From Noviherbaspirillum sp. L7-7A (GTDB taxonomy: Bacteria > Pseudomonadota > Gammaproteobacteria > Burkholderiales > Burkholderiaceae_D), in assembly GCF_019052805.1 (NCBI RefSeq), contig NZ_JAHQRJ010000001.1, positions 1,550,001 through 1,614,000 of the forward strand: a stretch of DNA of 64,000 bases, written 5' to 3'. The notes under the pieces are model-generated. The model worked only from the letters and a program-made list of their open reading frames with translations. It made no database searches and was not told where the DNA came from. Below, in pieces: positions 1 through 64,000 of this stretch; within the stretch, counting starts at the first letter, position 1, and every line of letters starts with the position of its first letter. A program made the position numbers and the translations under genes.

Positions 1-145
1 CGTCGACCACGGTGAACTCCTCGTTGCCGAGCACCAGCTGCTTGACGTCGGTCAGCGTGATGTAGGAGCTTGTCTGGGTGTCGTACAGACGGCGGTTCGG
101 GTATTTCTTGATCAAGCGCTCGGACGCCTTCTTGGCACTATTCAT
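1..145 (-). CDS. phaR: PhaR, PHA synthesis repressor (partial, N-terminus only)
   Basis: Only the first 48 codons are in the window; the gene continues beyond base 1. The translation contains the block RLIKKYPNRRLYDT followed by SSYITL and VKQLVL. This is the hallmark DNA-binding N-terminal domain of PhaR, the repressor that binds polyhydroxyalkanoate (PHA) granules and controls phasin and PHA genes. The ATG is at 145-143. It lies just downstream of phaC on the same strand, which fits a PHA storage locus. The family call is firm because the conserved N-terminal block is complete; the rest of the protein cannot be judged. Confidence 0.9.
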   Translation of the reverse strand, partial: MNSAKKASERLIKKYPNRRLYDTQTSSYITLTDVKQLVLGNEEFTVVD

Positions 146-263
146 TGGAAAATTCACTTTAATACGCTCTCTCGCTGCGCTCTAGATAGGACCTGGAATG
201 GATAGGCGCACGGTGGCGCCCTCATCATTATAGTTCTAAAAATCAGGGGTTTAGCATTGTTTC

Positions 264-282
264 ACGCCGCACCCCGCGGCGT
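264..282 (-). terminator. GC-rich hairpin after phaC
   Basis: A 7-bp perfect inverted repeat (ACGCCGC / GCGGCGT, 5-base loop) lies just past the phaC stop codon, between phaC and phaR. It has no clear U-run on the minus strand, so it may be a weak terminator or an attenuating hairpin. Confidence 0.35.
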
Positions 283-291
283 CCCCCTTAG

Positions 292-2022
292 TCAGGAAAC
301 CGCCTTTTGCTTCACATAGCGGCCTGGCGCCGCTTCGATCGGCTTGTAGTTCGCGTTGCCGTAACGTTTCGGCGCACTCACTTCCTTGCCGCCCTGCTCG
401 GCCAGGAAAGCCGCCCATTCGGTCCACCAGCTTCCAGGCTTCTCGGTCGCGGTCTCGAACCATTCCGCTGCACTGGCCGCGGTTGCCTTATTGACCCAGT
501 GACTGCGCTTGTTCTTCGCAGCCGGGTTGATCACGCCGGCAATATGGCCCGAAGCGCCGAGCACGAAGCGGCTGTTTGCGCGCTTCTTCGTATTGATCAG
601 GTTCAGCGACTCGTAGGCCGCCTGCCAGGGCACGATATGGTCTTCCTTGGACCCGTAGACAAAGGCTGGCAGGTCGAGCCGGCCAAGGTCGACGCTCTGC
701 CCTGCCACTTGCAGCTTGCCAGGTTCGCGCAGATTGTTTTCCAGATACATGTTGCGCAGGTAATAGCAGAACATCGGACCAGGAAGATTGGTCGCATCCG
801 CATTCCAGTAAAGCAAATCGAAGGCCGGCGGCTCCACGCCTTTCAGATAGCTCTGCTCGACGTAATTCCAGACCAGGTCGTTCGGACGCAGGCTGGAGAA
901 GGCAGCGGTGAAGTCCCGGCCCGGCATCATGCCGCCGCCGCCGATATCGGCCTCGCGACGCGCGACCTGTGCTTCGTCGATATAGACCTCCAGCACGCCG
1001 GTATCGGAAAAGTCGAGCAAGGTGGTCAGCAGCGTCAGGCTCGATGCCGGCTTGTCGCCGCGCGCCAGCATCACCGACAGCGCTGTCGCGACGATGGTGC
1101 CGCCAACGCAGAAGCCGAGCGTGTTGACCTGATCCTGTCCCGTGATCTCGCGCACCACCTCGATGGCCTTGATCGCGCCGGTCTCGATGTAGTCGTCCCA
1201 GCTTGCCTGCTTGAGCGAGGCATCCGGATTGACCCACGACACCAGGAACACAGTATGGCCCTGCTCCACCGCATAACGCACCAGCGAGTTCGCGGGCTGC
1301 AGGTCCATGATGTAGAACTTGTTGATGCACGGCGGAACCAGCAGCAAGGGGCGCTCGAAGACGGTCTTGGTCAGCGGCTTGTACTGGATCAGCTGGAAGA
1401 GTTCGTTCTCGAAGACCACTGCGCCTTCAGTGGTGGCGACATTCTCGCCCACCTTGAACGCGCTTTCATCGGTCTGGGAAATGCGGCCCTTCTGCATGTC
1501 GGCCAGCATCAGCGCAATGCCCTTGGCCAGGCTTTCGCCCTTGGTTTCGACCAGCTTCTTCTGCGCTTCGGGGTTGGTGACAAGGAAGTTGGACGGCGAC
1601 ATCGCGTCGATGGTCTGCTGTATCGCAAACCGGATCTTCTGCTTGACCTTGGGCGACGCCTTGACCGCGTCGGCCATGGCCATCATGAAGCGGGCATTGA
1701 GGAGATAGGCTGCGGCGTTGAAGGCATACAGCGCATTGGATTTCCAGGCTTCACCGGAAAAGCGCTTGTCCTTGATGTCCGGCGTGCTCGATGTGGCAAG
1801 GCTTTGCCATAAGGTCGAGAATTCCTTCACGTAGTCGCTTTGCAGCCGGGTCAGCGCCTCGGGTTCAATCAGCACTGCGAGGTCGGAGGACAAGGGGCCT
1901 GGCAACATGCCGCTTCCATTCAATTGCCCCAACTGTGGCTGCTTGAGCCAGCTTTGCCATGCATTCGGGTCGGACAGCTGAGCCATCCATGCTGCTGCAT
2001 CCTGCGGAGTGAGCGTCTTCAT
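292..2022 (-). CDS. phaC: Class I poly(3-hydroxyalkanoate) synthase PhaC
   Basis: A 576-residue PHA synthase that polymerises 3-hydroxyacyl-CoA into storage polyester at the granule surface. The length is normal for a class I enzyme. The lipase-like box GFCVGG puts the nucleophilic cysteine at residue 305. A conserved DFSDTG segment, an EDHIVPW segment (catalytic Asp region) and GASGHIAGV (catalytic His region) follow. The PHA-synthase N-terminal domain spans roughly residues 50-220 and the alpha/beta-hydrolase domain follows. The ATG at 2022 has a GGAAGA ribosome-binding site 8-10 bases upstream. phaR follows on the same strand. No phaA or phaB genes are adjacent, so the precursor-supply enzymes must be elsewhere. 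Confidence 0.96.
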   Translation of the reverse strand: MKTLTPQDAAAWMAQLSDPNAWQSWLKQPQLGQLNGSGMLPGPLSSDLAVLIEPEALTRLQSDYVKEFSTLWQSLATSSTPDIKDKRFSGEAWKSNALYAFNAAAYLLNARFMMAMADAVKASPKVKQKIRFAIQQTIDAMSPSNFLVTNPEAQKKLVETKGESLAKGIALMLADMQKGRISQTDESAFKVGENVATTEGAVVFENELFQLIQYKPLTKTVFERPLLLVPPCINKFYIMDLQPANSLVRYAVEQGHTVFLVSWVNPDASLKQASWDDYIETGAIKAIEVVREITGQDQVNTLGFCVGGTIVATALSVMLARGDKPASSLTLLTTLLDFSDTGVLEVYIDEAQVARREADIGGGGMMPGRDFTAAFSSLRPNDLVWNYVEQSYLKGVEPPAFDLLYWNADATNLPGPMFCYYLRNMYLENNLREPGKLQVAGQSVDLGRLDLPAFVYGSKEDHIVPWQAAYESLNLINTKKRANSRFVLGASGHIAGVINPAAKNKRSHWVNKATAASAAEWFETATEKPGSWWTEWAAFLAEQGGKEVSAPKRYGNANYKPIEAAPGRYVKQKAVS

Positions 2023-2085
2023 GCTTGTCTTCCAGGTTTCGCGTATCGTTAAGGTTTCAACTGTTCATTACCAGCGGTATGCCTC

Positions 2086-2349
2086 ATGTTCATCGTTGCC
2101 ATTGGCTGGATGTATGTCGTGCTCATGATGTCGATCGCGGAAGAAAACGCGGTCGCCGGCGTCATGACGTTTATCCTCTATGGCCTGTTGCCAGTGGCCA
2201 TACTCTTATACATCAGCGGCGGAGGCAAGCGCAAGCGCCGCCGCATTGCCGAGCAGCAGCGGCAGGCCGAAGCCGCCATTGCCCGCGCGGCGGCCAATGA
2301 TGAGCAGGCGGTGGACAAGGAGCCGCCCGGCAAGAGCCAGGGCGATTAG
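2086..2349 (+). CDS. Small conserved-type inner-membrane protein
   Basis: An 87-residue protein divergent from phaC, with 63 bases between the two starts. Residues 1-17 and about 23-45 form two hydrophobic segments. A short Gly-Gly-Gly turn and a strongly basic stretch (KRKRRR) follow, then an Ala/Glu/Gln-rich, probably helical cytoplasmic tail ending in acidic and Pro/Gly residues. By the positive-inside rule the tail is cytoplasmic. I do not recognise a named family. The codon use matches its GC-rich neighbours and the stop lies 10 bases before the convergent pgeF stop. It is probably a real gene of unknown function. Confidence 0.65.
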   Translation: MFIVAIGWMYVVLMMSIAEENAVAGVMTFILYGLLPVAILLYISGGGKRKRRRIAEQQRQAEAAIARAAANDEQAVDKEPPGKSQGD

Positions 2350-2358
2350 GTTGCAAGG

Positions 2359-3111
2359 TTAGAGAGCGTCGATCCAGATCAGCGAGGCCATGCGTCCGGT
2401 AACGCCATCGCGGCGGTACGAATAGAAGCGCGGCGCATCCTCGACGGTACAGAAACCACCGCCGCCGAGCAGGTCCACGCCGCAGGCATGAAGCTCCAGG
2501 CGCGCCAGCGCATGGATGTCGGCAAGATATTTCCCATTGGGCTGCAGGGCAAAATGCCGCCCTGCCGGATCGAGGCTGGCAAAGGCCTGCAGCACATCCG
2601 CACCGACCTCAAAACGCCGCGGGCCGATGGCGGGGCCCAGCCAGGCCTGTATCTGCTGCGCTCCACCCTCGCGCATGCGCGCCACCGTATTGCCGAGCAC
2701 GCCCGCCGCTAGGCCACGCCAGCCGGCATGGGCCGCTGCCACTACCTGACCTGCCAGGTCGCAGAGGAGAACCGGCAGGCAGTCCGCCGTCAGCACGGCG
2801 CACACCACGCCAGGCGTGGCTGCGAAGCTGGCGTCGGCATCGGGCACGCCGGCAACCGCGCCGGCATCGACCACGTTGGCGCCATGCACCTGGTTCAGCC
2901 AGACCGGCTCGGATGGCAGCAGGGTGCGCAGCCATGCACGGTTTGCGCTCACATGCGCGGCATCGTCGCCGACATGCTGGCCCAGGTTCAGGCCCGGTCC
3001 GCCTGCGCCATCGCCATAAGGCGCCTCGCTTGTGCCGCCCTGGCGAGTCGTGCACAGGGCGCGCACCCGGCCAGGGTCGACTTTCCATTCGGGAACGATC
3101 AGATTGCTCAT
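2359..3111 (-). CDS. pgeF: PgeF/YfiH-type purine nucleoside phosphorylase (multicopper-oxidase-like fold)
   Basis: A 250-residue DUF152/YfiH protein. The family is linked to purine nucleoside phosphorolysis and to removal of wrongly incorporated residues from peptidoglycan precursors. Family motifs seen are LNLGQHVGDD, QVHGANVV, LTADCLPVLL, AAHAGWRGLAAGV and the C-terminal DAPRFYSYRRDG. The conserved His and Cys residues of the metal site are in place. I chose the ATG at 3111 because it overlaps the rluD stop codon as ATGA and gives the usual MSNLI-type N-terminus; an in-frame ATG 75 bases upstream lies inside rluD. The overlap indicates translational coupling to rluD, a common pairing in proteobacteria. 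Confidence 0.9.
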   Translation of the reverse strand: MSNLIVPEWKVDPGRVRALCTTRQGGTSEAPYGDGAGGPGLNLGQHVGDDAAHVSANRAWLRTLLPSEPVWLNQVHGANVVDAGAVAGVPDADASFAATPGVVCAVLTADCLPVLLCDLAGQVVAAAHAGWRGLAAGVLGNTVARMREGGAQQIQAWLGPAIGPRRFEVGADVLQAFASLDPAGRHFALQPNGKYLADIHALARLELHACGVDLLGGGGFCTVEDAPRFYSYRRDGVTGRMASLIWIDAL

Positions 3112-4148
3112 GCCTCGAGATTCGCGGTGGCAACGCCGGCCTTCTCCAGCAGGCCAGCGAAGTCTTCCGGCAGCGGTGCCGTCCACTCACACTCTTCCCC
3201 GGTTTCAGGATGGATCAGGCCCAGCCTGCAGGCATGCAGCGCCTGGCGATGAAACAGCGACGCCAGATGCGGCTTGCCATACAGCGCATCGCCCACCAGC
3301 GCAAAACCCAGATGCTGCATATGCACACGGATCTGATGGGTGCGCCCTGTTTCCAGTTCGCACTGCACCAGGCTGACCGGCTTGCCATCCAGCGTGCCGG
3401 TGGCGAGCCGCTGGAAACGGGTGACCGCCGGCTTGGCGCTCAGATTGTTCTGCACAGACATGCGGATGCGCTCGCGCGGATGGCGTCCGATGGCTGCGTC
3501 CACCTTGCCGCCCACCTGCGGCGTTCCCCATACCAGCGCGAGGTACACCCGGTGCACGGTGCGGGCCTGCAGCTGGCGCACCAGGTCGGTCTGCGCCTGC
3601 ATGGTCTTGGCCACCACCATCAGGCCGCTGGTGTCCTTGTCAAGTCGATGCACGATGCCGGCACGCGGCACGTCCGCGATCGGCTTGTGGTAATGCAGCA
3701 GGCCGTTCTGCAGCGTGCCTGACCAGTTGCCGGCTCCGGGATGCACCACCAGGCCTGCAGGCTTGTTGATCACGATGATGGCGTTGTCCTCGTGCACGAT
3801 ATCCAGCGCCATCGCCTCCGGTTCGTAGGCATGGGCGTCGGCCGCGGCCTGCGGCTGGACCAGCACGGACTCGTCGCCGAACATGGTTGTCTTGGCGCGG
3901 GCGGCCTTGCCGTCGACCGTGACATGGCCGTCTTCTATCCACTGCTGGATGCGGCTGCGCGAGTATTGCGGCAGCCGGCTGGTCAGCACCTTGTCGAGAC
4001 GCATCCCGCAGTCGGCTTCCGACAGGGCAAACGTCATTGGCGCGTCATCATCGGCGCCGGCTTCGGCATCGTCGACAAAGTCATCGTCCTGGTCGGTCGG
4101 AAAGTCGGGTTGGATCGGGTCTTCAATTGGCGGCACGGCAAATCCCAT
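3108..4148 (-). CDS. rluD: 23S rRNA pseudouridine synthase RluD
   Basis: A 346-residue RluA/RluD-family pseudouridine synthase, expected to modify U1911, U1915 and U1917 in helix 69 of 23S rRNA. An S4-like RNA-binding domain covers about residues 48-105 (MRLDKVLTSRLPQYSRSRIQ). The catalytic domain carries HRLDKDTSG at 167-175 with the catalytic aspartate at 170, then the GRTHQIRVHM block. An acidic leader of about 37 residues precedes the S4 domain; a start at the internal Met (4037) is possible but would be unusually short. It is coupled to pgeF downstream and divergent from bamD, the classic bamD/rluD/pgeF arrangement. Confidence 0.93.
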   Translation of the reverse strand: MGFAVPPIEDPIQPDFPTDQDDDFVDDAEAGADDDAPMTFALSEADCGMRLDKVLTSRLPQYSRSRIQQWIEDGHVTVDGKAARAKTTMFGDESVLVQPQAAADAHAYEPEAMALDIVHEDNAIIVINKPAGLVVHPGAGNWSGTLQNGLLHYHKPIADVPRAGIVHRLDKDTSGLMVVAKTMQAQTDLVRQLQARTVHRVYLALVWGTPQVGGKVDAAIGRHPRERIRMSVQNNLSAKPAVTRFQRLATGTLDGKPVSLVQCELETGRTHQIRVHMQHLGFALVGDALYGKPHLASLFHRQALHACRLGLIHPETGEECEWTAPLPEDFAGLLEKAGVATANLEA

Positions 4149-4152
4149 CAGC

Positions 4153-4158
4153 TATAAT
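4153..4158 (+). promoter_or_regulatory. Probable -10 element of bamD
   Basis: A perfect TATAAT hexamer lies 36 bases before the bamD start in the 45-base gap between the divergent rluD and bamD genes. No convincing -35 at 16-18 bp spacing is visible, so the promoter call rests on the -10 box and its position. Confidence 0.5.
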
Positions 4159-4193
4159 CATCTATTGTTCAGTCGTCTTCACGCGAAACTCCC

Positions 4194-5003
4194 ATGCAAA
4201 AAAAATCCCTCAAAATTCTTTTGATCGCATTCATGTTGTCGCTTTCGGCGTGCAGTTTACTGCAAACCGAACCCATAGACGAAACCAGGAACTGGTCGGC
4301 GCAAAAGCTGTACGCCGAGGCGCGCGACGAACTGAAGGCCGGCGGCTACGACAAGTCGATCAAGTATTTCGAGAAGCTGGAGTCGCGCTATCCGTTCGGC
4401 ACCTATGCGCAGCAGGCCCAGATGGACATCGCCTATGCCTACTACCGCTCGGGCGACCAGGCCCAGGCGCTGGCGGCGGTCGAGCGCTTCATCAAGCTGC
4501 ATCCGAATCATCCGAACGTCGACTACATGTACTACCTGCGCGGCCTGATCAACTTCAACGACAAGCTCAGCCTGTTCGACTTCGTCGCCCGCCAGGACCT
4601 GACCGAGCGCGACCCGAGGGCGGTGCGCGAGGCCTTCGATTCCTTCAAGCTCCTCATCGACCGCTTCCCCAACAGCATCTATGCCCAGGATGCACGCGAC
4701 CGCCTGGCTTACCTGGTCGATGCGATGGCCCGCTACGACGTGCATGTGGCCAATTACTATTTCCGGCGCGGCGCCTATCTGGCGGCAGCCAACCGCGCCC
4801 AGCAGGTGGTGCGCGAGTTCAAGGACACGCCCGCCGTCGAGGATGCGCTCTACATCATGATGCGTTCCTATGACGCGCTGGGCATGCCGGAACTGCGCGA
4901 CGACGCGGCGCGGGTGTTCAAGCAGAACTTCCCCAACAGCGAACTGGTGGCAAGCGGCGGCAAGCGCAGGGAAAAGGCGTCGCCCTGGTGGAAGATCTGG
5001 TAA
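4194..5003 (+). CDS. bamD: Outer-membrane assembly lipoprotein BamD
   Basis: A 269-residue lipoprotein of the BAM complex, which folds beta-barrel proteins into the outer membrane. The signal peptide ends in a lipobox (LSAC) with the acylated cysteine at residue 20. The mature part is a run of TPR-like helices with the BamD/ComL signatures WSAQKLYAEARDEL, SRYPFGTYAQQAQ, YMYYLRG and DSFKLLIDRFPNSIYAQDA. Length and motif order match the family. It is divergent from rluD; the next gene (yaaA) is convergent. Confidence 0.95.
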   Translation: MQKKSLKILLIAFMLSLSACSLLQTEPIDETRNWSAQKLYAEARDELKAGGYDKSIKYFEKLESRYPFGTYAQQAQMDIAYAYYRSGDQAQALAAVERFIKLHPNHPNVDYMYYLRGLINFNDKLSLFDFVARQDLTERDPRAVREAFDSFKLLIDRFPNSIYAQDARDRLAYLVDAMARYDVHVANYYFRRGAYLAAANRAQQVVREFKDTPAVEDALYIMMRSYDALGMPELRDDAARVFKQNFPNSELVASGGKRREKASPWWKIW

Positions 5004-5030
5004 CTGCTCGCTACCGGCTGTCAGGCAGCG

Positions 5031-5054
5031 GCCGGCCCGCCATGCCGGGCCGGC
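5031..5054. terminator. Strong GC hairpin between convergent bamD and yaaA
   Basis: Nine-bp arms (GCCGGCCCG / CGGGCCGGC) with a 6-base loop lie between two convergent stop codons. There is no T-run on either strand, so intrinsic termination is uncertain, but the position suits a bidirectional transcription barrier. Confidence 0.4.
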
Positions 5055-5060
5055 GCCTCC

Positions 5061-5828
5061 TCAACGTCTTCTGAAGACCCACGCCGACTGGCTGGACGCG
5101 GCTGCATCGTAGGCGTAGCCGTCGAGGTCGAAGCCCTTCAACTGCTCCGGTTCGGTCACGGCATTGAGGGCGGCATAGCGTGCCATCAGGCCACGCGCCT
5201 TCTTCGCATAAAACGAGATGATCTTGTAGCGGCCGTCCTTCCAGTCCTGGAACACCGGCGTGACCACGGGCACGCCGAGCAGCGCCGGCTGCACCACCTT
5301 GAAATACTCTTCCGAAGCGAGATTGACCAGCGCGGCGGACTGCCTGTCGCGCAGCTCACGCTCCAGCCTCCGGCTCACCAGGTCACCCCAGAAGGCATAC
5401 AGGCTGGCGCCGCGGGATGTTTTCAGGCGGGTGCCCATTTCCAGGCGATAGGGCTGCATCAGGTCCAGCGGACGCAGCACGCCATACAGGCCGGACAGGA
5501 TGCGCACGTGCGACTGCAGATGGGCCATCGCCGGCGCCGGCAGCGTGGCGGCTTCCAGGCCGGCATAGACGTCGCCATTGAAGGCCAGCACCGCCGCCCG
5601 GGCATTGTCGCTGTTAAACTGCGGCGTCCACGATGCATAGCGGCCGGCATTCAGGGCAGCCAGCGGGTCCGAGATCTTCATCAGGCTGGCGATGTCGGCG
5701 GGCGACAGTTGCCGCAGGCCCTCGATCAACTCGGCGGAATGATCGATGAATTCAGGCAGGGTATGTTCCTGCGCTGCGACCGGCGATTCATAGTCCAGGC
5801 TCTTGGCGGGGGATAAAACAATCAGCAT
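5061..5828 (-). CDS. yaaA: YaaA, peroxide-stress DUF328 protein
   Basis: A 255-residue YaaA/UPF0246 protein; in E. coli YaaA is needed to limit free iron and DNA damage during peroxide stress. The N-terminus [12 protein letters not shown] is diagnostic. Further family blocks are [44 protein letters not shown] and the basic [14 protein letters not shown] segment. I use the ATG at 5828 because the family begins exactly there; the open frame extends upstream without similarity. Only 27 bases separate it from the divergent PIN-domain gene, so the two promoters must overlap. Confidence 0.93.
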
Positions 5829-5855
5829 GCACTTTCCACGAAAAAATTTTCCGCA

Positions 5856-6329
5856 ATGATACCGAATCGCCTCGTACTCGATACCAACGTCCTGCTCGAC
5901 CTCTTCGTTTTCCACGATCCGCGCTGGGCTTGCCTGCTGCTGGCCCTGCAGCAAGGCAAGGCAGAGGCCGTCACCCGCGCCGACTGCCGCGACGAATGGC
6001 ATCATGTGCTGCGCTATCCGCATCTGCCATTGAGCGAGGCAACGCGGCCGGCGGCGCAGGCGCAGTTCGATGCGCTGATCGCCTTGGTGACGCCGCCGGC
6101 CGGCGGCGCGCCCCTGCCGACGTGCAGCGACCGCGACGACCAGAAATTCCTCGAACTGGCGCGCGATGCGCAGGCATCCATGCTGGTGACCAAGGACAAG
6201 GCGCTGCTGAAGCTGGCACGGCGCACGGCCAGGGCCGGCATGTTCCGCATCCTGACACCGGAAGCCTGGGTGCGCGAGCACGAGGCGGCGCAAGAGGCTG
6301 CAAAGCCGGCTGCCGTGCCGTTAGAATGA
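5856..6329 (+). CDS. PIN-domain protein, putative toxin-type ribonuclease
   Basis: A 157-residue COG1569-like PIN protein. The N-terminal beta-strand carries [12 protein letters not shown] with the first metal-binding aspartate at residue 9. A second acidic site is in CRDEWHHVL and a third in [13 protein letters not shown]. The central-to-C-terminal block [12 protein letters not shown] is also typical. These residues would chelate Mg/Mn in an RNase active site. COG1569 proteins are often annotated as toxin components, but no small antitoxin gene lies on either side: yaaA is divergent and the aminotransferase follows on the same strand. The role is therefore uncertain; it may be a solitary PIN nuclease. 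Confidence 0.8.
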
Positions 6330-6379
6330 GCGGCCACACAGAATCGCATCGACAAACCATTCCATTCCTTACTAAGCGC

Positions 6380-7570
6380 ATGAACATGGCCACTGACAAC
6401 GCAGCTCACAGCATGGATTTTTCCCGCATCACCTCGCGCCTTCCCGACGTCGGCACCACGATCTTTACCGTGATGTCCGCGCTGGCCACTGAAAAGGGCG
6501 CGGTCAACCTGGGCCAGGGCTTCCCCGATTTCCACTGCGATCCGGCGCTGGTCGATGCCGTGGCCGACGCCATGCGCAGCGGCCTGAACCAGTACCCGCC
6601 CATGACCGGCATTCCGCAGCTGCGCGATGTCATCGCCGACAAGGTGGAAGCGATCTATGGCCATCGCTATGACCCGGCCACCGAGATCACGGTCACGGCA
6701 GGCGCCACCCAGGGCATCCTGACCTCGGTGCTGTGCTGCGTGCATCCGGGCGACGAGGTCATCGTGATCGAGCCGGCCTACGACAGCTATGTGCCTGCGA
6801 TCCAGCTGGCAGGCGGCATCCCGGTATTCGTGCAGATGGAAGTGACCGATGCCGGCTATGCCGTGCCCTGGCACAAGGTCGCGGCGGCGGTCACGCCGCG
6901 CACCCGGCTGATCATGGTGAATTCGCCGCACAACCCCACCGGCTCGGTGCTGCGCGGCGCCGACATCGCGGCCCTGACCGACATCGTGCGCGGCACCGGC
7001 ATCCTGGTGCTGTCCGACGAGGTCTACGAACACATGGTGTATGACGGCCACCGCCATGAATCGGTATGCCGCCATCCCGAACTGGCCGCCCGCTCCTTCG
7101 TCGTTTCCAGCTTCGGCAAGACCTACCATGTCACCGGCTGGAAGATCGGCTATGTCGCCGCGCCGGCGGCGTTGATGCATGAGTTCCGCAAGGTTCACCA
7201 GTTCAATGTCTTCACGGTCAACACGCCGGTGCAATATGGCCTGGCCGCCTTCATGAAGGACCCGGCGCCCTATCTCGAACTGCCCGCCTTCTACCAGAGG
7301 AAGCGCGACCTGTTCCGTGAAGGCCTGGCGCAGACCCGGTTCAAGCTGCTGCCGTCCGACGGCACCTATTTCCAGTGCGTGGAGTACAGCGCGGTGTCGG
7401 ACCTGCCGGAAGCGGAGTTTGCGAAGTGGCTGACCACCGAGATGGGTGTCGCGGCGATACCGGTGTCGGCGTTTTATCACCAGCCCAGAGAGTCGGGCAT
7501 CGTACGCTTCTGTTTCGCCAAGCAGGATGCCACCCTGAAGCTGGCACTGGAACGGCTGGCCACGCTGTAA
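6380..7570 (+). CDS. Class I/II PLP aminotransferase, YbdL/methionine aminotransferase-like
   Basis: A fold-type I PLP aminotransferase of about 396 residues. Visible family features are VNLGQGFPDF near the N-terminus, NQYPPMTGIPQLR, the cofactor segment VTAGATQGI, MVNSPHNPTGSVL (substrate carboxylate and PLP Asn), VLSDEVYEHMVYDG (Asp and Tyr to PLP) and SFGKTYHVTGWKIGY with the Schiff-base lysine. The mix resembles E. coli YbdL, a methionine/aromatic aminotransferase, and kynurenine aminotransferases. The start could be the ATG at 6380 or the one at 6386; neither has a clear ribosome-binding site. It ends convergent with the glutathione-transferase gene. Confidence 0.9.
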   Translation: MNMATDNAAHSMDFSRITSRLPDVGTTIFTVMSALATEKGAVNLGQGFPDFHCDPALVDAVADAMRSGLNQYPPMTGIPQLRDVIADKVEAIYGHRYDPATEITVTAGATQGILTSVLCCVHPGDEVIVIEPAYDSYVPAIQLAGGIPVFVQMEVTDAGYAVPWHKVAAAVTPRTRLIMVNSPHNPTGSVLRGADIAALTDIVRGTGILVLSDEVYEHMVYDGHRHESVCRHPELAARSFVVSSFGKTYHVTGWKIGYVAAPAALMHEFRKVHQFNVFTVNTPVQYGLAAFMKDPAPYLELPAFYQRKRDLFREGLAQTRFKLLPSDGTYFQCVEYSAVSDLPEAEFAKWLTTEMGVAAIPVSAFYHQPRESGIVRFCFAKQDATLKLALERLATL

Positions 7571-7581
7571 GGCAGGCATGT

Positions 7582-7626
7582 GGTCTGCGCTGCGACGGCA
7601 TGGCTCGTGCCGTGGCAGCGCAGACC
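7582..7626. terminator. Long hairpin between convergent genes
   Basis: A perfect 12-bp outer stem (GGTCTGCGCTGC / GCAGCGCAGACC) continues into a 6-bp inner stem (ACGGCA / TGCCGT). A further complementary pair (GGCAGG / CCTGCC) lies just outside. It fills the gap between the aminotransferase and GST stop codons. There is no U-tract, so a bidirectional barrier is more likely than a simple intrinsic terminator. Confidence 0.45.
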
Positions 7627-7631
7627 TGCCC

Positions 7632-8276
7632 TTACTTCATCGCCTTGCGCAGCGCCTCATTGGCCTTGCGGTCCGCATTGACCTTCTGCACCGTCGGGCG
7701 CTCGCCCAGCATCCTGGTGTATTCACGCACCGGATATTCTGCCAGCACATCCTCGCCATAGACAATCTTGCTGGCCATGCTGACCAGTGGCAAATGCACC
7801 AGCGCGGCGCAGTCAGCCATGGTGAACTGGTCACCGGCGATGTAGGGGCCAAACTTGGCGAGCTTGCCGAAGGCCTTGGCATTGCGCCTGAGCAGCTTGC
7901 CCACACGCTCCTTCGTTTCATCACTAACCGTGCCGCCGAAGAAAGCCTGCCCGTACAGTTCACGCGCCACCAGCTCCAGGTGGAGCTCCATGAAGGTGAT
8001 CAGTTCGCGCTGCAGCCCGCGCTGGTAAGGGTCCGCCGGCAGCAGGGGATTCTGCGGGTAGGCGTCCTCGATGTATTCCATGATGACCTGCGACTCGAAC
8101 AGCGGGCCGTTCTCGGTTTCGCAGTAGGGGATCTTGCCCAGGGGCGACTTCTCCATGAGCGCGGCGGAACGGTCTGCCCAGACCAGCTCTTCCTCGAACT
8201 CGACGCCTTTTTCCAGCAGCGCGAGCTTGACCTTGTTGTGGTAATTGCTGAGAGCGAATCCGCATAGCTTGAACAT
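7632..8276 (-). CDS. Glutathione S-transferase family protein
   Basis: A 214-residue cytosolic GST. The thioredoxin-like N-terminal domain (residues 1-77) includes SNYHNKVKLALLEKG, SPLGKIPYCET (cis-proline) and the glutathione gamma-Glu binding ESQVIMEYIED. An all-helical C-terminal domain with DQFTMADCAALVHLP follows. The start at 8276 has an AAGGAGA ribosome-binding site 4-5 bases upstream. It is divergent from the enoyl-CoA hydratase gene. The specific substrate cannot be read from the sequence; a detoxification or stress role is a family-level inference. Confidence 0.9.
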   Translation of the reverse strand: MFKLCGFALSNYHNKVKLALLEKGVEFEEELVWADRSAALMEKSPLGKIPYCETENGPLFESQVIMEYIEDAYPQNPLLPADPYQRGLQRELITFMELHLELVARELYGQAFFGGTVSDETKERVGKLLRRNAKAFGKLAKFGPYIAGDQFTMADCAALVHLPLVSMASKIVYGEDVLAEYPVREYTRMLGERPTVQKVNADRKANEALRKAMK

Positions 8277-8442
8277 CTGATCTCCTTGATTTGTTGTTGG
8301 ATGCAGGGGCCGGCGCCAGGGGCACGGGCCGCGCCGCAGGAATAGTAACCGCAGCAACCCGCCGGCACAATCGCACGACCATGCTTTTCAAGCATGCCGG
8401 GCGCGGTATATGATCCTCCATCCCAACCACCCTTCCCGCGAC

Positions 8443-9222
8443 ATGACCGCTGAACTCAAGGCTTCCCGACAGGACGCCACGCTGATTCTCACCCTGTCCA
8501 ATCCGGGTGCGAAAAACGCCCTGCACCCCGACATGTATGCCGCCGCCGTGGAATCGCTGGCCACCGTGGAGCGTGACAGCTCGATACGCGCGGTGGTGCT
8601 GACCGGCGCCGACAACTTCTTCTGCGCCGGCGGCAACCTGAACCGGTTGCTGGAAAACCGCGGCAAGGACAAGACCGTGCAGGCCGACTCCATCGACCAG
8701 CTCAACGGCTGGACCGATGCGATACGCAACTGCCCCAAGCCGGTGATCGCGGCCGTGGATGGCGCCGCGGCAGGCGCCGGCTTTTCGCTCGCGCTGGCAT
8801 GCGACCTGATCGTCGCCGGCGCGTCGGCCAAGTTCGTGATGGCTTATGTGAAGGTCGGGCTGACGCCGGACGGCGGCGGCTCGTGGTTCCTGTCGCATGC
8901 GCTGCCGCGCCAGCTCGCCACCGAGATCATGATCGAGGGCAAGCCGGTGGCTGCAGGCCGCCTGCATGAACTCGGCGTGGTCAACCGCGTGGTGGCGGAC
9001 GGCACCGCGCTGGAGCAGGCGCTGGCATGGGCCGAAGAACTGGCCGCCCTGTCGCCCAATGCCACCGGACGCATCAAGACCCTGGCGCGCGACGCCTGCG
9101 ACAATACCCTGGACGAGCACTTCAAGGCCGAGAAGCACAACTTCGTCGAAAGCCTGCATCACCGCGATGCGCAGGAAGGCATCAGCGCCTTTCTGGAAAA
9201 GCGCAAGCCGCAGTACAAATAA
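8443..9222 (+). CDS. Enoyl-CoA hydratase/isomerase (crotonase) family protein
   Basis: A 259-residue crotonase-fold enzyme. The oxyanion-hole segments are FFCAGGNLNRL and AAVDGAAAGAGFSLALACDLIVA; the CoA-binding and active-site loop is KVGLTPDGGGSWFL. The general-acid position here is occupied by Asp/Gly rather than the classical hydratase Glu pair, so an isomerase- or hydrolase-type reaction (for example the oxepin-CoA hydrolase-like group) is possible. I chose the ATG at 8443 because it gives the usual short N-terminus; an in-frame ATG at 8410 exists. A histidine phosphatase gene follows 9 bases downstream and the acyl-CoA gene cluster continues, pointing to fatty or aromatic acyl-CoA breakdown. 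Confidence 0.88.
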   Translation: MTAELKASRQDATLILTLSNPGAKNALHPDMYAAAVESLATVERDSSIRAVVLTGADNFFCAGGNLNRLLENRGKDKTVQADSIDQLNGWTDAIRNCPKPVIAAVDGAAAGAGFSLALACDLIVAGASAKFVMAYVKVGLTPDGGGSWFLSHALPRQLATEIMIEGKPVAAGRLHELGVVNRVVADGTALEQALAWAEELAALSPNATGRIKTLARDACDNTLDEHFKAEKHNFVESLHHRDAQEGISAFLEKRKPQYK

Positions 9223-9231
9223 ACGCACACC

Positions 9232-9933
9232 ATGACGACAGCAAAGCGACGCCGCATCTACCTGATGCGGCACGGGAACGTGACCTATTTCGACGATGCG
9301 GGCAAGCCTTATCTGCCCGAAGCGGTGCCATTGAATGAACAGGGCCGCGCGCAGGCCGAAGCGGCCGGAAGGGTGTTCGCAAGCGATGGCGTGCGCTTCG
9401 ATCGCGTGATCGTGTCCGGCCTGCCGCGCACGGTGGAAACGGCACAGGGCGTGCTGGCCCAGACCGGGCAGGACATTGCGCTTGAAATCTGGCCCGAGCT
9501 GGTGGAGATCCGCGGCGGCAAGCTGGCATCGATTGCCGACGCCGACCTGCAGGAAGCATTCACCGGCGCATTCGAAGGCGTGGTGCCGGAGCACAGGCGC
9601 TTCCTGAACGGCGAATCCATCGGCGAGCTGATGGACCGGGTGCATCCGGCGCTGGAACGGCTGCGCCAGGACAGCGACTGGGACACGGCACTGATGGTGC
9701 TGCATGGCGGCGTCAACCGCGCCATCCTGTCGCTGGCGCTCACCGGCGAGCGCCTGTTCCTTGGCAACCTTGCGCAGACCGCAGGCTGCATCAACGCGCT
9801 GGACGTGGGCACGCATGCAAAGGACTGGGTGGTGCGCTTCGTCAACTACGCCGCACCTGCCGTGCTGCAGGACGACACCCGCAGCACCACGATGGAAATT
9901 CTGCTCGAACAATACCGCAAGTCACGACGCTAA
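9232..9933 (+). CDS. Histidine phosphatase (phosphoglycerate-mutase-like) family protein
   Basis: A 233-residue histidine phosphatase. The RHG box (YLMRHGNVTY) near residue 12 provides the phospho-accepting histidine. The second conserved histidine is in MVLHGGVNRAIL, and SGLPRTVETAQ supplies the partner arginine. The substrate is unknown. Its place between an enoyl-CoA hydratase and the kinase/acyl-CoA dehydrogenase pair suggests it could act on a phosphorylated metabolite of that pathway, but this is inference from gene order only. Confidence 0.85.
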   Translation: MTTAKRRRIYLMRHGNVTYFDDAGKPYLPEAVPLNEQGRAQAEAAGRVFASDGVRFDRVIVSGLPRTVETAQGVLAQTGQDIALEIWPELVEIRGGKLASIADADLQEAFTGAFEGVVPEHRRFLNGESIGELMDRVHPALERLRQDSDWDTALMVLHGGVNRAILSLALTGERLFLGNLAQTAGCINALDVGTHAKDWVVRFVNYAAPAVLQDDTRSTTMEILLEQYRKSRR

Positions 9934-9961
9934 ACCCCGCGGCAAAAACGTCGTCCGATTA

Positions 9962-9973
9962 GTACGATCGTAC
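9962..9973. promoter_or_regulatory. Perfect 12-bp palindrome, candidate regulator operator
   Basis: GTACGATCGTAC is a perfect palindrome with GAT repeats on its flanks. It sits 58 bases before the phosphotransferase start in the gap after the phosphatase gene, beside a TATGCGGTAGAAT stretch that may hold a -10 box. Size and symmetry suit a TetR-type operator for the kinase/ACAD operon; no regulator gene is adjacent. Confidence 0.45.
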
Positions 9974-10031
9974 GATTTTATGCGGTAGAATGCCCCGACA
10001 ACAAGATTCCGACTCACATGTGGGAGACACG

Positions 10032-11096
10032 ATGTACGAAGAATTCATGGGCACCAAGCCGGTGTCGGATCGCCAGAAATTTGATGTCGACGCGCTGCAG
10101 GCGTACATGCAGCAGCACGTGGAAGGCTACCCGGGACAGCTGAACGTCGAGCAGTTCAAGGGCGGCCAATCCAACCCCACCTTCAAGCTCACCGCAGACG
10201 GCCGCAGCTATGTATTGCGCACTAAGCCGGGCCCGGCCGCCAAGCTGCTGCCATCGGCCCATGCGATCGACCGCGAGTTCCGCGTGATGAATGCACTGAA
10301 CCGGGCCGGCTTCCCGGCGCCGCGCCAGTATGCGCTGTGCACCGACGAATCTGTGATCGGCCGCGCCTTCTACGTGATGGACTTCGTACAGGGCCGCGTG
10401 CTGTGGGACCAGTCCATGCCGGGCATGAGCAACGAGGAACGCGCTGCCTACTACGACGAGATGAATCGCGTGATCGCGCAGCTGCACACCATCGACTACA
10501 AGGCCATCGGCCTGGAAAGCTTCGGCAAGCCGGGCAACTACTTTTCCCGCCAGATCGACCGCTGGACCAAGCAGTACAAGGCTTCCGAGACCGAGAAGAT
10601 CGAGGCCATGGACAAGCTCATCGAATGGCTGCCGGCCCATATCCCACCGGGCGACGAGACCAGCATCGTGCATGGCGACTACCGCCTGGACAACATGATC
10701 TTCCATCCCACGGAACCGAAGATTCTCGCGGTGCTGGACTGGGAGCTGTCGACGCTGGGCCATCCGCTGGCCGACTTTTCCTATCACCTGATGAGCTGGC
10801 ATATCGCGCCCGGCCAGTTCCGCGGCATCGGCGGCCTGGACCACAAGGCGCTCGGCATTCCCAGCGAGGAAGAGTACATCGCGAAGTACTGCGAACGCAC
10901 CGGCCGCACGATCAGGCGCGAGGACTTCACCTTCTACCTGGCCTACAACATGTTCCGCATGGCCGGCATCCTGCAGGGCATCATGAAGCGCTATGTCGAC
11001 GGCACCGCCTCGAGCGAGCAGGCGCTGAAGGCAGGCCAGGCCACGCGCCCGATGGCCGAGATGGGCTGGGAATACGCTTCCGGCGCCCGTTCCTGA
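10032..11096 (+). CDS. Aminoglycoside-phosphotransferase-fold kinase, ACAD10/11 N-domain-like
   Basis: A 354-residue APH/choline-kinase-fold protein. It has the nucleotide-binding [10 protein letters not shown] near residue 44, the Brenner-type catalytic loop HGDYRLDN at 214-221, and the metal-binding DWE at 236-238 followed by [12 protein letters not shown]. These motifs match the kinase part of ACAD10/ACAD11 and the bacterial LvaA-like kinases, which phosphorylate the 4-hydroxy group of 4-hydroxyacyl-CoA. I start at 10032, where a GGAGA ribosome-binding site lies 6 bases upstream, rather than at the in-frame ATG at 9990. The acyl-CoA dehydrogenase partner begins 25 bases after its stop, so the two are probably co-transcribed. 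The assignment to 4-hydroxyacyl-CoA is inference. Confidence 0.88.
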
Positions 11097-11121
11097 AACA
11101 ACAATTCAACGAGGAGATGAC

Positions 11122-12384
<1,263 letters not shown>

Positions 12385-12429
12385 GCGGAGGCCACCACCG
12401 GGGCCGGACCATGCGCGACCGGTGCGTAC

Positions 12430-12466
12430 CGTAGGGTGGAATACCCCGAAGGGGCATTCCACCGTA
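12430..12466 (+). repeat. REP-like palindrome, copy 1 (GTAGGGTGGAAT type)
   Basis: The element reads GTAGGGTGGAAT, then a CCCC-GAA-GGGG core, then ATTCCACC, forming one stem with a GAA loop and an A/C mismatch. The 19-base core at 12440-12458 recurs exactly, inverted, at 12571-12589. The sequence style is that of the widespread GTAGGGTGG intergenic palindromes of proteobacteria. Confidence 0.65.
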
Positions 12467-12556
12467 TCCCCACCACGGCAGTGCAATCATCTTAGTTTGG
12501 CCGGCCTTATCTTCCTGTTTTTAACGAAAAGAGTATTTTTCGCTTACGTCCCCGTA

Positions 12557-12603
12557 ATGCGGCGACGTGCAATGCCCCTTCGGGGTATTGCATCCTGCGG
12601 ACG
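12557..12603 (-). repeat. REP-like palindrome, copy 2 (inverted)
   Basis: On the minus strand this reads CCGCAGGATGCAAT, the CCCC-GAA-GGGG core, then ATTGCACG. The core is identical to copy 1 but outer stem pairs differ in a compensating way (GGAAT/ATTCC in copy 1, GCAAT/ATTGC here), so the stem rather than the sequence is conserved. With copy 1 it makes a head-to-head doublet. Confidence 0.6.
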
Positions 12604-12671
12604 GTGCGGGGATAGGTGCTGAATCCGCGGCCCCCGCTTATAACCACTTAACGGGTTCGGCCTCTCAATCG

Positions 12672-12697
12672 AAGGCATGCGCAAGCATGCCTTTTTT
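12672..12697 (+). terminator. Intrinsic terminator
   Basis: A 9-bp perfect stem (AAGGCATGC / GCATGCCTT) with a GCAA tetraloop is followed by a T-run. The T-run is on the plus strand only. It lies 75 bases before the yfcG-like gene and far from the ACAD stop, so it ends either a long 3' tail or an unannotated small RNA. Confidence 0.8.
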
Positions 12698-12772
12698 ATA
12701 GCCTGCGCGATGGCGTAAAGTTCTGCATAATCCTGCAGCACCGCACTCTCCGTTCAACCTCAAGGGAAGTTC

Positions 12773-13465
12773 ATGATAGACGTCTATTCCACGGCCACGC
12801 CCAATGGCCACAAGGTTCACATCATGCTGGAAGAAACCGGCCTGCCCTATCGGGTCCATCACATCGATATCGGCGCCGGCGATCAGTTCAAGCCCGAGTT
12901 CCTGGCGATCTCGCCGAACAACAAGATACCGGCCATCGTCGACGCGGACGGCATCGACGGCAAGCCGATGTCCATGTTCGAGTCGGGCGCCATCCTGGTC
13001 TACCTCGCCAGCAAGACCGGCATGTTCCTGGGCCAGACCGACCGCGAGCGTTTCACCACGCTGCAATGGCTGATGTTCCAGATGGGCGGCGTCGGCCCGA
13101 TGCTCGGACAGGCGCATCACTTCCGCATCTATGCGCCGGAAAAGGTCGAGTATGCGATCAACCGCTATACCAATGAAGCCAGGCGACTGTATGGCGTGAT
13201 CGACAAGCAGGTGGCGAAAGAGGGATACCTGGCAGGAAGCGACTACACCATCGCCGACATCGCGACCTTCCCCTGGCTGCGTTCGTGGAAGAACCAGGGC
13301 GTGGACATCGAGGAGTTCCCCAACCTGAAGCGCTGGTTCGACGAGATCGCCGCACGGCCAGCGGTGCAGCGTGGCGTGGAAGTGCTGGCCAACCTGCGCA
13401 AGCAAATCACCGATGACAAGTCGCGTGAGGTGCTGTTCGGCGCCAGCCAGTACGCCAAGCGCTGA
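12773..13465 (+). CDS. yfcG: YfcG-like glutathione transferase / disulfide-bond oxidoreductase
   Basis: A 230-residue Nu-class GST. The N-terminus MIDVYSTATPNGHKV, then FLAISPNNKIPAIVD, FESGAILVYLASKTG, TLQWLMFQMGGVGPMLGQ and the C-terminal SDYTIADIATFPWLRSW match E. coli YfcG closely in order and spacing. YfcG uses glutathione without a catalytic Ser/Cys and has strong disulfide-bond reductase activity. The Thr-Pro-Asn motif at residues 9-11 is the Nu-class glutathione-binding site. A CAAGGGAAG ribosome-binding site precedes the ATG. A strong terminator follows the gene. Confidence 0.9.
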   Translation: MIDVYSTATPNGHKVHIMLEETGLPYRVHHIDIGAGDQFKPEFLAISPNNKIPAIVDADGIDGKPMSMFESGAILVYLASKTGMFLGQTDRERFTTLQWLMFQMGGVGPMLGQAHHFRIYAPEKVEYAINRYTNEARRLYGVIDKQVAKEGYLAGSDYTIADIATFPWLRSWKNQGVDIEEFPNLKRWFDEIAARPAVQRGVEVLANLRKQITDDKSREVLFGASQYAKR

Positions 13466-13517
13466 CGTGCTGATGCAGCGTCACCCCGCTTTACCACCGC
13501 GACGCTGCAAACGAAAG

Positions 13518-13548
13518 AAGGCGCGATGCGTTGACCGCATCGCGCCTT
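13518..13548. terminator. Terminator between convergent yfcG and maoC genes
   Basis: A 13-bp perfect stem (AAGGCGCGATGCG / CGCATCGCGCCTT) with a 5-base loop is followed by TCGCATTTATT on the plus strand. It probably serves yfcG and, less strongly, the minus-strand MaoC gene. Confidence 0.75.
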
Positions 13549-13574
13549 TCGCATTTATTGCTTCGACTGAAGAC

Positions 13575-14030
13575 TCAGGTATAGCGCCGTGAAATCGATT
13601 CGGCCACGCAAACCGGCTTGTCGCCGCCTTCGCGCTCGATCGTCACCTGCCAGGTCACCTGGGCGCCGCCTTCGATGTCTTCGACCGACAGCACGGTGGT
13701 GCGGCTGCGCACCTTGCTGCCCACCGGCACCGGCGCCGGAAAACGGACCTTGTTCAAGCCGTAGTTGACGCCCATCCGCACATCCGTCATGCGCACCGAG
13801 TTCTGCATCAGCATCGGCAGGAGCGACAGCGTCAGAAAGCCATGCGCAATCGGGCCGCCGAACGGCGACTCGCGCTTGCAGCGTTCCACGTCAAGATGAA
13901 TCCATTGATGGTCGCCGGTTGCTTCCGCAAACTGGTTGACCCTTTCCTGAGTGATCTCCACCCAGTCCGATACCGCCACTTCCTGGCCGACCAGCGTTTT
14001 CAGCTCGGCCAGCGTTGCGATTTCACGCAT
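13575..14030 (-). CDS. MaoC-like (R)-specific enoyl-CoA hydratase domain protein
   Basis: A 151-residue single hot-dog-fold MaoC protein. The hydratase motif is visible as ATGDHQWIHLD (catalytic Asp and His region), followed by GPIAHGFLTLSLLP and NYGLNKVRFPAPVPVGSKV. Such proteins hydrate trans-2-enoyl-CoA to the (R)-3-hydroxyacyl-CoA, which can feed beta-oxidation or PHA synthesis. I start at the ATG at 14030, which has a GGAGAC ribosome-binding site; the open frame upstream runs into the second maoC gene without similarity. It is the last gene of a four-gene minus-strand run with two ACADs and another MaoC. Confidence 0.9.
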   Translation of the reverse strand: MREIATLAELKTLVGQEVAVSDWVEITQERVNQFAEATGDHQWIHLDVERCKRESPFGGPIAHGFLTLSLLPMLMQNSVRMTDVRMGVNYGLNKVRFPAPVPVGSKVRSRTTVLSVEDIEGGAQVTWQVTIEREGGDKPVCVAESISRRYT

Positions 14031-14064
14031 GTCGTCTCCATCAGGTTCGTTATTGTTGTGCGCC

Positions 14065-14526
14065 TCAGCCCTGGTCGGGCCGGCGCAGGAACATGCCCAT
14101 GCCCTTGACGGTGGCCACCGTCTCGCCATGCTGGTTCTTCGCTTCCCACATGGTATGCACCACGCCACGGTCCGGCCGGCTCGATGAGGCACGCGCATCA
14201 AGCACGGTGGTGGTCACCGACAGGGTGTCGCCGGCGCGTACCGGCTTGAGCCAGCGGATCTCGTCCACGCCGGGCGAGCCCAGGCTGGCGGCTTCGGACA
14301 GGAAGCCGTCCACCATCATGCGCATCATCATGCTGCAGGTATGCCAGCCACTGGCGATGATGCCGCCAAACATCGACTTCGCAGCCGCTTCCGGGTCCAC
14401 ATGGAACGGCTGCGGGTCGAACTGCCTGGCAAAGGCGATGATCTCATCCTGGTTTACGGTGCGGCTGCCCACCGGGATGGTGCGGCCGGGCTCGAAGTCT
14501 TCGAAATACCATGTCAGATGTGCCAT
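14065..14526 (-). CDS. MaoC family dehydratase
   Basis: A 153-residue MaoC-type hot-dog protein. The catalytic motif region reads ARQFDPQPFHVDPEAA, followed by GIIASGWHTCSMMMRMM and WLKPVRAGDTLSV. It differs clearly from the neighbouring 151-residue MaoC protein, so the two are not a recent duplication; they may act on different chain lengths or form a pair. The ATG at 14526 is preceded by AAAGGA. It sits 24 bases after the acyl-CoA dehydrogenase stop in the same operon and so probably hydrates the enoyl-CoA made by that enzyme. Confidence 0.9.
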   Translation of the reverse strand: MAHLTWYFEDFEPGRTIPVGSRTVNQDEIIAFARQFDPQPFHVDPEAAAKSMFGGIIASGWHTCSMMMRMMVDGFLSEAASLGSPGVDEIRWLKPVRAGDTLSVTTTVLDARASSSRPDRGVVHTMWEAKNQHGETVATVKGMGMFLRRPDQG

Positions 14527-14550
14527 CAGGAGTCCTTTGCCAGGTTGCGA

Positions 14551-15690
14551 TCAGGCCGATTGCGAAAAGCCAGGCTGGGCGACGAAGCGCGCCAGGTGGT
14601 AGTCGGTATCGCCCAGGGTCTGCTCGATCATGGTCAGGCGCTTGAAATGATGCGCCGCCGGCAGTTCATCGGTCACGCCCATGCCGCCATGCAGCTGCAC
14701 CGCCTGCTGGCCGACGAAGCGGGCCGCCTGGCCTACCCGGGCCTTGGCAGCCGACACCGTGCGACGGCGCTCCACCGGATCGCTCGACGCCACCTTGACC
14801 GCGGCCAGCGTCGCCATCGAGCTGGCCTGCTGATACTGCATGAACATCTCGGCCATGCGATGCTGCAGCGCCTGGAATTTACCGATGGGCACGCCAAACT
14901 GCTGGCGGGTCTTCAGGTATTCGAGGGTGGACGCATTCAGCGCTTCCATCGCGCCAATGGCTTCCGCGCACAACAGCGTCACGCCGTAATCGGCAGCCGC
15001 ATCGAGGATCTCCCAGCCTTCGCCGGCAGCGCCCAGCAGCGCCGATGCCGGCAGCTGGACGTTCTCAAAGCGGATATCGGCAGCGCGCTGGCCGTCGATG
15101 GTGCGGTAGTCACGGCGATTGACGCCGGCGGCACTGGCCGGCACCAGGAACAGCGAAATGCCCTTGGTGTCGCGCTGCGCGCCGCTGCTGCGGGCCGAGA
15201 CGATCAGCTGGTCGGCCTGGCCGCCGTGGATCACAACGGTCTTGGTGCCATTGATGACATAGCCATCGCCGCTGGCGGCAGCGGTGGTGGTGATGTCGAA
15301 CAGGTCAAAGCGCGCCTGCTTCTCGCCCAGCGCCGCAGCCAGCTTCAGTTCGCCCGTGGCGACCTGCTCAAGCAGGCTTTCCTGCTTGCCGGCCAGCTTC
15401 AGGAACTGCGCGCCCAGTGCGGTGGCGAGATAGGGCTCGACCACCAGGCCACGGCCGATTTCCTTCATCACCACCATCATGTCGACGGCGGAGCCGTTGA
15501 AGCCGCCCTGCTCTTCCGGCACCGGCAGCGCGGTCATGCCAAGTTCGGCCAGGGTGGTCCATGCATCGGCGGACACGCCGGTGTCGGAGTGAAGGATCTT
15601 CTTGCGGTGCTCGAAGGTGTAGTCCTTTTCCATCCAGCGCCGCAAGGCATCGGAAAACTGCTGCTGTTCCTGCGTAAATTCAAAGTCCAT
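14551..15690 (-). CDS. Acyl-CoA dehydrogenase, smaller subunit of a two-subunit enzyme
   Basis: A 379-residue ACAD. It has the N-terminal helical domain (FTQEQQQFSDALRRWMEKDY), a beta-domain with DGYVINGTKTVVIHGGQAD, and the C-terminal helices RQQFGVPIGKFQALQHRMAEM and LHGGMGVTDELPAAHHFKRL. At the position where the partner carries GHERT, this protein reads AADYGVTL and lacks a glutamate. That suggests it supplies the FAD site but not the base. The pairing resembles pimeloyl-CoA dehydrogenase small/large subunits and the FadE heterotetramers. A GGAGAC ribosome-binding site precedes the ATG; it follows the larger subunit by 9 bases. Confidence 0.9.
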   Translation of the reverse strand: MDFEFTQEQQQFSDALRRWMEKDYTFEHRKKILHSDTGVSADAWTTLAELGMTALPVPEEQGGFNGSAVDMMVVMKEIGRGLVVEPYLATALGAQFLKLAGKQESLLEQVATGELKLAAALGEKQARFDLFDITTTAAASGDGYVINGTKTVVIHGGQADQLIVSARSSGAQRDTKGISLFLVPASAAGVNRRDYRTIDGQRAADIRFENVQLPASALLGAAGEGWEILDAAADYGVTLLCAEAIGAMEALNASTLEYLKTRQQFGVPIGKFQALQHRMAEMFMQYQQASSMATLAAVKVASSDPVERRRTVSAAKARVGQAARFVGQQAVQLHGGMGVTDELPAAHHFKRLTMIEQTLGDTDYHLARFVAQPGFSQSA

Positions 15691-15699
15691 GCTTGTCTC

Positions 15700-16896
15700 C
15701 TACAGTCCGAGGATCATCTGCGTGATGATGTTTTTCTGGATCTCGTTCGATCCGCCATAGATCGATGTCTTGCGGAAGTTGAAGTAGTACGATGCCAGCG
15801 GCGCGGCGTCGTCGTCGCCGAAGACGCTGTGCGCTTCCTGGCCTTCCAGATAGTGGCGGTCGAATGGCAGGCTGTACGGGCCGACGGCTTCCACCATCAG
15901 CTCGGTCAGCATCTGCTGCACTTCGGTGCCCTTGACCTTGAGCATCGAGGCTTCCGGTCCGGGGCCGCGACGCTTGCTGTCCTCGGAAATGACCTTCAGC
16001 ACGGTGACTTCCAGCGCCATGATCTCGATTTCCAGCGTGGCGACCTTGCCGGCAAAGACCGGATCTTCCAGCATCGGCTTGCCGTTCTTCAGATGCTCGG
16101 TGGCGATGCGCTTCAAGAACTGCAGTTCGCGCTTGGCCCGGCCGACGGCGGCGATATTGGTCCGCTCGTGGCCCAGCAGGTACTTGGCGTAGGTCCAGCC
16201 CTTGTTCTCTTCGCCGATCAGGTTTTCGACCGGCACCTTCACGTTGTCGAAGAACACCTCGTTCACTTCGTGGTCTTCGTCCAGCATGATGATGGGGCGC
16301 ACGGTAATGCCCGGCGTCTTCATGTCGATCAGCAGGAAGGAAATGCCTTCCTGCTTGCGGGCGCCGGTGTCGGTGCGCACCAGGCAGAAAATCATGTCGG
16401 CATGCTGGCCCAGCGTGGTCCAGGTCTTCTGGCCATTGACGATGTAATGGTCGCCCTGGCGCTCGGCGCGGGTTTTCAGCGAAGCCAGGTCGGAACCGGC
16501 GCCCGGCTCGGAATAGCCCTGGCACCACCAGTCGTCGCAATTGAGAATGCGCGGCAGGTAATACTTTTTCTGCGCTTCATTGCCGAAGGCCATGATGACA
16601 GGCGCCACCATGTTCACGCCGAAAGGCAGGATGGGCGGCGTACCGGCGCGGGCGCACTCCTCTTCCCAGATATGGCGCTGCACCGCATTCCAGCCCGTGC
16701 CGCCGTATTCCACCGGCCAGCCGGTGCCGACCCAGCCCTGCTTGGCGACGATCTTGTGCCAGCGCACGAAGTCTTCCTTCGACAGGCGCTTGTGATTCAG
16801 CACTTTCTGCTGAAGATCCTTGGGGAGATTGGCGTCGAGATACGCCCTGACCTGATCGCGGAATGCAATGTCTTCCGCACTGTAGTTCAAATCCAT
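15700..16896 (-). CDS. Acyl-CoA dehydrogenase, larger subunit of a two-subunit enzyme
   Basis: A 398-residue ACAD. It shows DIAFRDQVRAYLDANLP at the N-terminus, WCQGYSEPGAGSDLASL and GQKTWTTLGQHADM in the beta-domain, GHERTNIAAVG in the C-terminal domain, and ends SIYGGSNEIQKNI. The classical YEGT glutamate is Gly here, while the glutamate in GHERT is at the alternative catalytic position used by isovaleryl-CoA dehydrogenase-type enzymes. Catalysis is therefore probably in this subunit. I use the ATG at 16896, with GGAGGC 4 bases upstream; an in-frame ATG lies 42 bases earlier. It is the first gene of the minus-strand fatty-acid operon. Confidence 0.9.
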   Translation of the reverse strand: MDLNYSAEDIAFRDQVRAYLDANLPKDLQQKVLNHKRLSKEDFVRWHKIVAKQGWVGTGWPVEYGGTGWNAVQRHIWEEECARAGTPPILPFGVNMVAPVIMAFGNEAQKKYYLPRILNCDDWWCQGYSEPGAGSDLASLKTRAERQGDHYIVNGQKTWTTLGQHADMIFCLVRTDTGARKQEGISFLLIDMKTPGITVRPIIMLDEDHEVNEVFFDNVKVPVENLIGEENKGWTYAKYLLGHERTNIAAVGRAKRELQFLKRIATEHLKNGKPMLEDPVFAGKVATLEIEIMALEVTVLKVISEDSKRRGPGPEASMLKVKGTEVQQMLTELMVEAVGPYSLPFDRHYLEGQEAHSVFGDDDAAPLASYYFNFRKTSIYGGSNEIQKNIITQMILGL

Positions 16897-17221
16897 GCTG
16901 CCTCCGTTATTTTGTTCCTTGCACCGTTTAAAAAGCACGACCGTTCAAAATTATACAGAGGTTTAATCGGAGTGGAAGCAGGAATTTTTCCAGCTGACCG
17001 GCCTTCCCCGCTACGGCTTGCACCACCTCAAGTCAACGCCACGAGAACGACAACCGACTTTCCTGCGCATCGCAACGCAACCCAGGCAGGCTGGCTAGAA
17101 GCGGATTCGGGCCAGAGCAAAAAATGAGGAAATGTATGACTTGCAAGGCCATGACAAACCCGGCGAGCCGCAACTTTGCTAACATCCGGCCTCGGTTTCT
17201 CTTTGGCACCAACCACCACGC
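16897..17221. other. Divergent intergenic region
   Basis: About 325 bases between the divergent ACAD operon and the GT39 gene. It should hold both promoters. I see no hairpin, repeat or small gene that stands out. Confidence 0.5.
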
Positions 17222-18739
17222 ATGCACAACCCTCTACGCCATCCTCCGCCAGTTCAGCAGTCATGGCTCCGAGACAGGCAATCGGCCCGCTTCGTTCTTG
17301 TTCTCGCGCTCTACTTTGTGGCGCATCTGCTGATCCGGCTGAACTTGTCCGACTCGCTGGACCTGGACGAAGCCGAGCAGGCCTTCGAATTCCAGCAGCT
17401 GCGCATGGGCTACGGCACGCAGCCACCGCTCTATAACTGGCTGCAATGGTTGCTCTTCTCCACGTTCGGCCTGAATCTGTTTGCGCTCGCGCTGTTGAAG
17501 AGCCTGTGCCTGTTTGGCATTTACTTTTTCATGTTCCTTACCGCCAGGCCGCTGGTCGGCAGTATGGGAGCGATGGCCGTGTCCGCTTCCATGCTGCTGC
17601 TGCCCCAGATCGGCTGGGAGGCGCAACGCGACCTCACCCATTCGGCATTGCTGACCACGATCGCCAGCATGTCCCTATATGCCTATTTCGCCCTCCTCCG
17701 GCAGCCCACGCTTGCCCGCTACGCCCTGTTCGGACTGCTGGTTGGCCTCGGCATGCAGACCAAGTACAACTTCGTGATCTTCACCATGGGCCTCATGTTC
17801 GCCAGCCTCGTGGTGCAGCCGCATCGGGCCTTCGTCTGGAACCGCAAGATCGTCGTTTCCATTGCTGTCGCAGTGCTCTGCCTGCTGCCGCACGGGCTAT
17901 GGGTGATGCAGCATTTCGATACTGCAGCCGGCGGCACCATCGAACAGATGAAGGATGAAAGCACGGCCGATTTTCTGCTCAATGTGCTTGCCGGCATGCG
18001 CAGCCTGCTGATGGCCACAGTCAGTTTCATCACGCCGATATGGCTGATCTATCTGCTGGCTTGCAGGCCCTTCTTCGGCAAGGTGGACAGGACTGTCCGT
18101 TGGCGTCCAAGCACGGAAGCGCTTTTCTTCCTTTGCCTCTATGCCGGCTACCTCGGGTCCATCGTGATCATCGTGCTTAGCGGAGAAGTAACGCGCGTGA
18201 AGGACCGCTGGATGCAGCCCATGCTATTTTCGGCCCCGCTGCTGTTCTTCCTGCTGCTGCCGGGCCTCGCTCAGCCAGCTGTATTCCGCCGCATCATGAA
18301 GGTTACGGCCTTCGTGGCCGCATGCTTCCTGATCGCCCTGCCACTGCGGGTGTATCTGGGGCCGTCTTACGAAAGATATGTGCGCGCCCATCATCCCTAT
18401 CCGGCATTGGCGAACGAACTGGCGCGACGCCATCCGCAAGTACATGAGGTCGTCGCCACCGACAAGCTGTTGGCCGGCAATCTGCATTTCCAGCGCCCCG
18501 CTCTGCACACGCTGCTTCTGCCCAGAATGCTGGAAGAGCGGGCGGCGCTTCCTGAGGAGGGATTGCTGATCATGCGTGCCGGTGAGGAACCGGACTGGCA
18601 GCCCCGTTTCCAGGCCGCCTATCCGGACGCCAGGATATCCCCGGCCCAGCGCATCAGCCTGCCCTACCGCTATGGCGGCAAGGAGGAAATGGCCTTCCTT
18701 GTTTTGCCCTTTATGGTGCCGGCAGCATCTCATCGGTAA
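17222..18739 (+). CDS. GT39/ArnT-like membrane glycosyltransferase
   Basis: A 505-residue polytopic protein with about 9-11 hydrophobic helices and a soluble C-terminal part (about residues 385-500). The first periplasmic loop reads LDLDEAEQAFEFQQLRMGYGTQPPLYNWLQW. This has the acidic pair and the QPPLYNW block typical of GT39/PMT/ArnT enzymes, which use polyprenyl-phosphate sugars outside the inner membrane. The next gene is a DPM1/GtrB-like GT2 that makes such lipid-linked sugars, so the two probably form one glycan-modification system. The ATG at 17222 has no strong ribosome-binding site. The sugar and acceptor cannot be told from the sequence. Confidence 0.88.
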   Translation: MHNPLRHPPPVQQSWLRDRQSARFVLVLALYFVAHLLIRLNLSDSLDLDEAEQAFEFQQLRMGYGTQPPLYNWLQWLLFSTFGLNLFALALLKSLCLFGIYFFMFLTARPLVGSMGAMAVSASMLLLPQIGWEAQRDLTHSALLTTIASMSLYAYFALLRQPTLARYALFGLLVGLGMQTKYNFVIFTMGLMFASLVVQPHRAFVWNRKIVVSIAVAVLCLLPHGLWVMQHFDTAAGGTIEQMKDESTADFLLNVLAGMRSLLMATVSFITPIWLIYLLACRPFFGKVDRTVRWRPSTEALFFLCLYAGYLGSIVIIVLSGEVTRVKDRWMQPMLFSAPLLFFLLLPGLAQPAVFRRIMKVTAFVAACFLIALPLRVYLGPSYERYVRAHHPYPALANELARRHPQVHEVVATDKLLAGNLHFQRPALHTLLLPRMLEERAALPEEGLLIMRAGEEPDWQPRFQAAYPDARISPAQRISLPYRYGGKEEMAFLVLPFMVPAASHR

Positions 18740-18789
18740 AATGCGTGTCTCCGCAAGATTGCCATTCAGAACACCCATAAGGAATAGTC

Positions 18790-19731
18790 ATGTTTTTATC
18801 TGTCGTCATCCCGGTCATGAACGAGGAAGGCAATATCGCGCTGCTGACCAGCCGCATTGCCGAGGCGCTCGCCGGCATCGAGCACGAAGTGATCTTCGTG
18901 GATGACGGCTCAAGCGACCGCACCGTGGCCGAAATCGAAGCGTATGGCTCCCCGGTCACCCGCGTGCTGGTACTGAACCGCAACTACGGGCAGACCACGG
19001 CAATGGCCGCCGGCATTGATGCCGCCGAAGGCGAACTGATCGTGATGCTCGACGGCGACATGCAGAACGACCCGCGCGACATCCCGCTGATGATCCAATG
19101 CATGCAAGAAGGCAACTGGGACGTGGTCGCCGGCATCCGCGCCAAGCGCCAGGACGGCTTCCTGCTGCGCAAGGTACCGAGCAAGATCGCCAACTGGCTG
19201 ATACGCCGCAGCACCGGCGTGCACATGAAGGACTATGGCTGCACTCTGAAGCTGTTCCGCAGCGATGTGGCCAAGAGCCTGGGTCTGTATGGCGAACTGC
19301 ACCGCTACATTCCCGTGCTGGCCAGCATGTACGGCGCGCGGATGACGCAAATGGAAGTGCGGCACCATTCGCGCCATGCAGGAGTATCGAAATACGGTCT
19401 GGGCCGCACCTTCAAGGTGGCCAGTGATTTGATGCTGATGCTGTTTTTTCAGAAGTATGGCCAGCGTCCGATGCATCTGTTTGGCGGCAGCGGGCTGGCG
19501 CTGTTCCTGGTCGGCGTGTTGATCAACCTGTACCTGCTGGTGGAAAAGATCATGGTGGGCAGCATAGGTGGCAGGCCTTTGCTGTTCGTTGGCGTGCTGC
19601 TGACGTTCACCGGCATCCAGCTGATCACCACCGGTTTCATGGCGGATCTGATCATGCGCACTTACTACGAGTCGCAGAACAAGAAGCCGTACAACATCAA
19701 GAAGCAGATCCTTGTCCAGCCGCGCGCGTAA
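18790..19731 (+). CDS. GT2 polyprenyl-phosphate glycosyltransferase (DPM1/GtrB-like)
   Basis: A 313-residue GT2. The GT-A domain opens with MFLSVVIPVMNEEGNI. It has IFVDDGSSDRT, LNRNYGQTTAMAAGIDAA and the DXD-containing VMLDGDMQNDPRDIP. Two C-terminal membrane helices (about 235-260 and 270-292) are typical of GtrB/DPM1 enzymes that transfer a sugar from a nucleotide donor to undecaprenyl phosphate. A basic tail follows. The gene overlaps the next one by 20 bases, so the two are coupled. It supplies a donor for the upstream GT39 in a plausible but unproven pathway. Confidence 0.92.
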   Translation: MFLSVVIPVMNEEGNIALLTSRIAEALAGIEHEVIFVDDGSSDRTVAEIEAYGSPVTRVLVLNRNYGQTTAMAAGIDAAEGELIVMLDGDMQNDPRDIPLMIQCMQEGNWDVVAGIRAKRQDGFLLRKVPSKIANWLIRRSTGVHMKDYGCTLKLFRSDVAKSLGLYGELHRYIPVLASMYGARMTQMEVRHHSRHAGVSKYGLGRTFKVASDLMLMLFFQKYGQRPMHLFGGSGLALFLVGVLINLYLLVEKIMVGSIGGRPLLFVGVLLTFTGIQLITTGFMADLIMRTYYESQNKKPYNIKKQILVQPRA

Positions 19732-20599
19732 GTGGATCAAGCTTGGCGTCCAGGTGCTGGTCTCGGTTGGGCTGGTGGCGTTCCTGGTGCAGAAGCTGGA
19801 TTTCGGTCAGATCAAGACCATCCTTAACCGGCCTGGTGGTTGGCCTTGGTTGGTGGGGGCGTTTGTGCTCTTTAATGCCTCCAAGATTGTGGCTGCGTTG
19901 CGGCTTAATATTTATCAGCGGCATGTGGGGGTGGTGCTGTCGGAGGGGCAGAATCTACGGCTTTACTATGCGGGGATGTTCTTGAATTTGTTCTTGCCGG
20001 GTGGGATAGGCGGGGATGGGTACAAGATTTTCGTGTTGAACAGGCAGCAGGGTGTAGCGGTTAAGAAGCTGGTGCTGGTGACGCTGGCGGATAGGGTTAG
20101 TGGGTTGTTGTGTTTGTTGTTGTTGCTGTGCGGGTTGGTGCCTTGGGTGGGGTTGGGGTGGCCTACGTATTGGCTACAAAGCGTAGCAGGAGTTGGCGCC
20201 TTATTTACGGTTACTATATTCATTGCAGGTCACCGTATCGTCACCCAACTCAAATCCCAAGCGTTGGCTCGAGTTTTCACCTATGGTATAGCTGTACAAG
20301 TACTACAACTCTGTAGCACAGCAGCCTTACTGGCTTACCTGCAATTGGAAACAAACCACTATTCACCTTACTTAGCGGTGTTTTTAATATCGTCGATAGC
20401 TGCTGTGCTGCCATTAAGTTTTGGCGGTATTGGCGTGCGAGAGATGACATTCTTTTACTGCTTGACACTGTTGAAACTCGATCCTTCCTACGGGGTTGCC
20501 GCTTCAAGCTCCTTTTTCATTGTTACCATGGCCTCTTCCCTGTTAGGCGGTGCTTTTATACGGAACATAAAATGTGAGTTGAACAAAAAAAACAGTTAA
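19712..20599 (+). CDS. Lysylphosphatidylglycerol-synthase TM-domain-like (YbhN) protein, mosaic composition
   Basis: A 295-residue polytopic protein of the LPG_synthase_TM/YbhN type: SVGLVAFLVQKLDF, LNLFLPGGIGGDGYKIFVL, ADRVSGLLCLLLLL and the late LPLSFGGIGVREMTFFY are the family blocks. It lacks the soluble lysyl-transferase domain of MprF, so lysyl transfer is not implied; such proteins often sit in glycolipid or EPS clusters. The reading frame is intact, but base composition changes twice within it. The start is GC-rich like upstream genes, about 19790-20170 uses almost only G or T at third codon positions, and from about 20170 the gene is AT-rich. This marks it as a mosaic or junction gene. 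Confidence 0.85.
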   Translation: MSSRARKWIKLGVQVLVSVGLVAFLVQKLDFGQIKTILNRPGGWPWLVGAFVLFNASKIVAALRLNIYQRHVGVVLSEGQNLRLYYAGMFLNLFLPGGIGGDGYKIFVLNRQQGVAVKKLVLVTLADRVSGLLCLLLLLCGLVPWVGLGWPTYWLQSVAGVGALFTVTIFIAGHRIVTQLKSQALARVFTYGIAVQVLQLCSTAALLAYLQLETNHYSPYLAVFLISSIAAVLPLSFGGIGVREMTFFYCLTLLKLDPSYGVAASSSFFIVTMASSLLGGAFIRNIKCELNKKNS

Positions 20600-20943
20600 G
20601 TCAGTGTGCTCTTAACCGCACCTGTCCCCTGTTGCAGTCTTCTTTTTTCCCATTCCGTAGTCACGTAGACTCATTGACTTGCAGGACCTTAGTCACTTCG
20701 CCTTCCCTGTAGGACAACTGGTTCTCTAACTTGGTTCGTCGCGCTGCACAGCACTCATTACGCTTATTCCGATTTGCACGTATCAAGGAAGATAAAAGCG
20801 TCTCCCTCCGTCCCCGCCTGAACTCTATATACCTTTCTGCAACATACTAAACAAATAGTTTGCACCTGCCTCTCCAATTTTTACAGAAATTCCTTCCGGT
20901 GAGTTAATATTGCAATAAAACAATTTTTGAATAGGGATGGACT
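20600..20943. other. Intergenic, no gene found
   Basis: These 344 bases are pyrimidine-rich and then AT-rich. The last 70 bases, with TTAATATTGCAATAAAAC and AGGGATGG, probably hold the promoter and ribosome-binding site of the next gene. No RNA or repeat recognised. Confidence 0.45.
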
Positions 20944-21927
20944 GTGTCTACGAACGTTGCAATGACGGCTATCATACCTTCTTATAATCGCGCAAATCTC
21001 ATAACAGAAACGATAACTAGCGCGTTAAACCAAACCCGTCCTTTTGCAGAAATCATTGTCGTAGACGACGCGTCGACCGATGACACCCTGAAACGGCTCC
21101 GCCAGTTTGGAAAAGCGGTCACTGTAATTGCTTCATCAAAGGTTGGCGTGCAAATTGCAAGAAACAAAGGCGTGACCGCTTGTAGCACCCCTTTCGTAAC
21201 ATTATGCGATTCCGATGATCTCCTAGCACCAAATTACGTCGAAATCGTAAGTGACTGGCTCAATAAACATCCAAAATGTGACAGCATTTACAGTAATTTT
21301 TTCACATTCGGAAAAAATGGAACCTCTTTAGATAAGTTCTCATCTGCCCCCGAGGGCTACTTTGACGGAAGCAGAAAAGATGGTGCTTTTCTAACCAAGG
21401 TTCCAGACCTTTATGGAAAGACGGTTGCATTTCAGCCATTGTTCTCCTCCGGCGTAACAGTACGGAAAGATTTTTACCAATCTATCGGCGGCTACAATCC
21501 AGCATTTAATGGTATTGGGTCCGAAGATTGGGAATACACCTTAAGGGCTATTGCAGCCGGAGATGTTGCTCTCTGCATTACACCATTGGTAAAGATTCGA
21601 AGGCACGACGGAAATGACTCACATGACAAAGTCCGTCAGCTTCTGGGCGAGGTCATAGTGCTAGAACATGCGTTATCGTGTCACGAGCCGGCCATATATT
21701 ATCGTGAGACCATATTAGAAGGAATAAACTCCCGACGCATACAGGCTTTTGAACTAGCTTTTGGCGCGAAGCAATATAGCGCTGCAAAAACCATATTACC
21801 TCTGATTACGAAGCGACCCGCCACCAGCAAATTCTTCATTAAAGCCAAAATCACTGAAATAGTTCCATTTGGCAAATATTCCAAGCGCGTTACCCAGCAA
21901 AAAAGCAAAACTGCGACTGCAGAATGA
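20944..21927 (+). CDS. GT2 family glycosyltransferase (AT-rich paralogue)
   Basis: A 327-residue GT-A enzyme. It shows AIIPSYNRANLITETITSAL, IIVVDDASTDDT, RNKGVTA, LCDSDDLL (DXD) and the acceptor-site block GIGSEDWEYTLRA. It begins with GTG; AGGG lies 7-8 bases upstream, and the first in-frame ATG would remove six residues. It aligns over its full length, including the C-terminal helical tail, with the GT2 at 62857-63834 on the other strand, though codon use is very different. It probably adds a sugar to the cell's surface polymer; specificity unknown. Confidence 0.88.
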   Translation: MSTNVAMTAIIPSYNRANLITETITSALNQTRPFAEIIVVDDASTDDTLKRLRQFGKAVTVIASSKVGVQIARNKGVTACSTPFVTLCDSDDLLAPNYVEIVSDWLNKHPKCDSIYSNFFTFGKNGTSLDKFSSAPEGYFDGSRKDGAFLTKVPDLYGKTVAFQPLFSSGVTVRKDFYQSIGGYNPAFNGIGSEDWEYTLRAIAAGDVALCITPLVKIRRHDGNDSHDKVRQLLGEVIVLEHALSCHEPAIYYRETILEGINSRRIQAFELAFGAKQYSAAKTILPLITKRPATSKFFIKAKITEIVPFGKYSKRVTQQKSKTATAE

Positions 21928-22036
21928 TTTTGCGTGACTACATGCGGCTATTAATTAATTCACGTTTTGCTTCCTAACCGCTGAAAAGCTTTTTTTGAAT
22001 CATCTAGATTCTCACAGCAAGAGATACTGGTAAAAA

Positions 22037-23098
22037 ATGCCCTCAATCTTTTCGAATTATCTCGACGTAATTCGTTTTCTTGCAGCATTCATAGTGTTTA
22101 TAGGACATGCTTCTGGCATGTATTGGACTGGCGGCTTCCTTTGGCAGATTGGTGCATACGGCGACACCTGTGTAGTCATCTTTTTCGTTCTGTCAGGCTT
22201 TGTCATTGCATATGTGGCTGAGAACAAGGAAAGCGGCTGGCAGACCTATGCAGCGAGTCGGATTTCAAGACTGTGGTCTGTCGCCATTCCAGCGCTCGTT
22301 TTAACATTCGTTATCGATTATGCAGGCGTCCGCATCGCTCCAGAACTTTATATTGGGAAGCCTTGGTATGCGGAAGACAATCCTACCCTCAGATATATCG
22401 CTTCATTTTTTATGCTGCAAGAAGTTTGGCATCTGAAGCTCGTCCCAGGAATCAATGCGCCTTTTTGGTCATTGAGCTTTGAAGCCTTCTATTACTTGAT
22501 TTTTGGATTGGCCATTTACGTAAAAAGCTATTGGAAATGGCCGGCAATATTTTTGTGGTTTTTGGTCGGTGGACCGCTGATTGCTATCCTATTCCCTATA
22601 TGGGCGTTAGGTGTGTTGGCATATAAGAATACTAGGCAACTGACGCTTTCCAAGTCGTCGAGTTATGCACTATTCTTCTTTGGCTTACTGATTATTATTG
22701 CTTCGCCGTTGCTGCGCCCTCTCACTTCAACGACATTTCATGTATTAGACGATGTAGTAGTCGGCCGCTGGGTAGACGCCGGAGGCATATATCTTCACCT
22801 TCTCGGCGCCTATGGCCTTTCAAGTTATATGGATCCGCTTCCGAAAAAATTGCAAGCGAGAATCGCACAGGTAGCCGCGACCACGTTTTGTCTTTATCTT
22901 TTTCATCGACCCTTAATACAATTTTTTAGTTTTGTTGGGCCGGAGGATGCAAACAGTTGGTTGCGCAGATTATTGGTAATTGGCGGCACATTAATAATAA
23001 CAATGCTCTTGTACCCTCTAACAGAAAAGCTCCGCTTGATACTGCGAAATTTTTCATTAGATAAACTGCCGTATCGCGTCAAGGAAGTAAAATTATAG
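22037..23098 (+). CDS. Acyltransferase 3 (OafA/WecH-like) membrane protein
   Basis: A 353-residue polytopic acyltransferase of the AT3 family, which O-acylates surface glycans. The N-terminus shows YLDVIRFLAAFIVFIGHASG, with the catalytic histidine in the first helix region, then VVIFFVLSGFVIAYV, ASRISRLWSVAIPAL (conserved Arg) and FWSLSFEAFYYLIFGL. About ten membrane helices follow. The late FCLYLFHRPLIQFF is also family-typical. It lies in the AT-rich segment with glycosyltransferases, suggesting it acetylates or otherwise acylates their product. Codon use is strongly A/T-ending. Confidence 0.9.
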   Translation: MPSIFSNYLDVIRFLAAFIVFIGHASGMYWTGGFLWQIGAYGDTCVVIFFVLSGFVIAYVAENKESGWQTYAASRISRLWSVAIPALVLTFVIDYAGVRIAPELYIGKPWYAEDNPTLRYIASFFMLQEVWHLKLVPGINAPFWSLSFEAFYYLIFGLAIYVKSYWKWPAIFLWFLVGGPLIAILFPIWALGVLAYKNTRQLTLSKSSSYALFFFGLLIIIASPLLRPLTSTTFHVLDDVVVGRWVDAGGIYLHLLGAYGLSSYMDPLPKKLQARIAQVAATTFCLYLFHRPLIQFFSFVGPEDANSWLRRLLVIGGTLIITMLLYPLTEKLRLILRNFSLDKLPYRVKEVKL

Positions 23099-23255
23099 GA
23101 TTTCAAGCTCAAAAAATTAAAATTTAAAACCAACACATTTTGAATGCACTGAAAAAATTTTTACATTAAGTCAATTTTGCATTTCGTTTATGTAGTTGAG
23201 AATAAAAACCCAAAACTATAAAAATCAACAACATTAAAAGATAGGGAGAATTTCC

Positions 23256-24278
23256 GTGAAAATTGCCGAACTTGATTTTCAAAAAAGCGTAAATAAAAGA
23301 CTAAATAAATCCCTTATTGTTATTTTAAGCTTTAATGGATTTGAGGACACAGTAGATTGCTTAAGAAGTCTTTCGAATAAAAGATCCTCGCACTTCGACC
23401 TGTTAGTGGTTGACAATAATTCTACCCCACCGGTAGCGGCAGAACTCCGAAAAGCGTTTCCAGAAATAGAAATCATTGAATTGCAAGAGAATCTTGGCTG
23501 GGCAGGTGGAAACAATGTTGGAATCAACCTTGGTCTGGAAAGGGGATATGACTGGATTTGCCTTTTGAATAATGACACCGTCTTTCCCCATGGCGAATTG
23601 GCTGTCTGGGGAGAAACTCTGGCAGCGTCTCCTCCTGCGCTTCTCCATCCCACAATTTACTACTGGGATGAGCCAACAGTCGCACAATTGAAACCTGGCC
23701 ATGACATATCTGGCAGTCGACAATTCGATGTACCAAATTGGCACGGAAAAATAGTGATGGATTATGCGTACGGGGCATGCCTAGCAATTCACCGCACAAT
23801 TTTTGAAAAAGTGGGTTTATTCGACGAACGCCTTTTCCTGCAATTGGAGGAAACAGATTTTTACCATCGTGCCCACGATGCGGGTTTTGTGTCAGCATGT
23901 GATGATGCAGTCAAAATTTTTCACAAAGAGTCCAGAGCGTTTGGGGGAAAAAAAACCCCTGTAAAGACTTATTACATTATAAGGAACAGCCTACTTCTAA
24001 TTGAGAAACGTCAGCTAGGTATCTTTCCTAAACTTGCCTTAATAAAAAAACTATATTGGACGATATCGGCGATTGCAAAGAATGAAGACCCGCACCTCAA
24101 AAAAGGCTTACCATCCCTCGCCCGTTGGTTTTTTTCTGAAGACGCCTTTGCCAGGGCAGCTAGTGCCGGAATATCGGACTACCTTATGAGAAATTTTGGA
24201 AAAATTTCAGAAAGCGCTTCTTTTAAGATTCACAACAAAAATAAAAAAAGTATGAAACTGAAATCGCTAGCTGACTAA
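23256..24278 (+). CDS. GT2 family glycosyltransferase, rhamnosyltransferase-like
   Basis: A 340-residue GT2. Motifs are LIVILSFNGFEDTVDCLRSL, LLVVDNNSTPP, LQENLGWAGGNNVGINLGL and the DXD-like CLLNNDTVFP, then the acceptor block DYAYGACLAIHRTIFEKVGLFDERLFLQLEETDFYHRAHDAGF. The NLGWAGGNN and EETDF blocks are typical of WbbL/RfbF-type rhamnosyltransferases, but the donor sugar is not proved. It resembles the GT2 at 60340-61377 in motif pattern. An AGGGAG ribosome-binding site precedes the ATG. AT-rich throughout. Confidence 0.88.
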   Translation: MKIAELDFQKSVNKRLNKSLIVILSFNGFEDTVDCLRSLSNKRSSHFDLLVVDNNSTPPVAAELRKAFPEIEIIELQENLGWAGGNNVGINLGLERGYDWICLLNNDTVFPHGELAVWGETLAASPPALLHPTIYYWDEPTVAQLKPGHDISGSRQFDVPNWHGKIVMDYAYGACLAIHRTIFEKVGLFDERLFLQLEETDFYHRAHDAGFVSACDDAVKIFHKESRAFGGKKTPVKTYYIIRNSLLLIEKRQLGIFPKLALIKKLYWTISAIAKNEDPHLKKGLPSLARWFFSEDAFARAASAGISDYLMRNFGKISESASFKIHNKNKKSMKLKSLAD

Positions 24279-24458
24279 GTCAAATACCAGTCCGGTAGGA
24301 TTTACTTTCCAACATGGCTACACTGAAATTTTGAATGATACTGGAAATTTCAGCATTAGTTCATTGGTCACACTTAGGTATGGTCAAATTTTCGATCACC
24401 GCCACAAAAAGCCATAAAAATCGCTCTAATTGCCGTCTGCCAACATAGAGATTGCCAA

Positions 24459-25427
24459 GTGACTCATTATAAAGAAAAAAATAGTGGCAAAAAATTTGCC
24501 TCGCTACTTTCCAACCTTAAACAAACAGCTTTTCCAAAATTAAATCAAGGGCACAAAGTTGAGATAAATAAAGTTCAGGCTGAAGTAGGCGCCATTCCCA
24601 AACTAATTCATCAAACTTTTTATACTAAAGCTCTGCCAGTCGAACTTCAGGGAAATATTGAGAAAATTCGCTCACTCAACCCTGACTGGACCCATAAGCT
24701 GTACGATGATTCTGACATAATACAGTTCATCGAAGAATACTACGACTCACACGTTTTGCGATATTTCCTAAAAATCGATCGCAAATATGGTGCAGCGCGA
24801 GCGGATTTATTCCGCTATCTTCTAATCTACAAAATCGGCGGAATTTATTTAGATATTAAAGCATCTGCAGAGATTCCGTTAAATACAGTTCTTCATGCTG
24901 ATGATAGTTTTATTTTGTCGCAATGGAATGATAGTGGGCAATTTAAGCAGTGGGGGACTCACTATGACTTGGCGCACGTTGACGGAGGAGAATTTCAGCA
25001 ATGGCATATTGCGGCCAAGCCAGGACATCCCTTTCTCAAAGCAGTAATCGAAAGCGTTTTAGCAAACATCGATAGATATAATTCTAGTTTGCATGGGACA
25101 GGAAAAACAGGGGTGATAAAGCTCACAGGCCCTGTCGCATATACAGCAGCGATAGCACCGCTATTGAACCTGCATCCTCACCGCCTCTTAAAGGATCATA
25201 GAGAAATCGGACTTTTATACAGCGTTTATAACGATGAGTCTGGCGAGCGCATAAATGAAGTTCACAAAACCTCATTTCACTCTCATTATTCTGGATTGAC
25301 TCATCCAATTGTTATTCCCACCATGAAAAAACGCGCATTTACTCATATTACGGGGCTTATTAATGCCATTCATACTTTAACTCAAAAAAATAATTTACCA
25401 AAAAATGCGAAGTTCGATATGGATTAA
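24459..25427 (+). CDS. GT32-like (OCH1-type) glycosyltransferase
   Basis: A 322-residue protein of the sugar-binding DXD/GT32 type. IPKLIHQTFYTK and RSLNPDWTHKLYDD are typical openings, and the core is ARADLFRYLLIYKIGGIYLDIKAS. The second acidic residue of the usual DXD is Lys here (LDIK), a variant seen in part of the family, so activity is likely but not certain. The C-terminal half has KPGHPFLKAVIESVL and KLTGPVAYTAAI. The start is GTG with only a weak ribosome-binding site. It is probably involved in the same surface glycan as its neighbours. Confidence 0.85.
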   Translation: MTHYKEKNSGKKFASLLSNLKQTAFPKLNQGHKVEINKVQAEVGAIPKLIHQTFYTKALPVELQGNIEKIRSLNPDWTHKLYDDSDIIQFIEEYYDSHVLRYFLKIDRKYGAARADLFRYLLIYKIGGIYLDIKASAEIPLNTVLHADDSFILSQWNDSGQFKQWGTHYDLAHVDGGEFQQWHIAAKPGHPFLKAVIESVLANIDRYNSSLHGTGKTGVIKLTGPVAYTAAIAPLLNLHPHRLLKDHREIGLLYSVYNDESGERINEVHKTSFHSHYSGLTHPIVIPTMKKRAFTHITGLINAIHTLTQKNNLPKNAKFDMD

Positions 25428-25472
25428 TGGTAGCAAAAAAAGTATTTATAAACGCAGGTTTTAATCTTAACA

Positions 25473-26564
25473 ATGAACACTGAAAAATCCCATTCTGTAG
25501 GCCGAGTTGACCTTCTCGATTATGCGAGATTCGTGGCAGCCCTGTCTGTAGTGCTATATCACTATACCTACTTGGGGATTAACACAAGGACTATATCATC
25601 AATCGAATTTATTCCTTACCTATCTGAATTCGGTAAATATGGGTACTTAGGAGTCGAGTTCTTTTTTATGATAAGCGGATATGTAATATTTTATTCAGCT
25701 CAAGATACTAAGGCATCAAGCTTCGCTGTGGCTCGATTGCTAAGACTCTATCCTGCATTCCTATGTGCATTGCTGCTGACAACCCTTACTATCCTTGTGT
25801 GCGATATGCAGCAACACAAAATTTATGCTAGCCAACTTCTGTTTAATTTAACAATGATTCCGGAGACATTTGGCCGAAATCCTATCGATGGAAGCTATTG
25901 GACTCTATCGTTAGAAATACAGTTCTATGCGTTAATTTTTATTATTCTTCTGTTGCGGCTTGAAAAAAATCTAAACGTTTTATTCCTAACGTGGCCAACC
26001 CTAATACTATTAGCCTCGTTTATTGGCGGCAAAGACTGGCCAATCTTAGGAGGCTATTACAGCTATTTTGCCGTTGGATCACTTTTCGCAATGAAACGTG
26101 TGAAAGATAATTGGTTGATTAATTTTCTTATAATACTTTGTTTTTATTTGTCAGTGAATTTTTCAGCCGGCTCGCATCTGGGAAAAGAAGCCTTGAATCA
26201 CCTTTCCCCTGCAGTCATATCGTTAATAATTTCGACGTTTTATCTGTTCTTTTTATTCTTAACGAATGAAAAAGCGTGCGCACTTTCCCTTCCTAAGGCC
26301 AAATCTATTGGAGCCATTACTTATCCATTGTATTTGACGCACCAAGTAATTGGCTACACAATCATTTCGAAATTTTCCACTGACCAAAACAAAGCATCAA
26401 TCATCGCCTGCACAATAATTTTTTTTCTGATCATTGCATTTATTATTAATAAATACATCGAGCGAGACCTAAAGTATTTTTGGAGAACCCTCTTTGACAG
26501 ATTACTTGGTGCACCTATCCGTAAAATTGAAACTCACATCCTCAATGTGGTCCCAAAATCTTAA
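25473..26564 (+). CDS. Acyltransferase 3 family membrane protein
   Basis: A 363-residue polytopic AT3-family protein. The catalytic N-terminal region reads LLDYARFVAALSVVLYHYTYLG; then come LGVEFFFMISGYVIFYS, VARLLRLYPAFLCALL and the lumenal-loop block GSYWTLSLEIQFYALIF. Around ten membrane helices continue to YPLYLTHQVIGY. Like the other AT3 protein at 22037 it is a candidate O-acyltransferase for a surface polymer, but the two share only family motifs. It is the last gene of the AT-rich segment. No terminator is obvious after its stop. Confidence 0.9.
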   Translation: MNTEKSHSVGRVDLLDYARFVAALSVVLYHYTYLGINTRTISSIEFIPYLSEFGKYGYLGVEFFFMISGYVIFYSAQDTKASSFAVARLLRLYPAFLCALLLTTLTILVCDMQQHKIYASQLLFNLTMIPETFGRNPIDGSYWTLSLEIQFYALIFIILLLRLEKNLNVLFLTWPTLILLASFIGGKDWPILGGYYSYFAVGSLFAMKRVKDNWLINFLIILCFYLSVNFSAGSHLGKEALNHLSPAVISLIISTFYLFFLFLTNEKACALSLPKAKSIGAITYPLYLTHQVIGYTIISKFSTDQNKASIIACTIIFFLIIAFIINKYIERDLKYFWRTLFDRLLGAPIRKIETHILNVVPKS

Positions 26565-26922
26565 TTGTTGAGCTAACCGCCCATTCCGTATCCATATATC
26601 TTGGGGGAAAATTGGCGACGACGGTGGCCTTTTTCTTCATGTAAAAACGAAATTACATAGATTAAGTATCATAAATCGAGCAGTGGCTGCTTACTGAAGC
26701 AATAGAATGCACATGGTGAGAGCCATCTACGGGGTTGTTCATACGAGTAGTCCTTAGCCTTCCCTAAAGGTGTATTTTCGAGGGCCTCATACGAAAGAAA
26801 ATTTGATAGTGAACGCTCGCAACATATCTGTTGCCCAAGAGCTGTTTTCCTGCAGAAAAGACGATGAGGAGGCAACACTACGAGGCTAACGCATAGGCAG
26901 AATGCCTTGATTCATGAAGGGA
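26565..26922. other. Intergenic at island boundary, no gene recognised
   Basis: About 360 bases between the last acyltransferase and tRNA-Leu. Composition returns towards the GC-rich background near 26880. Short open frames exist on both strands but none resembles a known protein or transposase. This is where a chromosomal boundary or decayed element would be expected, but no repeat was found. Confidence 0.45.
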
Positions 26923-27015
26923 TGGTGCCCGAGACCGGAATCGAACCGGTACGCCCCCTCTCGGGTAAGCGGCGGATTTTAAGTCCGCTGTGTCTACCAA
27001 TTTCACCACTCGGGC
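26923..27015 (-). tRNA. tRNA-Leu (anticodon UAA)
   Basis: The minus strand gives a 93-base tRNA ending in ACCA. The acceptor stem is GCCCGAG / CTCGGGC, the D-arm includes AATTGGTAGACAC, the anticodon stem GCGGA/TCCGC encloses CTTAAAA (anticodon TAA), and a 21-base class II variable arm precedes the T-arm ACCGG-TTCGATT-CCGGT. Its 3' end points towards the AT-rich segment, the orientation used by tRNA-targeting elements. Confidence 0.95.
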
Positions 27016-27165
27016 CGAGTGAGGACGAGATTCTAGCATGGCGGTTTGTGGCTTCAAGGGAATTGGATGAAATTTCGGCAAGGCTTTATTGCTGTTCCTG
27101 CTTGACGGCAATCGCACCCATGGTATCTACTTGGCGCGCATTTTCCGAAGGAGCGCAGGAACGCA

Positions 27166-27963
27166 ATGAGCATGACCGCTGTGCTGGCATCGCTGGCTGA
27201 TCTTCCCCGTGAACTGATACTGCCGCCCAGCAGCCTGTTTCTCCTGATGCTGCTCGGGCTGCTGCTGCGGCGCCGCTCGCCTGCAGCGGGCCGGGTGGTG
27301 TTCTATGGCGCCGTGGCCGCGCTGTTCGTCTTGTCCACTACAGCTGGTGCGCGGCTGTTCGTGGCGCCGCTGGAGCGGCTTACGGCGCCGCTTCAGGCTG
27401 TCCACAAGACCGGCGCCCAGGCCATCGTCGTGCTGGCTGCAGGCAGGCTGCGTGATGCGGCGGAATATGGCGGGCGGGACATCCCGGACTACATCGCGCT
27501 CGGACGGCTGCGCTATGCGGCACGGCTGCAGCGCGAGACCAGGCTGCCGGTGCTGGTTTCGGGCGGCAATGGCGCGGCTGAGGACAATGCCTGGTCCAAG
27601 GCCGATGCGATGGCTACGGCGCTGCGCGAGGATTTCGGCGTGCCGGTGAAGTGGATCGAAGGGAAGTCGAAAAATACGGCGGAGAACGCCAGCTTGAGCG
27701 CCGAAGTACTGCGGCCCGAAGCCGTCACGCGCGTCCTGCTGGTGACGGATGCGATGCACATGCCGCGTGCCCGCAATGCCTTCCAGCGCGCCGGACTGGT
27801 CGTGGTGGCCGCCCCTACCCTCTTCTTCAGCCATCCGCCGCTGGGCTTGTCGGCCTTCCTGCCCAGCGCGGAAGGCTTGCGGCAGTCCTGGTATGCGATT
27901 TATGAACTGATCGGCATTGCCTGGTATCGCTGGCGCTACCAGGCGGTTGGCGATGGAGGCTAA
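27166..27963 (+). CDS. YdcF/ElyC (DUF218) family membrane protein
   Basis: A 265-residue DUF218 protein. Two N-terminal membrane helices (about 18-34 and 42-62) are followed by the periplasmic or cytoplasmic DUF218 domain: AIVVLAAGRLRDAAEYGGRDIPDYIALGRLRYAARL, VLVSGGNGA, then SKNTAENA and VLLVTDAMHMPRA, which are the standard conserved blocks. ElyC, SanA and YdcF relatives influence envelope biogenesis, in particular undecaprenyl-phosphate and peptidoglycan metabolism. AGGAACGCA precedes the ATG at 27166; a second ATG at 27172 is possible. It overlaps no other real gene. Confidence 0.88.
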   Translation: MSMTAVLASLADLPRELILPPSSLFLLMLLGLLLRRRSPAAGRVVFYGAVAALFVLSTTAGARLFVAPLERLTAPLQAVHKTGAQAIVVLAAGRLRDAAEYGGRDIPDYIALGRLRYAARLQRETRLPVLVSGGNGAAEDNAWSKADAMATALREDFGVPVKWIEGKSKNTAENASLSAEVLRPEAVTRVLLVTDAMHMPRARNAFQRAGLVVVAAPTLFFSHPPLGLSAFLPSAEGLRQSWYAIYELIGIAWYRWRYQAVGDGG

Positions 27964-28024
27964 CGCTGCCGCGCCAGGCGTATCCATGCAATTTCACTGT
28001 GTTTGCTTACCTGAGGGGTTTTCC

Positions 28025-28789
28025 ATGTTTCTCCGTCGTCGCCGTGCCAGTCTGCTTGCAATCACGCTGCTGGCCGCGCTGCCTGTGCAGGCCCAGGAAA
28101 TGGTCGACGTGATCAAGCGCGTCAAGCCGGCAGTCGTGGCCGTTGGCACCTTCCAGCAGACCCGCAGCCCGTCGGCCGATTTCCGTGGCACCGGTTTCGC
28201 GGTGGGAGACGGCCTGAGCGTGATCACCAATGCGCATGTGCTGCCGGCGGCGCTGAACACGGAGCAGAAGGAAATGCTGGGCATTATTACCGGGGAAGGC
28301 GCAGCGCCCGTGTTTCGCACGGCGACCATCGCGGCAGTCGACAAGGAACATGACCTGGCCCATCTGCGCATCAGCGGCGCGCCGCTTCCGGTGCTCAAGC
28401 TGCAGGATTCGGACAAGGTCGAGGAAGGCCAGATGCTGGGCTTTACCGGCTTCCCGCTCGGCATGCTGCTGGGAATGCGGCATGTGACCCACCGCGCAAT
28501 GATGTCGGCCCATACGCCGCTGGCCATGCCGGCCTCCACCGCCAGCCGGCTCGATGCCAGGATGATTGCCCAGATCCAGCGCTCGCCGCTGATGGTATTC
28601 CAGCTCGATGCAACCGCTTATCCCGGCAACAGCGGCAGCCCGCTGTTCGATCCGGCCACCGGCGGCGTGGTCGGCATCATCAACATGGTCTATGTGAAGG
28701 GCGTGAAGGAAAACGCAATGAGCAACCCAAGCGGCATTGCCTATGCAATTCCGGGCAATTACATCAGCCGCCTGCTCCAGGCGAAGTAA
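28025..28789 (+). CDS. Exported trypsin-like serine protease
   Basis: A 254-residue S1-fold (Deg-like without PDZ) protease. A signal peptide (MFLRRRRASL..., hydrophobic core, cleavage near QAQ at 22-24) targets it to the periplasm. The catalytic triad is visible: His71 in TNAHVL, Asp110 in KEHDLAHL, and Ser203 in PGNSGSPLFD. There is no PDZ domain after the protease fold, so it differs from DegP/DegQ. The ATG at 28025 has GAGGGG 7 bases upstream; the open frame starts earlier without similarity. Substrate unknown. Confidence 0.87.
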   Translation: MFLRRRRASLLAITLLAALPVQAQEMVDVIKRVKPAVVAVGTFQQTRSPSADFRGTGFAVGDGLSVITNAHVLPAALNTEQKEMLGIITGEGAAPVFRTATIAAVDKEHDLAHLRISGAPLPVLKLQDSDKVEEGQMLGFTGFPLGMLLGMRHVTHRAMMSAHTPLAMPASTASRLDARMIAQIQRSPLMVFQLDATAYPGNSGSPLFDPATGGVVGIINMVYVKGVKENAMSNPSGIAYAIPGNYISRLLQAK

Positions 28790-28807
28790 GGCAAGGCGGC
28801 TGCGGAC

Positions 28808-29032
28808 TCAGGCTTGCGGCCGGCGGCGTTCGGAGGGACGCAGCAGCACCCGCATCGCCACGTCCAGATGAATGAAGTTGTCCTTCAGGAAAGCGGCGGC
28901 ATGCTCGACGCCGAACTGCTCCTGCAACAGGATGCCCACTTCGACGATGTGGGCGCTAAGGAAGTCGCGGCGGGCAAACCGGGTCGCCGCGGCGGGAATC
29001 GTGCTGATGGCAATCTGCTCTTGGGTAGTCAT
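28808..29032 (-). CDS. Small protein of unknown function
   Basis: A 74-residue protein with no recognised domain. The central part is amphipathic (HIVEVGILLQEQFGVEHAAAFLKDNFIHLDVAMRVLL) and ends in a short basic tail. It has no signal peptide or membrane helix. A GAGAGG sequence lies upstream, allowing a start at 29032 or, less well spaced, at 29044. Codon use matches the GC-rich host. It stands alone, convergent with the protease gene. An inverted repeat (AATTGT / ACAATT) at 29103-29121 lies about 70 bases upstream and could be regulatory. Confidence 0.55.
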   Translation of the reverse strand: MTTQEQIAISTIPAAATRFARRDFLSAHIVEVGILLQEQFGVEHAAAFLKDNFIHLDVAMRVLLRPSERRRPQA

Positions 29033-29243
29033 TATCGTGTCCATCCTCTCTCGGTGTCCGCCAAACCGGCGTCTTCCTGACCGGCTTGCCAGCAGCAAAG
29101 CCAATTGTAAAAGTCACAATTATTTCTTTGCTTACAAACTGTTACACAGAGGATTTAGCAATAAGCATGCCTACGGCGGAACCGCGTGAATTCAATCACT
29201 TGCAGTTCCGCAGTCATCAACCTGTAAAATTTTCCGACAGCAA

Positions 29244-30686
29244 TTACTGCGTCTTGGACTCCGGCGCTCTTGCGTAAATGTCTTCGAAACGCACGATATC
29301 GTCTTCGCCCAGATAGCTGCCCGACTGCACTTCGATGATGTCCAGCGGCATCTTGCCCGGGTTCTCAAGGCGATGGGTCACGCCGATGGGAATATAGGTC
29401 GATTCGTTCTCGCTGAGCAGCTTCACGGTCTCGCCGCAGGTGATGCGGGCGGTGCCGCGCACCACAACCCAGTGTTCGGCCCGGTGGTGATGCATCTGCA
29501 GCGAAAGCTTCTCTCCCGGCTTGACCATGATGCGCTTGACCTGGAAGCGGCTGCCGGCGTCGATGCCCTCGTAATACCCCCAGGGCCGGTAGACGCGGGT
29601 GTGATTCAGGTGCTCGGTGCGTTCATTGCGCTTCAGGTGTTCGACCACCTTCTTCACGTCCTGCACATGGTTCTTGTGGGCCACCAGCACGGCATCGTCG
29701 GTTTCAACCACCACCAGGTCTTCCACGCCGATCAGCGCCACCATGCGGCTTTCGGAGCGTACCAGCGAGTTCTTCACCCGGTCGGTATAGACGTCGCCGC
29801 GCAGCACGTTGCCGTCGGCATCGCCCTGCTGCACTTCCCACAACGCCGACCAGGACCCGACATCGTTCCAGCCCAGCGAGGCTGGCACCACGACGGCATG
29901 CCTGGTGTGTTCCATCACCGCGTAATCGATTGAGTCGGACGGGCTGGCGGCAAATGCGTCGGCATCCAGGCGGCAGAAATCGAGATCGCCGTGGCGACCG
30001 GAAACCGCGGCTTCGGTCTGCTCGGCAATGCGCGGCTGGTACTGGCGCAGTTCGTCCAGATAGCGGGATGCCTCGAACAGGAACATGCCGCTGTTCCAGC
30101 TGTAGGCGCCGTCATCCAGGAACTGCTGGGCCGTGGCGGCATCCGGCTTTTCGACGAAGCGTTCGACGCTGAAGCAGCCATCGAAACCGGTCACCGGGCT
30201 GCCGCGGCGGATATAGCCGTAGCCTGTCTCCGGGCCGGTCGGCTCGATGCCGAAGGTCACCAGCGCGCCCTGGCCGAGCGCCACGTCGAGCGCCCTTTGC
30301 ACGGCGGCGTGGAAGGCATCGACGTCGCCGATCACATGGTCGGCCGGAAGCACCAGCATCACCGCTTCCTTGTCGCGGGCCAGCAGGAAATGGGCGGCTG
30401 CGGCCACCGCCGGCGCGGTATTGCGGCCTTCCGGCTCCAGCAGTATGCCGGTCGGCTTGATGCCAATTTCGCGCAACTGCTCCGCCACCAGGAAGCGGTG
30501 CTCGTCGCCGCATACCAGAAGCGGCGGCTGCAGCTCGGGCCAGCTGGCCACCCGCAACGCAGTTTCCTGCAGCATGGTTTTTTCGGAGGCGAGCGGCAGC
30601 AGCTGCTTGGGTAGCGCTGCCCGGGACAGCGGCCATAAGCGGGTGCCGTATCCGCCGGACAGGATCACTGGGTAGATATTGGCCAT
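29244..30686 (-). CDS. manC: Mannose-1-phosphate guanylyltransferase / mannose-6-phosphate isomerase
   Basis: A 480-residue bifunctional type II enzyme (ManC/AlgA/XanB). The nucleotidyltransferase domain opens with PVILSGGYGTRLWPLSRAALPKQ (the pyrophosphorylase signature), then EKPD, WNSGMF and VVPASLGWNDVGSW. The C-terminal cupin (about 350-470) has HNHTRVYRPWGYYE, VKPGEKLSLQMHHHRAEHWVVV (metal-binding histidines) and EVQSGSYLGEDDIVRFED. It makes GDP-mannose from fructose-6-phosphate-derived mannose phosphates for the exopolysaccharide. AAGGAG precedes the ATG. It lies 154 bases downstream of the PLP decarboxylase, with its own AT-rich leader, so it may also have its own promoter. Confidence 0.95.
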   Translation of the reverse strand: MANIYPVILSGGYGTRLWPLSRAALPKQLLPLASEKTMLQETALRVASWPELQPPLLVCGDEHRFLVAEQLREIGIKPTGILLEPEGRNTAPAVAAAAHFLLARDKEAVMLVLPADHVIGDVDAFHAAVQRALDVALGQGALVTFGIEPTGPETGYGYIRRGSPVTGFDGCFSVERFVEKPDAATAQQFLDDGAYSWNSGMFLFEASRYLDELRQYQPRIAEQTEAAVSGRHGDLDFCRLDADAFAASPSDSIDYAVMEHTRHAVVVPASLGWNDVGSWSALWEVQQGDADGNVLRGDVYTDRVKNSLVRSESRMVALIGVEDLVVVETDDAVLVAHKNHVQDVKKVVEHLKRNERTEHLNHTRVYRPWGYYEGIDAGSRFQVKRIMVKPGEKLSLQMHHHRAEHWVVVRGTARITCGETVKLLSENESTYIPIGVTHRLENPGKMPLDIIEVQSGSYLGEDDIVRFEDIYARAPESKTQ

Positions 30687-30840
30687 CGCGTGGCTCCTTT
30701 CAGGTTAATGCGCTGATCGCGCAATTTTGTAAATTCTGTTATGAACGTTTGTAACTTTTTTAGTATGGAAACATACCGACGAAAATATTCGATTAACGTC
30801 CGCTTCAACGCGTCCTACTCAAGCTTCCGCACCGTTTCGG

Positions 30841-32094
30841 CTACACCAGCACTTCCCCGGCCGGCGGCCTGCTCAGAAAGCCGGACGGGCTTGCGGTCGG
30901 TCCATAGGCGCCTGACTGGAACACGGCCACCAGGTCGCCGACATCGGCGCGCGGCAGCGGCATGCGGTCGGCCAGGATGTCGAGCGGCGTGCACAGCGGT
31001 CCGACGATGTTGACGATTTCGGTGTCATCCTCAGCGGCTTCCATGCGGCTGGCGATCGCCACCGGGTAGTTCTTCCGGATGACCTGGCCGAGGTTGCCGG
31101 ACGCCGCCAGCTGATGATGCATGCCGCCGTCCGTGACCAGGAAGGTCTGGCCGCGCGACACCTTGCGGTCGGTCACCCGGCTGATATAGACGCCGGCCTC
31201 GCCCACCAGGTAGCGTCCGAGTTCGATGGCGACATGGGCTTCGGGCAGGGCGTCCTTCACCCGCGGCAGCCAGGCTTCGAGGTTGTCGGCAATCGGATGC
31301 AGGTCCAGCGGCTGTTCGCCGGGAAAATAGGGAATGCCGAAGCCGCCGCCAATATTGAGCAGGCGGATCGTGCCCGGCGCATGGTCGGCCAGGCGCTGGG
31401 CCAGCTGGAAAGTCTGGCTCTGGGCATCGGCGATGGTGCCGGCGGACAGGCTTTGCGAGCCGCTGAAGATCTGCAGGCCGTGAAAGTCCAGGCCGAGCGC
31501 GCCGATCTCGCGCAGCAGCGCCGGCGCTTCCTCGGCATCGACGCCGAACTGGCGCGCGCCGCCGCCCATCTTCATGCCGGAGGATTTCATCTCGAAGTCC
31601 GGGTTGATGCGCAAAAGCGCCTTCGGCCGGATGCCCAGCGCCTCGCCGATGCGGGCCGCGCGCCGCGCTTCGCCAGGCGACTCCAGGCTCAGCACCACGC
31701 CGGCGGCCACCGCCTGGCTGAGTTCGGCATCGGTCTTGCCGGGGCCGGCAAAGCTGACCTCGGCCGCATCCATGGGCGTATCGAGCGCCACCCGCATTTC
31801 GCTGGCGGAGGCGACGTCGAAGCCGTCGACCAGGCCGGCCATGTGCTGCACCAGGGCCGGCATCGGGTTGGCCTTGACCGAATAATGCAGCTCGATTGCC
31901 GCCGGCAGGCTGGCGCGCAGGTGCGCCACGCGGCTGGTCAGCAGGCTGCGGTCGTAGGCGAAAAACGGCGTGGCGCCAACGCGCTGGGCCAGCCGGGTGA
32001 CGGCAATGCCGCCCACCATCAGGCAGTTGTTCTCGGTCTGGAAATGGGTCTGCGGTGCATGCACCGGGCGGATATTGCGGGGATTGCTCATCAT
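30841..32094 (-). CDS. PLP-dependent decarboxylase, exosortase A system-associated
   Basis: A 417-residue fold-type III (alanine-racemase/DAP decarboxylase-like) enzyme. The PLP lysine is K74 in LHYSVKANP. Other blocks are GFDVASASEM, FHGLQIFSGSQSL (His for PLP), RLLNIGGGFGIPYFPGEQ and the active-site cysteine region GPLCTPLD. It matches the exosortase A-linked decarboxylase family rather than LysA because it sits beside the dedicated acyl-CoA ligase. The start at 32094 overlaps the ligase stop as ATGA. The likely role is making an amine or amino acid that the ligase/ACP genes attach to the polymer, but the substrate is unknown. Confidence 0.92.
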   Translation of the reverse strand: MMSNPRNIRPVHAPQTHFQTENNCLMVGGIAVTRLAQRVGATPFFAYDRSLLTSRVAHLRASLPAAIELHYSVKANPMPALVQHMAGLVDGFDVASASEMRVALDTPMDAAEVSFAGPGKTDAELSQAVAAGVVLSLESPGEARRAARIGEALGIRPKALLRINPDFEMKSSGMKMGGGARQFGVDAEEAPALLREIGALGLDFHGLQIFSGSQSLSAGTIADAQSQTFQLAQRLADHAPGTIRLLNIGGGFGIPYFPGEQPLDLHPIADNLEAWLPRVKDALPEAHVAIELGRYLVGEAGVYISRVTDRKVSRGQTFLVTDGGMHHQLAASGNLGQVIRKNYPVAIASRMEAAEDDTEIVNIVGPLCTPLDILADRMPLPRADVGDLVAVFQSGAYGPTASPSGFLSRPPAGEVLV

Positions 32095-33677
32095 GCCTGC
32101 TTCTTCAGTTGCGGGACCGCCAGCTCGGCTTGCAGCAGCTTGCGGTCGATCTTGCCATTCGGGTTGCGCGGCAGGCTGTCGTGCCTGATCACGATCGTGG
32201 CCGGCACCATGTAGCCAGGCAGGGCGCGCCGGCAGGCGGCCGTCAGGCTGTCGGCGCTGATGCTGGCGTCCGGCAGCGGCACGGCCACCACGGCGATTGC
32301 CTGGCCCAGCGTCGGATGCGACAGGCCCACCGCAGCCGCCTCCAGCACGCCGCCGGCGCCGTAGATCACCTCTTCCACTTCGGTCGGGCTGACCCGGTAG
32401 CCAGAGACCTTGATCATGTCGTCGCTGCGGCCAACCCAGTACAGGAAGCCTTCGGCATCCATGCGCACGGTGTCGCCCGACCACACGGCGATCTCGGGCA
32501 GCGGCAGGCCGGCCTCGCCGCCGGGCGCGGGACGAAAGCGCTCGGCGGTGCGGGCCGGATCGTTCCAGTAACCCAGCGCCACCAGCGCGCCGCGATGCAC
32601 CAGCTCGCCCGGCTCGTCCGGGTCGCACGGGCTGCCGTCGGGCCGCACCACCATCACTTCTGCGTTGGGGATCGCGCGGCCGATCGAGTCGGGCCGCCGT
32701 TCCAGTTCCGATGGCGGCAGATAGGTCGAGCGGAAGGCTTCGGTCAGGCCGTACATCAGGTAGATCTCGGCCTGCGGCAGCAGCCTGCGCAATGCGGACA
32801 GCGCCGTGCGCGGCATGGCGCCGCCGGAATTGGTGAGATAACGCAGGGTTCCGGCCTCCGGCCATTCCAGCTGCGACAGCTGGATCCAAAGCGGCGGCAC
32901 CGCGGCCAGGCCGGTGATGCGCTCGCGCGCCACAGCGCGCACGATGTCGCGCGGCAGCAGGTAATTGATCAGCACCACGCAGGCGCCGGACAGGAAGGCG
33001 GTGGTCAGCTGCGACAGGCCGTAGTCGAAGCTCAGCGGCAGTACCGACAGGATGCGGTCGTCGGCACGGTTATGCAGGTAGGCCGCGACGCTGCGGGCGC
33101 CGGTCACCAGGTTGCGGTGCGACAGCACCACGCCCTTGGGCTGGCCGGTGCTGCCCGAGGTATAGAGAATGGCGGCGACATCGGCATCGATGCGGCGGTG
33201 GCGCTGCCGCGGCGGCGCGGCCAGCGGCAGTTCCGCCGCCGGCACCAGGCGCACGCCGGGCGGCAGCGCGGCAGCGGTGGCCTGGCCGGTGACAATTACC
33301 GTGTGCAGGCTGGCGCAGCCGGCCAGCGCCGGCGCCAGCGCGGCCAGCCGCTCGGCCGAGGTCACCAGGATGCGCACGCCGCAGTCGGCCAGGATATAGG
33401 CCACCTGCTCGGCCTTGAGCAGCGGATTGACCGGCACGAACACCGCGCCGGCGTCGGCCGCGCCAAACAGCGCGGCCACCGTCTCGGCCCGCTTTTCCAG
33501 GTAGACGGCAACCCGCTCGCCGGCGCCGATGCCATGCGCCAGCAGCGCCTGCGACCAGGTTTCCACTTCACGCGCCAGCTCGGCATAGGTGAGCCGGCGC
33601 TCGCCATACACCAGCGCTTCGGCTTCCGGCGCACGTACCGCCGAGGCCTGGATGAAGTCGCTTACGAACAGACTCAT
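32091..33677 (-). CDS. AMP-forming acyl-CoA ligase, exosortase A system-associated
   Basis: A 528-residue adenylate-forming enzyme. P-loop-like motif ILYTSGSTGQPKGVVLSH, adenine-binding YGLTEAF, the hinge-region WSGDTVRMDAEGFLYWVGRSDDMIKVSGYRVSP and the C-terminal lysine motif NPNGKIDRK are all intact. It is the ligase always found with the exosortase A decarboxylase and ACP genes, suggesting it loads an acyl or aminoacyl unit onto the ACP at 42054 or onto CoA. It starts 10 bases after the prsR stop, with an AGGCAGG ribosome-binding site, and overlaps the decarboxylase start. The natural substrate is not known. Confidence 0.93.
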   Translation of the reverse strand: MSLFVSDFIQASAVRAPEAEALVYGERRLTYAELAREVETWSQALLAHGIGAGERVAVYLEKRAETVAALFGAADAGAVFVPVNPLLKAEQVAYILADCGVRILVTSAERLAALAPALAGCASLHTVIVTGQATAAALPPGVRLVPAAELPLAAPPRQRHRRIDADVAAILYTSGSTGQPKGVVLSHRNLVTGARSVAAYLHNRADDRILSVLPLSFDYGLSQLTTAFLSGACVVLINYLLPRDIVRAVARERITGLAAVPPLWIQLSQLEWPEAGTLRYLTNSGGAMPRTALSALRRLLPQAEIYLMYGLTEAFRSTYLPPSELERRPDSIGRAIPNAEVMVVRPDGSPCDPDEPGELVHRGALVALGYWNDPARTAERFRPAPGGEAGLPLPEIAVWSGDTVRMDAEGFLYWVGRSDDMIKVSGYRVSPTEVEEVIYGAGGVLEAAAVGLSHPTLGQAIAVVAVPLPDASISADSLTAACRRALPGYMVPATIVIRHDSLPRNPNGKIDRKLLQAELAVPQLKKQA

Positions 33678-33687
33678 CGTGCCCTGC

Positions 33688-35036
<1,349 letters not shown>

Positions 35037-35040
<4 letters not shown>

Positions 35041-37130
35041 GCCGACTCCTCTTGCTGTTCGTCTTGCTGCTGCGCGGCCCGTTGGCCGTTCAGCGGTAAT
35101 GTAATGATGAAGCTGGTGCCCTCGCCCTGTCGGCTCTTCACTTCCAGCTGTCCGCCCAGTTCCTGCACATATTCCCGGCTTTCAAATACGCCCACGCCCA
35201 TGCCGGCGGACTTGGTGGTCTCAAACGGCTTGAACAGCCGGTCGCGGATGAATTCCGGGCTCATGCCGGTGCCGTTGTCGGCAACCTCGATGACGGCATT
35301 GCCGCCATCGCGGCGCAATCGTACCAGCACCCGGCCGTCGCGGCCGCAGGCCTCGATCGCATTCTGGATCAGGTGGCCTACCACCCTTTCCATGCGGCCC
35401 CAGTTGGCCAGCAGGGTCAAGCCGGTGTCGGCCAGTTCCAGCGTCGGCTTGGGTTCGAATTGCGATTTCAGCGCCACTGCCTGGCTTAGCAGTTTATCAA
35501 GGGAAAGCGGCGCCGGCCCCTCGATGGAGTCGCTGCTGTTGAGCTTGTGCAGCAGCAGTTTCATTTTCTTCACCGAATTGTCCAGGGTTTCCATCATGTC
35601 CTTCTGGAATTCGGGATTGTTCTTGTGCTTTTCGGCATTGGACACCAGGAGCGAGAGCTGAAAGATCAGGTTCTTCAGGTCATGCACGATGAAGGTGGAC
35701 ATCCGGTTGAACGATTCGAACTGGCGCGCCACCATCAGCGCATTGGCCGTCTGCTGCTGCGCCAGGTAACTGGCGGCCTGGTTGCCGGCGATCTTCAGCA
35801 GGTCCGTCACTTCCCAGTCCAGCACGATGCGGCTGCGCGGCTGGGACAGCACCACGAAGCCCAGCAGGCTTTCATGCATGATCAGCGGCACCACCAGCCA
35901 GGCCCGGTCCAGGCCCGCCAGCCAGTCTGGCAGCTTCAGGTGTTCATATTTTTCCGGGTCTTCACGCAGTTCACCGAGATCGATGACCCACTGCCGCTGT
36001 TCCAGGAACTGGCAGAACGGGCTGCCGGCCGGCTCGCTGCCGGCCGCATCCGGCATGTGCCACTGGGCTTCCATGCTGTAGCTGCCGCCGTTGTTGAGCC
36101 AGAGCGCGCCGGTCGGGCTCTCGACCAGGTCGGCGATGGCCTGTATCGCCCGTTCGCCCAGTCCCGGCCCCTTGGTCGACAGGGTGCGGGTAAAACGCAG
36201 CCATTCCTCGCGGTAGTCGTAGTTGTAGTTGTAGAAGTTCTTGCTGATGAACACCTTGAGCCGCGAGCGCACGGTGCCTGAGAACACGATGCCGGCCAGC
36301 AGCGCCAGGGCGGCGGCGAAGAAGGTGACCTGCATCACCGCGCCCCAGCTGCCGCCAAAGAACTTGAGCCAGTAGCCGGCCAGGGCCATCAGCAGCAGAT
36401 AGAGCGCCGCACCGAACACGGCAGCCGAGTGGAAAATCACCCGGCGCGACACCGCGATGTCCAGCGACCATTTCGGATTGCGCGCCGCGGAGACAGCAAT
36501 CAGCGGCACGGCAAGCGCATTGACCATGCCGCGCGCGGCCCAGATCTCCGAACTCAGCGAGCGGAACAGCATGGCGTCGCTGTAGAGATAGAAGTCGTAG
36601 ATGAACAGGCCGCCAATGCCGAGGCAGGCGAACTTGATGGCCCAGCGTTCCTGCGGCGGCGTGCTGCGGTAAAGCTGCTCGACCAGCAGCATGCCGATCA
36701 CGGCCAGCGCCACCCGCCCAACGAAGTTGAACATGAAGTAGACCAGCGCATCGACATCCCGCGCAATCCAGCGGGTGTAGACGGTGCCGACCGCGCAGAG
36801 CAGATACAGCGACACCAGCCCCGGCAAGGCGAGCTTGGATTGCAGCGCCGGCGTGCCGCTGGTCTTGCGGTAGGGGTTCAGCACCAGCAGCAGGAAGCCG
36901 GTCCAGGCTGCGTCGCGCGCCAGTTCCAGGACGTCGGAAAACAGCGAGAGCTGCACGCCTTGCGTGGCCTGTTGCGCCACCAAGCCGGCCCATGCCGCGG
37001 TCAGGCCGCTGGCAACCGCCAGCGCAATGCCATGCAGCCGGCCGCGCCAGCTTGTCACCATCAGCAGCGTCAGCAGGAGGAAGGCCGCCGCCGCGATGCC
37101 GTAACTGACCGCGATGACGTTGACTACCAT
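35037..37130 (-). CDS. prsK: PrsK, membrane histidine kinase of the XrtA/PEP-CTERM system
   Basis: A 697-residue sensor kinase. About the first 300 residues contain roughly nine membrane helices forming an unusual polytopic sensor. A GAF-like domain (about 325-465) follows, then a coiled segment and the dimerisation/phosphoacceptor helix with VHDLKNLIFQLSLL (His near 497), and an HATPase domain with LIQNAIEACG, VADNGTGMS, and ESREYVQELGGQLEV. The DLKN rather than DIKN or DVSH version is typical of PrsK. It overlaps prsR by 4 bases. The signal is unknown; coupling to EPS genes suggests an envelope or membrane cue. Confidence 0.94.
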
Positions 37131-37149
37131 GGCGCTGACCTCGCCAGAT

Positions 37150-38547
37150 TCACCTGCTGCCTTTGCTCAGGAGCACCACCTGCAGCGTATCGAGCAGGAT
37201 CAGCAGGTCCAGGAACAGGCTGTTGTTCTTCACGTAATAGAGGTCGTACTGCAGCTTCTGCACCGCGTCTTCCACCGAGGCGCCGTACTGGTAACGCACC
37301 TGGGCCAGGCCGGTGATGCCCGGCTTGATGCTATGGCGCATATTGTAGTAAGGCACCTGCTCGCACAGCTGCTCGACGAAGTATGGCCGCTCCGGACGCG
37401 GGCCGACGAAGCTCATGTCGCCCTTGATGACATTCAGTACCTGGGGAATCTCGTCGATGCGCAGCTTGCGTATCACTCGTCCAACCCTGGTGGTACGCGT
37501 ATCGCCGGTCTTGGCCCATACCGGCGCGCCCTCCTTCTCGGCGTCGGTGCGCATGCTGCGGAATTTCAGCACCATGAAGGTGTTGCCGTCCTCGCCCACC
37601 CGCTCCTGCCGGTAGAAAATCGGCGAACGGTCTTCCAGCCAGATCAGCAGTGCGGTGACTGCCGTCACCGGCAGCGTGCCGATCAGGATCAGCAGGCTGG
37701 CAAACAGGTCGAATGCCCGCTTGACCAGGCTGCGCATGAAAGTCTGGTCAAAGCCGCTGCCGAACACGAACCAGCTTGGCTGCAGGGAATCGACCCGGAT
37801 CTGACAGGCTTCACGTTCGAAGAAGGTGGCCGAATCGATCACCTTGATGCCGTTGAGCTTGCAGTCCAGCAGCTCGCGGATGGGGAATGCGCCGCCGCGG
37901 CGGTTCTGCACCGCCACCACGATTTCCGATGCATTGTGTTCGCTGGCAATGGCCACCAGCGACCTGCCCACGGGCAGGATGGCGCCGCCAGCCACGGCCG
38001 GGGCTTCGTCCGGCATGGGCACGAAGCCCACCACGTCATATTTGTGATAGCCGCCATTGTTGCTGGCCAGGTCGGCGCATTCCTTGGCCAGCGAACCGGC
38101 GCCCAGGAACAGGATGCGCGACTCCAGCAGGCGCGACTCGGACGACTTGAACAGCACTACCCTGACCACCAGGATGCCGCAGGCGGCAAACGCCAGCATC
38201 AGCATCAGGATGCCGCGACCGAAATAGAAGCTCGGCATCATGTAGAACACGAAGGCCGTCAGCACGAAGCCCAGCAGGAAGGAAGGCATCATGCGCAGCA
38301 GGGTATTGCGCAGTCCTTCGCGGAAGTCATGCTGGTACATGCCCAGCGCCGTCATCGCAAACACCATGGACAGGGCGAATGCCATGGCCGATGGCAGGAA
38401 CTGATGGTCGTCGGTGCGGAAGAAACCGCCTTCACCGGGCAAACGGACCGCCGCTGCCAGGTAGGCGGACGCAATGAGGATCGCTATCTCGATAATCAGC
38501 AATGCAGATGCAATCTTCGATACGTAGTGATTAGAAATTTTTAACAC
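37150..38547 (-). CDS. Undecaprenyl-phosphate sugar transferase EpsB-type (TIGR03013, XrtA-linked)
   Basis: A 465-residue initiating glycosyltransferase. Four to five N-terminal membrane helices precede a CoA-binding-like domain (FLGAGSLAKECADL), then the C-terminal Bac_transf domain with RAFDLFASLLILIGTLPV, RQERVGEDGNTFMVLKFRSMRTDAE and KLRIDEIPQVLNVIKGDMSFVGPRPERPYFV. It loads the first sugar phosphate on undecaprenyl phosphate for EPS repeat synthesis. The family N-terminus (LKISNHY...) begins exactly at a GTG (38547) with GGAG 9 bases upstream, so I chose that start instead of the longer open frame. It heads the prsK-prsR-ligase-decarboxylase run. Confidence 0.93.
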   Translation of the reverse strand: MLKISNHYVSKIASALLIIEIAILIASAYLAAAVRLPGEGGFFRTDDHQFLPSAMAFALSMVFAMTALGMYQHDFREGLRNTLLRMMPSFLLGFVLTAFVFYMMPSFYFGRGILMLMLAFAACGILVVRVVLFKSSESRLLESRILFLGAGSLAKECADLASNNGGYHKYDVVGFVPMPDEAPAVAGGAILPVGRSLVAIASEHNASEIVVAVQNRRGGAFPIRELLDCKLNGIKVIDSATFFEREACQIRVDSLQPSWFVFGSGFDQTFMRSLVKRAFDLFASLLILIGTLPVTAVTALLIWLEDRSPIFYRQERVGEDGNTFMVLKFRSMRTDAEKEGAPVWAKTGDTRTTRVGRVIRKLRIDEIPQVLNVIKGDMSFVGPRPERPYFVEQLCEQVPYYNMRHSIKPGITGLAQVRYQYGASVEDAVQKLQYDLYYVKNNSLFLDLLILLDTLQVVLLSKGSR

Positions 38548-39142
38548 TTTTTCTACTCCAGACTCATACCAGCGCGCTCCCTTCGGGGCGGCCCGGTCAA
38601 TGCAGGTCAAAGCCATGCTGCCGACGCGATCGGGGAGCAACATGACCAATCACAACAATATTTATTTCCTAAAATAAATATTACTATGAAGAAACGAATT
38701 ATCCAAGAAGCATTTAAACACAGAACATTCGCCCGGCCGGCAATACATGCTGCAGTGCATCAAGCAATGCCAGGCTTATTGCGGCTTTCGATATTCGATT
38801 GTCGCATCGATGCGACTCACAGATATCAAAAAGTCACTAGATTTCCGAACTGCATCAAACTTTCTTGGCATTAGAATAAGACTGTGGACTATCGGGCGGC
38901 ATTCCGTAATTGTTTCAGGCAGGCTCGATATAGCGCAAACCTTGCGCGGCGCATCACAATAAATTTCCATTAAGCATCATCATGACCGCCCAATATTTCG
39001 ACAAGCGCACATAATAGCCATATGACAAGTCTTGGCAAGAATTGAATGTCAAATAATTGATTATTAGCAATATTCAATTCAGGCTTTCCGCCCACTGTTA
39101 CGCTACCTTTTCCCACGACTTATTCCATGCACCCTACTATCG
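38548..39142. other. AT-rich divergent intergenic region
   Basis: About 595 bases between the EpsB-type gene and the GNAT gene, much more AT-rich than its neighbours. It holds a perfect 11-bp inverted repeat at 38657-38682. No convincing sigma-54 site was found in either direction, and the short open frames here have no family features. Confidence 0.5.
38657..38682. repeat. Perfect AT-only inverted repeat
   Basis: AATATTTATTT and AAATAAATATT form an 11-bp perfect palindrome around a CCTA loop. It is 110 bases upstream of the GTG start of the EpsB-type gene. It may be a regulator site or supercoil-sensitive element; no T-run follows outside the stem that would make it a terminator. Confidence 0.5.
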
Positions 39143-40243
39143 ATGTTCGTCGCTGAAACCTATCCACGCTTTTCCGATCTGCCCATGCAGGCGTCGGCGT
39201 TGTTCGAACAGTCGCTTACAAAGAGAGGCTTGTTCTTCGGCCTCCCATGGTTCACTCACCTCGCTGCGAGTGGCCTGGAAGGCGACGCCCTGCTCCGCCT
39301 GTATGGCGTACGCGAGAAGGACGATGGCAACACGGTTTTGATGCTGCCCATGCGCGAGCTTTCTGCACGTTACGGCGTGCGGCGCCTGGAAGGCCTGTCC
39401 AACTGGTATAGCTCGCTTTATGGCATCGTCGGCGAGGTCCAGGCTAACCGGCACCAGGCGATCAGCGCACTCGTGGCGGCAATTGCAGCCGAACGGCCGC
39501 GTTGGGACGTCCTGGACCTGCATCCGCTGGATCCGGCAGACCCCTCCTTCGCAGCATTGCTGCAGGCGCTGAATGCGGCGGGCATGGCGACGCAGCGCTA
39601 TTTCTGCTTTCACAACTGGTATCTCGATGTCGCCGGACGCTGTTACGACGATTACGCGGCCGGACTACCGTCGCGCCTGAAGAACACGCTCAAGCGCAAG
39701 GGACGGCAACTGGAAAAGTCCGGGCGTGCGCGGTTCGACATCGTGACCGGCGGCGAGCAGCTGGAAAGCGCGATTGCCGCTTATGAGAAGGTGTATGCAG
39801 CGAGCTGGAAGTCGCCCGAGCCTTCACCGGAATTCATGCCGGGCCTGATGCGGCTTTGCGCCGGCCAAGGCTGGCTGCGGCTGGGAATAGCGACCGTGGA
39901 TGGCGAACCGGCCGCGGCGCAGCTCTGGATCGCCTGCGCCGGCGTCGCCTCGATCTACAAGCTGGCCTATGACGAACGGTTCGCCAGCCTCTCGGTCGGC
40001 TCCCTGCTCACTGAACGGCTGATGCGCCATGTGATCGATATCGACCGGGTGCGCGAAGTCGATTACCTGACCGGGGACGATGCCTACAAGCGCGACTGGA
40101 TGTCGCACAGTCGCGAGCGCTGCGGGATCATTGCGTTCAATCTGCGCTCGGTGCGCGGCATCGCGGCCGCCATTGTGCACCTGGGCGGCGGCTGGCTGAA
40201 AACCGGCCTGCGCCGGCTGCGTGGCGGAGCGGTTGCGCCATAG
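39143..40243 (+). CDS. GNAT/FemAB-like acyltransferase of the EPS locus
   Basis: A 366-residue protein with a double-GNAT (BioF2/FemAB-like) layout. The first half includes RGLFFGLPWFTHLA and the second half SRLKNTLKRKGRQLEKSGRARFDIVTGG, WLRLGIATVDGEPAAAQLWIACAG and YDERFASLSVGSLLTERLMRHV, which is the acetyl-CoA-type region. Homologues in exosortase A EPS loci are annotated as GNAT or FemAB-family proteins and probably transfer an acyl or aminoacyl group to the polymer. It starts at 39143 without a strong ribosome-binding site; Met16 is a possible alternative. It is convergent with hydrolase 1. Confidence 0.8.
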   Translation: MFVAETYPRFSDLPMQASALFEQSLTKRGLFFGLPWFTHLAASGLEGDALLRLYGVREKDDGNTVLMLPMRELSARYGVRRLEGLSNWYSSLYGIVGEVQANRHQAISALVAAIAAERPRWDVLDLHPLDPADPSFAALLQALNAAGMATQRYFCFHNWYLDVAGRCYDDYAAGLPSRLKNTLKRKGRQLEKSGRARFDIVTGGEQLESAIAAYEKVYAASWKSPEPSPEFMPGLMRLCAGQGWLRLGIATVDGEPAAAQLWIACAGVASIYKLAYDERFASLSVGSLLTERLMRHVIDIDRVREVDYLTGDDAYKRDWMSHSRERCGIIAFNLRSVRGIAAAIVHLGGGWLKTGLRRLRGGAVAP

Positions 40244-40336
40244 GGCGTGTCGCTGACTGCAGCAGGAGGTCATGAAGCGGCCATAACAGAACAGGCTCTG
40301 GCAGGAACGCCACCAGCCTGCCGCCGCCGTGAGGCT

Positions 40337-41215
40337 TTACCAGCGCCGCAGCCAGTCGGCTGTCCAGCGCGCCACCTGGTCGCGCCATTCCATGCGGGAA
40401 AAAGTATGGTCGGCATCCCGCAGTCGTTCGCGGGCTACGCGCTTGCCACGCATCACCCGGCGCCATCCGCGGCCGGAGGCAAGCGCCTCGAATTCACGGG
40501 CGGTGAGATCGGCGCCGCTGGTAATGAACAGCGTATGGCCGCGAAATCGCGAATACCCGTCCAGCATCTTTTCCGGCAGGCCGGGACTGACGGCTTGCGC
40601 GGCCTCCCCTGGCTGGCTGGTTGCCGGTGCCGGTGCCGAGGTGCCACGCGCCGCCTTGCCAAGCAGCCCGCGGAACGAACGCAAGGCCGCAGCCAGGTCG
40701 AAGCGGCCGGCCGCAATCTTCGTCCACAGTCCCCGGTCGAACAGCCTGGAAAGGTAATAGTGCCGCAGGTAGGCACGCGCCGCGCCTTCCTCGGTGCGGG
40801 CCCAGGGATTGAGCAGGACCATGCCGGTCACCCGCTGGTCCCGGTGCGCATAGAACATGGCTGCCGATGCGGCGTCGCACAAGCCCCAAAGCACCACTTC
40901 CCTTGTACCGGGCACTTCGGTGAAGAACGTGTCGATGGCGGCGCACAGGTCCGCCTCCACGTCGGAAAAATCACGGGGATCGCCTTCGCTGTCTCCCATG
41001 CCGCGATAGTCGAATCGCAGCACCGGCACGCCCTGCGACGCCAGTTCGCGGGCCAGCAGGGTGAACTGGCGATGGCTGCCGACCCGGTATTGCGGACCGC
41101 CGACGACCATCACCACGCCCCGTGCCGACAGCGGCACGTTTGCCGGCAGCGACAGCACGCCGTACAGCCAGCAACCTTCGCAATGAAAACCGATGCCGCG
41201 CTCCACGATGTTCAA
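40337..41215 (-). CDS. Alpha/beta hydrolase 1, exosortase A system-associated
   Basis: A 292-residue alpha/beta-hydrolase. Motifs seen are GVVMVVGGPQYRVGSHRQF (oxyanion region), PVLRFDYRGMGDSEG, the nucleophile elbow WGLCDAASAA with Cys/Asp instead of Ser, and the late RDADHTFSR with the catalytic His. The elbow (GLCDA) is characteristic of the exosortase A hydrolase 1 family, so the true nucleophile is probably Cys or the role is non-hydrolytic. The start is TTG at 41215, chosen because GGAG lies 6 bases upstream and the codon overlaps the hydrolase 2 stop (TTGA). It is the last gene of the ACP operon. Confidence 0.9.
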   Translation of the reverse strand: MNIVERGIGFHCEGCWLYGVLSLPANVPLSARGVVMVVGGPQYRVGSHRQFTLLARELASQGVPVLRFDYRGMGDSEGDPRDFSDVEADLCAAIDTFFTEVPGTREVVLWGLCDAASAAMFYAHRDQRVTGMVLLNPWARTEEGAARAYLRHYYLSRLFDRGLWTKIAAGRFDLAAALRSFRGLLGKAARGTSAPAPATSQPGEAAQAVSPGLPEKMLDGYSRFRGHTLFITSGADLTAREFEALASGRGWRRVMRGKRVARERLRDADHTFSRMEWRDQVARWTADWLRRW

Positions 41216-42054
41216 GCCGGCTCCTTCATCAGCAGGGCCAGGCTGGCATCGAGCAGCGCGGGCGCCTCGGTAATTTCCTGGCTGCTCCAGAAAGCGGGCC
41301 CGTGTATGGTCTGCGTCGACAGCTGCCAGCCCTGCTCCACGCAGCGCGCCGCAGCCGCGGCACGCGCCTGCGGCATGGCGCGCCCGGCTTGCGGCACCAC
41401 ATCCAGCCACTGCACCGCGCATTCCGGCCGGACCATGCCGGCCAGCGCAATGTCATCAATGGCTGCCGCCAGCGCCGGCGCCAGGGCATAGCCCGCGATT
41501 TCCAGGGCGGCGCCCTCGGCCAGGCGGCGCCGCAGCGCATCGACGCCGCCTGCCTCGCCTTTGCCGGCGGCCAGCATGTCGGCTGCCAGCTTCAGCCGAA
41601 GAAACTGGGTCAGGTAGGCGGCCCCGTCGGTCACCGGCTGCCATAGCAGAAGCGAGGCCAGATCGTTCCGCTTCCGGGCAACATCGAGCGCCAGCAAGGC
41701 ACCTAGCCGCAGCCCCCATAGTGTCGGCGCAATGTCGGCCTGGGTGCGTAGCCAGGCCAGCGCGCATTCGGCATCGGCGCGCCAGATGTCCCAACGCGCA
41801 TCGGCGGCATCGCCTTCGCTGTCGCCGCATCCGTAAAGATCAAGCTGGAGTACGCCGATGCCGTGCTGCGCCAGCAGCCGCGCCTGACGCGCCACCATGC
41901 GGCGCGACTTGTTCATTTCCTCGGCATGGGCCGGCAGGTGCAGCACCATGCCGCGGGTGGCGCCCTGCGGCGGGTGGTAGAGACAGAAACGTTTGCCGGG
42001 CTTGGCTTGCAGGAAAAACGGGCGCGCCGGCGGATGGCTGGGCGCGGCCGGCAT
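41212..42054 (-). CDS. Alpha/beta hydrolase 2, exosortase A system-associated
   Basis: A 280-residue alpha/beta-hydrolase-like protein. It shows FLQAKPGKRFCLYHPP, MVLHLPAHAEEMNKSRRM, GVLQLDLYGCGDSEGD and the elbow LWGLRLGALLAL, where the nucleophile position is Arg/Leu rather than Ser. It therefore lacks a normal catalytic serine, a feature of this exosortase-linked family, and may act as a carrier or partner rather than a hydrolase. The ATG shares its A with the ACP stop codon (TGATG), so translation is coupled. It lies between the ACP and hydrolase 1 genes. Confidence 0.9.
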   Translation of the reverse strand: MPAAPSHPPARPFFLQAKPGKRFCLYHPPQGATRGMVLHLPAHAEEMNKSRRMVARQARLLAQHGIGVLQLDLYGCGDSEGDAADARWDIWRADAECALAWLRTQADIAPTLWGLRLGALLALDVARKRNDLASLLLWQPVTDGAAYLTQFLRLKLAADMLAAGKGEAGGVDALRRRLAEGAALEIAGYALAPALAAAIDDIALAGMVRPECAVQWLDVVPQAGRAMPQARAAAAARCVEQGWQLSTQTIHGPAFWSSQEITEAPALLDASLALLMKEPA

Positions 42055-42302
42055 CAGGCAAGTTTCCGGTCGACGAACGCGGTCAGGCTGCCCAGGGTGT
42101 CGAAAACTTCAGCGCTGATCTCGTCGTCGGCGATGCTGAAACCGTATTGTTCTTCCAGCGCGGTGATCAGGTTGATCACCGCCATCGAGTCCAGCTCCGG
42201 GATCGCGCCCAGCAGGAGGCTGTCCGCTTTCAGGGCGGCGCCGCGTTCACCCAGGCCCAGGGTGTCGCTGACGAGGTTTTTAACTTCTTCGAGTGAATGC
42301 AT
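42054..42302 (-). CDS. Acyl carrier protein of the exosortase A locus
   Basis: An 82-residue acyl carrier protein. The phosphopantetheine site is Ser39 in IPELDSMAVINLITALEE, and helix 1 (LEEVKNLVSDTLGL) and helix 3 are well formed and acidic. It is not AcpP: the prosthetic-site context is PELDSM rather than GADSLD. It is the first gene of the ACP-hydrolase 2-hydrolase 1 operon and presumably carries an acyl group loaded by the ligase at 32091 for transfer to the polymer. A candidate sigma-54 promoter lies about 100 bases upstream. Confidence 0.93.
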   Translation of the reverse strand: MHSLEEVKNLVSDTLGLGERGAALKADSLLLGAIPELDSMAVINLITALEEQYGFSIADDEISAEVFDTLGSLTAFVDRKLA

Positions 42303-42760
42303 GCTGCTGTTGCCATCCTGTAACTACGAACGTCTGAAAAATATATCCAACGATCTCTGACCGGGTTTGCCGGCGAAATCCCAATGGCAGGGCTTCAAGC
42401 TGCAGTACCCAAGCCATCCTGTCAGGCGTTCTGTGATTGATCTGATAACGATAAGCCGGGATCATACATGATGGAATCAGGGATGGTGATTGGCCGCCAG
42501 TCTCCCTCGGCAGCCGTTATCTGCGTTTCCTCAAAACAAGTGCAATTCTATAAAGAATCGTGTTACAAGGCCGGGCGGTTGGTGTACTCTCATGCCAAAC
42601 TGATTCAAGGCAGTCATCGGTCACCGCACAGCTCAATACATCCCCGCAGGAACACGCGTCATACCTGCACGATCCGGCAGCGGTGCGCCCTGCCTGCCAG
42701 AATGCGTCATCAAGATCGGTGTGCCGGTAACGCTGCCACACCAAGTTCAGAGGAAAAGTC
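42303..42760. other. Divergent regulatory region between ACP operon and prsT
   Basis: About 458 bases with no credible gene. It carries the candidate sigma-54 element for the ACP operon. In the prsT direction no TGGC-N10-GC match with correct spacing was seen; a near-match (TTGGTGTACTCTCATGCC, near 42580) has one base too many. Confidence 0.5.
42401..42416 (-). promoter_or_regulatory. Candidate sigma-54 (-24/-12) promoter for the ACP operon
   Basis: The minus strand reads TGGCTTGGGTACTGCA, with the invariant GG and GC exactly 10 bases apart and TGGC/TGCA both matching consensus (TGGCAC-N5-TTGCA). It is about 100 bases before the ACP start. A sigma-54 activator (PrsR) is encoded in the same locus, which supports the call. 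Confidence 0.5.
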
Positions 42761-45541
42761 ATGCCAAGTAAGAAAACGAAGCTGGCCACATCGGCCGCCG
42801 TAATGTCCGGAATCCTGCTGCTCGGCGGCAGTCTTGCAGGCTGCGGCCGCAGCGACAGCCCGGAAGCGCTGGTAGCGGAAGCTGCCCAGTACCGTCAGAA
42901 GGGCGACCAGAAGGCCGCCATCATCCAGCTGAAGAATGCGCTGCAGAAAAAGCCGGATGACGCCGAGGCGCGCTTCCTGCTGGGCAGCATCTACAACGAG
43001 TCGGGCGACCCCTTGTCGGCCGAGAAGGAAATCCGCCGCGCGATGGACCTGGGCCTGGCAAAGGACAAGACCGCGCCCCAGCTCGCCAGGGCATTGATGG
43101 CGCAGGGCAAGCAACAGGAAGCGCTCGACGCGCTCACTGCCGCCGGCAGCCTGAACGACGCCGGCGCGCAGGTCATCCGCGGCGACGCCTACACCGCGCT
43201 GAACAAGATCCCCGAAGCCAAGGCTGCCTATAACGACGCGCTGAAGATCACGCCCGACACGCCGCTGGCGCTGGTTGGCCTGGCCCGCATCGCCTATGCC
43301 GAAAAGGATGTGGCCGGCGCTACCCGGATGATCGACCAGGCAGTGGCCAAGAATCCGCAGAACACCGAGTCGCTGATTGCCAAGGCCGACCTGCTGCGCG
43401 CCCAGAACAAGAATGACGAGGCCATGGCGGCTTATGATGCGGCGATCAAGATCAAGCCCGACAACGTGCAGAACCGCATCGCCAAGGCCAACCTTGAAAT
43501 TGCGATGAAGCGCTTCGACGAGGCCAAGGCCGAGATCGAGGCTGCCCGCAAGCTCTCGCCCGGATCGCCCAGCGTCAGCTATGCGCAGGCCCTGCTGGAC
43601 TTCAGCCAGAACAATCACAAGCAGGCGCTGGAGTCGATCCAGCAGGTGCTCAAGGTCGCGCCCGATCACCTGCCCAGCCTGCTGCTGGCCGGCGCCATCC
43701 AGTTTGCGCTGGGCTCCAACGAGCAGGCCGAACGCAACGTCAAGCGCTATATCGATGCCAACCCCGGCAATCCGTATGCCACCAAGCTGCTGGCATCCAT
43801 CCTGCTGAAGAACAACGACCCGCAGCGCGCGCTGGCGGTGCTCGGCCCGATGATGCAGCAGACCCAGTCCGACCCGCAGATGCTGAGCCTGGCCGGCGAG
43901 TCCTACATGAAGTCCAGGGACTACCAGAAGGCCACCGAGTATTTCGAGAAGGCCACCACGCTGGCGCCGCAGGCGCCGATGATCCGCACCGCGCTGGGCA
44001 TGAGCAAGCTGGCGCAGGGCGAGAATGCCAGCGGCATGGCCGAGCTCGAAATGGCCAGCAACCTCGACACCAAGAATACCCAGCCAGGCATGCTGCTGGT
44101 GATGAACCATTTGCGCCTGAGGGAATACGACCAGGCGCTTGCCGCGGTGAAGAAGCTGGAAAAGGAACAGCCGAACGACGCCACCGTCAAGACGCTCAAG
44201 GGCAATGTGCACCTGGCCCGGCGCGAGTTCCCGCAGGCGCGCACCAGCTTCGAGGAAGCGGCCAAGCTGCAGCCGACCTACTTCGCGCCGGTGGTGAACC
44301 TGGCGCAGGTCGACGTGGCCGAGAAGAAGCCCGATGCCGCCAAGGCGCGCATCGAGGCCTTCATCGAAAAGGACAAGAACAACGTCGAGGCCATCACCGC
44401 GCTGGCCAGCCTGGCCAAGTCGCAGGGCAAGAATGACGAAGCCACCGCGCTGTACGAGCGCGCCGCCAATGTCAACGCCAATGATTTGCCGGCCGCCCTG
44501 CGCCTGGGCAACCACTACCTGCAGATCAATGACAAGCAGAAGGCGCAGGCGCTGGCGCAGCGGCTGCTGGTGAGCAGTCCGAGCAGCCCGGAAGTGCTGG
44601 ACTTCTCCGGCCAGGCCGCGCTGATCAATGGCGACAAGGATGGCGCGCTCGACACCTACCGCAAACTGGCTGGCCTGGTGCCGAATTCGGCGCTGGCGCA
44701 GTACCGCATCGCCACGGTGCAGATGCTGATGCAGAACCAGGGCGCGGCCATCGACTCGCTCAAGAAAGCGGTTTCCCTGAAGCCGGACTACCTGGAAGCC
44801 CAGGTTGCGCTGGCGGCGGTGCAGGCACGCACCGGCAAGCCGCAGGACGCGCTGGCCACCGCGCGCGAGATCCAGAAGCAGTTGCCCAAGCTGCCGGTCG
44901 GCTATTCGCTCGAAGGCGACCTGATGATGCTGCAGCAGAAACCGGCAGACGCCATCAAGCCGTATGAACAGGCAATGGCGGCCAATGGCGGCAATGCGGT
45001 GCTGGTCAAGCTGCACGAGGCGCTCACCAAGGCCGGTCGCGCCAAGGACGCCGATGCCAAGGTGGCGGCCTGGCTGAAGGATCATCCGCAGGACACCGCG
45101 GTGCGCCTGCATATGGCCACGATGAGCCTGAACAACAATGACAGCAAGAGCGCCATCGAGCAGTTCCAGGCTGTGCTGAAGCAGGAGCCGAACAACGTCG
45201 GCGCGCTGAACAACCTGGCAATGGCCTACCAGGCGCAGAAGGATGCGCGCGCGGTGGAGTATGCGGAGAAGGCGCTGGCGCTGGCGCCGAACAATCCGGC
45301 GGTGATGGATACGCTGGGCTATATCCTGGTGGAGCGCGGCGACATCAAGCGCGGCCTGCCCTACTTGGAAAAGGCCGCCGCAGCCGCGCCCGCTGCAGTC
45401 AACATCCGCTACAACCTGGCGATGGCCCAGATGAAGGCGGGCGACAAGGAAGCCGCCCGCAAGAACCTGGAGGAAGTCATCGCCAAGGGCGGCGCATCAG
45501 GCAAGGCGGAGGAAGCCAAGGCCGCGCTGAAGACGCTGTAA
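42761..45541 (+). CDS. prsT: PrsT, PEP-CTERM system TPR-repeat lipoprotein
   Basis: A 926-residue lipoprotein made almost wholly of TPR repeats. The signal peptide ends in the lipobox LAGC with the lipidated cysteine at 28. Then roughly 20-24 TPR-like units follow, for example AEAAQYRQKGDQKAAIIQLKNAL, ALDAYRKLAG-type helices and the last AVMDTLGYILVERGDIKRGLPYLEKAA. This is the PrsT family (TIGR02917), found with PrsK/PrsR in exosortase A loci and thought to act in assembly or export of the EPS. A GAGG ribosome-binding site precedes the ATG. It is divergent from the ACP operon and ends at a GC hairpin. Confidence 0.95.
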   Translation: MPSKKTKLATSAAVMSGILLLGGSLAGCGRSDSPEALVAEAAQYRQKGDQKAAIIQLKNALQKKPDDAEARFLLGSIYNESGDPLSAEKEIRRAMDLGLAKDKTAPQLARALMAQGKQQEALDALTAAGSLNDAGAQVIRGDAYTALNKIPEAKAAYNDALKITPDTPLALVGLARIAYAEKDVAGATRMIDQAVAKNPQNTESLIAKADLLRAQNKNDEAMAAYDAAIKIKPDNVQNRIAKANLEIAMKRFDEAKAEIEAARKLSPGSPSVSYAQALLDFSQNNHKQALESIQQVLKVAPDHLPSLLLAGAIQFALGSNEQAERNVKRYIDANPGNPYATKLLASILLKNNDPQRALAVLGPMMQQTQSDPQMLSLAGESYMKSRDYQKATEYFEKATTLAPQAPMIRTALGMSKLAQGENASGMAELEMASNLDTKNTQPGMLLVMNHLRLREYDQALAAVKKLEKEQPNDATVKTLKGNVHLARREFPQARTSFEEAAKLQPTYFAPVVNLAQVDVAEKKPDAAKARIEAFIEKDKNNVEAITALASLAKSQGKNDEATALYERAANVNANDLPAALRLGNHYLQINDKQKAQALAQRLLVSSPSSPEVLDFSGQAALINGDKDGALDTYRKLAGLVPNSALAQYRIATVQMLMQNQGAAIDSLKKAVSLKPDYLEAQVALAAVQARTGKPQDALATAREIQKQLPKLPVGYSLEGDLMMLQQKPADAIKPYEQAMAANGGNAVLVKLHEALTKAGRAKDADAKVAAWLKDHPQDTAVRLHMATMSLNNNDSKSAIEQFQAVLKQEPNNVGALNNLAMAYQAQKDARAVEYAEKALALAPNNPAVMDTLGYILVERGDIKRGLPYLEKAAAAAPAAVNIRYNLAMAQMKAGDKEAARKNLEEVIAKGGASGKAEEAKAALKTL

Positions 45542-45564
45542 TAGCAGTCGATCGGCAAAATAAG

Positions 45565-45584
45565 ATGGCGCCCCCGGGCGCCAT
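45565..45584 (+). terminator. Hairpin after prsT
   Basis: ATGGCGCCC and GGGCGCCAT form a 9-bp stem with a 2-base spacer, followed by TTTGTCATTG. The short T-run makes it a plausible intrinsic terminator for prsT. Confidence 0.5.
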
Positions 45585-45611
45585 TTGTCATTGCATCACC
45601 GGACTGGGCGT

Positions 45612-46268
45612 CTATTCCAGCAAACGCCTGAACTCCGCGAATTCCGCTGACAGCCTGGCCAGTTCTTCCCGCAACTGCGCCACCTCGGCCTCCAGCTGCG
45701 ATACCCGGTCCTGCCGCGGCGCGGCGACCGCCTGCGCGCTGGCCTGCTCGACGGCCTCGGCCGTCTCGCCGGTCAGCAGATGCGCATAGCGGGCTTCCTT
45801 GGCGCCGGGCGCGCGGGCCAGCTTCACCGCCAGCGGCGGATATTTGTCGATCAGGAACTGCAGCGCTTCCTCGACCGCGGCAGCGCTGCCGAACTCATGC
45901 ATGCGGCCGGCGCGGCTGCGCACTTCGGCCGCGGTCTGCGGGCCGCGCAGCATCAGCATCACCAGCGCAGCCAGCCGGTCCTGTTCCAGCGTCCAGCGCA
46001 GCCGCATGCGGTGCTCGTATTTGGCCACCCGCGCGCCGGCCTGGCTGACCTCGGCGGCCAGCTTTTTGGCCATCAGCCGGTCGAGCGCGTCCTGCACTTC
46101 CTCTTCGGCCAGCGTCAGCACCGGGTCGCGGCTGGACAGCTGGTTGCAGCCATTGACCAGTGCATTGAGCGACATCGGATAATTGTCCGGCGTCAGCTGC
46201 TCCTTCTCGGCCAGCACCGCCAGCACACGTACTTCAACCGCATCCAGCGGCAGATCGTCGCTCATCAA
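45612..46268 (-). CDS. yceH: YceH/UPF0502 family protein
   Basis: A 218-residue YceH-type protein. Two winged-helix domains are visible: LDAVEVRVLAVLAEKEQLTPDNYPMSLNALVNGCNQLSSRDPV and the second one around LAALVMLMLRGPQTAAEVRSRAGRMHEF, then a short Ala-rich linker and a C-terminal coiled coil (QLEAEVAQLREELARLSAEFAEF). The function is not established; the fold suggests nucleic-acid binding. It begins 6 bases after the cysE stop, on the same strand, so it is the last gene of the rnr-rlmB-cysE-yceH run. Confidence 0.92.
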   Translation of the reverse strand: MMSDDLPLDAVEVRVLAVLAEKEQLTPDNYPMSLNALVNGCNQLSSRDPVLTLAEEEVQDALDRLMAKKLAAEVSQAGARVAKYEHRMRLRWTLEQDRLAALVMLMLRGPQTAAEVRSRAGRMHEFGSAAAVEEALQFLIDKYPPLAVKLARAPGAKEARYAHLLTGETAEAVEQASAQAVAAPRQDRVSQLEAEVAQLREELARLSAEFAEFRRLLE

Positions 46269-46274
46269 ACTCTC

Positions 46275-47024
46275 CTATTCCACCAGCCGGTTGAGCTGGT
46301 CGGGGTCGAAACGGTCGAGGTCGGCCAGCTTGTCGCAGGCAATGCCTGCGGCCTGCAGCGCGGCCAGAATGCGCTGCAACTGGGCTTCCTGGGTGGCGGT
46401 CTGGTTGATCAGGCCATGCAGCGCCTTGGACAGCGGATCGTCGGCATCGGGCGTGACGCCGTAGGCGGCAAACATCCGCGCCGCCGCTTGCCGCGCCGGG
46501 CTGGCCTCGTCCTTTTCCAGGATGCGCGCCGGGTTGCCTACCGCGGTGGCGCCGGCCGGCACCGGCTTGACCACCACCGCATTGGAACCGACGGTCGCGC
46601 CCTCGCCGACCGTAAAGCCGCCCAGCACCTTGGCACCGGCGCCGATCAGCACGCCGCGCTCCAGCGTGGGATGGCGCTTGGCGCCCTTGACCAGCGAGGT
46701 CCCGCCGAGGGTCACGCCCTGATAGATGGTGCAGTCGTCGCCGACCACCGCGGTCTCGCCTATCACCACGCCGAAGCCATGGTCGATGAAGACACGGCGG
46801 CCGAGGGTGGCGCCGGGATGGATCTCGATGCCGGTCAGGAAGCGTCCGATATGGGAAATGAAGCGCGCCGTCCAGTGCAGGCCGCCCTTCCAGCAGCGAT
46901 GGGCCAGCCGGTGCATCAGGACGGCATGCAGTCCTGGATAGCAGGTCAGCACTTCCCAGCGGCTGCGGGCCGCCGGGTCGTGCTGCATGATGTTGGCAAT
47001 ATCCTCGCGCAGCCGGGTGAACAT
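46275..47024 (-). CDS. cysE: Serine O-acetyltransferase CysE
   Basis: A 249-residue serine acetyltransferase making O-acetylserine from serine and acetyl-CoA for cysteine synthesis. The N-terminal helical domain reads [31 protein letters not shown]. The left-handed beta-helix begins at [44 protein letters not shown], which carries the catalytic His and Asp region. The C-terminal extension is longer than in E. coli. The start at 47024 gives the standard N-terminus; an open frame continues 19 codons upstream. It is 83 bases downstream of rlmB and likely in its operon. Confidence 0.94.
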
Positions 47025-47107
47025 GGAATAAGCGGAATCGAAACGGGAGACACCGATGGTAGCGGCAAATCGCGCCGCCATGGGACCAGCAGCCAGTCAG
47101 GGTCGGA

Positions 47108-47851
47108 TCAGAGGCCCTTGACGATGCGCTGGCGGCGCGCCTCGTACAGGCACACGCCCGAAGCCACCGACACGTTCAGGCTTTCCACCGAGCCCAGCAT
47201 CGGCACATTGACCAGCAGGTCGCAGGTTTCGCGGGTCAGGCGGCGCATGCCCTCGCCTTCCGAACCCATCACCAGCGCGGTACCGCCGCTGAAGTCGGCT
47301 TCGTACAGGCCTTTTTCCGCGTCCTCGGTGGTGCCGATGAGCCAGATGTCGCGCTCCTTCAGCTCGCGCATGGTGCGGGCCAGGTTGGTCACGGTGATGT
47401 AGGGCACGGTGTCGGCGGCGCCGCTGGCCACCTTGGCGGCAGTGGCATTGAGGCCAACCGCCCGGTCCTTGGGTGCAATCACCGCATGCGCGCCCGCGCC
47501 GTCGGCGACCCGCAGGCAGGCGCCGAGATTATGGGGATCGGTGATGCCGTCGAGGATCAGCAGCAGGGGCGGACCGACCACCATGTCCAGCAGCTCGTCG
47601 AGATTGCGCGCCAGCGATATCGCGCCGGCCTTGGCCACCACGCCCTGGTGCCGGCGGCTGCCCACCATGCTCGACAGGCGCTGCTCGTCTGCCTGGATGA
47701 CCCGCACGCCGGCGGCCTGCACTGTCCGCAGCAGTTCGCGCATGCGTGGATCGTGGCGTCCTGCATCGACGTAGATTTCTTCTATGCTTTCCGCTTCATG
47801 GCGCAGCCGTGCGGTCACGGCGTGGAAGCCGAAAATCAGTTTGCTTTTCAT
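47108..47851 (-). CDS. rlmB: 23S rRNA (Gm2251) 2'-O-methyltransferase RlmB
   Basis: A 247-residue SPOUT methyltransferase. The N-terminal substrate-binding domain (1-75) opens with [28 protein letters not shown]. The SPOUT knot has [60 protein letters not shown] and [27 protein letters not shown], which are the three diagnostic SpoU motifs. It methylates G2251 in the ribosomal P-loop. It starts immediately after the rnr stop (adjacent bases), the widespread rnr-rlmB operon. Confidence 0.95.
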
Positions 47852-50446
47852 TTACTTTTGTCGTTTCTTCTTGCCGCCGGCCTTGTCGCCGGCGCTTTTG
47901 CGGGAACCACGCGCCTTGGGCGCAGCGCCTGTCGCGCCGCGTGGCTTGCGGCTGCCGCCATTGCCATTGCTGGCGTTATTGCCGCCATTCCCGCCATTGC
48001 CATTGCTATGGTTATTGCCGTTGGCGCCACCGTTGGCGCCACGCGCCTTGCGCGGCGCCTGCCGGGTGTCGACAGCCGTTTCGGCCGGCTGGCCTGCGGC
48101 AGTGGCCTGATTCGCCGGACTGCCTGCAGGCGCATCGTCGGACTTGCCGCGCTTCTTCTTGCGACCGCCCTGCTCGCCGTCCGCGCGCCGCGCCTCGCTC
48201 TTCAGCTGGGTGTGAATGCCCGGCTCGTTGACCAGGCGAAGGTCGATCTTGCGGGCATCGAGGTCGACCCGGCTGACCTGTACCGTCACCCGGTCGGTCA
48301 GCTGGTAGCGCATGCCGGTGCGCTCGCCGCGCAATTCATGGCGGGTGTCGTCGTACTGGAAATAGTCGGCGCCCAGCTCGGTCACATGGACCAGCCCCTC
48401 GATGAACAGGGTATCGAGCTGAACGAAAATGCCGAAGGACGCAACGCCGGAAATCGTGCCGGTGAACTCCTCTCCCAGACGGTCGCGGATGAAGTAGCAC
48501 TTCAGCCATGCTTCCACATCGCGCGAGGCTTCGTCCGCGCGACGCTCGTTGGCCGAGCAATGCACGCCCAGCGATTCCCAGATCGCGTAGTCGCCATCGA
48601 GCTTCTTCTTGCCGCTGGCCTTGTCCTGCGCGGCCTTGCGCCGGCCGGCCGGCGAAAGCTGTGTGTTGAGCTCGCTGACCTCGATGCCGCGTGGATCGTA
48701 GCGCTTGCCTTGCAGGATGGCCTTGATCGCGCGATGCGTCAGCAGGTCGGGATAGCGCCGGATCGGACTGGTGAAGTGGGCATAGGCTTCATAGGACAAG
48801 CCGAAGTGGCCGATGTTTTCCGGGCTGTAGACCGCCTGCTGCATCGAGCGCAGCAGCATGGTCTGCAAGAGCAGCGCATCGGGACGCAGCTTGATCTTGG
48901 GCAGCAGCTCGGCGTAATCGGACGCGCTGGGCGAGTCGCCGCCGCCCAGGTTCAGGCCCATCTGCTTCAGGAAGGTGCGCAGCTGGTCCAGCTTCTCCTT
49001 GCTCGGGCTGGCATGGACCCGGAACAGCGTCGGATGCTTGTGGCGCTCCAGCAGGTCGGCGGCGCAGACATTGGCCGCCAGCATGCATTCCTCGATCAGG
49101 CGGTGCGCGTCATTGCGGGTGCGCGGCAGGATCTGCTCGATCTTGCCGGCGCCGTTGATGACGATATAGGTCTCGGTGGTTTCGAAATCGATCGCGCCAC
49201 GTGCATGGCGTGCCTGCAGCAGCACGTGGAACAGGTCGTACAGGTTCTGCAGATGCGGCACCAGCTCCTGCCGGCGCGCCGCTTCCACGCCGCGGGTATT
49301 GGTCAGGATGGCGGCGACCTCGTTGTAGGTCAGGCGCGCAGCCGAATGAATGACCGCCGGATAGAACTGGTAAGCCTTGATCTCGCCCTTGGCGGTGATG
49401 ACCGCATCGCAGACCAGGGTCAGGCGGTCGACATGGGGGTTCAGGGAGCACAGCCCGTTCGACAGCTTTTCCGGCAGCATCGGAATCACGCGGCGCGGAA
49501 AATACACCGAGGTGCTGCGCTCCAGCGCGTCGGCATCGAGCGCGTCGTTGGGGCGCACGTAATGGCTGACGTCGGCAATGGCCACGATCAGGCGGTAGCC
49601 CTTGCTGCGGCCTATCTTCACCGGCTCGCAATACACGGCATCGTCGAAGTCGCGGGCGTCCTCGCCGTCGATGGTCACCATCGGGATGTCGCGCAGGTCG
49701 ACCCGGCCCTCGAGGTCGGCCTCGCGCACTTCGGCGGGCAGCTTGGCCGCCTGCTTTTTCGCGGCCTCGGAAAATTCGTGCGGCACGCCGAACTTGCGCA
49801 CCGCGATCTCGATCTCCATGCCGGGGTCGTCGATGTCGCCCAGCACTTCGATCACCCGGCCCACCGGCTGGGTATAACGGGATGGCTGCTCGGTCAGTTC
49901 GACGCTCACCACCTGTCCGCTCTTGGCCTTGCCCGGCGAGCCGGCCAGCAGGATATCCTGGCCTATGCGCTTGTCTTCGGGCACCACGATCCAGGCGCCG
50001 TTCTCGTTGAGCAGGCGGCCGATCACGCGGGTATTGGCGCGCTCCACCACTTCGACGATGGTGCCTTCGGGCCGGCCGCGGCGGTCGGTGCCGGTAACGC
50101 GCGCCTTGACCCGGTCGCCATGCAGCACCTTTTGCATTTCCTTCTCGGACAGGAACAGGTCGTCGCCGCCGTCGTCGGGAATCAGGAAGCCGTAGCCGTC
50201 GCGGTGGCCGCTGACCTTGCCTTCAACGAAGTTGGGCATGTGGCTCAGCTTGTAGATGCCGCTGCGCTCCGAGTTGATCTGGCCGTCGCGCTCCATTGCA
50301 TTCAGCCGGCGCATCAGGCCCTCGGTTTCATCGGGCCCCACATGCAGCGCCGCGGCGATGGTGCTTGCGTCTTGCGGTTCGCTTGCGGTACGGAGGATGC
50401 CGAGGATGTCTTCGCGGCTGGGTATGGAATAGGGAAATTGGCTCAA
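47852..50446 (-). CDS. rnr: Ribonuclease R
   Basis: An 864-residue 3'-5' exoribonuclease of the RNB family that degrades structured RNA. An N-terminal winged helix (SREDILGILRTASEPQDASTIAAALHV) is followed by two cold-shock domains, the RNB catalytic core with DIPMVTIDGEDARDFDDAVY (metal-binding aspartates) and SPIRRYPDLLTHRAIKAIL, and the S1 domain with GTISGVASFGIFVQLDTLFIEGLVHVTELG. The C-terminal tail of about 100 residues is lysine-rich and then Asn/Gly-rich (GGANGNNHSNGNGGNGGNN), an unusual low-complexity insertion before the final basic stretch. It is first in the rnr-rlmB-cysE-yceH run. Confidence 0.95.
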   Translation of the reverse strand: MSQFPYSIPSREDILGILRTASEPQDASTIAAALHVGPDETEGLMRRLNAMERDGQINSERSGIYKLSHMPNFVEGKVSGHRDGYGFLIPDDGGDDLFLSEKEMQKVLHGDRVKARVTGTDRRGRPEGTIVEVVERANTRVIGRLLNENGAWIVVPEDKRIGQDILLAGSPGKAKSGQVVSVELTEQPSRYTQPVGRVIEVLGDIDDPGMEIEIAVRKFGVPHEFSEAAKKQAAKLPAEVREADLEGRVDLRDIPMVTIDGEDARDFDDAVYCEPVKIGRSKGYRLIVAIADVSHYVRPNDALDADALERSTSVYFPRRVIPMLPEKLSNGLCSLNPHVDRLTLVCDAVITAKGEIKAYQFYPAVIHSAARLTYNEVAAILTNTRGVEAARRQELVPHLQNLYDLFHVLLQARHARGAIDFETTETYIVINGAGKIEQILPRTRNDAHRLIEECMLAANVCAADLLERHKHPTLFRVHASPSKEKLDQLRTFLKQMGLNLGGGDSPSASDYAELLPKIKLRPDALLLQTMLLRSMQQAVYSPENIGHFGLSYEAYAHFTSPIRRYPDLLTHRAIKAILQGKRYDPRGIEVSELNTQLSPAGRRKAAQDKASGKKKLDGDYAIWESLGVHCSANERRADEASRDVEAWLKCYFIRDRLGEEFTGTISGVASFGIFVQLDTLFIEGLVHVTELGADYFQYDDTRHELRGERTGMRYQLTDRVTVQVSRVDLDARKIDLRLVNEPGIHTQLKSEARRADGEQGGRKKKRGKSDDAPAGSPANQATAAGQPAETAVDTRQAPRKARGANGGANGNNHSNGNGGNGGNNASNGNGGSRKPRGATGAAPKARGSRKSAGDKAGGKKKRQK

Positions 50447-50609
50447 GAGCGTGTGGTGTTGGTGGTTAAAAATTGAGCGGGTAGTGTACCGGACTAAGGC
50501 TTCATTCGCCTAGAACTATGCCAGTTGCAAGAAATCGCTCAAGCCGTGTTGACTTCGGGGAATTAGTCTCTATAATGCCAGTCTTCTTTGGGAAGCAGCA
50601 GATCCCAAG

Positions 50610-50694
50610 GCCCACGTGGCGGAATTGGTAGACGCGCATGGTTCAGGTCCATGTGCCGCGAGGTGTGGGGGTTCGAGTCCCTCCGTGGGCACCA
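50610..50694 (+). tRNA. tRNA-Leu (anticodon CAG)
   Basis: An 85-base class II tRNA. The acceptor stem is GCCCACG / CGTGGGC with 3' ACCA; the D-arm has GGAATTGGTAGACGC; the anticodon loop TTCAGGT gives CAG (50644-50646). The variable arm and T-arm (GGGGG-TTCGAGT-CCCTC) are normal. An intrinsic terminator follows directly. Confidence 0.97.
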
Positions 50695-50701
50695 CGATTT
50701 G

Positions 50702-50740
50702 AAAGGCTGGTTGACGTCGTCAACCAGCCTTTTTCTTTTT
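50702..50740 (+). terminator. Intrinsic terminator after tRNA-Leu
   Basis: AAAGGCTGGTTGACG and CGTCAACCAGCCTTT form an almost perfect stem of 14-15 bp with a minimal loop, followed by TTCTTTTT. It starts 8 bases after the tRNA and should end its transcript. Confidence 0.9.
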
Positions 50741-50859
50741 CCGGACCTGGCGCACCTCTCGCACCTCGGCCAACGCTGGCACGCGATTCTGTCATTGCAT
50801 TGGCTCATTGGCCTGCAACAGCGGCGCCATCGAAGCAATGGCGCCGTTGCAAGCCAGCC

Positions 50860-51882
50860 TCAGTCCTCGCCGAAGCCTTCCGGATTACCGCTCTGCCAGC
50901 GCCAGTGGTCCTCGCACATCTGGCGCATGCCCTTCTCGGCACGCCATCCCAGCAGTTGCGCCGCAAGGTCCGGCGATGCGTAGCAGCTGGCAATGTCGCC
51001 CGGACGCCGTGGCACCACCTGATACGGCACCGGCCGGCCGCTTGCCTCCTCGAATGCCTTCACCGTTTCCAGCACGCTGTAACCCTGGCCGGTGCCGAGG
51101 TTGACCGTGAAGCCGCCCTCGTGCGCAAACAGGCGGTTCAGTGCCGCCACATGGCCCTTGGCGAGGTCCACCACGTGGATATAGTCACGCACGCCGGTGC
51201 CGTCCGGCGTTGGATAGTCGTTGCCGAACACGGACAGCTTTTCCCGGCGACCCACCGCCACCTGCGCAATGAAGGGCATCAGGTTGTTCGGAATGCCGCG
51301 CGGGTCCTCGCCGATCAGGCCGCTTTCATGAGCCCCGACCGGATTGAAATAGCGCAGCACGCCAATGCGCCAGGATGCGTCCGAACTCTCCAGGTCGCCC
51401 AGGATCTGTTCCACCATCAGCTTGGAGCGGCCATAGGGATTGGTGACGGACAGGCGGGCGCTTTCCACCAGCGGCAATGCCTCGGGGTCGCCATAGACCG
51501 TGGCCGACGAGCTGAACACGAAGGTCTTCACCCCGGCAGCGGTCAGCGCCTCGAGCAGGTTCACGCTGCCGCCGACGTTATTGTCGAAGTACAGCAGCGG
51601 CTTTTCGACCGACTCTCCCACCGCCTTCAGGCCGGCGAAATGGATCACCGCATCGATGCGGTGCCGGGAAAGCACGGCATCGAGCGCGGCGCGGTCCCGG
51701 ATGTCGGCTTCATGCAGCGGGAAGTCCTTGCCGGTGATCTGGCGCACCCGGTCGAGCGCCTTGCGCGAACTGTTGCAGAGGTTGTCCAGCGCGACGACAT
51801 CAAACCCGCTTTGCAGCAGTTCGACGCAGGTATGTGAGCCGATGAATCCGGACGCGCCGGTCACGAGTATGGTTTTTGACAT
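50860..51882 (-). CDS. galE: UDP-glucose 4-epimerase GalE
   Basis: A 340-residue extended SDR enzyme interconverting UDP-glucose and UDP-galactose. The NAD-binding motif is ILVTGASGFIGSHTCVELL. HFAGLKAVGESV, FSSSATVYGDP (Ser of the triad) and YGRSKLMVEQIL (catalytic Tyr and Lys) are all in place; the C-terminal block is FTVNLGTGQGYSVLETVKAFE. The ATG at 51882 gives the standard N-terminus; the open frame extends upstream without similarity. It is divergent from the VanZ-like gene in a surface-polymer region, so it probably supplies galactose for EPS or LPS. Confidence 0.95.
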   Translation of the reverse strand: MSKTILVTGASGFIGSHTCVELLQSGFDVVALDNLCNSSRKALDRVRQITGKDFPLHEADIRDRAALDAVLSRHRIDAVIHFAGLKAVGESVEKPLLYFDNNVGGSVNLLEALTAAGVKTFVFSSSATVYGDPEALPLVESARLSVTNPYGRSKLMVEQILGDLESSDASWRIGVLRYFNPVGAHESGLIGEDPRGIPNNLMPFIAQVAVGRREKLSVFGNDYPTPDGTGVRDYIHVVDLAKGHVAALNRLFAHEGGFTVNLGTGQGYSVLETVKAFEEASGRPVPYQVVPRRPGDIASCYASPDLAAQLLGWRAEKGMRQMCEDHWRWQSGNPEGFGED

Positions 51883-52011
51883 AGAGAGAAAAGCCTTGTG
51901 AAGGTGGAATACCGGAAGAGCCATGCTTAGCAGGCAGCAACTCGCGTGCCATTCTACTCGCGTACAATCCGCCTCCACCCGGGTCTGATCAAGATTGACG
52001 CTCCCTCTTCC

Positions 52012-53256
52012 ATGCCGCACGACTTTCCGCTTTCCACGCCGCTTGTCCCCGCCCGCTCCGCCTGGCGCCTGTTGGTCGCGCTGTGCTGCTATGCCGCACT
52101 GCTGGTGTACGGCAGCCTGTACCCATTCAGTCACTGGCAAGCGCCGGCGCTGCCGGCGATGGCGTTCCTGCTGCACTGGCCAGCCCATCTCGACAAGGCC
52201 GACGTGCTGCAGAATGTGCTGGTCTATGCCCCGTTCGGGCTGCTTGCCGCGCTCTGGCTGGCGGGGCGCATGCAGGCCAGACCGGCGGCGCTGCTTGCCA
52301 CCATCATGGGAACCGCACTCAGCATGGCCATGGAATGCCTGCAGCAATTCAACCCGGCGCGGGTCGCTTCGCTGGTGGACATTGCGATGAATGCGCTGGG
52401 CAGCGGCCTGGGCGCCCTGCTCGCCGGCACCATGCTGCGGCACACGCTATCGGGCGCGTTGGCGCTGGCCTGGCGCGACCGCTGGTTCCGGCATGGCGCG
52501 CTGGCCAATACGGGGCTGGTGATTGCAGCTCTGTGGCTGCTGTCGCAGACCAGCCCGCTGGTGCCTACCCTGGACGTAAGCCATCTGCGCCGGGCGCTGT
52601 CAGGCCTGTGGCATGCGTTGCACGACCCGCGCCTGATCGTGATGACGCAGTTGCTGACCTATGCCTGCCTGTTCAGCGGCATGGGCGCGCTGATCCTGCT
52701 GCTGGCGCGCCCCGGCAAACCAGCGCTGCGCCTGTTTGCGCTGACGGTTCTGGCGATGCTGATGGCCAAGGCGCTCATCGTCGGCCGGGTGCTGTCTCTG
52801 GAGGCTTGCGCCGGGGCCGGCCTTGCGCTGCTGGCCAGCCTGCTGCTGCGCACTCTGCCGCTACGCATCCTGCCCTGGACAGGCATGCTGATGATTGTGC
52901 TCGGGTTCGCGATTGCAGAGCTCGCGCCAGGCCCGCCCTGGATGGTGGCGGAGTTCAACTGGACGCTGTTTACCGGCCAGATGCGCAGCGTCGCCGGGCT
53001 GTCCAACATCCTCGAACTGCTGTGGCTGTTCATGGCGCTGGCCTGGTTCATGCGCATTGCCTTGCCCAACGGCGGGACACGCCGCATCGCGCTCGTCGGC
53101 GCCGTGCTGACTGCTGTCGCGGTCTTTGCGCTGGAATGGCAGCAGCAGTTTCACGGCCGCTACGGCGACATTACCCAGGTGATGCTATGCGTTGCGGGCT
53201 GGATCATCCCGTGGTGCGTGCCAGCGGCAGACCGCCCGCTCGATCCGCCTATTTGA
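52012..53256 (+). CDS. VanZ-like polytopic membrane protein
   Basis: A 414-residue membrane protein with about ten hydrophobic helices. The VanZ-type core sits in the first half: YGSLYPFSHW, DKADVLQNVLVYAPFGLLAALW and AMECLQQFNPARVASLVDIAMNALGSGLGALLAG, with the conserved acidic/Asn residues. VanZ-like proteins commonly occur in EPS and cell-wall gene clusters, with unknown biochemistry. The second half (about 185-410) is extra membrane sequence not seen in the short VanZ proteins. I start at the ATG at 52012; an open frame extends 22 codons upstream. Its last bases overlap the convergent transglycosylase stop (8 bases). Confidence 0.82.
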   Translation: MPHDFPLSTPLVPARSAWRLLVALCCYAALLVYGSLYPFSHWQAPALPAMAFLLHWPAHLDKADVLQNVLVYAPFGLLAALWLAGRMQARPAALLATIMGTALSMAMECLQQFNPARVASLVDIAMNALGSGLGALLAGTMLRHTLSGALALAWRDRWFRHGALANTGLVIAALWLLSQTSPLVPTLDVSHLRRALSGLWHALHDPRLIVMTQLLTYACLFSGMGALILLLARPGKPALRLFALTVLAMLMAKALIVGRVLSLEACAGAGLALLASLLLRTLPLRILPWTGMLMIVLGFAIAELAPGPPWMVAEFNWTLFTGQMRSVAGLSNILELLWLFMALAWFMRIALPNGGTRRIALVGAVLTAVAVFALEWQQQFHGRYGDITQVMLCVAGWIIPWCVPAADRPLDPPI

Positions 53257-54151
53257 CGCTGGAAGCGCCGGCAGAAGCAGCGAGGATGGGCGAGGCCTGC
53301 ACCAATCCTTCCTGATACGGATGCGTGGTCTTGCGGTATAGCGCGGTAATGCGGCGTACGTAATCGCGGGTTTCCGGATAAGGCGGAATGCCGCGATATT
53401 TCTCCACCGCCCTCTCGCCGGCATTGTAGGCGGCGGCCACCAGGGGCACATTGCCCTTGAAAAACGCCAGCAGCCATTGGAGATACGCGACGCCGCCCTT
53501 GATGTTGTCCTCGGCGTTGAAGGCGTCCTTGACGCGGAAGCGCTGCGCGGTTTCCGGAATCAGCTGCATCAGGCCCTGCGCATTTCTGGGCGACACCGCC
53601 TTGGCATTGAAACCGGATTCAACGGCAATGAATGCCAGCACCAGTTCCGGATCAATCTCATATTTGAACGACACCTTGCCGACGGTGTTGTAGATGTGGC
53701 CGCGCGGATAATTCGGCGCCGGACCGGCCGGCACGGAGACTGCGGCGGCGACCGGCTGCGGCATCATGCAGGGCGGCGCTACCGGCTTGCTGGAAGCGAG
53801 CTGGCGCATCGTGCCAGCCTGGACATGGCCCTGCTCGGCGGCCAGTCCGAACAGATGCGCTGCAATGCCGTCGTCGCGGACAACGCCCCTGCCGTTGGCA
53901 TACATCCATCCGAGGCCATACTGTCCTTCAGCGCTGCCAGCCCTGGCCGCCGCGCAATAAAGCTCGATGGCACGGGCATAATCCCGCGGCACCCCTTCCG
54001 CATGTTCATAGCGTGCAGCTTCCTCGACCAATGCCTGCGGCCTGCGCCCACCCAGGCCATGCGCAGAAATTGCGCTGTCGGCCTGGGCCGCGACGCTGCC
54101 GGACAACACAGCGGCACAACAGAAAAATTTGGCGAAAAGCGAAAAACGCAT
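53249..54151 (-). CDS. Periplasmic lytic transglycosylase (SLT) with Sel1-type repeats
   Basis: A 300-residue exported protein. A signal peptide (MRFSLFAKFFCCAAVLSGSVAAQA) is followed by Sel1/TPR-like repeats (VPRDYARAIELYCAAARAGSAEGQYGLGWMYANGRGVVRDD and EQGHVQAGTM), then an SLT domain from about residue 165. That domain has IDPELVLAFIAVESGFNAKAVSPRNAQGLMQLIPETAQRF (catalytic Glu in ESGF), NIKGGVAYLQWLL and AAYNAGERAVEKYRGIP. It cuts peptidoglycan, possibly opening a path for polymer export. The start at 54151 has an AAAGGT ribosome-binding site. It is convergent with the VanZ-like gene and divergent from the Tat-protein gene. Confidence 0.88.
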   Translation of the reverse strand: MRFSLFAKFFCCAAVLSGSVAAQADSAISAHGLGGRRPQALVEEAARYEHAEGVPRDYARAIELYCAAARAGSAEGQYGLGWMYANGRGVVRDDGIAAHLFGLAAEQGHVQAGTMRQLASSKPVAPPCMMPQPVAAAVSVPAGPAPNYPRGHIYNTVGKVSFKYEIDPELVLAFIAVESGFNAKAVSPRNAQGLMQLIPETAQRFRVKDAFNAEDNIKGGVAYLQWLLAFFKGNVPLVAAAYNAGERAVEKYRGIPPYPETRDYVRRITALYRKTTHPYQEGLVQASPILAASAGASSVK

Positions 54152-54470
54152 GCAACGACCTTTCAATGGAAACCTTGTTGACCGAATTCGAATCACCTAC
54201 GCAGAACACGTGCGATAATTTCATTATATTATTTGCAACTAATTGCGCAACACGACTGCTGATCGGCTTCCTAAGTCTTACGAAGCTGAAGGTTTTGGAA
54301 GCATAATGCCGACAACCGCCGGATATGATGTGATATTTACAACTTCATGTTGCGTAGCGTCAAAGTAATAGCAAGCAGACATCATTCTAATTGTCAACTT
54401 TGAATCGCCTTCTGTTAGTATTAAAGTAGACGGTTAAAATTGCGTCATTCGAGGATAGGGAGTTCACAAC
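54152..54470. other. AT-rich divergent intergenic region
   Basis: About 320 bases between the transglycosylase and the Tat-signal protein genes, richer in A/T than either. It should contain the promoter of the HPr-rel-A-type cassette; GGATAGGGAG just before 54471 is its ribosome-binding site. No sigma-54 site with correct spacing, terminator or repeat was seen. Confidence 0.45.
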
Positions 54471-55169
54471 ATGACGATGGAAAATTCTGGACATGAGGAA
54501 ACGGGTCGCCAGCCACAAAACGGCGAAGCGACGACGCCTCCACAGGTGCGTAATCCATCGCGCCGCAGGTTCACCCGTGCCGGCGTGGGTGCATCCGCGG
54601 TCATTCTTACTCTCACCAGCCGCTCCGTATTGGCCCAGACAGCCTGCAAGTCGCCTTCCGGTTTTGCTTCTGCGAACCTGAGCCAGCATAACCAAGATGC
54701 TGTTGCATGCGATGGCGTCGCAGCGGCAAATTGGCTGGACCCGAACCGTCAGTGGCCAGTTCCGAAGGAAACCCGCTTCATCGATGTCTTCGGCAGTTCA
54801 AGCCTGATGTTCCGAACCGGCACGCCGCAAAAATTCTACGATGCGTTCCCCAGCCGCGTTGACAAGAAGGATTTGCCGCCAGGTCAGGCCGCCAAGAGCA
54901 CTTCGCTTGACGAGGCGACTTTGTATGAGGCGCTGAACGGTGGCGAGACGCCCGGCGTGGTCAAGTCCCTCATCGCGGCCTACCTTAACTTCAAGGCCGG
55001 ACTGAACAGCCACCCAACCGACCTGCAGGCCATCGCCATATTCAAGGAATGGCAAGCCAATGGCATTTACACGCCAAGCGCCGGCATCAAGTGGAGCGAG
55101 GACGACATCATGAACTACCTTGGCTCTACCCAGGGCCGGCCTTTCACGCCACCGAATAACCTTGGCTGA
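54471..55169 (+). CDS. Tat-signal exported protein of unknown function (candidate substrate of the downstream cassette)
   Basis: A 232-residue protein with a hydrophilic N-terminal stretch, then a twin-arginine motif SRRRFTR at 30-36 and a hydrophobic stretch (GASAVILTLTS) ending near VLA at 53-55. It is therefore predicted to be exported folded by the Tat system. I do not recognise the mature domain. Features seen: two cysteines soon after the signal (residue 59 and one about 20 residues later), a Lys/Pro-rich middle (DKKDLPPGQAAKS), and a Gly/Pro/Asn-rich C-terminus ending NNLG. It starts at ATG 54471 with AGGGAG upstream (54477 also possible). It directly precedes the PqqD/HprK/nucleotidyltransferase genes. 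Confidence 0.75.
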   Translation: MTMENSGHEETGRQPQNGEATTPPQVRNPSRRRFTRAGVGASAVILTLTSRSVLAQTACKSPSGFASANLSQHNQDAVACDGVAAANWLDPNRQWPVPKETRFIDVFGSSSLMFRTGTPQKFYDAFPSRVDKKDLPPGQAAKSTSLDEATLYEALNGGETPGVVKSLIAAYLNFKAGLNSHPTDLQAIAIFKEWQANGIYTPSAGIKWSEDDIMNYLGSTQGRPFTPPNNLG

Positions 55170-55192
55170 TGCGCGCGCAGTCTGGCGTCTAG

Positions 55193-55471
55193 ATGAACTG
55201 GAAGCTACGCGCCGGACAGCGCCTTCGCATGTTGCCGGACGACGAGGAAACGGTTGTCTACAATGACCTTTCAGGCGACACCCATCTGCTGAGCGGCATT
55301 GCGGTCAGCCTGCTGGAACGCCTGCAGCAAGGCCCTGCCAACAGCGACACCCTTGCCGGTTTTCTAGCCAGCGAATGGGAACTTGACGCCGGCATTGTCC
55401 CTGCGGCGCTGACGGAGACACTGCTGGGCGAACTTGCCGCCCTTAGCCTGATCGAGCCTATCCCATCTTGA
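55193..55471 (+). CDS. PqqD-like protein of the HPr-rel-A system
   Basis: A 92-residue PqqD-type winged-helix protein. The core block ETVVYNDLSGDTHLLSGIAVSLLERLQQG matches PqqD/RiPP-recognition-element proteins, which bind a peptide leader and hand it to a modifying enzyme. Its partners here are the HprK-related kinase and a nucleotidyltransferase, the three-gene arrangement known as HPr-rel-A. Its stop overlaps the kinase start (TTGA), so it is coupled. The ligand is unknown; the exported protein upstream is one candidate. Confidence 0.85.
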   Translation: MNWKLRAGQRLRMLPDDEETVVYNDLSGDTHLLSGIAVSLLERLQQGPANSDTLAGFLASEWELDAGIVPAALTETLLGELAALSLIEPIPS

Positions 55472-56385
55472 AGATTTCCGCACTGCCAGACGCCGAATTA
55501 CGGCAGCGCCTGATGGCCGATGGGGTGTACTTTCGTACCGGAACCTTCGTTGCCCACCTGCGCACGCGCCTCGAACAGGTGGCTGCCTCATTCGGCCTGC
55601 TCTACAGCGATTACCCACTGCTCGAAGGCCCTTACGCCGACTTCCATGTCGAGCTCGCGCCGCCGCGCGGCCTGCGTCGCTGGCTCAGGCCGCAGGTGGA
55701 CTTCATCGCGGATGGCCATGCGCCCTTTGCGGCCTTGCCCGCCGGCCAGGCATTTCCCATGTTTGAATGGGGCCTGAACTGGTGCGTCTCCAGCCAGGCC
55801 CAGCATTACCTGATCATTCATGCCGCCGTGGTCGAGAGGAACGGCCACGCCGCCATCCTGCCGGCGCCGCCCGGCTCGGGCAAGAGCACCCTGTGCGCCG
55901 CGCTGATTCATCATGGCTGGCGGCTGCTGTCGGATGAACTGACGCTGATCCGGATCGATGACGCGGCGCTGGTTCCCCTGCCCAGGCCCGTCAGCCTGAA
56001 GAATGCCTCGATCGATGTGATCAAGCGCTACGTGCCGCATGCCACCTTCAGTCCCAGTGTGACGGATACGATCAAGGGTACGGTGGCGCAGATGAAGGCG
56101 CCGAGCGAAAGCATTGAATGCGCCGATCAGGTCGCCGCGCCAGGCTGGATCATCTTTCCGCGTTATGAAGCGGATGCAGCACTGTCGCTGACGCCGGTGC
56201 CGCGCAGCCGCGCTTTCATGCGCGTGGCCGACAATGCCTTCAATTACACCCGGCTCGGTGCCGCCGGGTTTGAAGCACTCAAGGGCGTGGTCGCGCATTC
56301 CGATTGCTACGACTTGCGCTACAGCGTGCTCGATGAAGCGATCGCCGCATTCGACCGGCTGGCCAGCCAGGCAGGCAAGCGGTGA
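55468..56385 (+). CDS. HprK-related kinase A
   Basis: A 305-residue kinase related to the C-terminal P-loop domain of HPr kinase. The Walker A is PAPPGSGKST (132-141), preceded by the conserved LIIHAAVVERNGHAAIL and followed by LLSDELTLIRID, which carries the acidic residues. It lacks the HprK N-terminal domain; instead residues 1-120 form a family-specific part with FHVELAPPRGLRRWLRPQVDF. The HPr serine target motif is not relevant because no HPr gene is nearby. The start is TTG, overlapping the PqqD stop. By homology to kinases of some lasso-peptide clusters it may phosphorylate a protein or peptide; the substrate is unknown. Confidence 0.88.
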   Translation: MKISALPDAELRQRLMADGVYFRTGTFVAHLRTRLEQVAASFGLLYSDYPLLEGPYADFHVELAPPRGLRRWLRPQVDFIADGHAPFAALPAGQAFPMFEWGLNWCVSSQAQHYLIIHAAVVERNGHAAILPAPPGSGKSTLCAALIHHGWRLLSDELTLIRIDDAALVPLPRPVSLKNASIDVIKRYVPHATFSPSVTDTIKGTVAQMKAPSESIECADQVAAPGWIIFPRYEADAALSLTPVPRSRAFMRVADNAFNYTRLGAAGFEALKGVVAHSDCYDLRYSVLDEAIAAFDRLASQAGKR

Positions 56386-57458
56386 AGGCCGCACCTGTCC
56401 TGGTACGGGTCCTGCGCGACCCGGAATGCCTGCGCCACTTGTCTCCGGCGGAATGGGACCTGCTGCTGCGCCAGGCGCGCGCAGCCCAGCTGATTGCGCG
56501 TCTTGCTCTCCTGGCCCAGCGCCATGCGCCCGACGCGATCGCGCCGCAGGTGGCGCCCCATTTCGAGGGCGCCCTGCTGGTGGCCCAGCGCCACCGCGAA
56601 GCGGTGGAGTGGGAAATCACGCAGATCAGGCAGGCGCTTGGCAGCGTCGGGTTGCCGCTGATCCTGCTCAAGGGCGCAGCCTATCTGGCCGCCGGCGTGC
56701 CCGCTGCCAGTGGCCGCAGTTTTGCCGATATCGATATCCTGGTACCGAGGGCGCGCATCAACCAGGCCGAGGCTGCGCTGATGATGCACGGCTGGGCTAC
56801 CAGCCACCATAGCGCCTACGATGACCGCTACTACCGGGCATGGATGCATGAACTGCCGCCGATGCAGCATGGACGGCGCATGACGGTGGTGGATGTGCAC
56901 CATGCCATCCTGCCGATAACGGCTTCCAGCAAACCGGATTCCGCCAGGCTCATTGCCGCCGCCCGTGCGCTGCCCGAGCGGCCTGGTGTGCTGGTGCTGG
57001 CGCCGGTTGACATGGTGATCCACAGCGCCTGCCATCTGTTTCATGAAGAGGAGCTGGAAAAGGGCCTGCGCGACCTGAGTGATCTCGATCTGCTGCTGCG
57101 CGGCTTCGCTGCCCTGCCCGGCTTCTGGTCGGAACTGCTTGCGCGGGCAAGAGAACTGGATCTGGAGCGAGCCGTGTTTTATGCCTTGCACTTTTCCAGC
57201 CGGCTGCTGGGAACGCCGGTACCGATGGCAACGCTGCAGGCGGCGCAACGGTTTGCCCCGGCGCCACCACTGATGCGCTTGATGGATGCGCTGTATGGCC
57301 GGGCTCTGCTGCCGCACCATCCAAGTTGCTACCACGGTTACAGCGCGCTGGCGGGACGCATGCTGTTCGTGCGCGCGCATTGGCTGCGCATGCCGCCGGC
57401 ACTGCTTGCCCGTCACCTTGTGCACAAGGCCGTGGTTGCCTTCAAGGGGGAAGATTAA
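56382..57458 (+). CDS. Nucleotidyltransferase-fold protein of the HPr-rel-A system
   Basis: A 358-residue protein of the NTP_transf_5 type. The nucleotidyltransferase signature is LPLILLKGAAYLAAG followed by GRSFADIDILV, with the metal-binding aspartates at 116 and 118. C-terminal helices include HSACHLFHEEELEKGLRDLSDLDLLLR, typical of the family. It starts at GTG, overlapping the kinase stop as GTGA. It is the third member of the PqqD-kinase-nucleotidyltransferase set. The reaction (adenylylation or other NMP transfer) and target are unknown. Confidence 0.86.
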   Translation: MKAAPVLVRVLRDPECLRHLSPAEWDLLLRQARAAQLIARLALLAQRHAPDAIAPQVAPHFEGALLVAQRHREAVEWEITQIRQALGSVGLPLILLKGAAYLAAGVPAASGRSFADIDILVPRARINQAEAALMMHGWATSHHSAYDDRYYRAWMHELPPMQHGRRMTVVDVHHAILPITASSKPDSARLIAAARALPERPGVLVLAPVDMVIHSACHLFHEEELEKGLRDLSDLDLLLRGFAALPGFWSELLARARELDLERAVFYALHFSSRLLGTPVPMATLQAAQRFAPAPPLMRLMDALYGRALLPHHPSCYHGYSALAGRMLFVRAHWLRMPPALLARHLVHKAVVAFKGED

Positions 57459-57835
57459 GGAATCTTCTCAATCGCCTTGGCTTGCGGGCAGCAGCTGCAT
57501 ACACTGAGCGCCCACTGAGCGCCCACTGAGCGCGCCTTGTCGTTTCTTAATCCGCAGCGACGTGGTCCATTGCAAGGGCACTAGCTGGATGATCCCTCTT
57601 GACTGATCACGTTGGAACAGCATGAAACTGATTTTTACGCGGACTCAATTATTCGGTTTGCATCAATATTCTGCAATTTGAGCAATGCTATACTCCCTAT
57701 CAACATTTCCTAATTGCATCATTTTTGTAAGAAACCTCTTTGTCTTTACTGGTTCTGGCATTCTCACCGGCGCACTTGCATGCAAAGGTTTCCATGCGAT
57801 GCATACGCGACTCCTCTATATTTGACCTGGCCACA
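57459..57835. other. Intergenic region with short tandem repeat
   Basis: About 375 bases after the nucleotidyltransferase. It contains three copies of an 11-base repeat (57502-57534), then an AT-rich stretch before the glycosyltransferase-like gene. An open frame from a TTG at 57740 runs in frame into that gene, but has no ribosome-binding site. Confidence 0.5.
57502..57534 (+). repeat. 11-bp tandem repeat, three copies
   Basis: CACTGAGCGCC occurs three times in direct tandem (the third copy ends CG). It is in the gap following the HPr-rel-A cassette. Too short and few to be a CRISPR; possibly slippage-prone. Confidence 0.75.
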
Positions 57836-58780
57836 ATGTCCCTCATTTCCAAAATACAGCAGCGCCTGAGAAGAGATTACTACCGCTGGCTGCATCAGAA
57901 AGCCAGCCGTGGCATCCTGGACACGCCGCCGCTCAAACCTGGCGCTCTGCCGTTCACGCTGCTGTCCATGGTGCAGAAGCGCGACGTGCTGGCCTACCTG
58001 GTTGCCCTGAAGTCCTTTGCCGCATTTGCCTGTCCGCAGCGGGTGGTGGTTGTGTGCGACCCGAGCATCGATGAGGCAGATCGCACGATACTGCTGTCCC
58101 ATGTGCCGCATATCGAGCTGCGCGCCGCCGACGAGTTCACTCATCCCGATATTCCGCGTGGCGGCACCTGGGAGCGATTGCTGGCGATCTGCGATTATGC
58201 GCGCGATGCCTATGTCGTCCAGCTCGACGCCGACACTGTCACTGTCGATCGGCCGCATGAAGTCCTGCAGGCCATTTCGCGCCGTGTCGGCTTCGTGCTC
58301 GGCGAAGCGCCGAAACAGACGCTCATCACGCTCAGCACCACCAGTGCGAATGCCCAGGCCGATCCGGATGGGCAAAAGCATATCCAGGGCTATTCCGAAG
58401 CCTGCATGTCGCAAGTTGGCCTGCCGGCTGATGCGCTTTACGTTCGCGGCTGCTCGGGCTTTACCGGCTTTCCTCCTTCGGCCAGCATGCGTGAAGACCT
58501 TGTCCAATTTTCCAACTGCATGTCACGCAAGATAGGCATGGAGCGCTGGTCGGCCTGGGGCACCGAGCAGATCACCTCGAATTACCTGGTGGCCAATGCG
58601 GCCGGCACCCAGGTGCTGCCTTATCCGGCGTACGGCACACCCGACGTGATGAACAGCAGCACGGTCTTCATTCACTTCATTGGCTCGCTGCGCTTTGTCA
58701 GCGACCGCTACGAAAAGACCTCGCGCAAGGTGATCGGGCAGATGAAGGAATCGGCCCTGCTGCCCAGCCTGACTTCCTGA
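57836..58780 (+). CDS. Putative glycosyltransferase-like protein of the EPS cluster
   Basis: A 314-residue protein with GT-A-like signs: FTLLSMVQKRDVLAYLVALKSF and AYVVQLDADTVTVDRP (a DXD motif following a hydrophobic strand). The fold suggests a sugar transferase that uses a metal-bound nucleotide sugar, but I do not recognise a specific family. The late block ITSNYLVANAAGTQVLPYPAYG is not one I can place. I start at the ATG at 57836, which fits the family-like beginning; the open frame from TTG 57740 lacks support. It lies between the HPr-rel-A cassette and the flippase, so a role in the same surface glycan is likely. Confidence 0.65.
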   Translation: MSLISKIQQRLRRDYYRWLHQKASRGILDTPPLKPGALPFTLLSMVQKRDVLAYLVALKSFAAFACPQRVVVVCDPSIDEADRTILLSHVPHIELRAADEFTHPDIPRGGTWERLLAICDYARDAYVVQLDADTVTVDRPHEVLQAISRRVGFVLGEAPKQTLITLSTTSANAQADPDGQKHIQGYSEACMSQVGLPADALYVRGCSGFTGFPPSASMREDLVQFSNCMSRKIGMERWSAWGTEQITSNYLVANAAGTQVLPYPAYGTPDVMNSSTVFIHFIGSLRFVSDRYEKTSRKVIGQMKESALLPSLTS

Positions 58781-58814
58781 CCCCTTTTTTTCTGAAAAAG
58801 TACACCGCTTCCTC

Positions 58815-60257
58815 ATGGCCAACCTTCGCCGCTCCCTGGTAATCAACTTCTTCTCGTCCACGGGAGCGACGATCGTGCAGTTTATCGTCAGTCTCCTGCT
58901 GGCGCGCATGCTCAGCCCGGCCGAGATCGGGGTTTTCTCGATGACGGTGGTGTTCGTCAACATTGCCCATATCTTCCGCGACTTCGGCGTCGGCACCTAT
59001 CTGCAGCGCGAGCCGGAGCTGACGGAAGAGCGGATGCGCGCCGCCATCGGCGTGATGTTCACCACTTCCTGGCTGATCGCCGCTGCGCTGTTCTTCGCCA
59101 GCGGCGCCATCAGCCGATGGTTCGACGAGCCGGCCATGCTGCCCGTCATGCAGGTCCTTGCCATCGGCTTCATCTTCATTCCGTTCGGCTCGATTACCCA
59201 TTCGATGCTCACGCGAGAATTCGCCGCCGGCAAGCAGGCGATCGTCAATGTGGTCGGCACTGCGACCTTCGCGGTGACATGCCTGGGTCTGGCAGCCCTT
59301 GGTTTTGGCACCATGAGCATGGCCTGGGCCAACCTTGCCAACATCATTGCCTGCGCCATCGCCTACATCCCACTGCGCCCCGCGATCCTGCCGTGGCTGC
59401 CCAGCTTTCGCAAATGGCGTCATGTGATGCATTTCGGCGTCGGGTCGCTGCTGTCCAATTGCCTTGGCTCGATCAACAACGCGCTGCCCGACATCCTGCT
59501 CGGCAAGCTTGGCAACGCCACCCTGGTCGGCCTGTTCAGCCGCGCCAGCTCGACCGTGTCGATCTTTGCCTACGTGGCCGGCAGCACCGTCAACTACGGC
59601 TCGCTTTCCTACATCTCGCAGGCGCACCACAGGAATGAGCCGCTGGGCCCGCTGATCAATCGCGCCACCAGCCTGCTGACCGGTGTGGGCTGGACCGCCC
59701 TTGCGCTGACCTATGTGTTCAGCAAGGAAATCATCGTCACGCTGTACGGCGAGAAATGGATGCCTGCCGTACCCGCGATCGATGCGCTGCTGCTTGCTTC
59801 TGCGGTCGGCATGATGTTCAACTACACCTCGACGGCACTGACCGCCATCGGCCGGCCCTATCTGTCAGCCACGCCCATCATCGCCATGCTGGCCACGCGT
59901 ATCGTGTTCGGGTATGTGCTGTTCAAAGGGGATATCGAGAGTTTTTCCTGGTCGATCTGTTCGGCCACTCTGGTTGCCGCGCCAGTCATGATTTATCAGC
60001 ACTATGCCTACCTGGGCCACCGCTTCAGCACCATGCTGGTCGCCCTGTGGCCGAGCGCAGCGGTAGCCTTGACCTGCCTGGCCGCAGCACTGATGTTCAA
60101 GGCCATCCTGCCGGCCTCGCTGCCGCCCATGGCCGTGTTGCTGATACTGGCGCTTCCGCTGGCAAGCGTCTGGTACGTGGCGCTGCGCCTCACCGGACAT
60201 CCGCTGTCGGCCGAACTGCACCACGTCGCCAATGGCCTCAAAGCGCGGCTCGCCTGA
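58815..60257 (+). CDS. MOP-superfamily oligosaccharide flippase (Wzx/WzxC-like)
   Basis: A 480-residue polytopic protein with about 12-14 membrane helices. The N-terminus NFFSSTGATIVQFIVSLLLARMLSPAEIGVFSMTVVF is the typical polysaccharide-exporter opening; FRDFGVGTYLQRE and YISQAHHRNEPLG are further family-like stretches. It would move the lipid-linked EPS repeat across the inner membrane. It lies between glycosyltransferase genes, as expected for a Wzx/Wzy-type cluster, though no Wzy polymerase is seen in the window. Spacing to the previous gene is 34 bases. Confidence 0.9.
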   Translation: MANLRRSLVINFFSSTGATIVQFIVSLLLARMLSPAEIGVFSMTVVFVNIAHIFRDFGVGTYLQREPELTEERMRAAIGVMFTTSWLIAAALFFASGAISRWFDEPAMLPVMQVLAIGFIFIPFGSITHSMLTREFAAGKQAIVNVVGTATFAVTCLGLAALGFGTMSMAWANLANIIACAIAYIPLRPAILPWLPSFRKWRHVMHFGVGSLLSNCLGSINNALPDILLGKLGNATLVGLFSRASSTVSIFAYVAGSTVNYGSLSYISQAHHRNEPLGPLINRATSLLTGVGWTALALTYVFSKEIIVTLYGEKWMPAVPAIDALLLASAVGMMFNYTSTALTAIGRPYLSATPIIAMLATRIVFGYVLFKGDIESFSWSICSATLVAAPVMIYQHYAYLGHRFSTMLVALWPSAAVALTCLAAALMFKAILPASLPPMAVLLILALPLASVWYVALRLTGHPLSAELHHVANGLKARLA

Positions 60258-60339
60258 CCGGGCGCGCTGCGCCGCCTCGTCTTTTTGAAACGGGCCGCCC
60301 GCAACGGCTGGACCCGGCTATTTTTGGAGAATCCCTATC

Positions 60340-61377
60340 GTGATGCCCACCAACCCGCCCGTGCATAACGATGCGGCGCCAGGCAGGCAGACTATCCTGA
60401 TCAGCATCCTGAACTGGAATTCCGCCGCCGTGACGCTGGAGTGCGTCCAGTCGCTGCTTGCGCTACGACCCAGCGCCGCCTATGAGGCATCGATCGTGGT
60501 AATCGACAACGGTTCAGCCGCGGAGGACTACCAGTTGCTGCGGCAAGGAATCGATGCCAGCCGCGTCACCTTGCTGCGGCAGGATACCAACCTGGGTTTT
60601 GCAGGCGGCCATAACATCGCCATGCGCATGGCGCTGGCGCAGGAAAAAGACTTCATCTGGCTGGTCAACAGCGATGCCGTGATCGACCCCGACTGTCTGG
60701 AGAAGCTGGTAGCGCTGATGCAGGCCCATCCCGACTGCGGCGCAACCTCACCCGTGATTGTCGCCCTTGATGACGACCAGGAAATCGATTTCTGCGGCGC
60801 CCGCCACGACTGGCCGCGTCTTGAAACGGCACGTCCCGAGGGCATCGCCCAGGCGCGTGCCTGGGAAGCCGAGCATGCCGCCACCATGTGGGTGGCGGGC
60901 ACCGTGGTGCTGTACCGGGTAGCGGCGCTGCGACAGGTCGGGGTCCTGGACGAGGAAATGTTTGCCTACTACGAAGACACCGATATCGGCGCCCGCCTCT
61001 CACAGGCGGGATGGCGCAGCCTGGTGGCCTTCGAGGCGCGCGCCCGCCACCTGCGCTACCCCTATGACCTGTTGCACCGGCCACCGTATTACTTCTACCT
61101 GATGACGCGCAACGGCATTCTGTTCTGGAGCCGGCACACCCCAGCCGCCCACCGCGGCCGCCTGCGGCTGCGGCTGCTCGACCGCTCACTGTTCCTAGCC
61201 AATATCCTGATGTCGAAGTCACAGACGGAGAAGGCGCGTGCCTGCATGCTCGGCGCTCTGGATGGCATGCGGGGCCGGGGCGGCCCGCCGCGCCTGGAGC
61301 GGCGCGTGCCGCGGCTGGTCGAGCTGCTGCGCAAGGTGCTGCTGGTCCAGCACGCCCGGCACATGGCGTCCAAGTAG
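60340..61377 (+). CDS. GT2 family glycosyltransferase, rhamnosyltransferase-like
   Basis: A 345-residue GT2. Blocks are ILISILNWNSAAVTLECVQSLL, VVIDNGSAAED, DTNLGFAGGHNIAMRMAL and the DXD-like WLVNSDAVIDPDCLEKLV, then MWVAGTVVLYRVAALRQVGVLDEEMFAYYEDTDIGARLSQAGW. The NLGFAGGHN and YYEDTD blocks are typical of rhamnosyltransferases, but the donor is not proved. The start may be GTG at 60340 (9 bases after GGAGA) or ATG at 60343. It is part of the EPS glycosyltransferase series with the next gene, which follows after 58 bases. Confidence 0.9.
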   Translation: MMPTNPPVHNDAAPGRQTILISILNWNSAAVTLECVQSLLALRPSAAYEASIVVIDNGSAAEDYQLLRQGIDASRVTLLRQDTNLGFAGGHNIAMRMALAQEKDFIWLVNSDAVIDPDCLEKLVALMQAHPDCGATSPVIVALDDDQEIDFCGARHDWPRLETARPEGIAQARAWEAEHAATMWVAGTVVLYRVAALRQVGVLDEEMFAYYEDTDIGARLSQAGWRSLVAFEARARHLRYPYDLLHRPPYYFYLMTRNGILFWSRHTPAAHRGRLRLRLLDRSLFLANILMSKSQTEKARACMLGALDGMRGRGGPPRLERRVPRLVELLRKVLLVQHARHMASK

Positions 61378-61435
61378 CCGCAGAGGCCCGCGGCAACGCA
61401 ATCCGAAATCCAAAGGCAATACGAGAGGTGTACCG

Positions 61436-62731
61436 ATGACACGAAAGAAACTACTGATCCTGACGCAAACCCTGCCGGCACTGGGCGGCCAGGGTACGGC
61501 CATGCGGCTGGGTAATATGCTGGAAGCACTGGCGCGCCACTTCGACATCACGATGATCTGCGTGTCGGTGGACCGCCCTACTCATCCGGAGATCCTCGCC
61601 GAACGCTGGAAGCAGCTTTGCAGCCGCGCCATCTTCTTCAATGTGGCCGACGAGGGCGAGCCATTGCGCCAACGGCAACGCAACACCCTCACCAGGCTGA
61701 TGAATCCGCATCCCAAGCTGCTGTCGACCTGGCCGGTGGAGCACATCATGAGTCGGCTGTCCCAGTTCCGCAGCGAGCATTTTGATGCGGTGCTGGTATC
61801 GCGCATCCGCCTGATGCCGCTGTGGCGCGCGATGCAGGCACAGCTTGGCGTCCGGGCCGACCGCAGGATTCTCGACCTTGACGACATCGAGTCGCGTTCA
61901 CAGGCGCTGCAGGTCAATATGCTGGGTGTATCCCACCTGGGCAGGATGGGCTATGTACTGGAGTGGCTGGAGGCCAAAAAGCTGGCACGCGAGGAAGCCC
62001 GCGCCTTCAGCGAGATGGAACAGGTGCTGTTGTGCTCGCCTGAAGACAAGGCGCTGCTCGCACAGCGTTTCAGCGAGCGGCAGATCGGCGTGATTCCCAA
62101 CACGATCCGTGTGCCGGCCCAGCTTCCCGCGCGCCAGCCGCGTGCGCCGCTGCAACTGCTGTTTGTCGGCACGCTCAACTATCCACCCAACGAAAACGCG
62201 GTGAAGTGGCTGACGGAAGAGATCATCCCGGCCATTCGCAAGCAGGTCGGCCCGGACAATGCGGTCCTCACCGTGATCGGCCGCGGTCCGACGGAGTGGA
62301 TGAAACAGCAGGCAGCGGCCGGCGCCTTCGTGTTGCATGGCGATGTGCCCGATGTCGCTCCCTACTACGAAGCATGCGACGCGGTGCTTGTGCCGATCCG
62401 CGCGGGCGGCGGCACGCGCATCAAGATACTGGAAGCCTTTGGTTATGGCCGTGTCGTGATTTCCACGACGCTGGGCGCCGAAGGGATCGCAGCCGGGTAT
62501 GGCAGCGAGCTGCTGATTGCCAACAGCCCCGACGAGTTTGCCGAAGCAAGCGGCCGGCTACTGCAGGAACCTGAACTGGCGCAACGGCTGATCGCCCATG
62601 GACGGCGAAGGGTGATGGAGCGCTATTCGATGGGAGCCTGTGAAGAGGCCGTCGACGCCATCTTCCTGCCCACCATGGCAGGTCAGGCTCCCACTGGCCT
62701 GCAGGAAGCGCAGGCAACGCCGACAAGTTAG
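61436..62731 (+). CDS. GT4-type glycosyltransferase (GT-B fold)
   Basis: A 431-residue GT-B enzyme. The N-terminal part opens with LLILTQTLPALGGQGTAMRLGNMLEAL; the C-terminal Rossmann part has LFVGTLNYPPNENAVKWL, VIGRGPTEWMK, LHGDVPDVAPYYEACDAVLVPIRAGGGTRIKILEAFGYGRVVISTTLGAEGI, the donor-sugar-phosphate site of GT4 enzymes. Methionine at 61436 has GAGAGG 7 bases upstream; the longer frame overlaps the previous gene and is a shadow. The gene ends at a strong terminator. Sugar specificity cannot be read from the sequence. Confidence 0.9.
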   Translation: MTRKKLLILTQTLPALGGQGTAMRLGNMLEALARHFDITMICVSVDRPTHPEILAERWKQLCSRAIFFNVADEGEPLRQRQRNTLTRLMNPHPKLLSTWPVEHIMSRLSQFRSEHFDAVLVSRIRLMPLWRAMQAQLGVRADRRILDLDDIESRSQALQVNMLGVSHLGRMGYVLEWLEAKKLAREEARAFSEMEQVLLCSPEDKALLAQRFSERQIGVIPNTIRVPAQLPARQPRAPLQLLFVGTLNYPPNENAVKWLTEEIIPAIRKQVGPDNAVLTVIGRGPTEWMKQQAAAGAFVLHGDVPDVAPYYEACDAVLVPIRAGGGTRIKILEAFGYGRVVISTTLGAEGIAAGYGSELLIANSPDEFAEASGRLLQEPELAQRLIAHGRRRVMERYSMGACEEAVDAIFLPTMAGQAPTGLQEAQATPTS

Positions 62732-62773
62732 TTGGCAGGCTGACCGCGTTCCCACTGACGAATCGATCGACAC

Positions 62774-62808
62774 AAGGCGCCGGGCATGCATCTGCAGCCC
62801 GGCGCCTT
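62774..62808 (+). terminator. Intrinsic terminator after the GT4 gene
   Basis: A perfect 12-bp GC-rich stem (AAGGCGCCGGGC / GCCCGGCGCCTT) with an 11-base loop is followed by TGCATT. It lies between the convergent GT4 and GT2 genes. Confidence 0.75.
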
Positions 62809-62856
62809 TGCATTGCGGAGCCTTAGTGGATGATGGGCTGATCGGGGTCAGCAGCG

Positions 62857-63834
62857 TCAGGCGCCGTCGCGGCCGGATTGGCTCAGGCGCCACACCACGT
62901 CCCGCACCATCGGCGGACAGGCCGTGATGGCGCGCTTGATCTGAAACTTCGGATCGGTGGGCAGGCTCGCAAACTCGGCCGCGGTTTCCTTCGCCGAAGA
63001 AAAATCCCCGCGGGCATAGGCAATATCAAATGCCTGCCGCCGGCGCTGATCAATCACCGCTTGCACCTGCTGGCGATGCTGCGCGGCGCCGGGATGCGTC
63101 CGCAGCGAATGTTCAAGGATGCGGATTTCTCCTTGCAGCATGCGCAAGGTATCGCGGGAATCATTGCTGTCGTGCTTTCGTACGCGCACCAGCGGCACGG
63201 TCAGGTAGCCAAGCCGGCCATGACAGATTGCCCTCAGCAGGAACTCGAAGTCCTCGCCGCCAACGCGGTTGAAGCGCGCATCGTAACCCCCGACCGCTTC
63301 ATAGAAGCGCTTGCTGAATGCGCTTCCGGAGGGGAAGAAAGGCTGATAGCGGAGGACGCGCCGGTACAGTTCCGGAATGTCGACGCAATAATCATCGCCG
63401 CATCTGGCGCCTTCCAGAAAGCCGGCCGGCGCCTGCGCCAGCTTGTCCGGATGATCCCCTTCGATGGTGAAGGGAATGAAATTGCTGTACCAGATATCGA
63501 TTTCGGGCTGGGCGGCCATTGCCCTGCGCATGCTTGCGCAGAATGCCGGATGAAGCAGGTCATCCGAGTCACACAGCACAACGTGGGAAGAACGGCTCGC
63601 GGCAACGCCGCTGTTGCGGGCTTTCTGGACGCCGACATTGGCGGAAGCAATTACCGTGATACGGTCGCCATATTTTTCCAGATGGCTGAGCGTGTCGTCC
63701 GTTGAACCATCGTCGACGACGATGATCTCGTCGAACGGCGTTTCCTGATGCAGAGCGGAGGCAATGGTCTCATCGATCAGATGGCCACGGTTATAGCTTG
63801 GAATGACAAGGGATAGCGTTTGCAGCAGAGACAT
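62857..63834 (-). CDS. GT2 family glycosyltransferase (GC-rich paralogue of the 20944 gene)
   Basis: A 325-residue GT-A enzyme: LVIPSYNRGHLIDETIASAL, IIVVDDGSTDDT, RNSGVAASRSSHVVLCDSDDLL (DXD) and GGEDFEFLLRA. It aligns end to end with the GT2 at 20944-21927, including the C-terminal part. That part reads RMLQGEIRILEHSL here and RQLLGEVIVLEHAL there. The two therefore share descent, but this one has host-like GC-rich codons. It is convergent with the GT4 gene. The transferred sugar is unknown. Confidence 0.9.
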   Translation of the reverse strand: MSLLQTLSLVIPSYNRGHLIDETIASALHQETPFDEIIVVDDGSTDDTLSHLEKYGDRITVIASANVGVQKARNSGVAASRSSHVVLCDSDDLLHPAFCASMRRAMAAQPEIDIWYSNFIPFTIEGDHPDKLAQAPAGFLEGARCGDDYCVDIPELYRRVLRYQPFFPSGSAFSKRFYEAVGGYDARFNRVGGEDFEFLLRAICHGRLGYLTVPLVRVRKHDSNDSRDTLRMLQGEIRILEHSLRTHPGAAQHRQQVQAVIDQRRRQAFDIAYARGDFSSAKETAAEFASLPTDPKFQIKRAITACPPMVRDVVWRLSQSGRDGA

Positions 63835-63926
63835 GGCGGATCTTTCGTATTGTAAAGATGAAGCGCCGTCTACCTGGGCACAGGCAACGTGAGCTTGCCT
63901 CTGCCATACCCTCCCCCTGCAACGCG

Positions 63927-64000
63927 TCAGCGTTGCCGCAGCACGCGTTCCGAAATTTGCACGAACTGCCTGGCCACTGCCTCGGTGTTGTTACACCGCG
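63927..64000 (-). CDS. C-terminal end of a further minus-strand gene (partial)
   Basis: The last 74 bases read on the minus strand as an open frame ending in TGA at 63929-63927, coding CNNTEAVARQFVQISERVLRQR. The composition and position upstream of a GT2 gene suggest the tail of another EPS gene such as a glycosyltransferase, but the fragment is too short to identify. Confidence 0.45.
   Translation of the reverse strand, partial: RCNNTEAVARQFVQISERVLRQR

Follow-up and report, generated by a model that had tools for sequence, protein, structure and literature searches.

Which molecule does an HPr-rel-A-type cassette modify? The question is raised by four genes of Noviherbaspirillum sp. L7-7A, which we studied within a window of 64,000 nt (NZ_JAHQRJ010000001.1, positions 1,550,001-1,614,000, forward strand). 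All coordinates are counted within this window, where the cassette spans 54471-57458 (Table 1). A preliminary description had recognized four genes running in one direction, encoding a Tat-signal protein, a PqqD-like protein, an HprK-like kinase and a nucleotidyltransferase, and had proposed the Tat protein as the modification target. That proposal is partly supported by our analysis. We consider it likely that the cassette's substrate is the adjacent Tat-signal protein, which, prior to its export by Tat, would receive guided serine phosphorylation followed by nucleotidylation or glycosylation, with a role in the exosortase-A exopolysaccharide layer.

Table 1. Features of the window that bear on the cassette and its setting.
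Feature	Position	Strand	Evidence
PrsR, PEP-CTERM-box response regulator	33691..35181 (stop-to-stop)	-	TIGR02915, 756 bits (cut-off 502.6)
PrsK histidine kinase, XrtA/PEP-CTERM system	35040..37166 (stop-to-stop)	-	TIGR02916, 862 bits (cut-off 300)
XrtA/PEP-CTERM glycosyltransferase, EpsB type	37153..38649 (stop-to-stop)	-	TIGR03013, 571.4 bits (cut-off 393.35)
Tat-signal protein, 232 aa, candidate substrate	54471..55169	+	ORF; relatives adjoin kinase
Signal region, R31 to A55	54561..54635	+	RR in 76/76 filled rows; probable cleavage near A55
S63-G-F-A-S67-A-N-L-S71, proposed acceptor region	54657..54683	+	S63 codon at 54657, S67 codon at 54669
Mature domain, 'SPGYWKNH...AAYLN' family	54696..55136	+	Alignment
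PqqD-like protein, 92 aa	55193..55471	+	TIGR04353, 54 bits (cut-off 35)
HprK-related kinase A, 305 aa	55468..56385	+	TIGR04352, 386.2 bits (cut-off 200)
Nucleotidyltransferase, 358 aa	56382..57458	+	PF14907, 186.8 bits (cut-off 31.2)
Flippase and two glycosyltransferases, downstream of cassette	58815..62731	+	Library matches

The gene identities first proposed hold: all four open reading frames lie on the plus strand, and the three enzyme or RRE-type families match above their cut-offs. The kinase and the PqqD-like protein both exceed the curated cut-offs of the HPr-rel-A families, and the cassette also encodes the PF14907 nucleotidyltransferase, which we take to be a component of the named system. 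Stop and start codons overlap at the PqqD-like/kinase junction (TTGA) and the kinase/nucleotidyltransferase junction (GTGA). The PqqD-like gene begins with ATG 23 nt past the Tat stop codon, so the overlapping junctions number two, not three as first described, and the TTG or GTG starts ascribed to the last three genes are found in two of them.

Both enzymes retain their catalytic motifs, with H118, K139, D156 and E157 of the kinase conserved in 81 of 81 sequences and D116, D118, D171 and H173 of the nucleotidyltransferase in 79 of 79. The His-Lys-Asp spacing of the kinase is that reported for BsfK (H118, G136, G138, K139, S140, D156), from which it differs in having alanine for the first Walker A glycine and Glu157 for the last aspartate. 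Its likeness to HPr(Ser) kinase/phosphorylase is a weak match (16.2 bits to hpr-ser) far under the cut-off of 240 bits, and its best PDB matches are HprK structures (E 0.0016). As the preliminary description had it, the kinase lacks an HPr partner in the cassette, which contains no HPr gene. The genome encodes an ordinary HPr kinase about 1.15 Mb away (333.8 bits, cut-off 240) and a single HPr gene outside the cassette; the cassette kinase is thus an additional kinase.

The expected co-occurrence of the Tat protein with the other three proteins was borne out at every assessable locus read. We read two overlapping samples, comprising kinase matches over the cut-off plus one weak match under it (G330). 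Of 56 kinase-positive genomes, 55 have a Tat-signal gene adjoining the kinase, and the remaining locus, interrupted by the end of its contig, is not assessable; in a set from named genomes, such a gene is present at all 80 loci. Loci lacking the Tat protein, which if in the majority would have spoken against it as substrate, were thus sought and not found. The PqqD-like gene is present in 80/80 named loci and the nucleotidyltransferase in 78/80, both misses being contig ends. At the loci read, the putative precursor is encoded beside an RRE-type protein and likely modifying enzymes, an arrangement expected of RRE-guided RiPP-like modification.

Such linkage might also reflect shared expression alone, with the kinase controlling a regulator (as HPr kinase does with HPr) and the Tat protein an unmodified member of an operon in exopolysaccharide loci. 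The overlapping genes and a regulatory promoter type shared among relatives indeed indicate tight co-expression. However, the Tat gene remains with the trio even when it is located downstream of the kinase or when the nucleotidyltransferase is divergent beside it, the genome already has its separate HPr kinase and HPr, and such a scheme, which we regard as distinctly improbable, leaves the PqqD-like protein without an evident role.

Most kinase-adjacent Tat proteins belong to one family that has no Pfam or NCBIfam model, and the window protein likewise matches nothing in these libraries. Among 76 family members, the only never-varying positions in a profile alignment, a method that can favour matching serines, are the two arginines of the signal and S63 and S67 just past it. 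By eye, genome G395 has threonine at the first serine place and genome G369 an extra residue between the two serines; the hydrophobic stretch of the putative signal was likewise recognized by eye. No residue of the mature domain is as constant as S63 and S67. Conserved hydroxyl residues had been anticipated in the C-terminus; the best conserved are these two serines, which instead lie early in the mature chain. Since the Tat protein adjoins likely modifying enzymes and carries two almost unvarying serines, it is the probable target.

The window copy of the mature domain lacks a literal GYWKNH, and the domain is not exclusive to the cassette: in six genomes it is part of different proteins, most of them larger, that are not located near an over-cut-off kinase. 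An AlphaFold model of the window protein has an overall pLDDT of 71.4, with high values around residues 140-220, and a pTM of 0.63; a further model reached a pLDDT of 79.8 and a pTM of 0.67. Searches of PDB structures with the two models returned nothing credible (best E 3.8 and 2.5), and the family profile matched no PDB sequence. The best structural match in a viral library was a pithovirus protein (E 0.012).

A comparison of cargoes revealed that a change of cargo type goes with a change of kinase type. Eight of the 55 kinase-adjacent Tat proteins are of another type, and their kinases form one side of a single branch of the kinase tree (support 100/99), such that cargo type changes once on the tree, compared with a mean of 7.6 after shuffling. 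G280 and G393, which belong to one taxonomic family, differ in both cargo and kinase class. The S-x3-S motif is absent from the alternative cargoes, in which a different acceptor would be used. A C-terminal motif common to them was considered and is unsupported by the alignment. Four of their loci at first seemed to lack a nucleotidyltransferase; this was an error of a short-stretch scan, and a genome search placed the gene next to the Tat gene in divergent orientation.

In the alignment, all cargoes have only the signal region in common. Tat-signal chaperones such as NapD and DmsD are known, and the PqqD-like protein could be one that binds the Tat protein, while the substrate of the kinase and nucleotidyltransferase is an intermediate (a sugar, lipid or polysaccharide) and the Tat protein merely belongs to the same exopolysaccharide layer. 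The cassette lies among glycosyltransferase, flippase and exosortase-A genes, and nucleotidyltransferases often have small-molecule substrates; like the common signal region, both are in keeping with this explanation. We nevertheless think it unlikely: it is opposed by the split of cargo and kinase classes at the same branch, seen even between G280 and G393, and by the constancy of S63 and S67 above every mature-domain residue.

The suggested tie to exopolysaccharide proved strong. The cassette tracks exosortase A, which is present in 29/31 and 22/27 cassette-bearing genomes of two genome sets. The window also encodes its own PrsR, which was confirmed separately; an NtrC-like neighbour cluster, whose best match is NtrC, was not counted as PrsR. 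The Tat genes of many relatives carry a promoter of the sigma-54/PrsR type, as PEP-CTERM genes do. Such a promoter was sought at the window Tat gene and not found there; across the whole genome, PrsR-box matches with at most one mismatch were only mildly above a reversed-pattern control (57 vs 39), 13 of them exact.

The exosortase A association and the shared promoter type would also suit a trio whose targets are PEP-CTERM proteins or some other exosortase substrate, with the Tat protein as an accessory. We judge this highly improbable, as exosortase A is more widespread than the cassette (42 vs 31 of 148 genomes; 51 vs 27 of 274), whereas the Tat protein is found at every assessable cassette, and as two cassette-bearing genomes (G199 and G204) have no exosortase match at E 1e-30.

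Under the favoured reading, in which the Tat protein is the substrate, the PqqD-like protein would bind the precursor's signal region or a site close to it, like an RRE on a leader, presenting the precursor in the cytosol. Phosphorylation by the HprK-type kinase would fall on S67 or S63, early in the mature chain, and the nucleotidyltransferase may then attach a nucleotide or sugar to the phosphate. The modified protein would be exported by Tat and serve the exosortase-A exopolysaccharide layer. More tentatively, and in our estimate rather unlikely, a two-step HPr-rel-A pathway could turn the Tat protein into a phospho-linked sugar carrier, with the Tat signal read as a leader, the S67/S63 phosphoserine extended by NTP_transf_5, and the product exported as a covalent anchor or primer of the exosortase-A exopolysaccharide. 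If true, a secreted protein would be modified in RiPP style under the guidance of its signal. Because the linked family has two serines that hardly vary, the substrate question is directly testable by mass spectrometry.

How does the cassette compare with known systems? NCBIfam describes HPr-rel-A through a kinase (TIGR04352) and a PqqD family peptide chaperone (TIGR04353), and these families, as listed, name no substrate. In the literature searched, which left most subscription journals outside its scope, we found no substrate for HPr-rel-A-type cassettes and no mention of HPr-rel-A, HprK-related kinase A or GYWKNH. To this, our analysis adds the Tat protein with its invariant serines, the link to exosortase A and the promoter of the PrsR type.

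The XrtA/PEP-CTERM system provides the same genomic setting, and its sigma-54 site and TTTACA motif (PMC1569441) are shared by the Tat genes of many relatives, whereas the window Tat gene lacks this promoter. Unlike PEP-CTERM proteins, the window Tat protein and 28 family members match no PEP-CTERM model in NCBIfam, and the export route would be Tat. If the substrate assignment is true, this widespread, poorly understood polysaccharide system would gain a part.

Close parallels are found in lasso-peptide tailoring (BsfK/BsfB1/BsfN, PadeK, PsmK/PsmN), which likewise combines an HprK-like kinase, a PqqD-like RRE and a nucleotidyltransferase (PMC10368454, PMC9266682). BsfK is reported to phosphorylate Ser3 of its precursor and to be stimulated by its RRE (PMC10368454), the BsfA acceptor serine lies close behind the leader (PMC10368454, PMC9266682), and pseudomycoidin is phosphorylated by a kinase and receives a hexose on the phosphoserine from a nucleotidyltransferase homologue (PMC9266682). 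Neither a lasso cyclase nor a leader peptidase was detected among the cassette genes and six neighbouring proteins scanned at 51.9-62.7 kb, and the putative cassette precursor differs in being a Tat-signal protein of about 160-300 residues (77 in one case). If the substrate assignment is true, RRE-guided phosphorylation would extend from small lasso precursors to Tat-exported proteins.

The four-gene cassette belongs to the HPr-rel-A system. The preliminary description gave correct coordinates for its open reading frames, and its account of overlapping genes stands for the TTGA shared by pqqD and the kinase and the GTGA shared by the kinase and nucleotidyltransferase (NTase), but a 23-nt gap separates the Tat stop from the PqqD start and, as a small correction, the PqqD gene begins with ATG. 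NCBIfam identifies the PqqD-like protein (PqqD_rel_X, 54 bits) and the kinase (HprK_rel_A, 386 bits), both above cut-off, while Pfam identifies the NTase (NTP_transf_5, 187 bits), which we take to be part of the HPr-rel-A system as named. The ordinary HprK and HPr of this 5.2 Mb genome, whose contig C1 holds the window at 1550001-1614000, are encoded elsewhere, apart from the cassette. The window Tat protein has no match in NCBIfam or Pfam; among 28 members of its family, none matches NCBIfam and a single chance match to Pfam was obtained (Glutenin_hmw, E 0.0035), with no Pfam model for the family found.

Coordinates of features in the window and at compared loci
Feature	Sequence	Position	Strand	Remark
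Cassette	window	54471-57458		
Sel1-repeat lytic transglycosylase gene	window	53249-54196	-	divergent from Tat gene; cluster near cassette in 7/80 profile-scan loci
Trypsin-like protease	window	27911-28786	+	~26 kb from cassette; cluster near cassette in 23/80 best-scoring loci; no NCBIfam match at E 1e-60
Exact TGTCG-N6-TTTACA box	window	29223-29239	-	just past end of mannose-1-phosphate guanylyltransferase-like ORF (named by eye); target gene looked for, not found
77-residue Tat-signal peptide	G204, locus L146, contig C33	1396-1626		kinase adjacent, NTase divergent
91-residue Tat-signal ORF	G330, locus L145, contig C15	1504-1776		SNLSGN motif, little else
Two tandem Tat-protein copies	locus L217	5668-7104		downstream of kinase
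Two tandem Tat-protein copies	locus L228	2532-4040		downstream of kinase

We find that a Tat-signal gene is linked to the kinase at each locus read that could be assessed. The proposal that the Tat protein is the cassette's substrate called for its co-occurrence with the PqqD/kinase/NTase trio, and this was borne out: across relatives and a class sample, 56 genomes are kinase-positive and 55 assessable, and all 55 carry a Tat-signal gene (47 of the window family, 7 with other cargo whose Tat signals were assigned by eye, 1 short). Over-cut-off kinases occur in 31 of 148 relatives, a count that leaves out 10 further relatives with sub-cut-off matches only. With the window Tat protein as sole query, matches were obtained in 27 of the 148, all within these 31; reading the loci raised family members to 28, including one (G136) assigned from position and motif at 19% identity to the window protein. 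The other three (G093, G102 and G116) encode a Tat-signal protein of unrelated sequence, located ~2.4 kb downstream of the kinase in G093.

The class sample (274 genomes, with G000 and G136 common to both sets) contains 27 kinase-positive genomes, with a family member upstream of the kinase in 21 and other Tat-signal cargo in four (G162, G238, G280 and G359). One more (G204) has a 77-residue peptide beside an over-cut-off kinase, which could be either a minimal precursor or a remnant, and in the last (G405) the locus ends at the contig end and its cargo is not assessable. The family profile, A1, matches in 29 class genomes, 22 of which (G204 counted in) have the match adjoining an over-cut-off kinase. 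One match (G330) adjoins a weak HprK-like match (48 bits) and is a possible minimal precursor. In six, the GYWKNH-type mature domain lies within other, mostly larger proteins with no over-cut-off kinase adjacent; at L140-L144 and L147 it forms the end of such proteins, which contain repeat-like regions.

A profile scan gave a similar arrangement in the best 80 of at least 313 confirmed relatives by kinase profile, a set that therefore leans to close kinases and, since at least 9 of its loci belong to genomes already in A1, is not independent. For 76 of the 80, the kinase has an A1 match within 1.8 kb upstream on its own strand; the remaining four have the Tat gene downstream, two of them in two copies. 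A PqqD-like gene is present in 80/80 and the NTase in 78/80, both misses being contig ends. Among the 56 kinase-positive genomes, the PqqD profile matches 55 (G155 has an ORF of fitting size and place with no match) and the NTase profile matches 52 in the locus scan, the other four having a divergent NTase nearby.

Enzyme and cargo change jointly. A tree of the 56 kinases places all eight whose cargo is other or short on one side of a single branch (support 100/99), the 48 on the other side including G405 with its locus cut by the contig end. This branch is present in 200/200 bootstrap trees; bootstrap convergence had not been reached (0.917), and G116 sits on a long branch. Shuffled cargo labels required a mean of 7.6 changes, and 0/500 shuffles were as good as observed. 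G280 and G393, from one taxonomic family, are unlike in both cargo class and kinase class.

Within the Tat family, the only invariant residues are R31, R32, S63 and S67 in a profile alignment (77 rows, 76 filled at the scored columns) that may be biased toward matching serines; other columns are less uniform (C59 66/74, W95 68/73, S71 48/74). When 86 sequences are aligned freely, conservation of both S63 and S67 exceeds 90%, and the pair is kept in 6/6 downstream copies. By eye, exceptions are a Thr at the first serine place in G395 and one added residue between the two in G369. Conservation of the signal extends past the arginines (T47 65/76, S50 63/76), and by alignment the signal region is the sole part common to the family and the other cargoes. 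NapD and DmsD are Tat-signal chaperones. Structure prediction gives a confident helical mature domain, for which a PDB search with the predicted models found no relative. One model (m0f5927de64bc) has a Foldseek match to an uncharacterised pithovirus protein (A0A481YQX6; E 0.012, probability 1.00, TM 0.36).

The cassette's setting is associated with exosortase A, which is above cut-off in 29/31 kinase-positive relatives versus 42/148 overall (Fisher p 1.8e-18) and in 22/27 kinase-positive class genomes versus 51/274 overall (p 4.4e-14), both values uncorrected for kinship. Of those 29 relatives, 21 have it no more than 50 kb from the kinase, 2 have it farther away on the same contig and 6 have it on another contig. 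Here, exosortase A is ~19 kb beyond the cassette; PrsR, PrsK and an XrtA-type glycosyltransferase are within the window, and XrtA ATPase, tyrosine kinase, chain-length and export genes lie past its end, all above cut-offs.

A passage of PMC1569441 describes PEP-CTERM genes as preceded by a 17-nt motif ending TTTACA, then a sigma-54 site. Sigma-54 scores of at least 10/12 occur upstream of the Tat gene in 35/73 loci (controls: 6/730 single-base shuffles, 0/73 kinase-internal stretches), and in 18 of these 35 TTTACA is present without mismatch at 20-110 nt, against 0.9 expected. Allowing no more than one mismatch, TGTCG-N6-TTTACA is found in 49/73 loci (controls 0/730 and 0/73). Its TGTCG part was itself derived from these loci, which leaves TTTACA as the sole independent element. 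The promoter motif is lacking in 18/73 loci, including all four Noviherbaspirillum loci among the best 80, and a promoter of the relatives' type was looked for upstream of the window Tat gene and not found.

Both enzymes retain putative catalytic residues: H118, K139, D156 and E157 of the kinase in 81/81 sequences, and D116, D118, D171 and H173 of the NTase in 79/79. The kinase profile's top PDB matches are HprK structures (E 0.0016). The simplest reading is that a serine of the Tat precursor would be phosphorylated under guidance of the RiPP recognition element (RRE), that a second transfer onto the phosphate would follow, and that the protein would then be exported by Tat to the exopolysaccharide layer; gene linkage, residue invariance and the paired shift of enzyme and cargo are what we observed, and each of the chemical steps is one we infer.

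Lasso-peptide tailoring provides a close comparison. According to the relevant passages of PMC10368454, BsfK phosphorylates Ser3 of its precursor, the RRE BsfB1 strongly boosts the reaction, and the cluster also contains a nucleotidyltransferase gene. The BsfK motif reported there (H148, G163, G166, G168, K169, S170, D186, D187) shares with the window kinase its His-to-Lys (21) and Lys-to-Asp (17) spacing, whereas the window kinase has Ala for the first Gly and Glu for the last Asp. In a second system, a passage of PMC9266682 has PsmK phosphorylate and PsmN then attach a hexose to the phosphoserine, its authors leaving undecided whether PsmN is a true nucleotidyltransferase. By analogy with these systems, the cassette would work alike on a Tat-signal protein.
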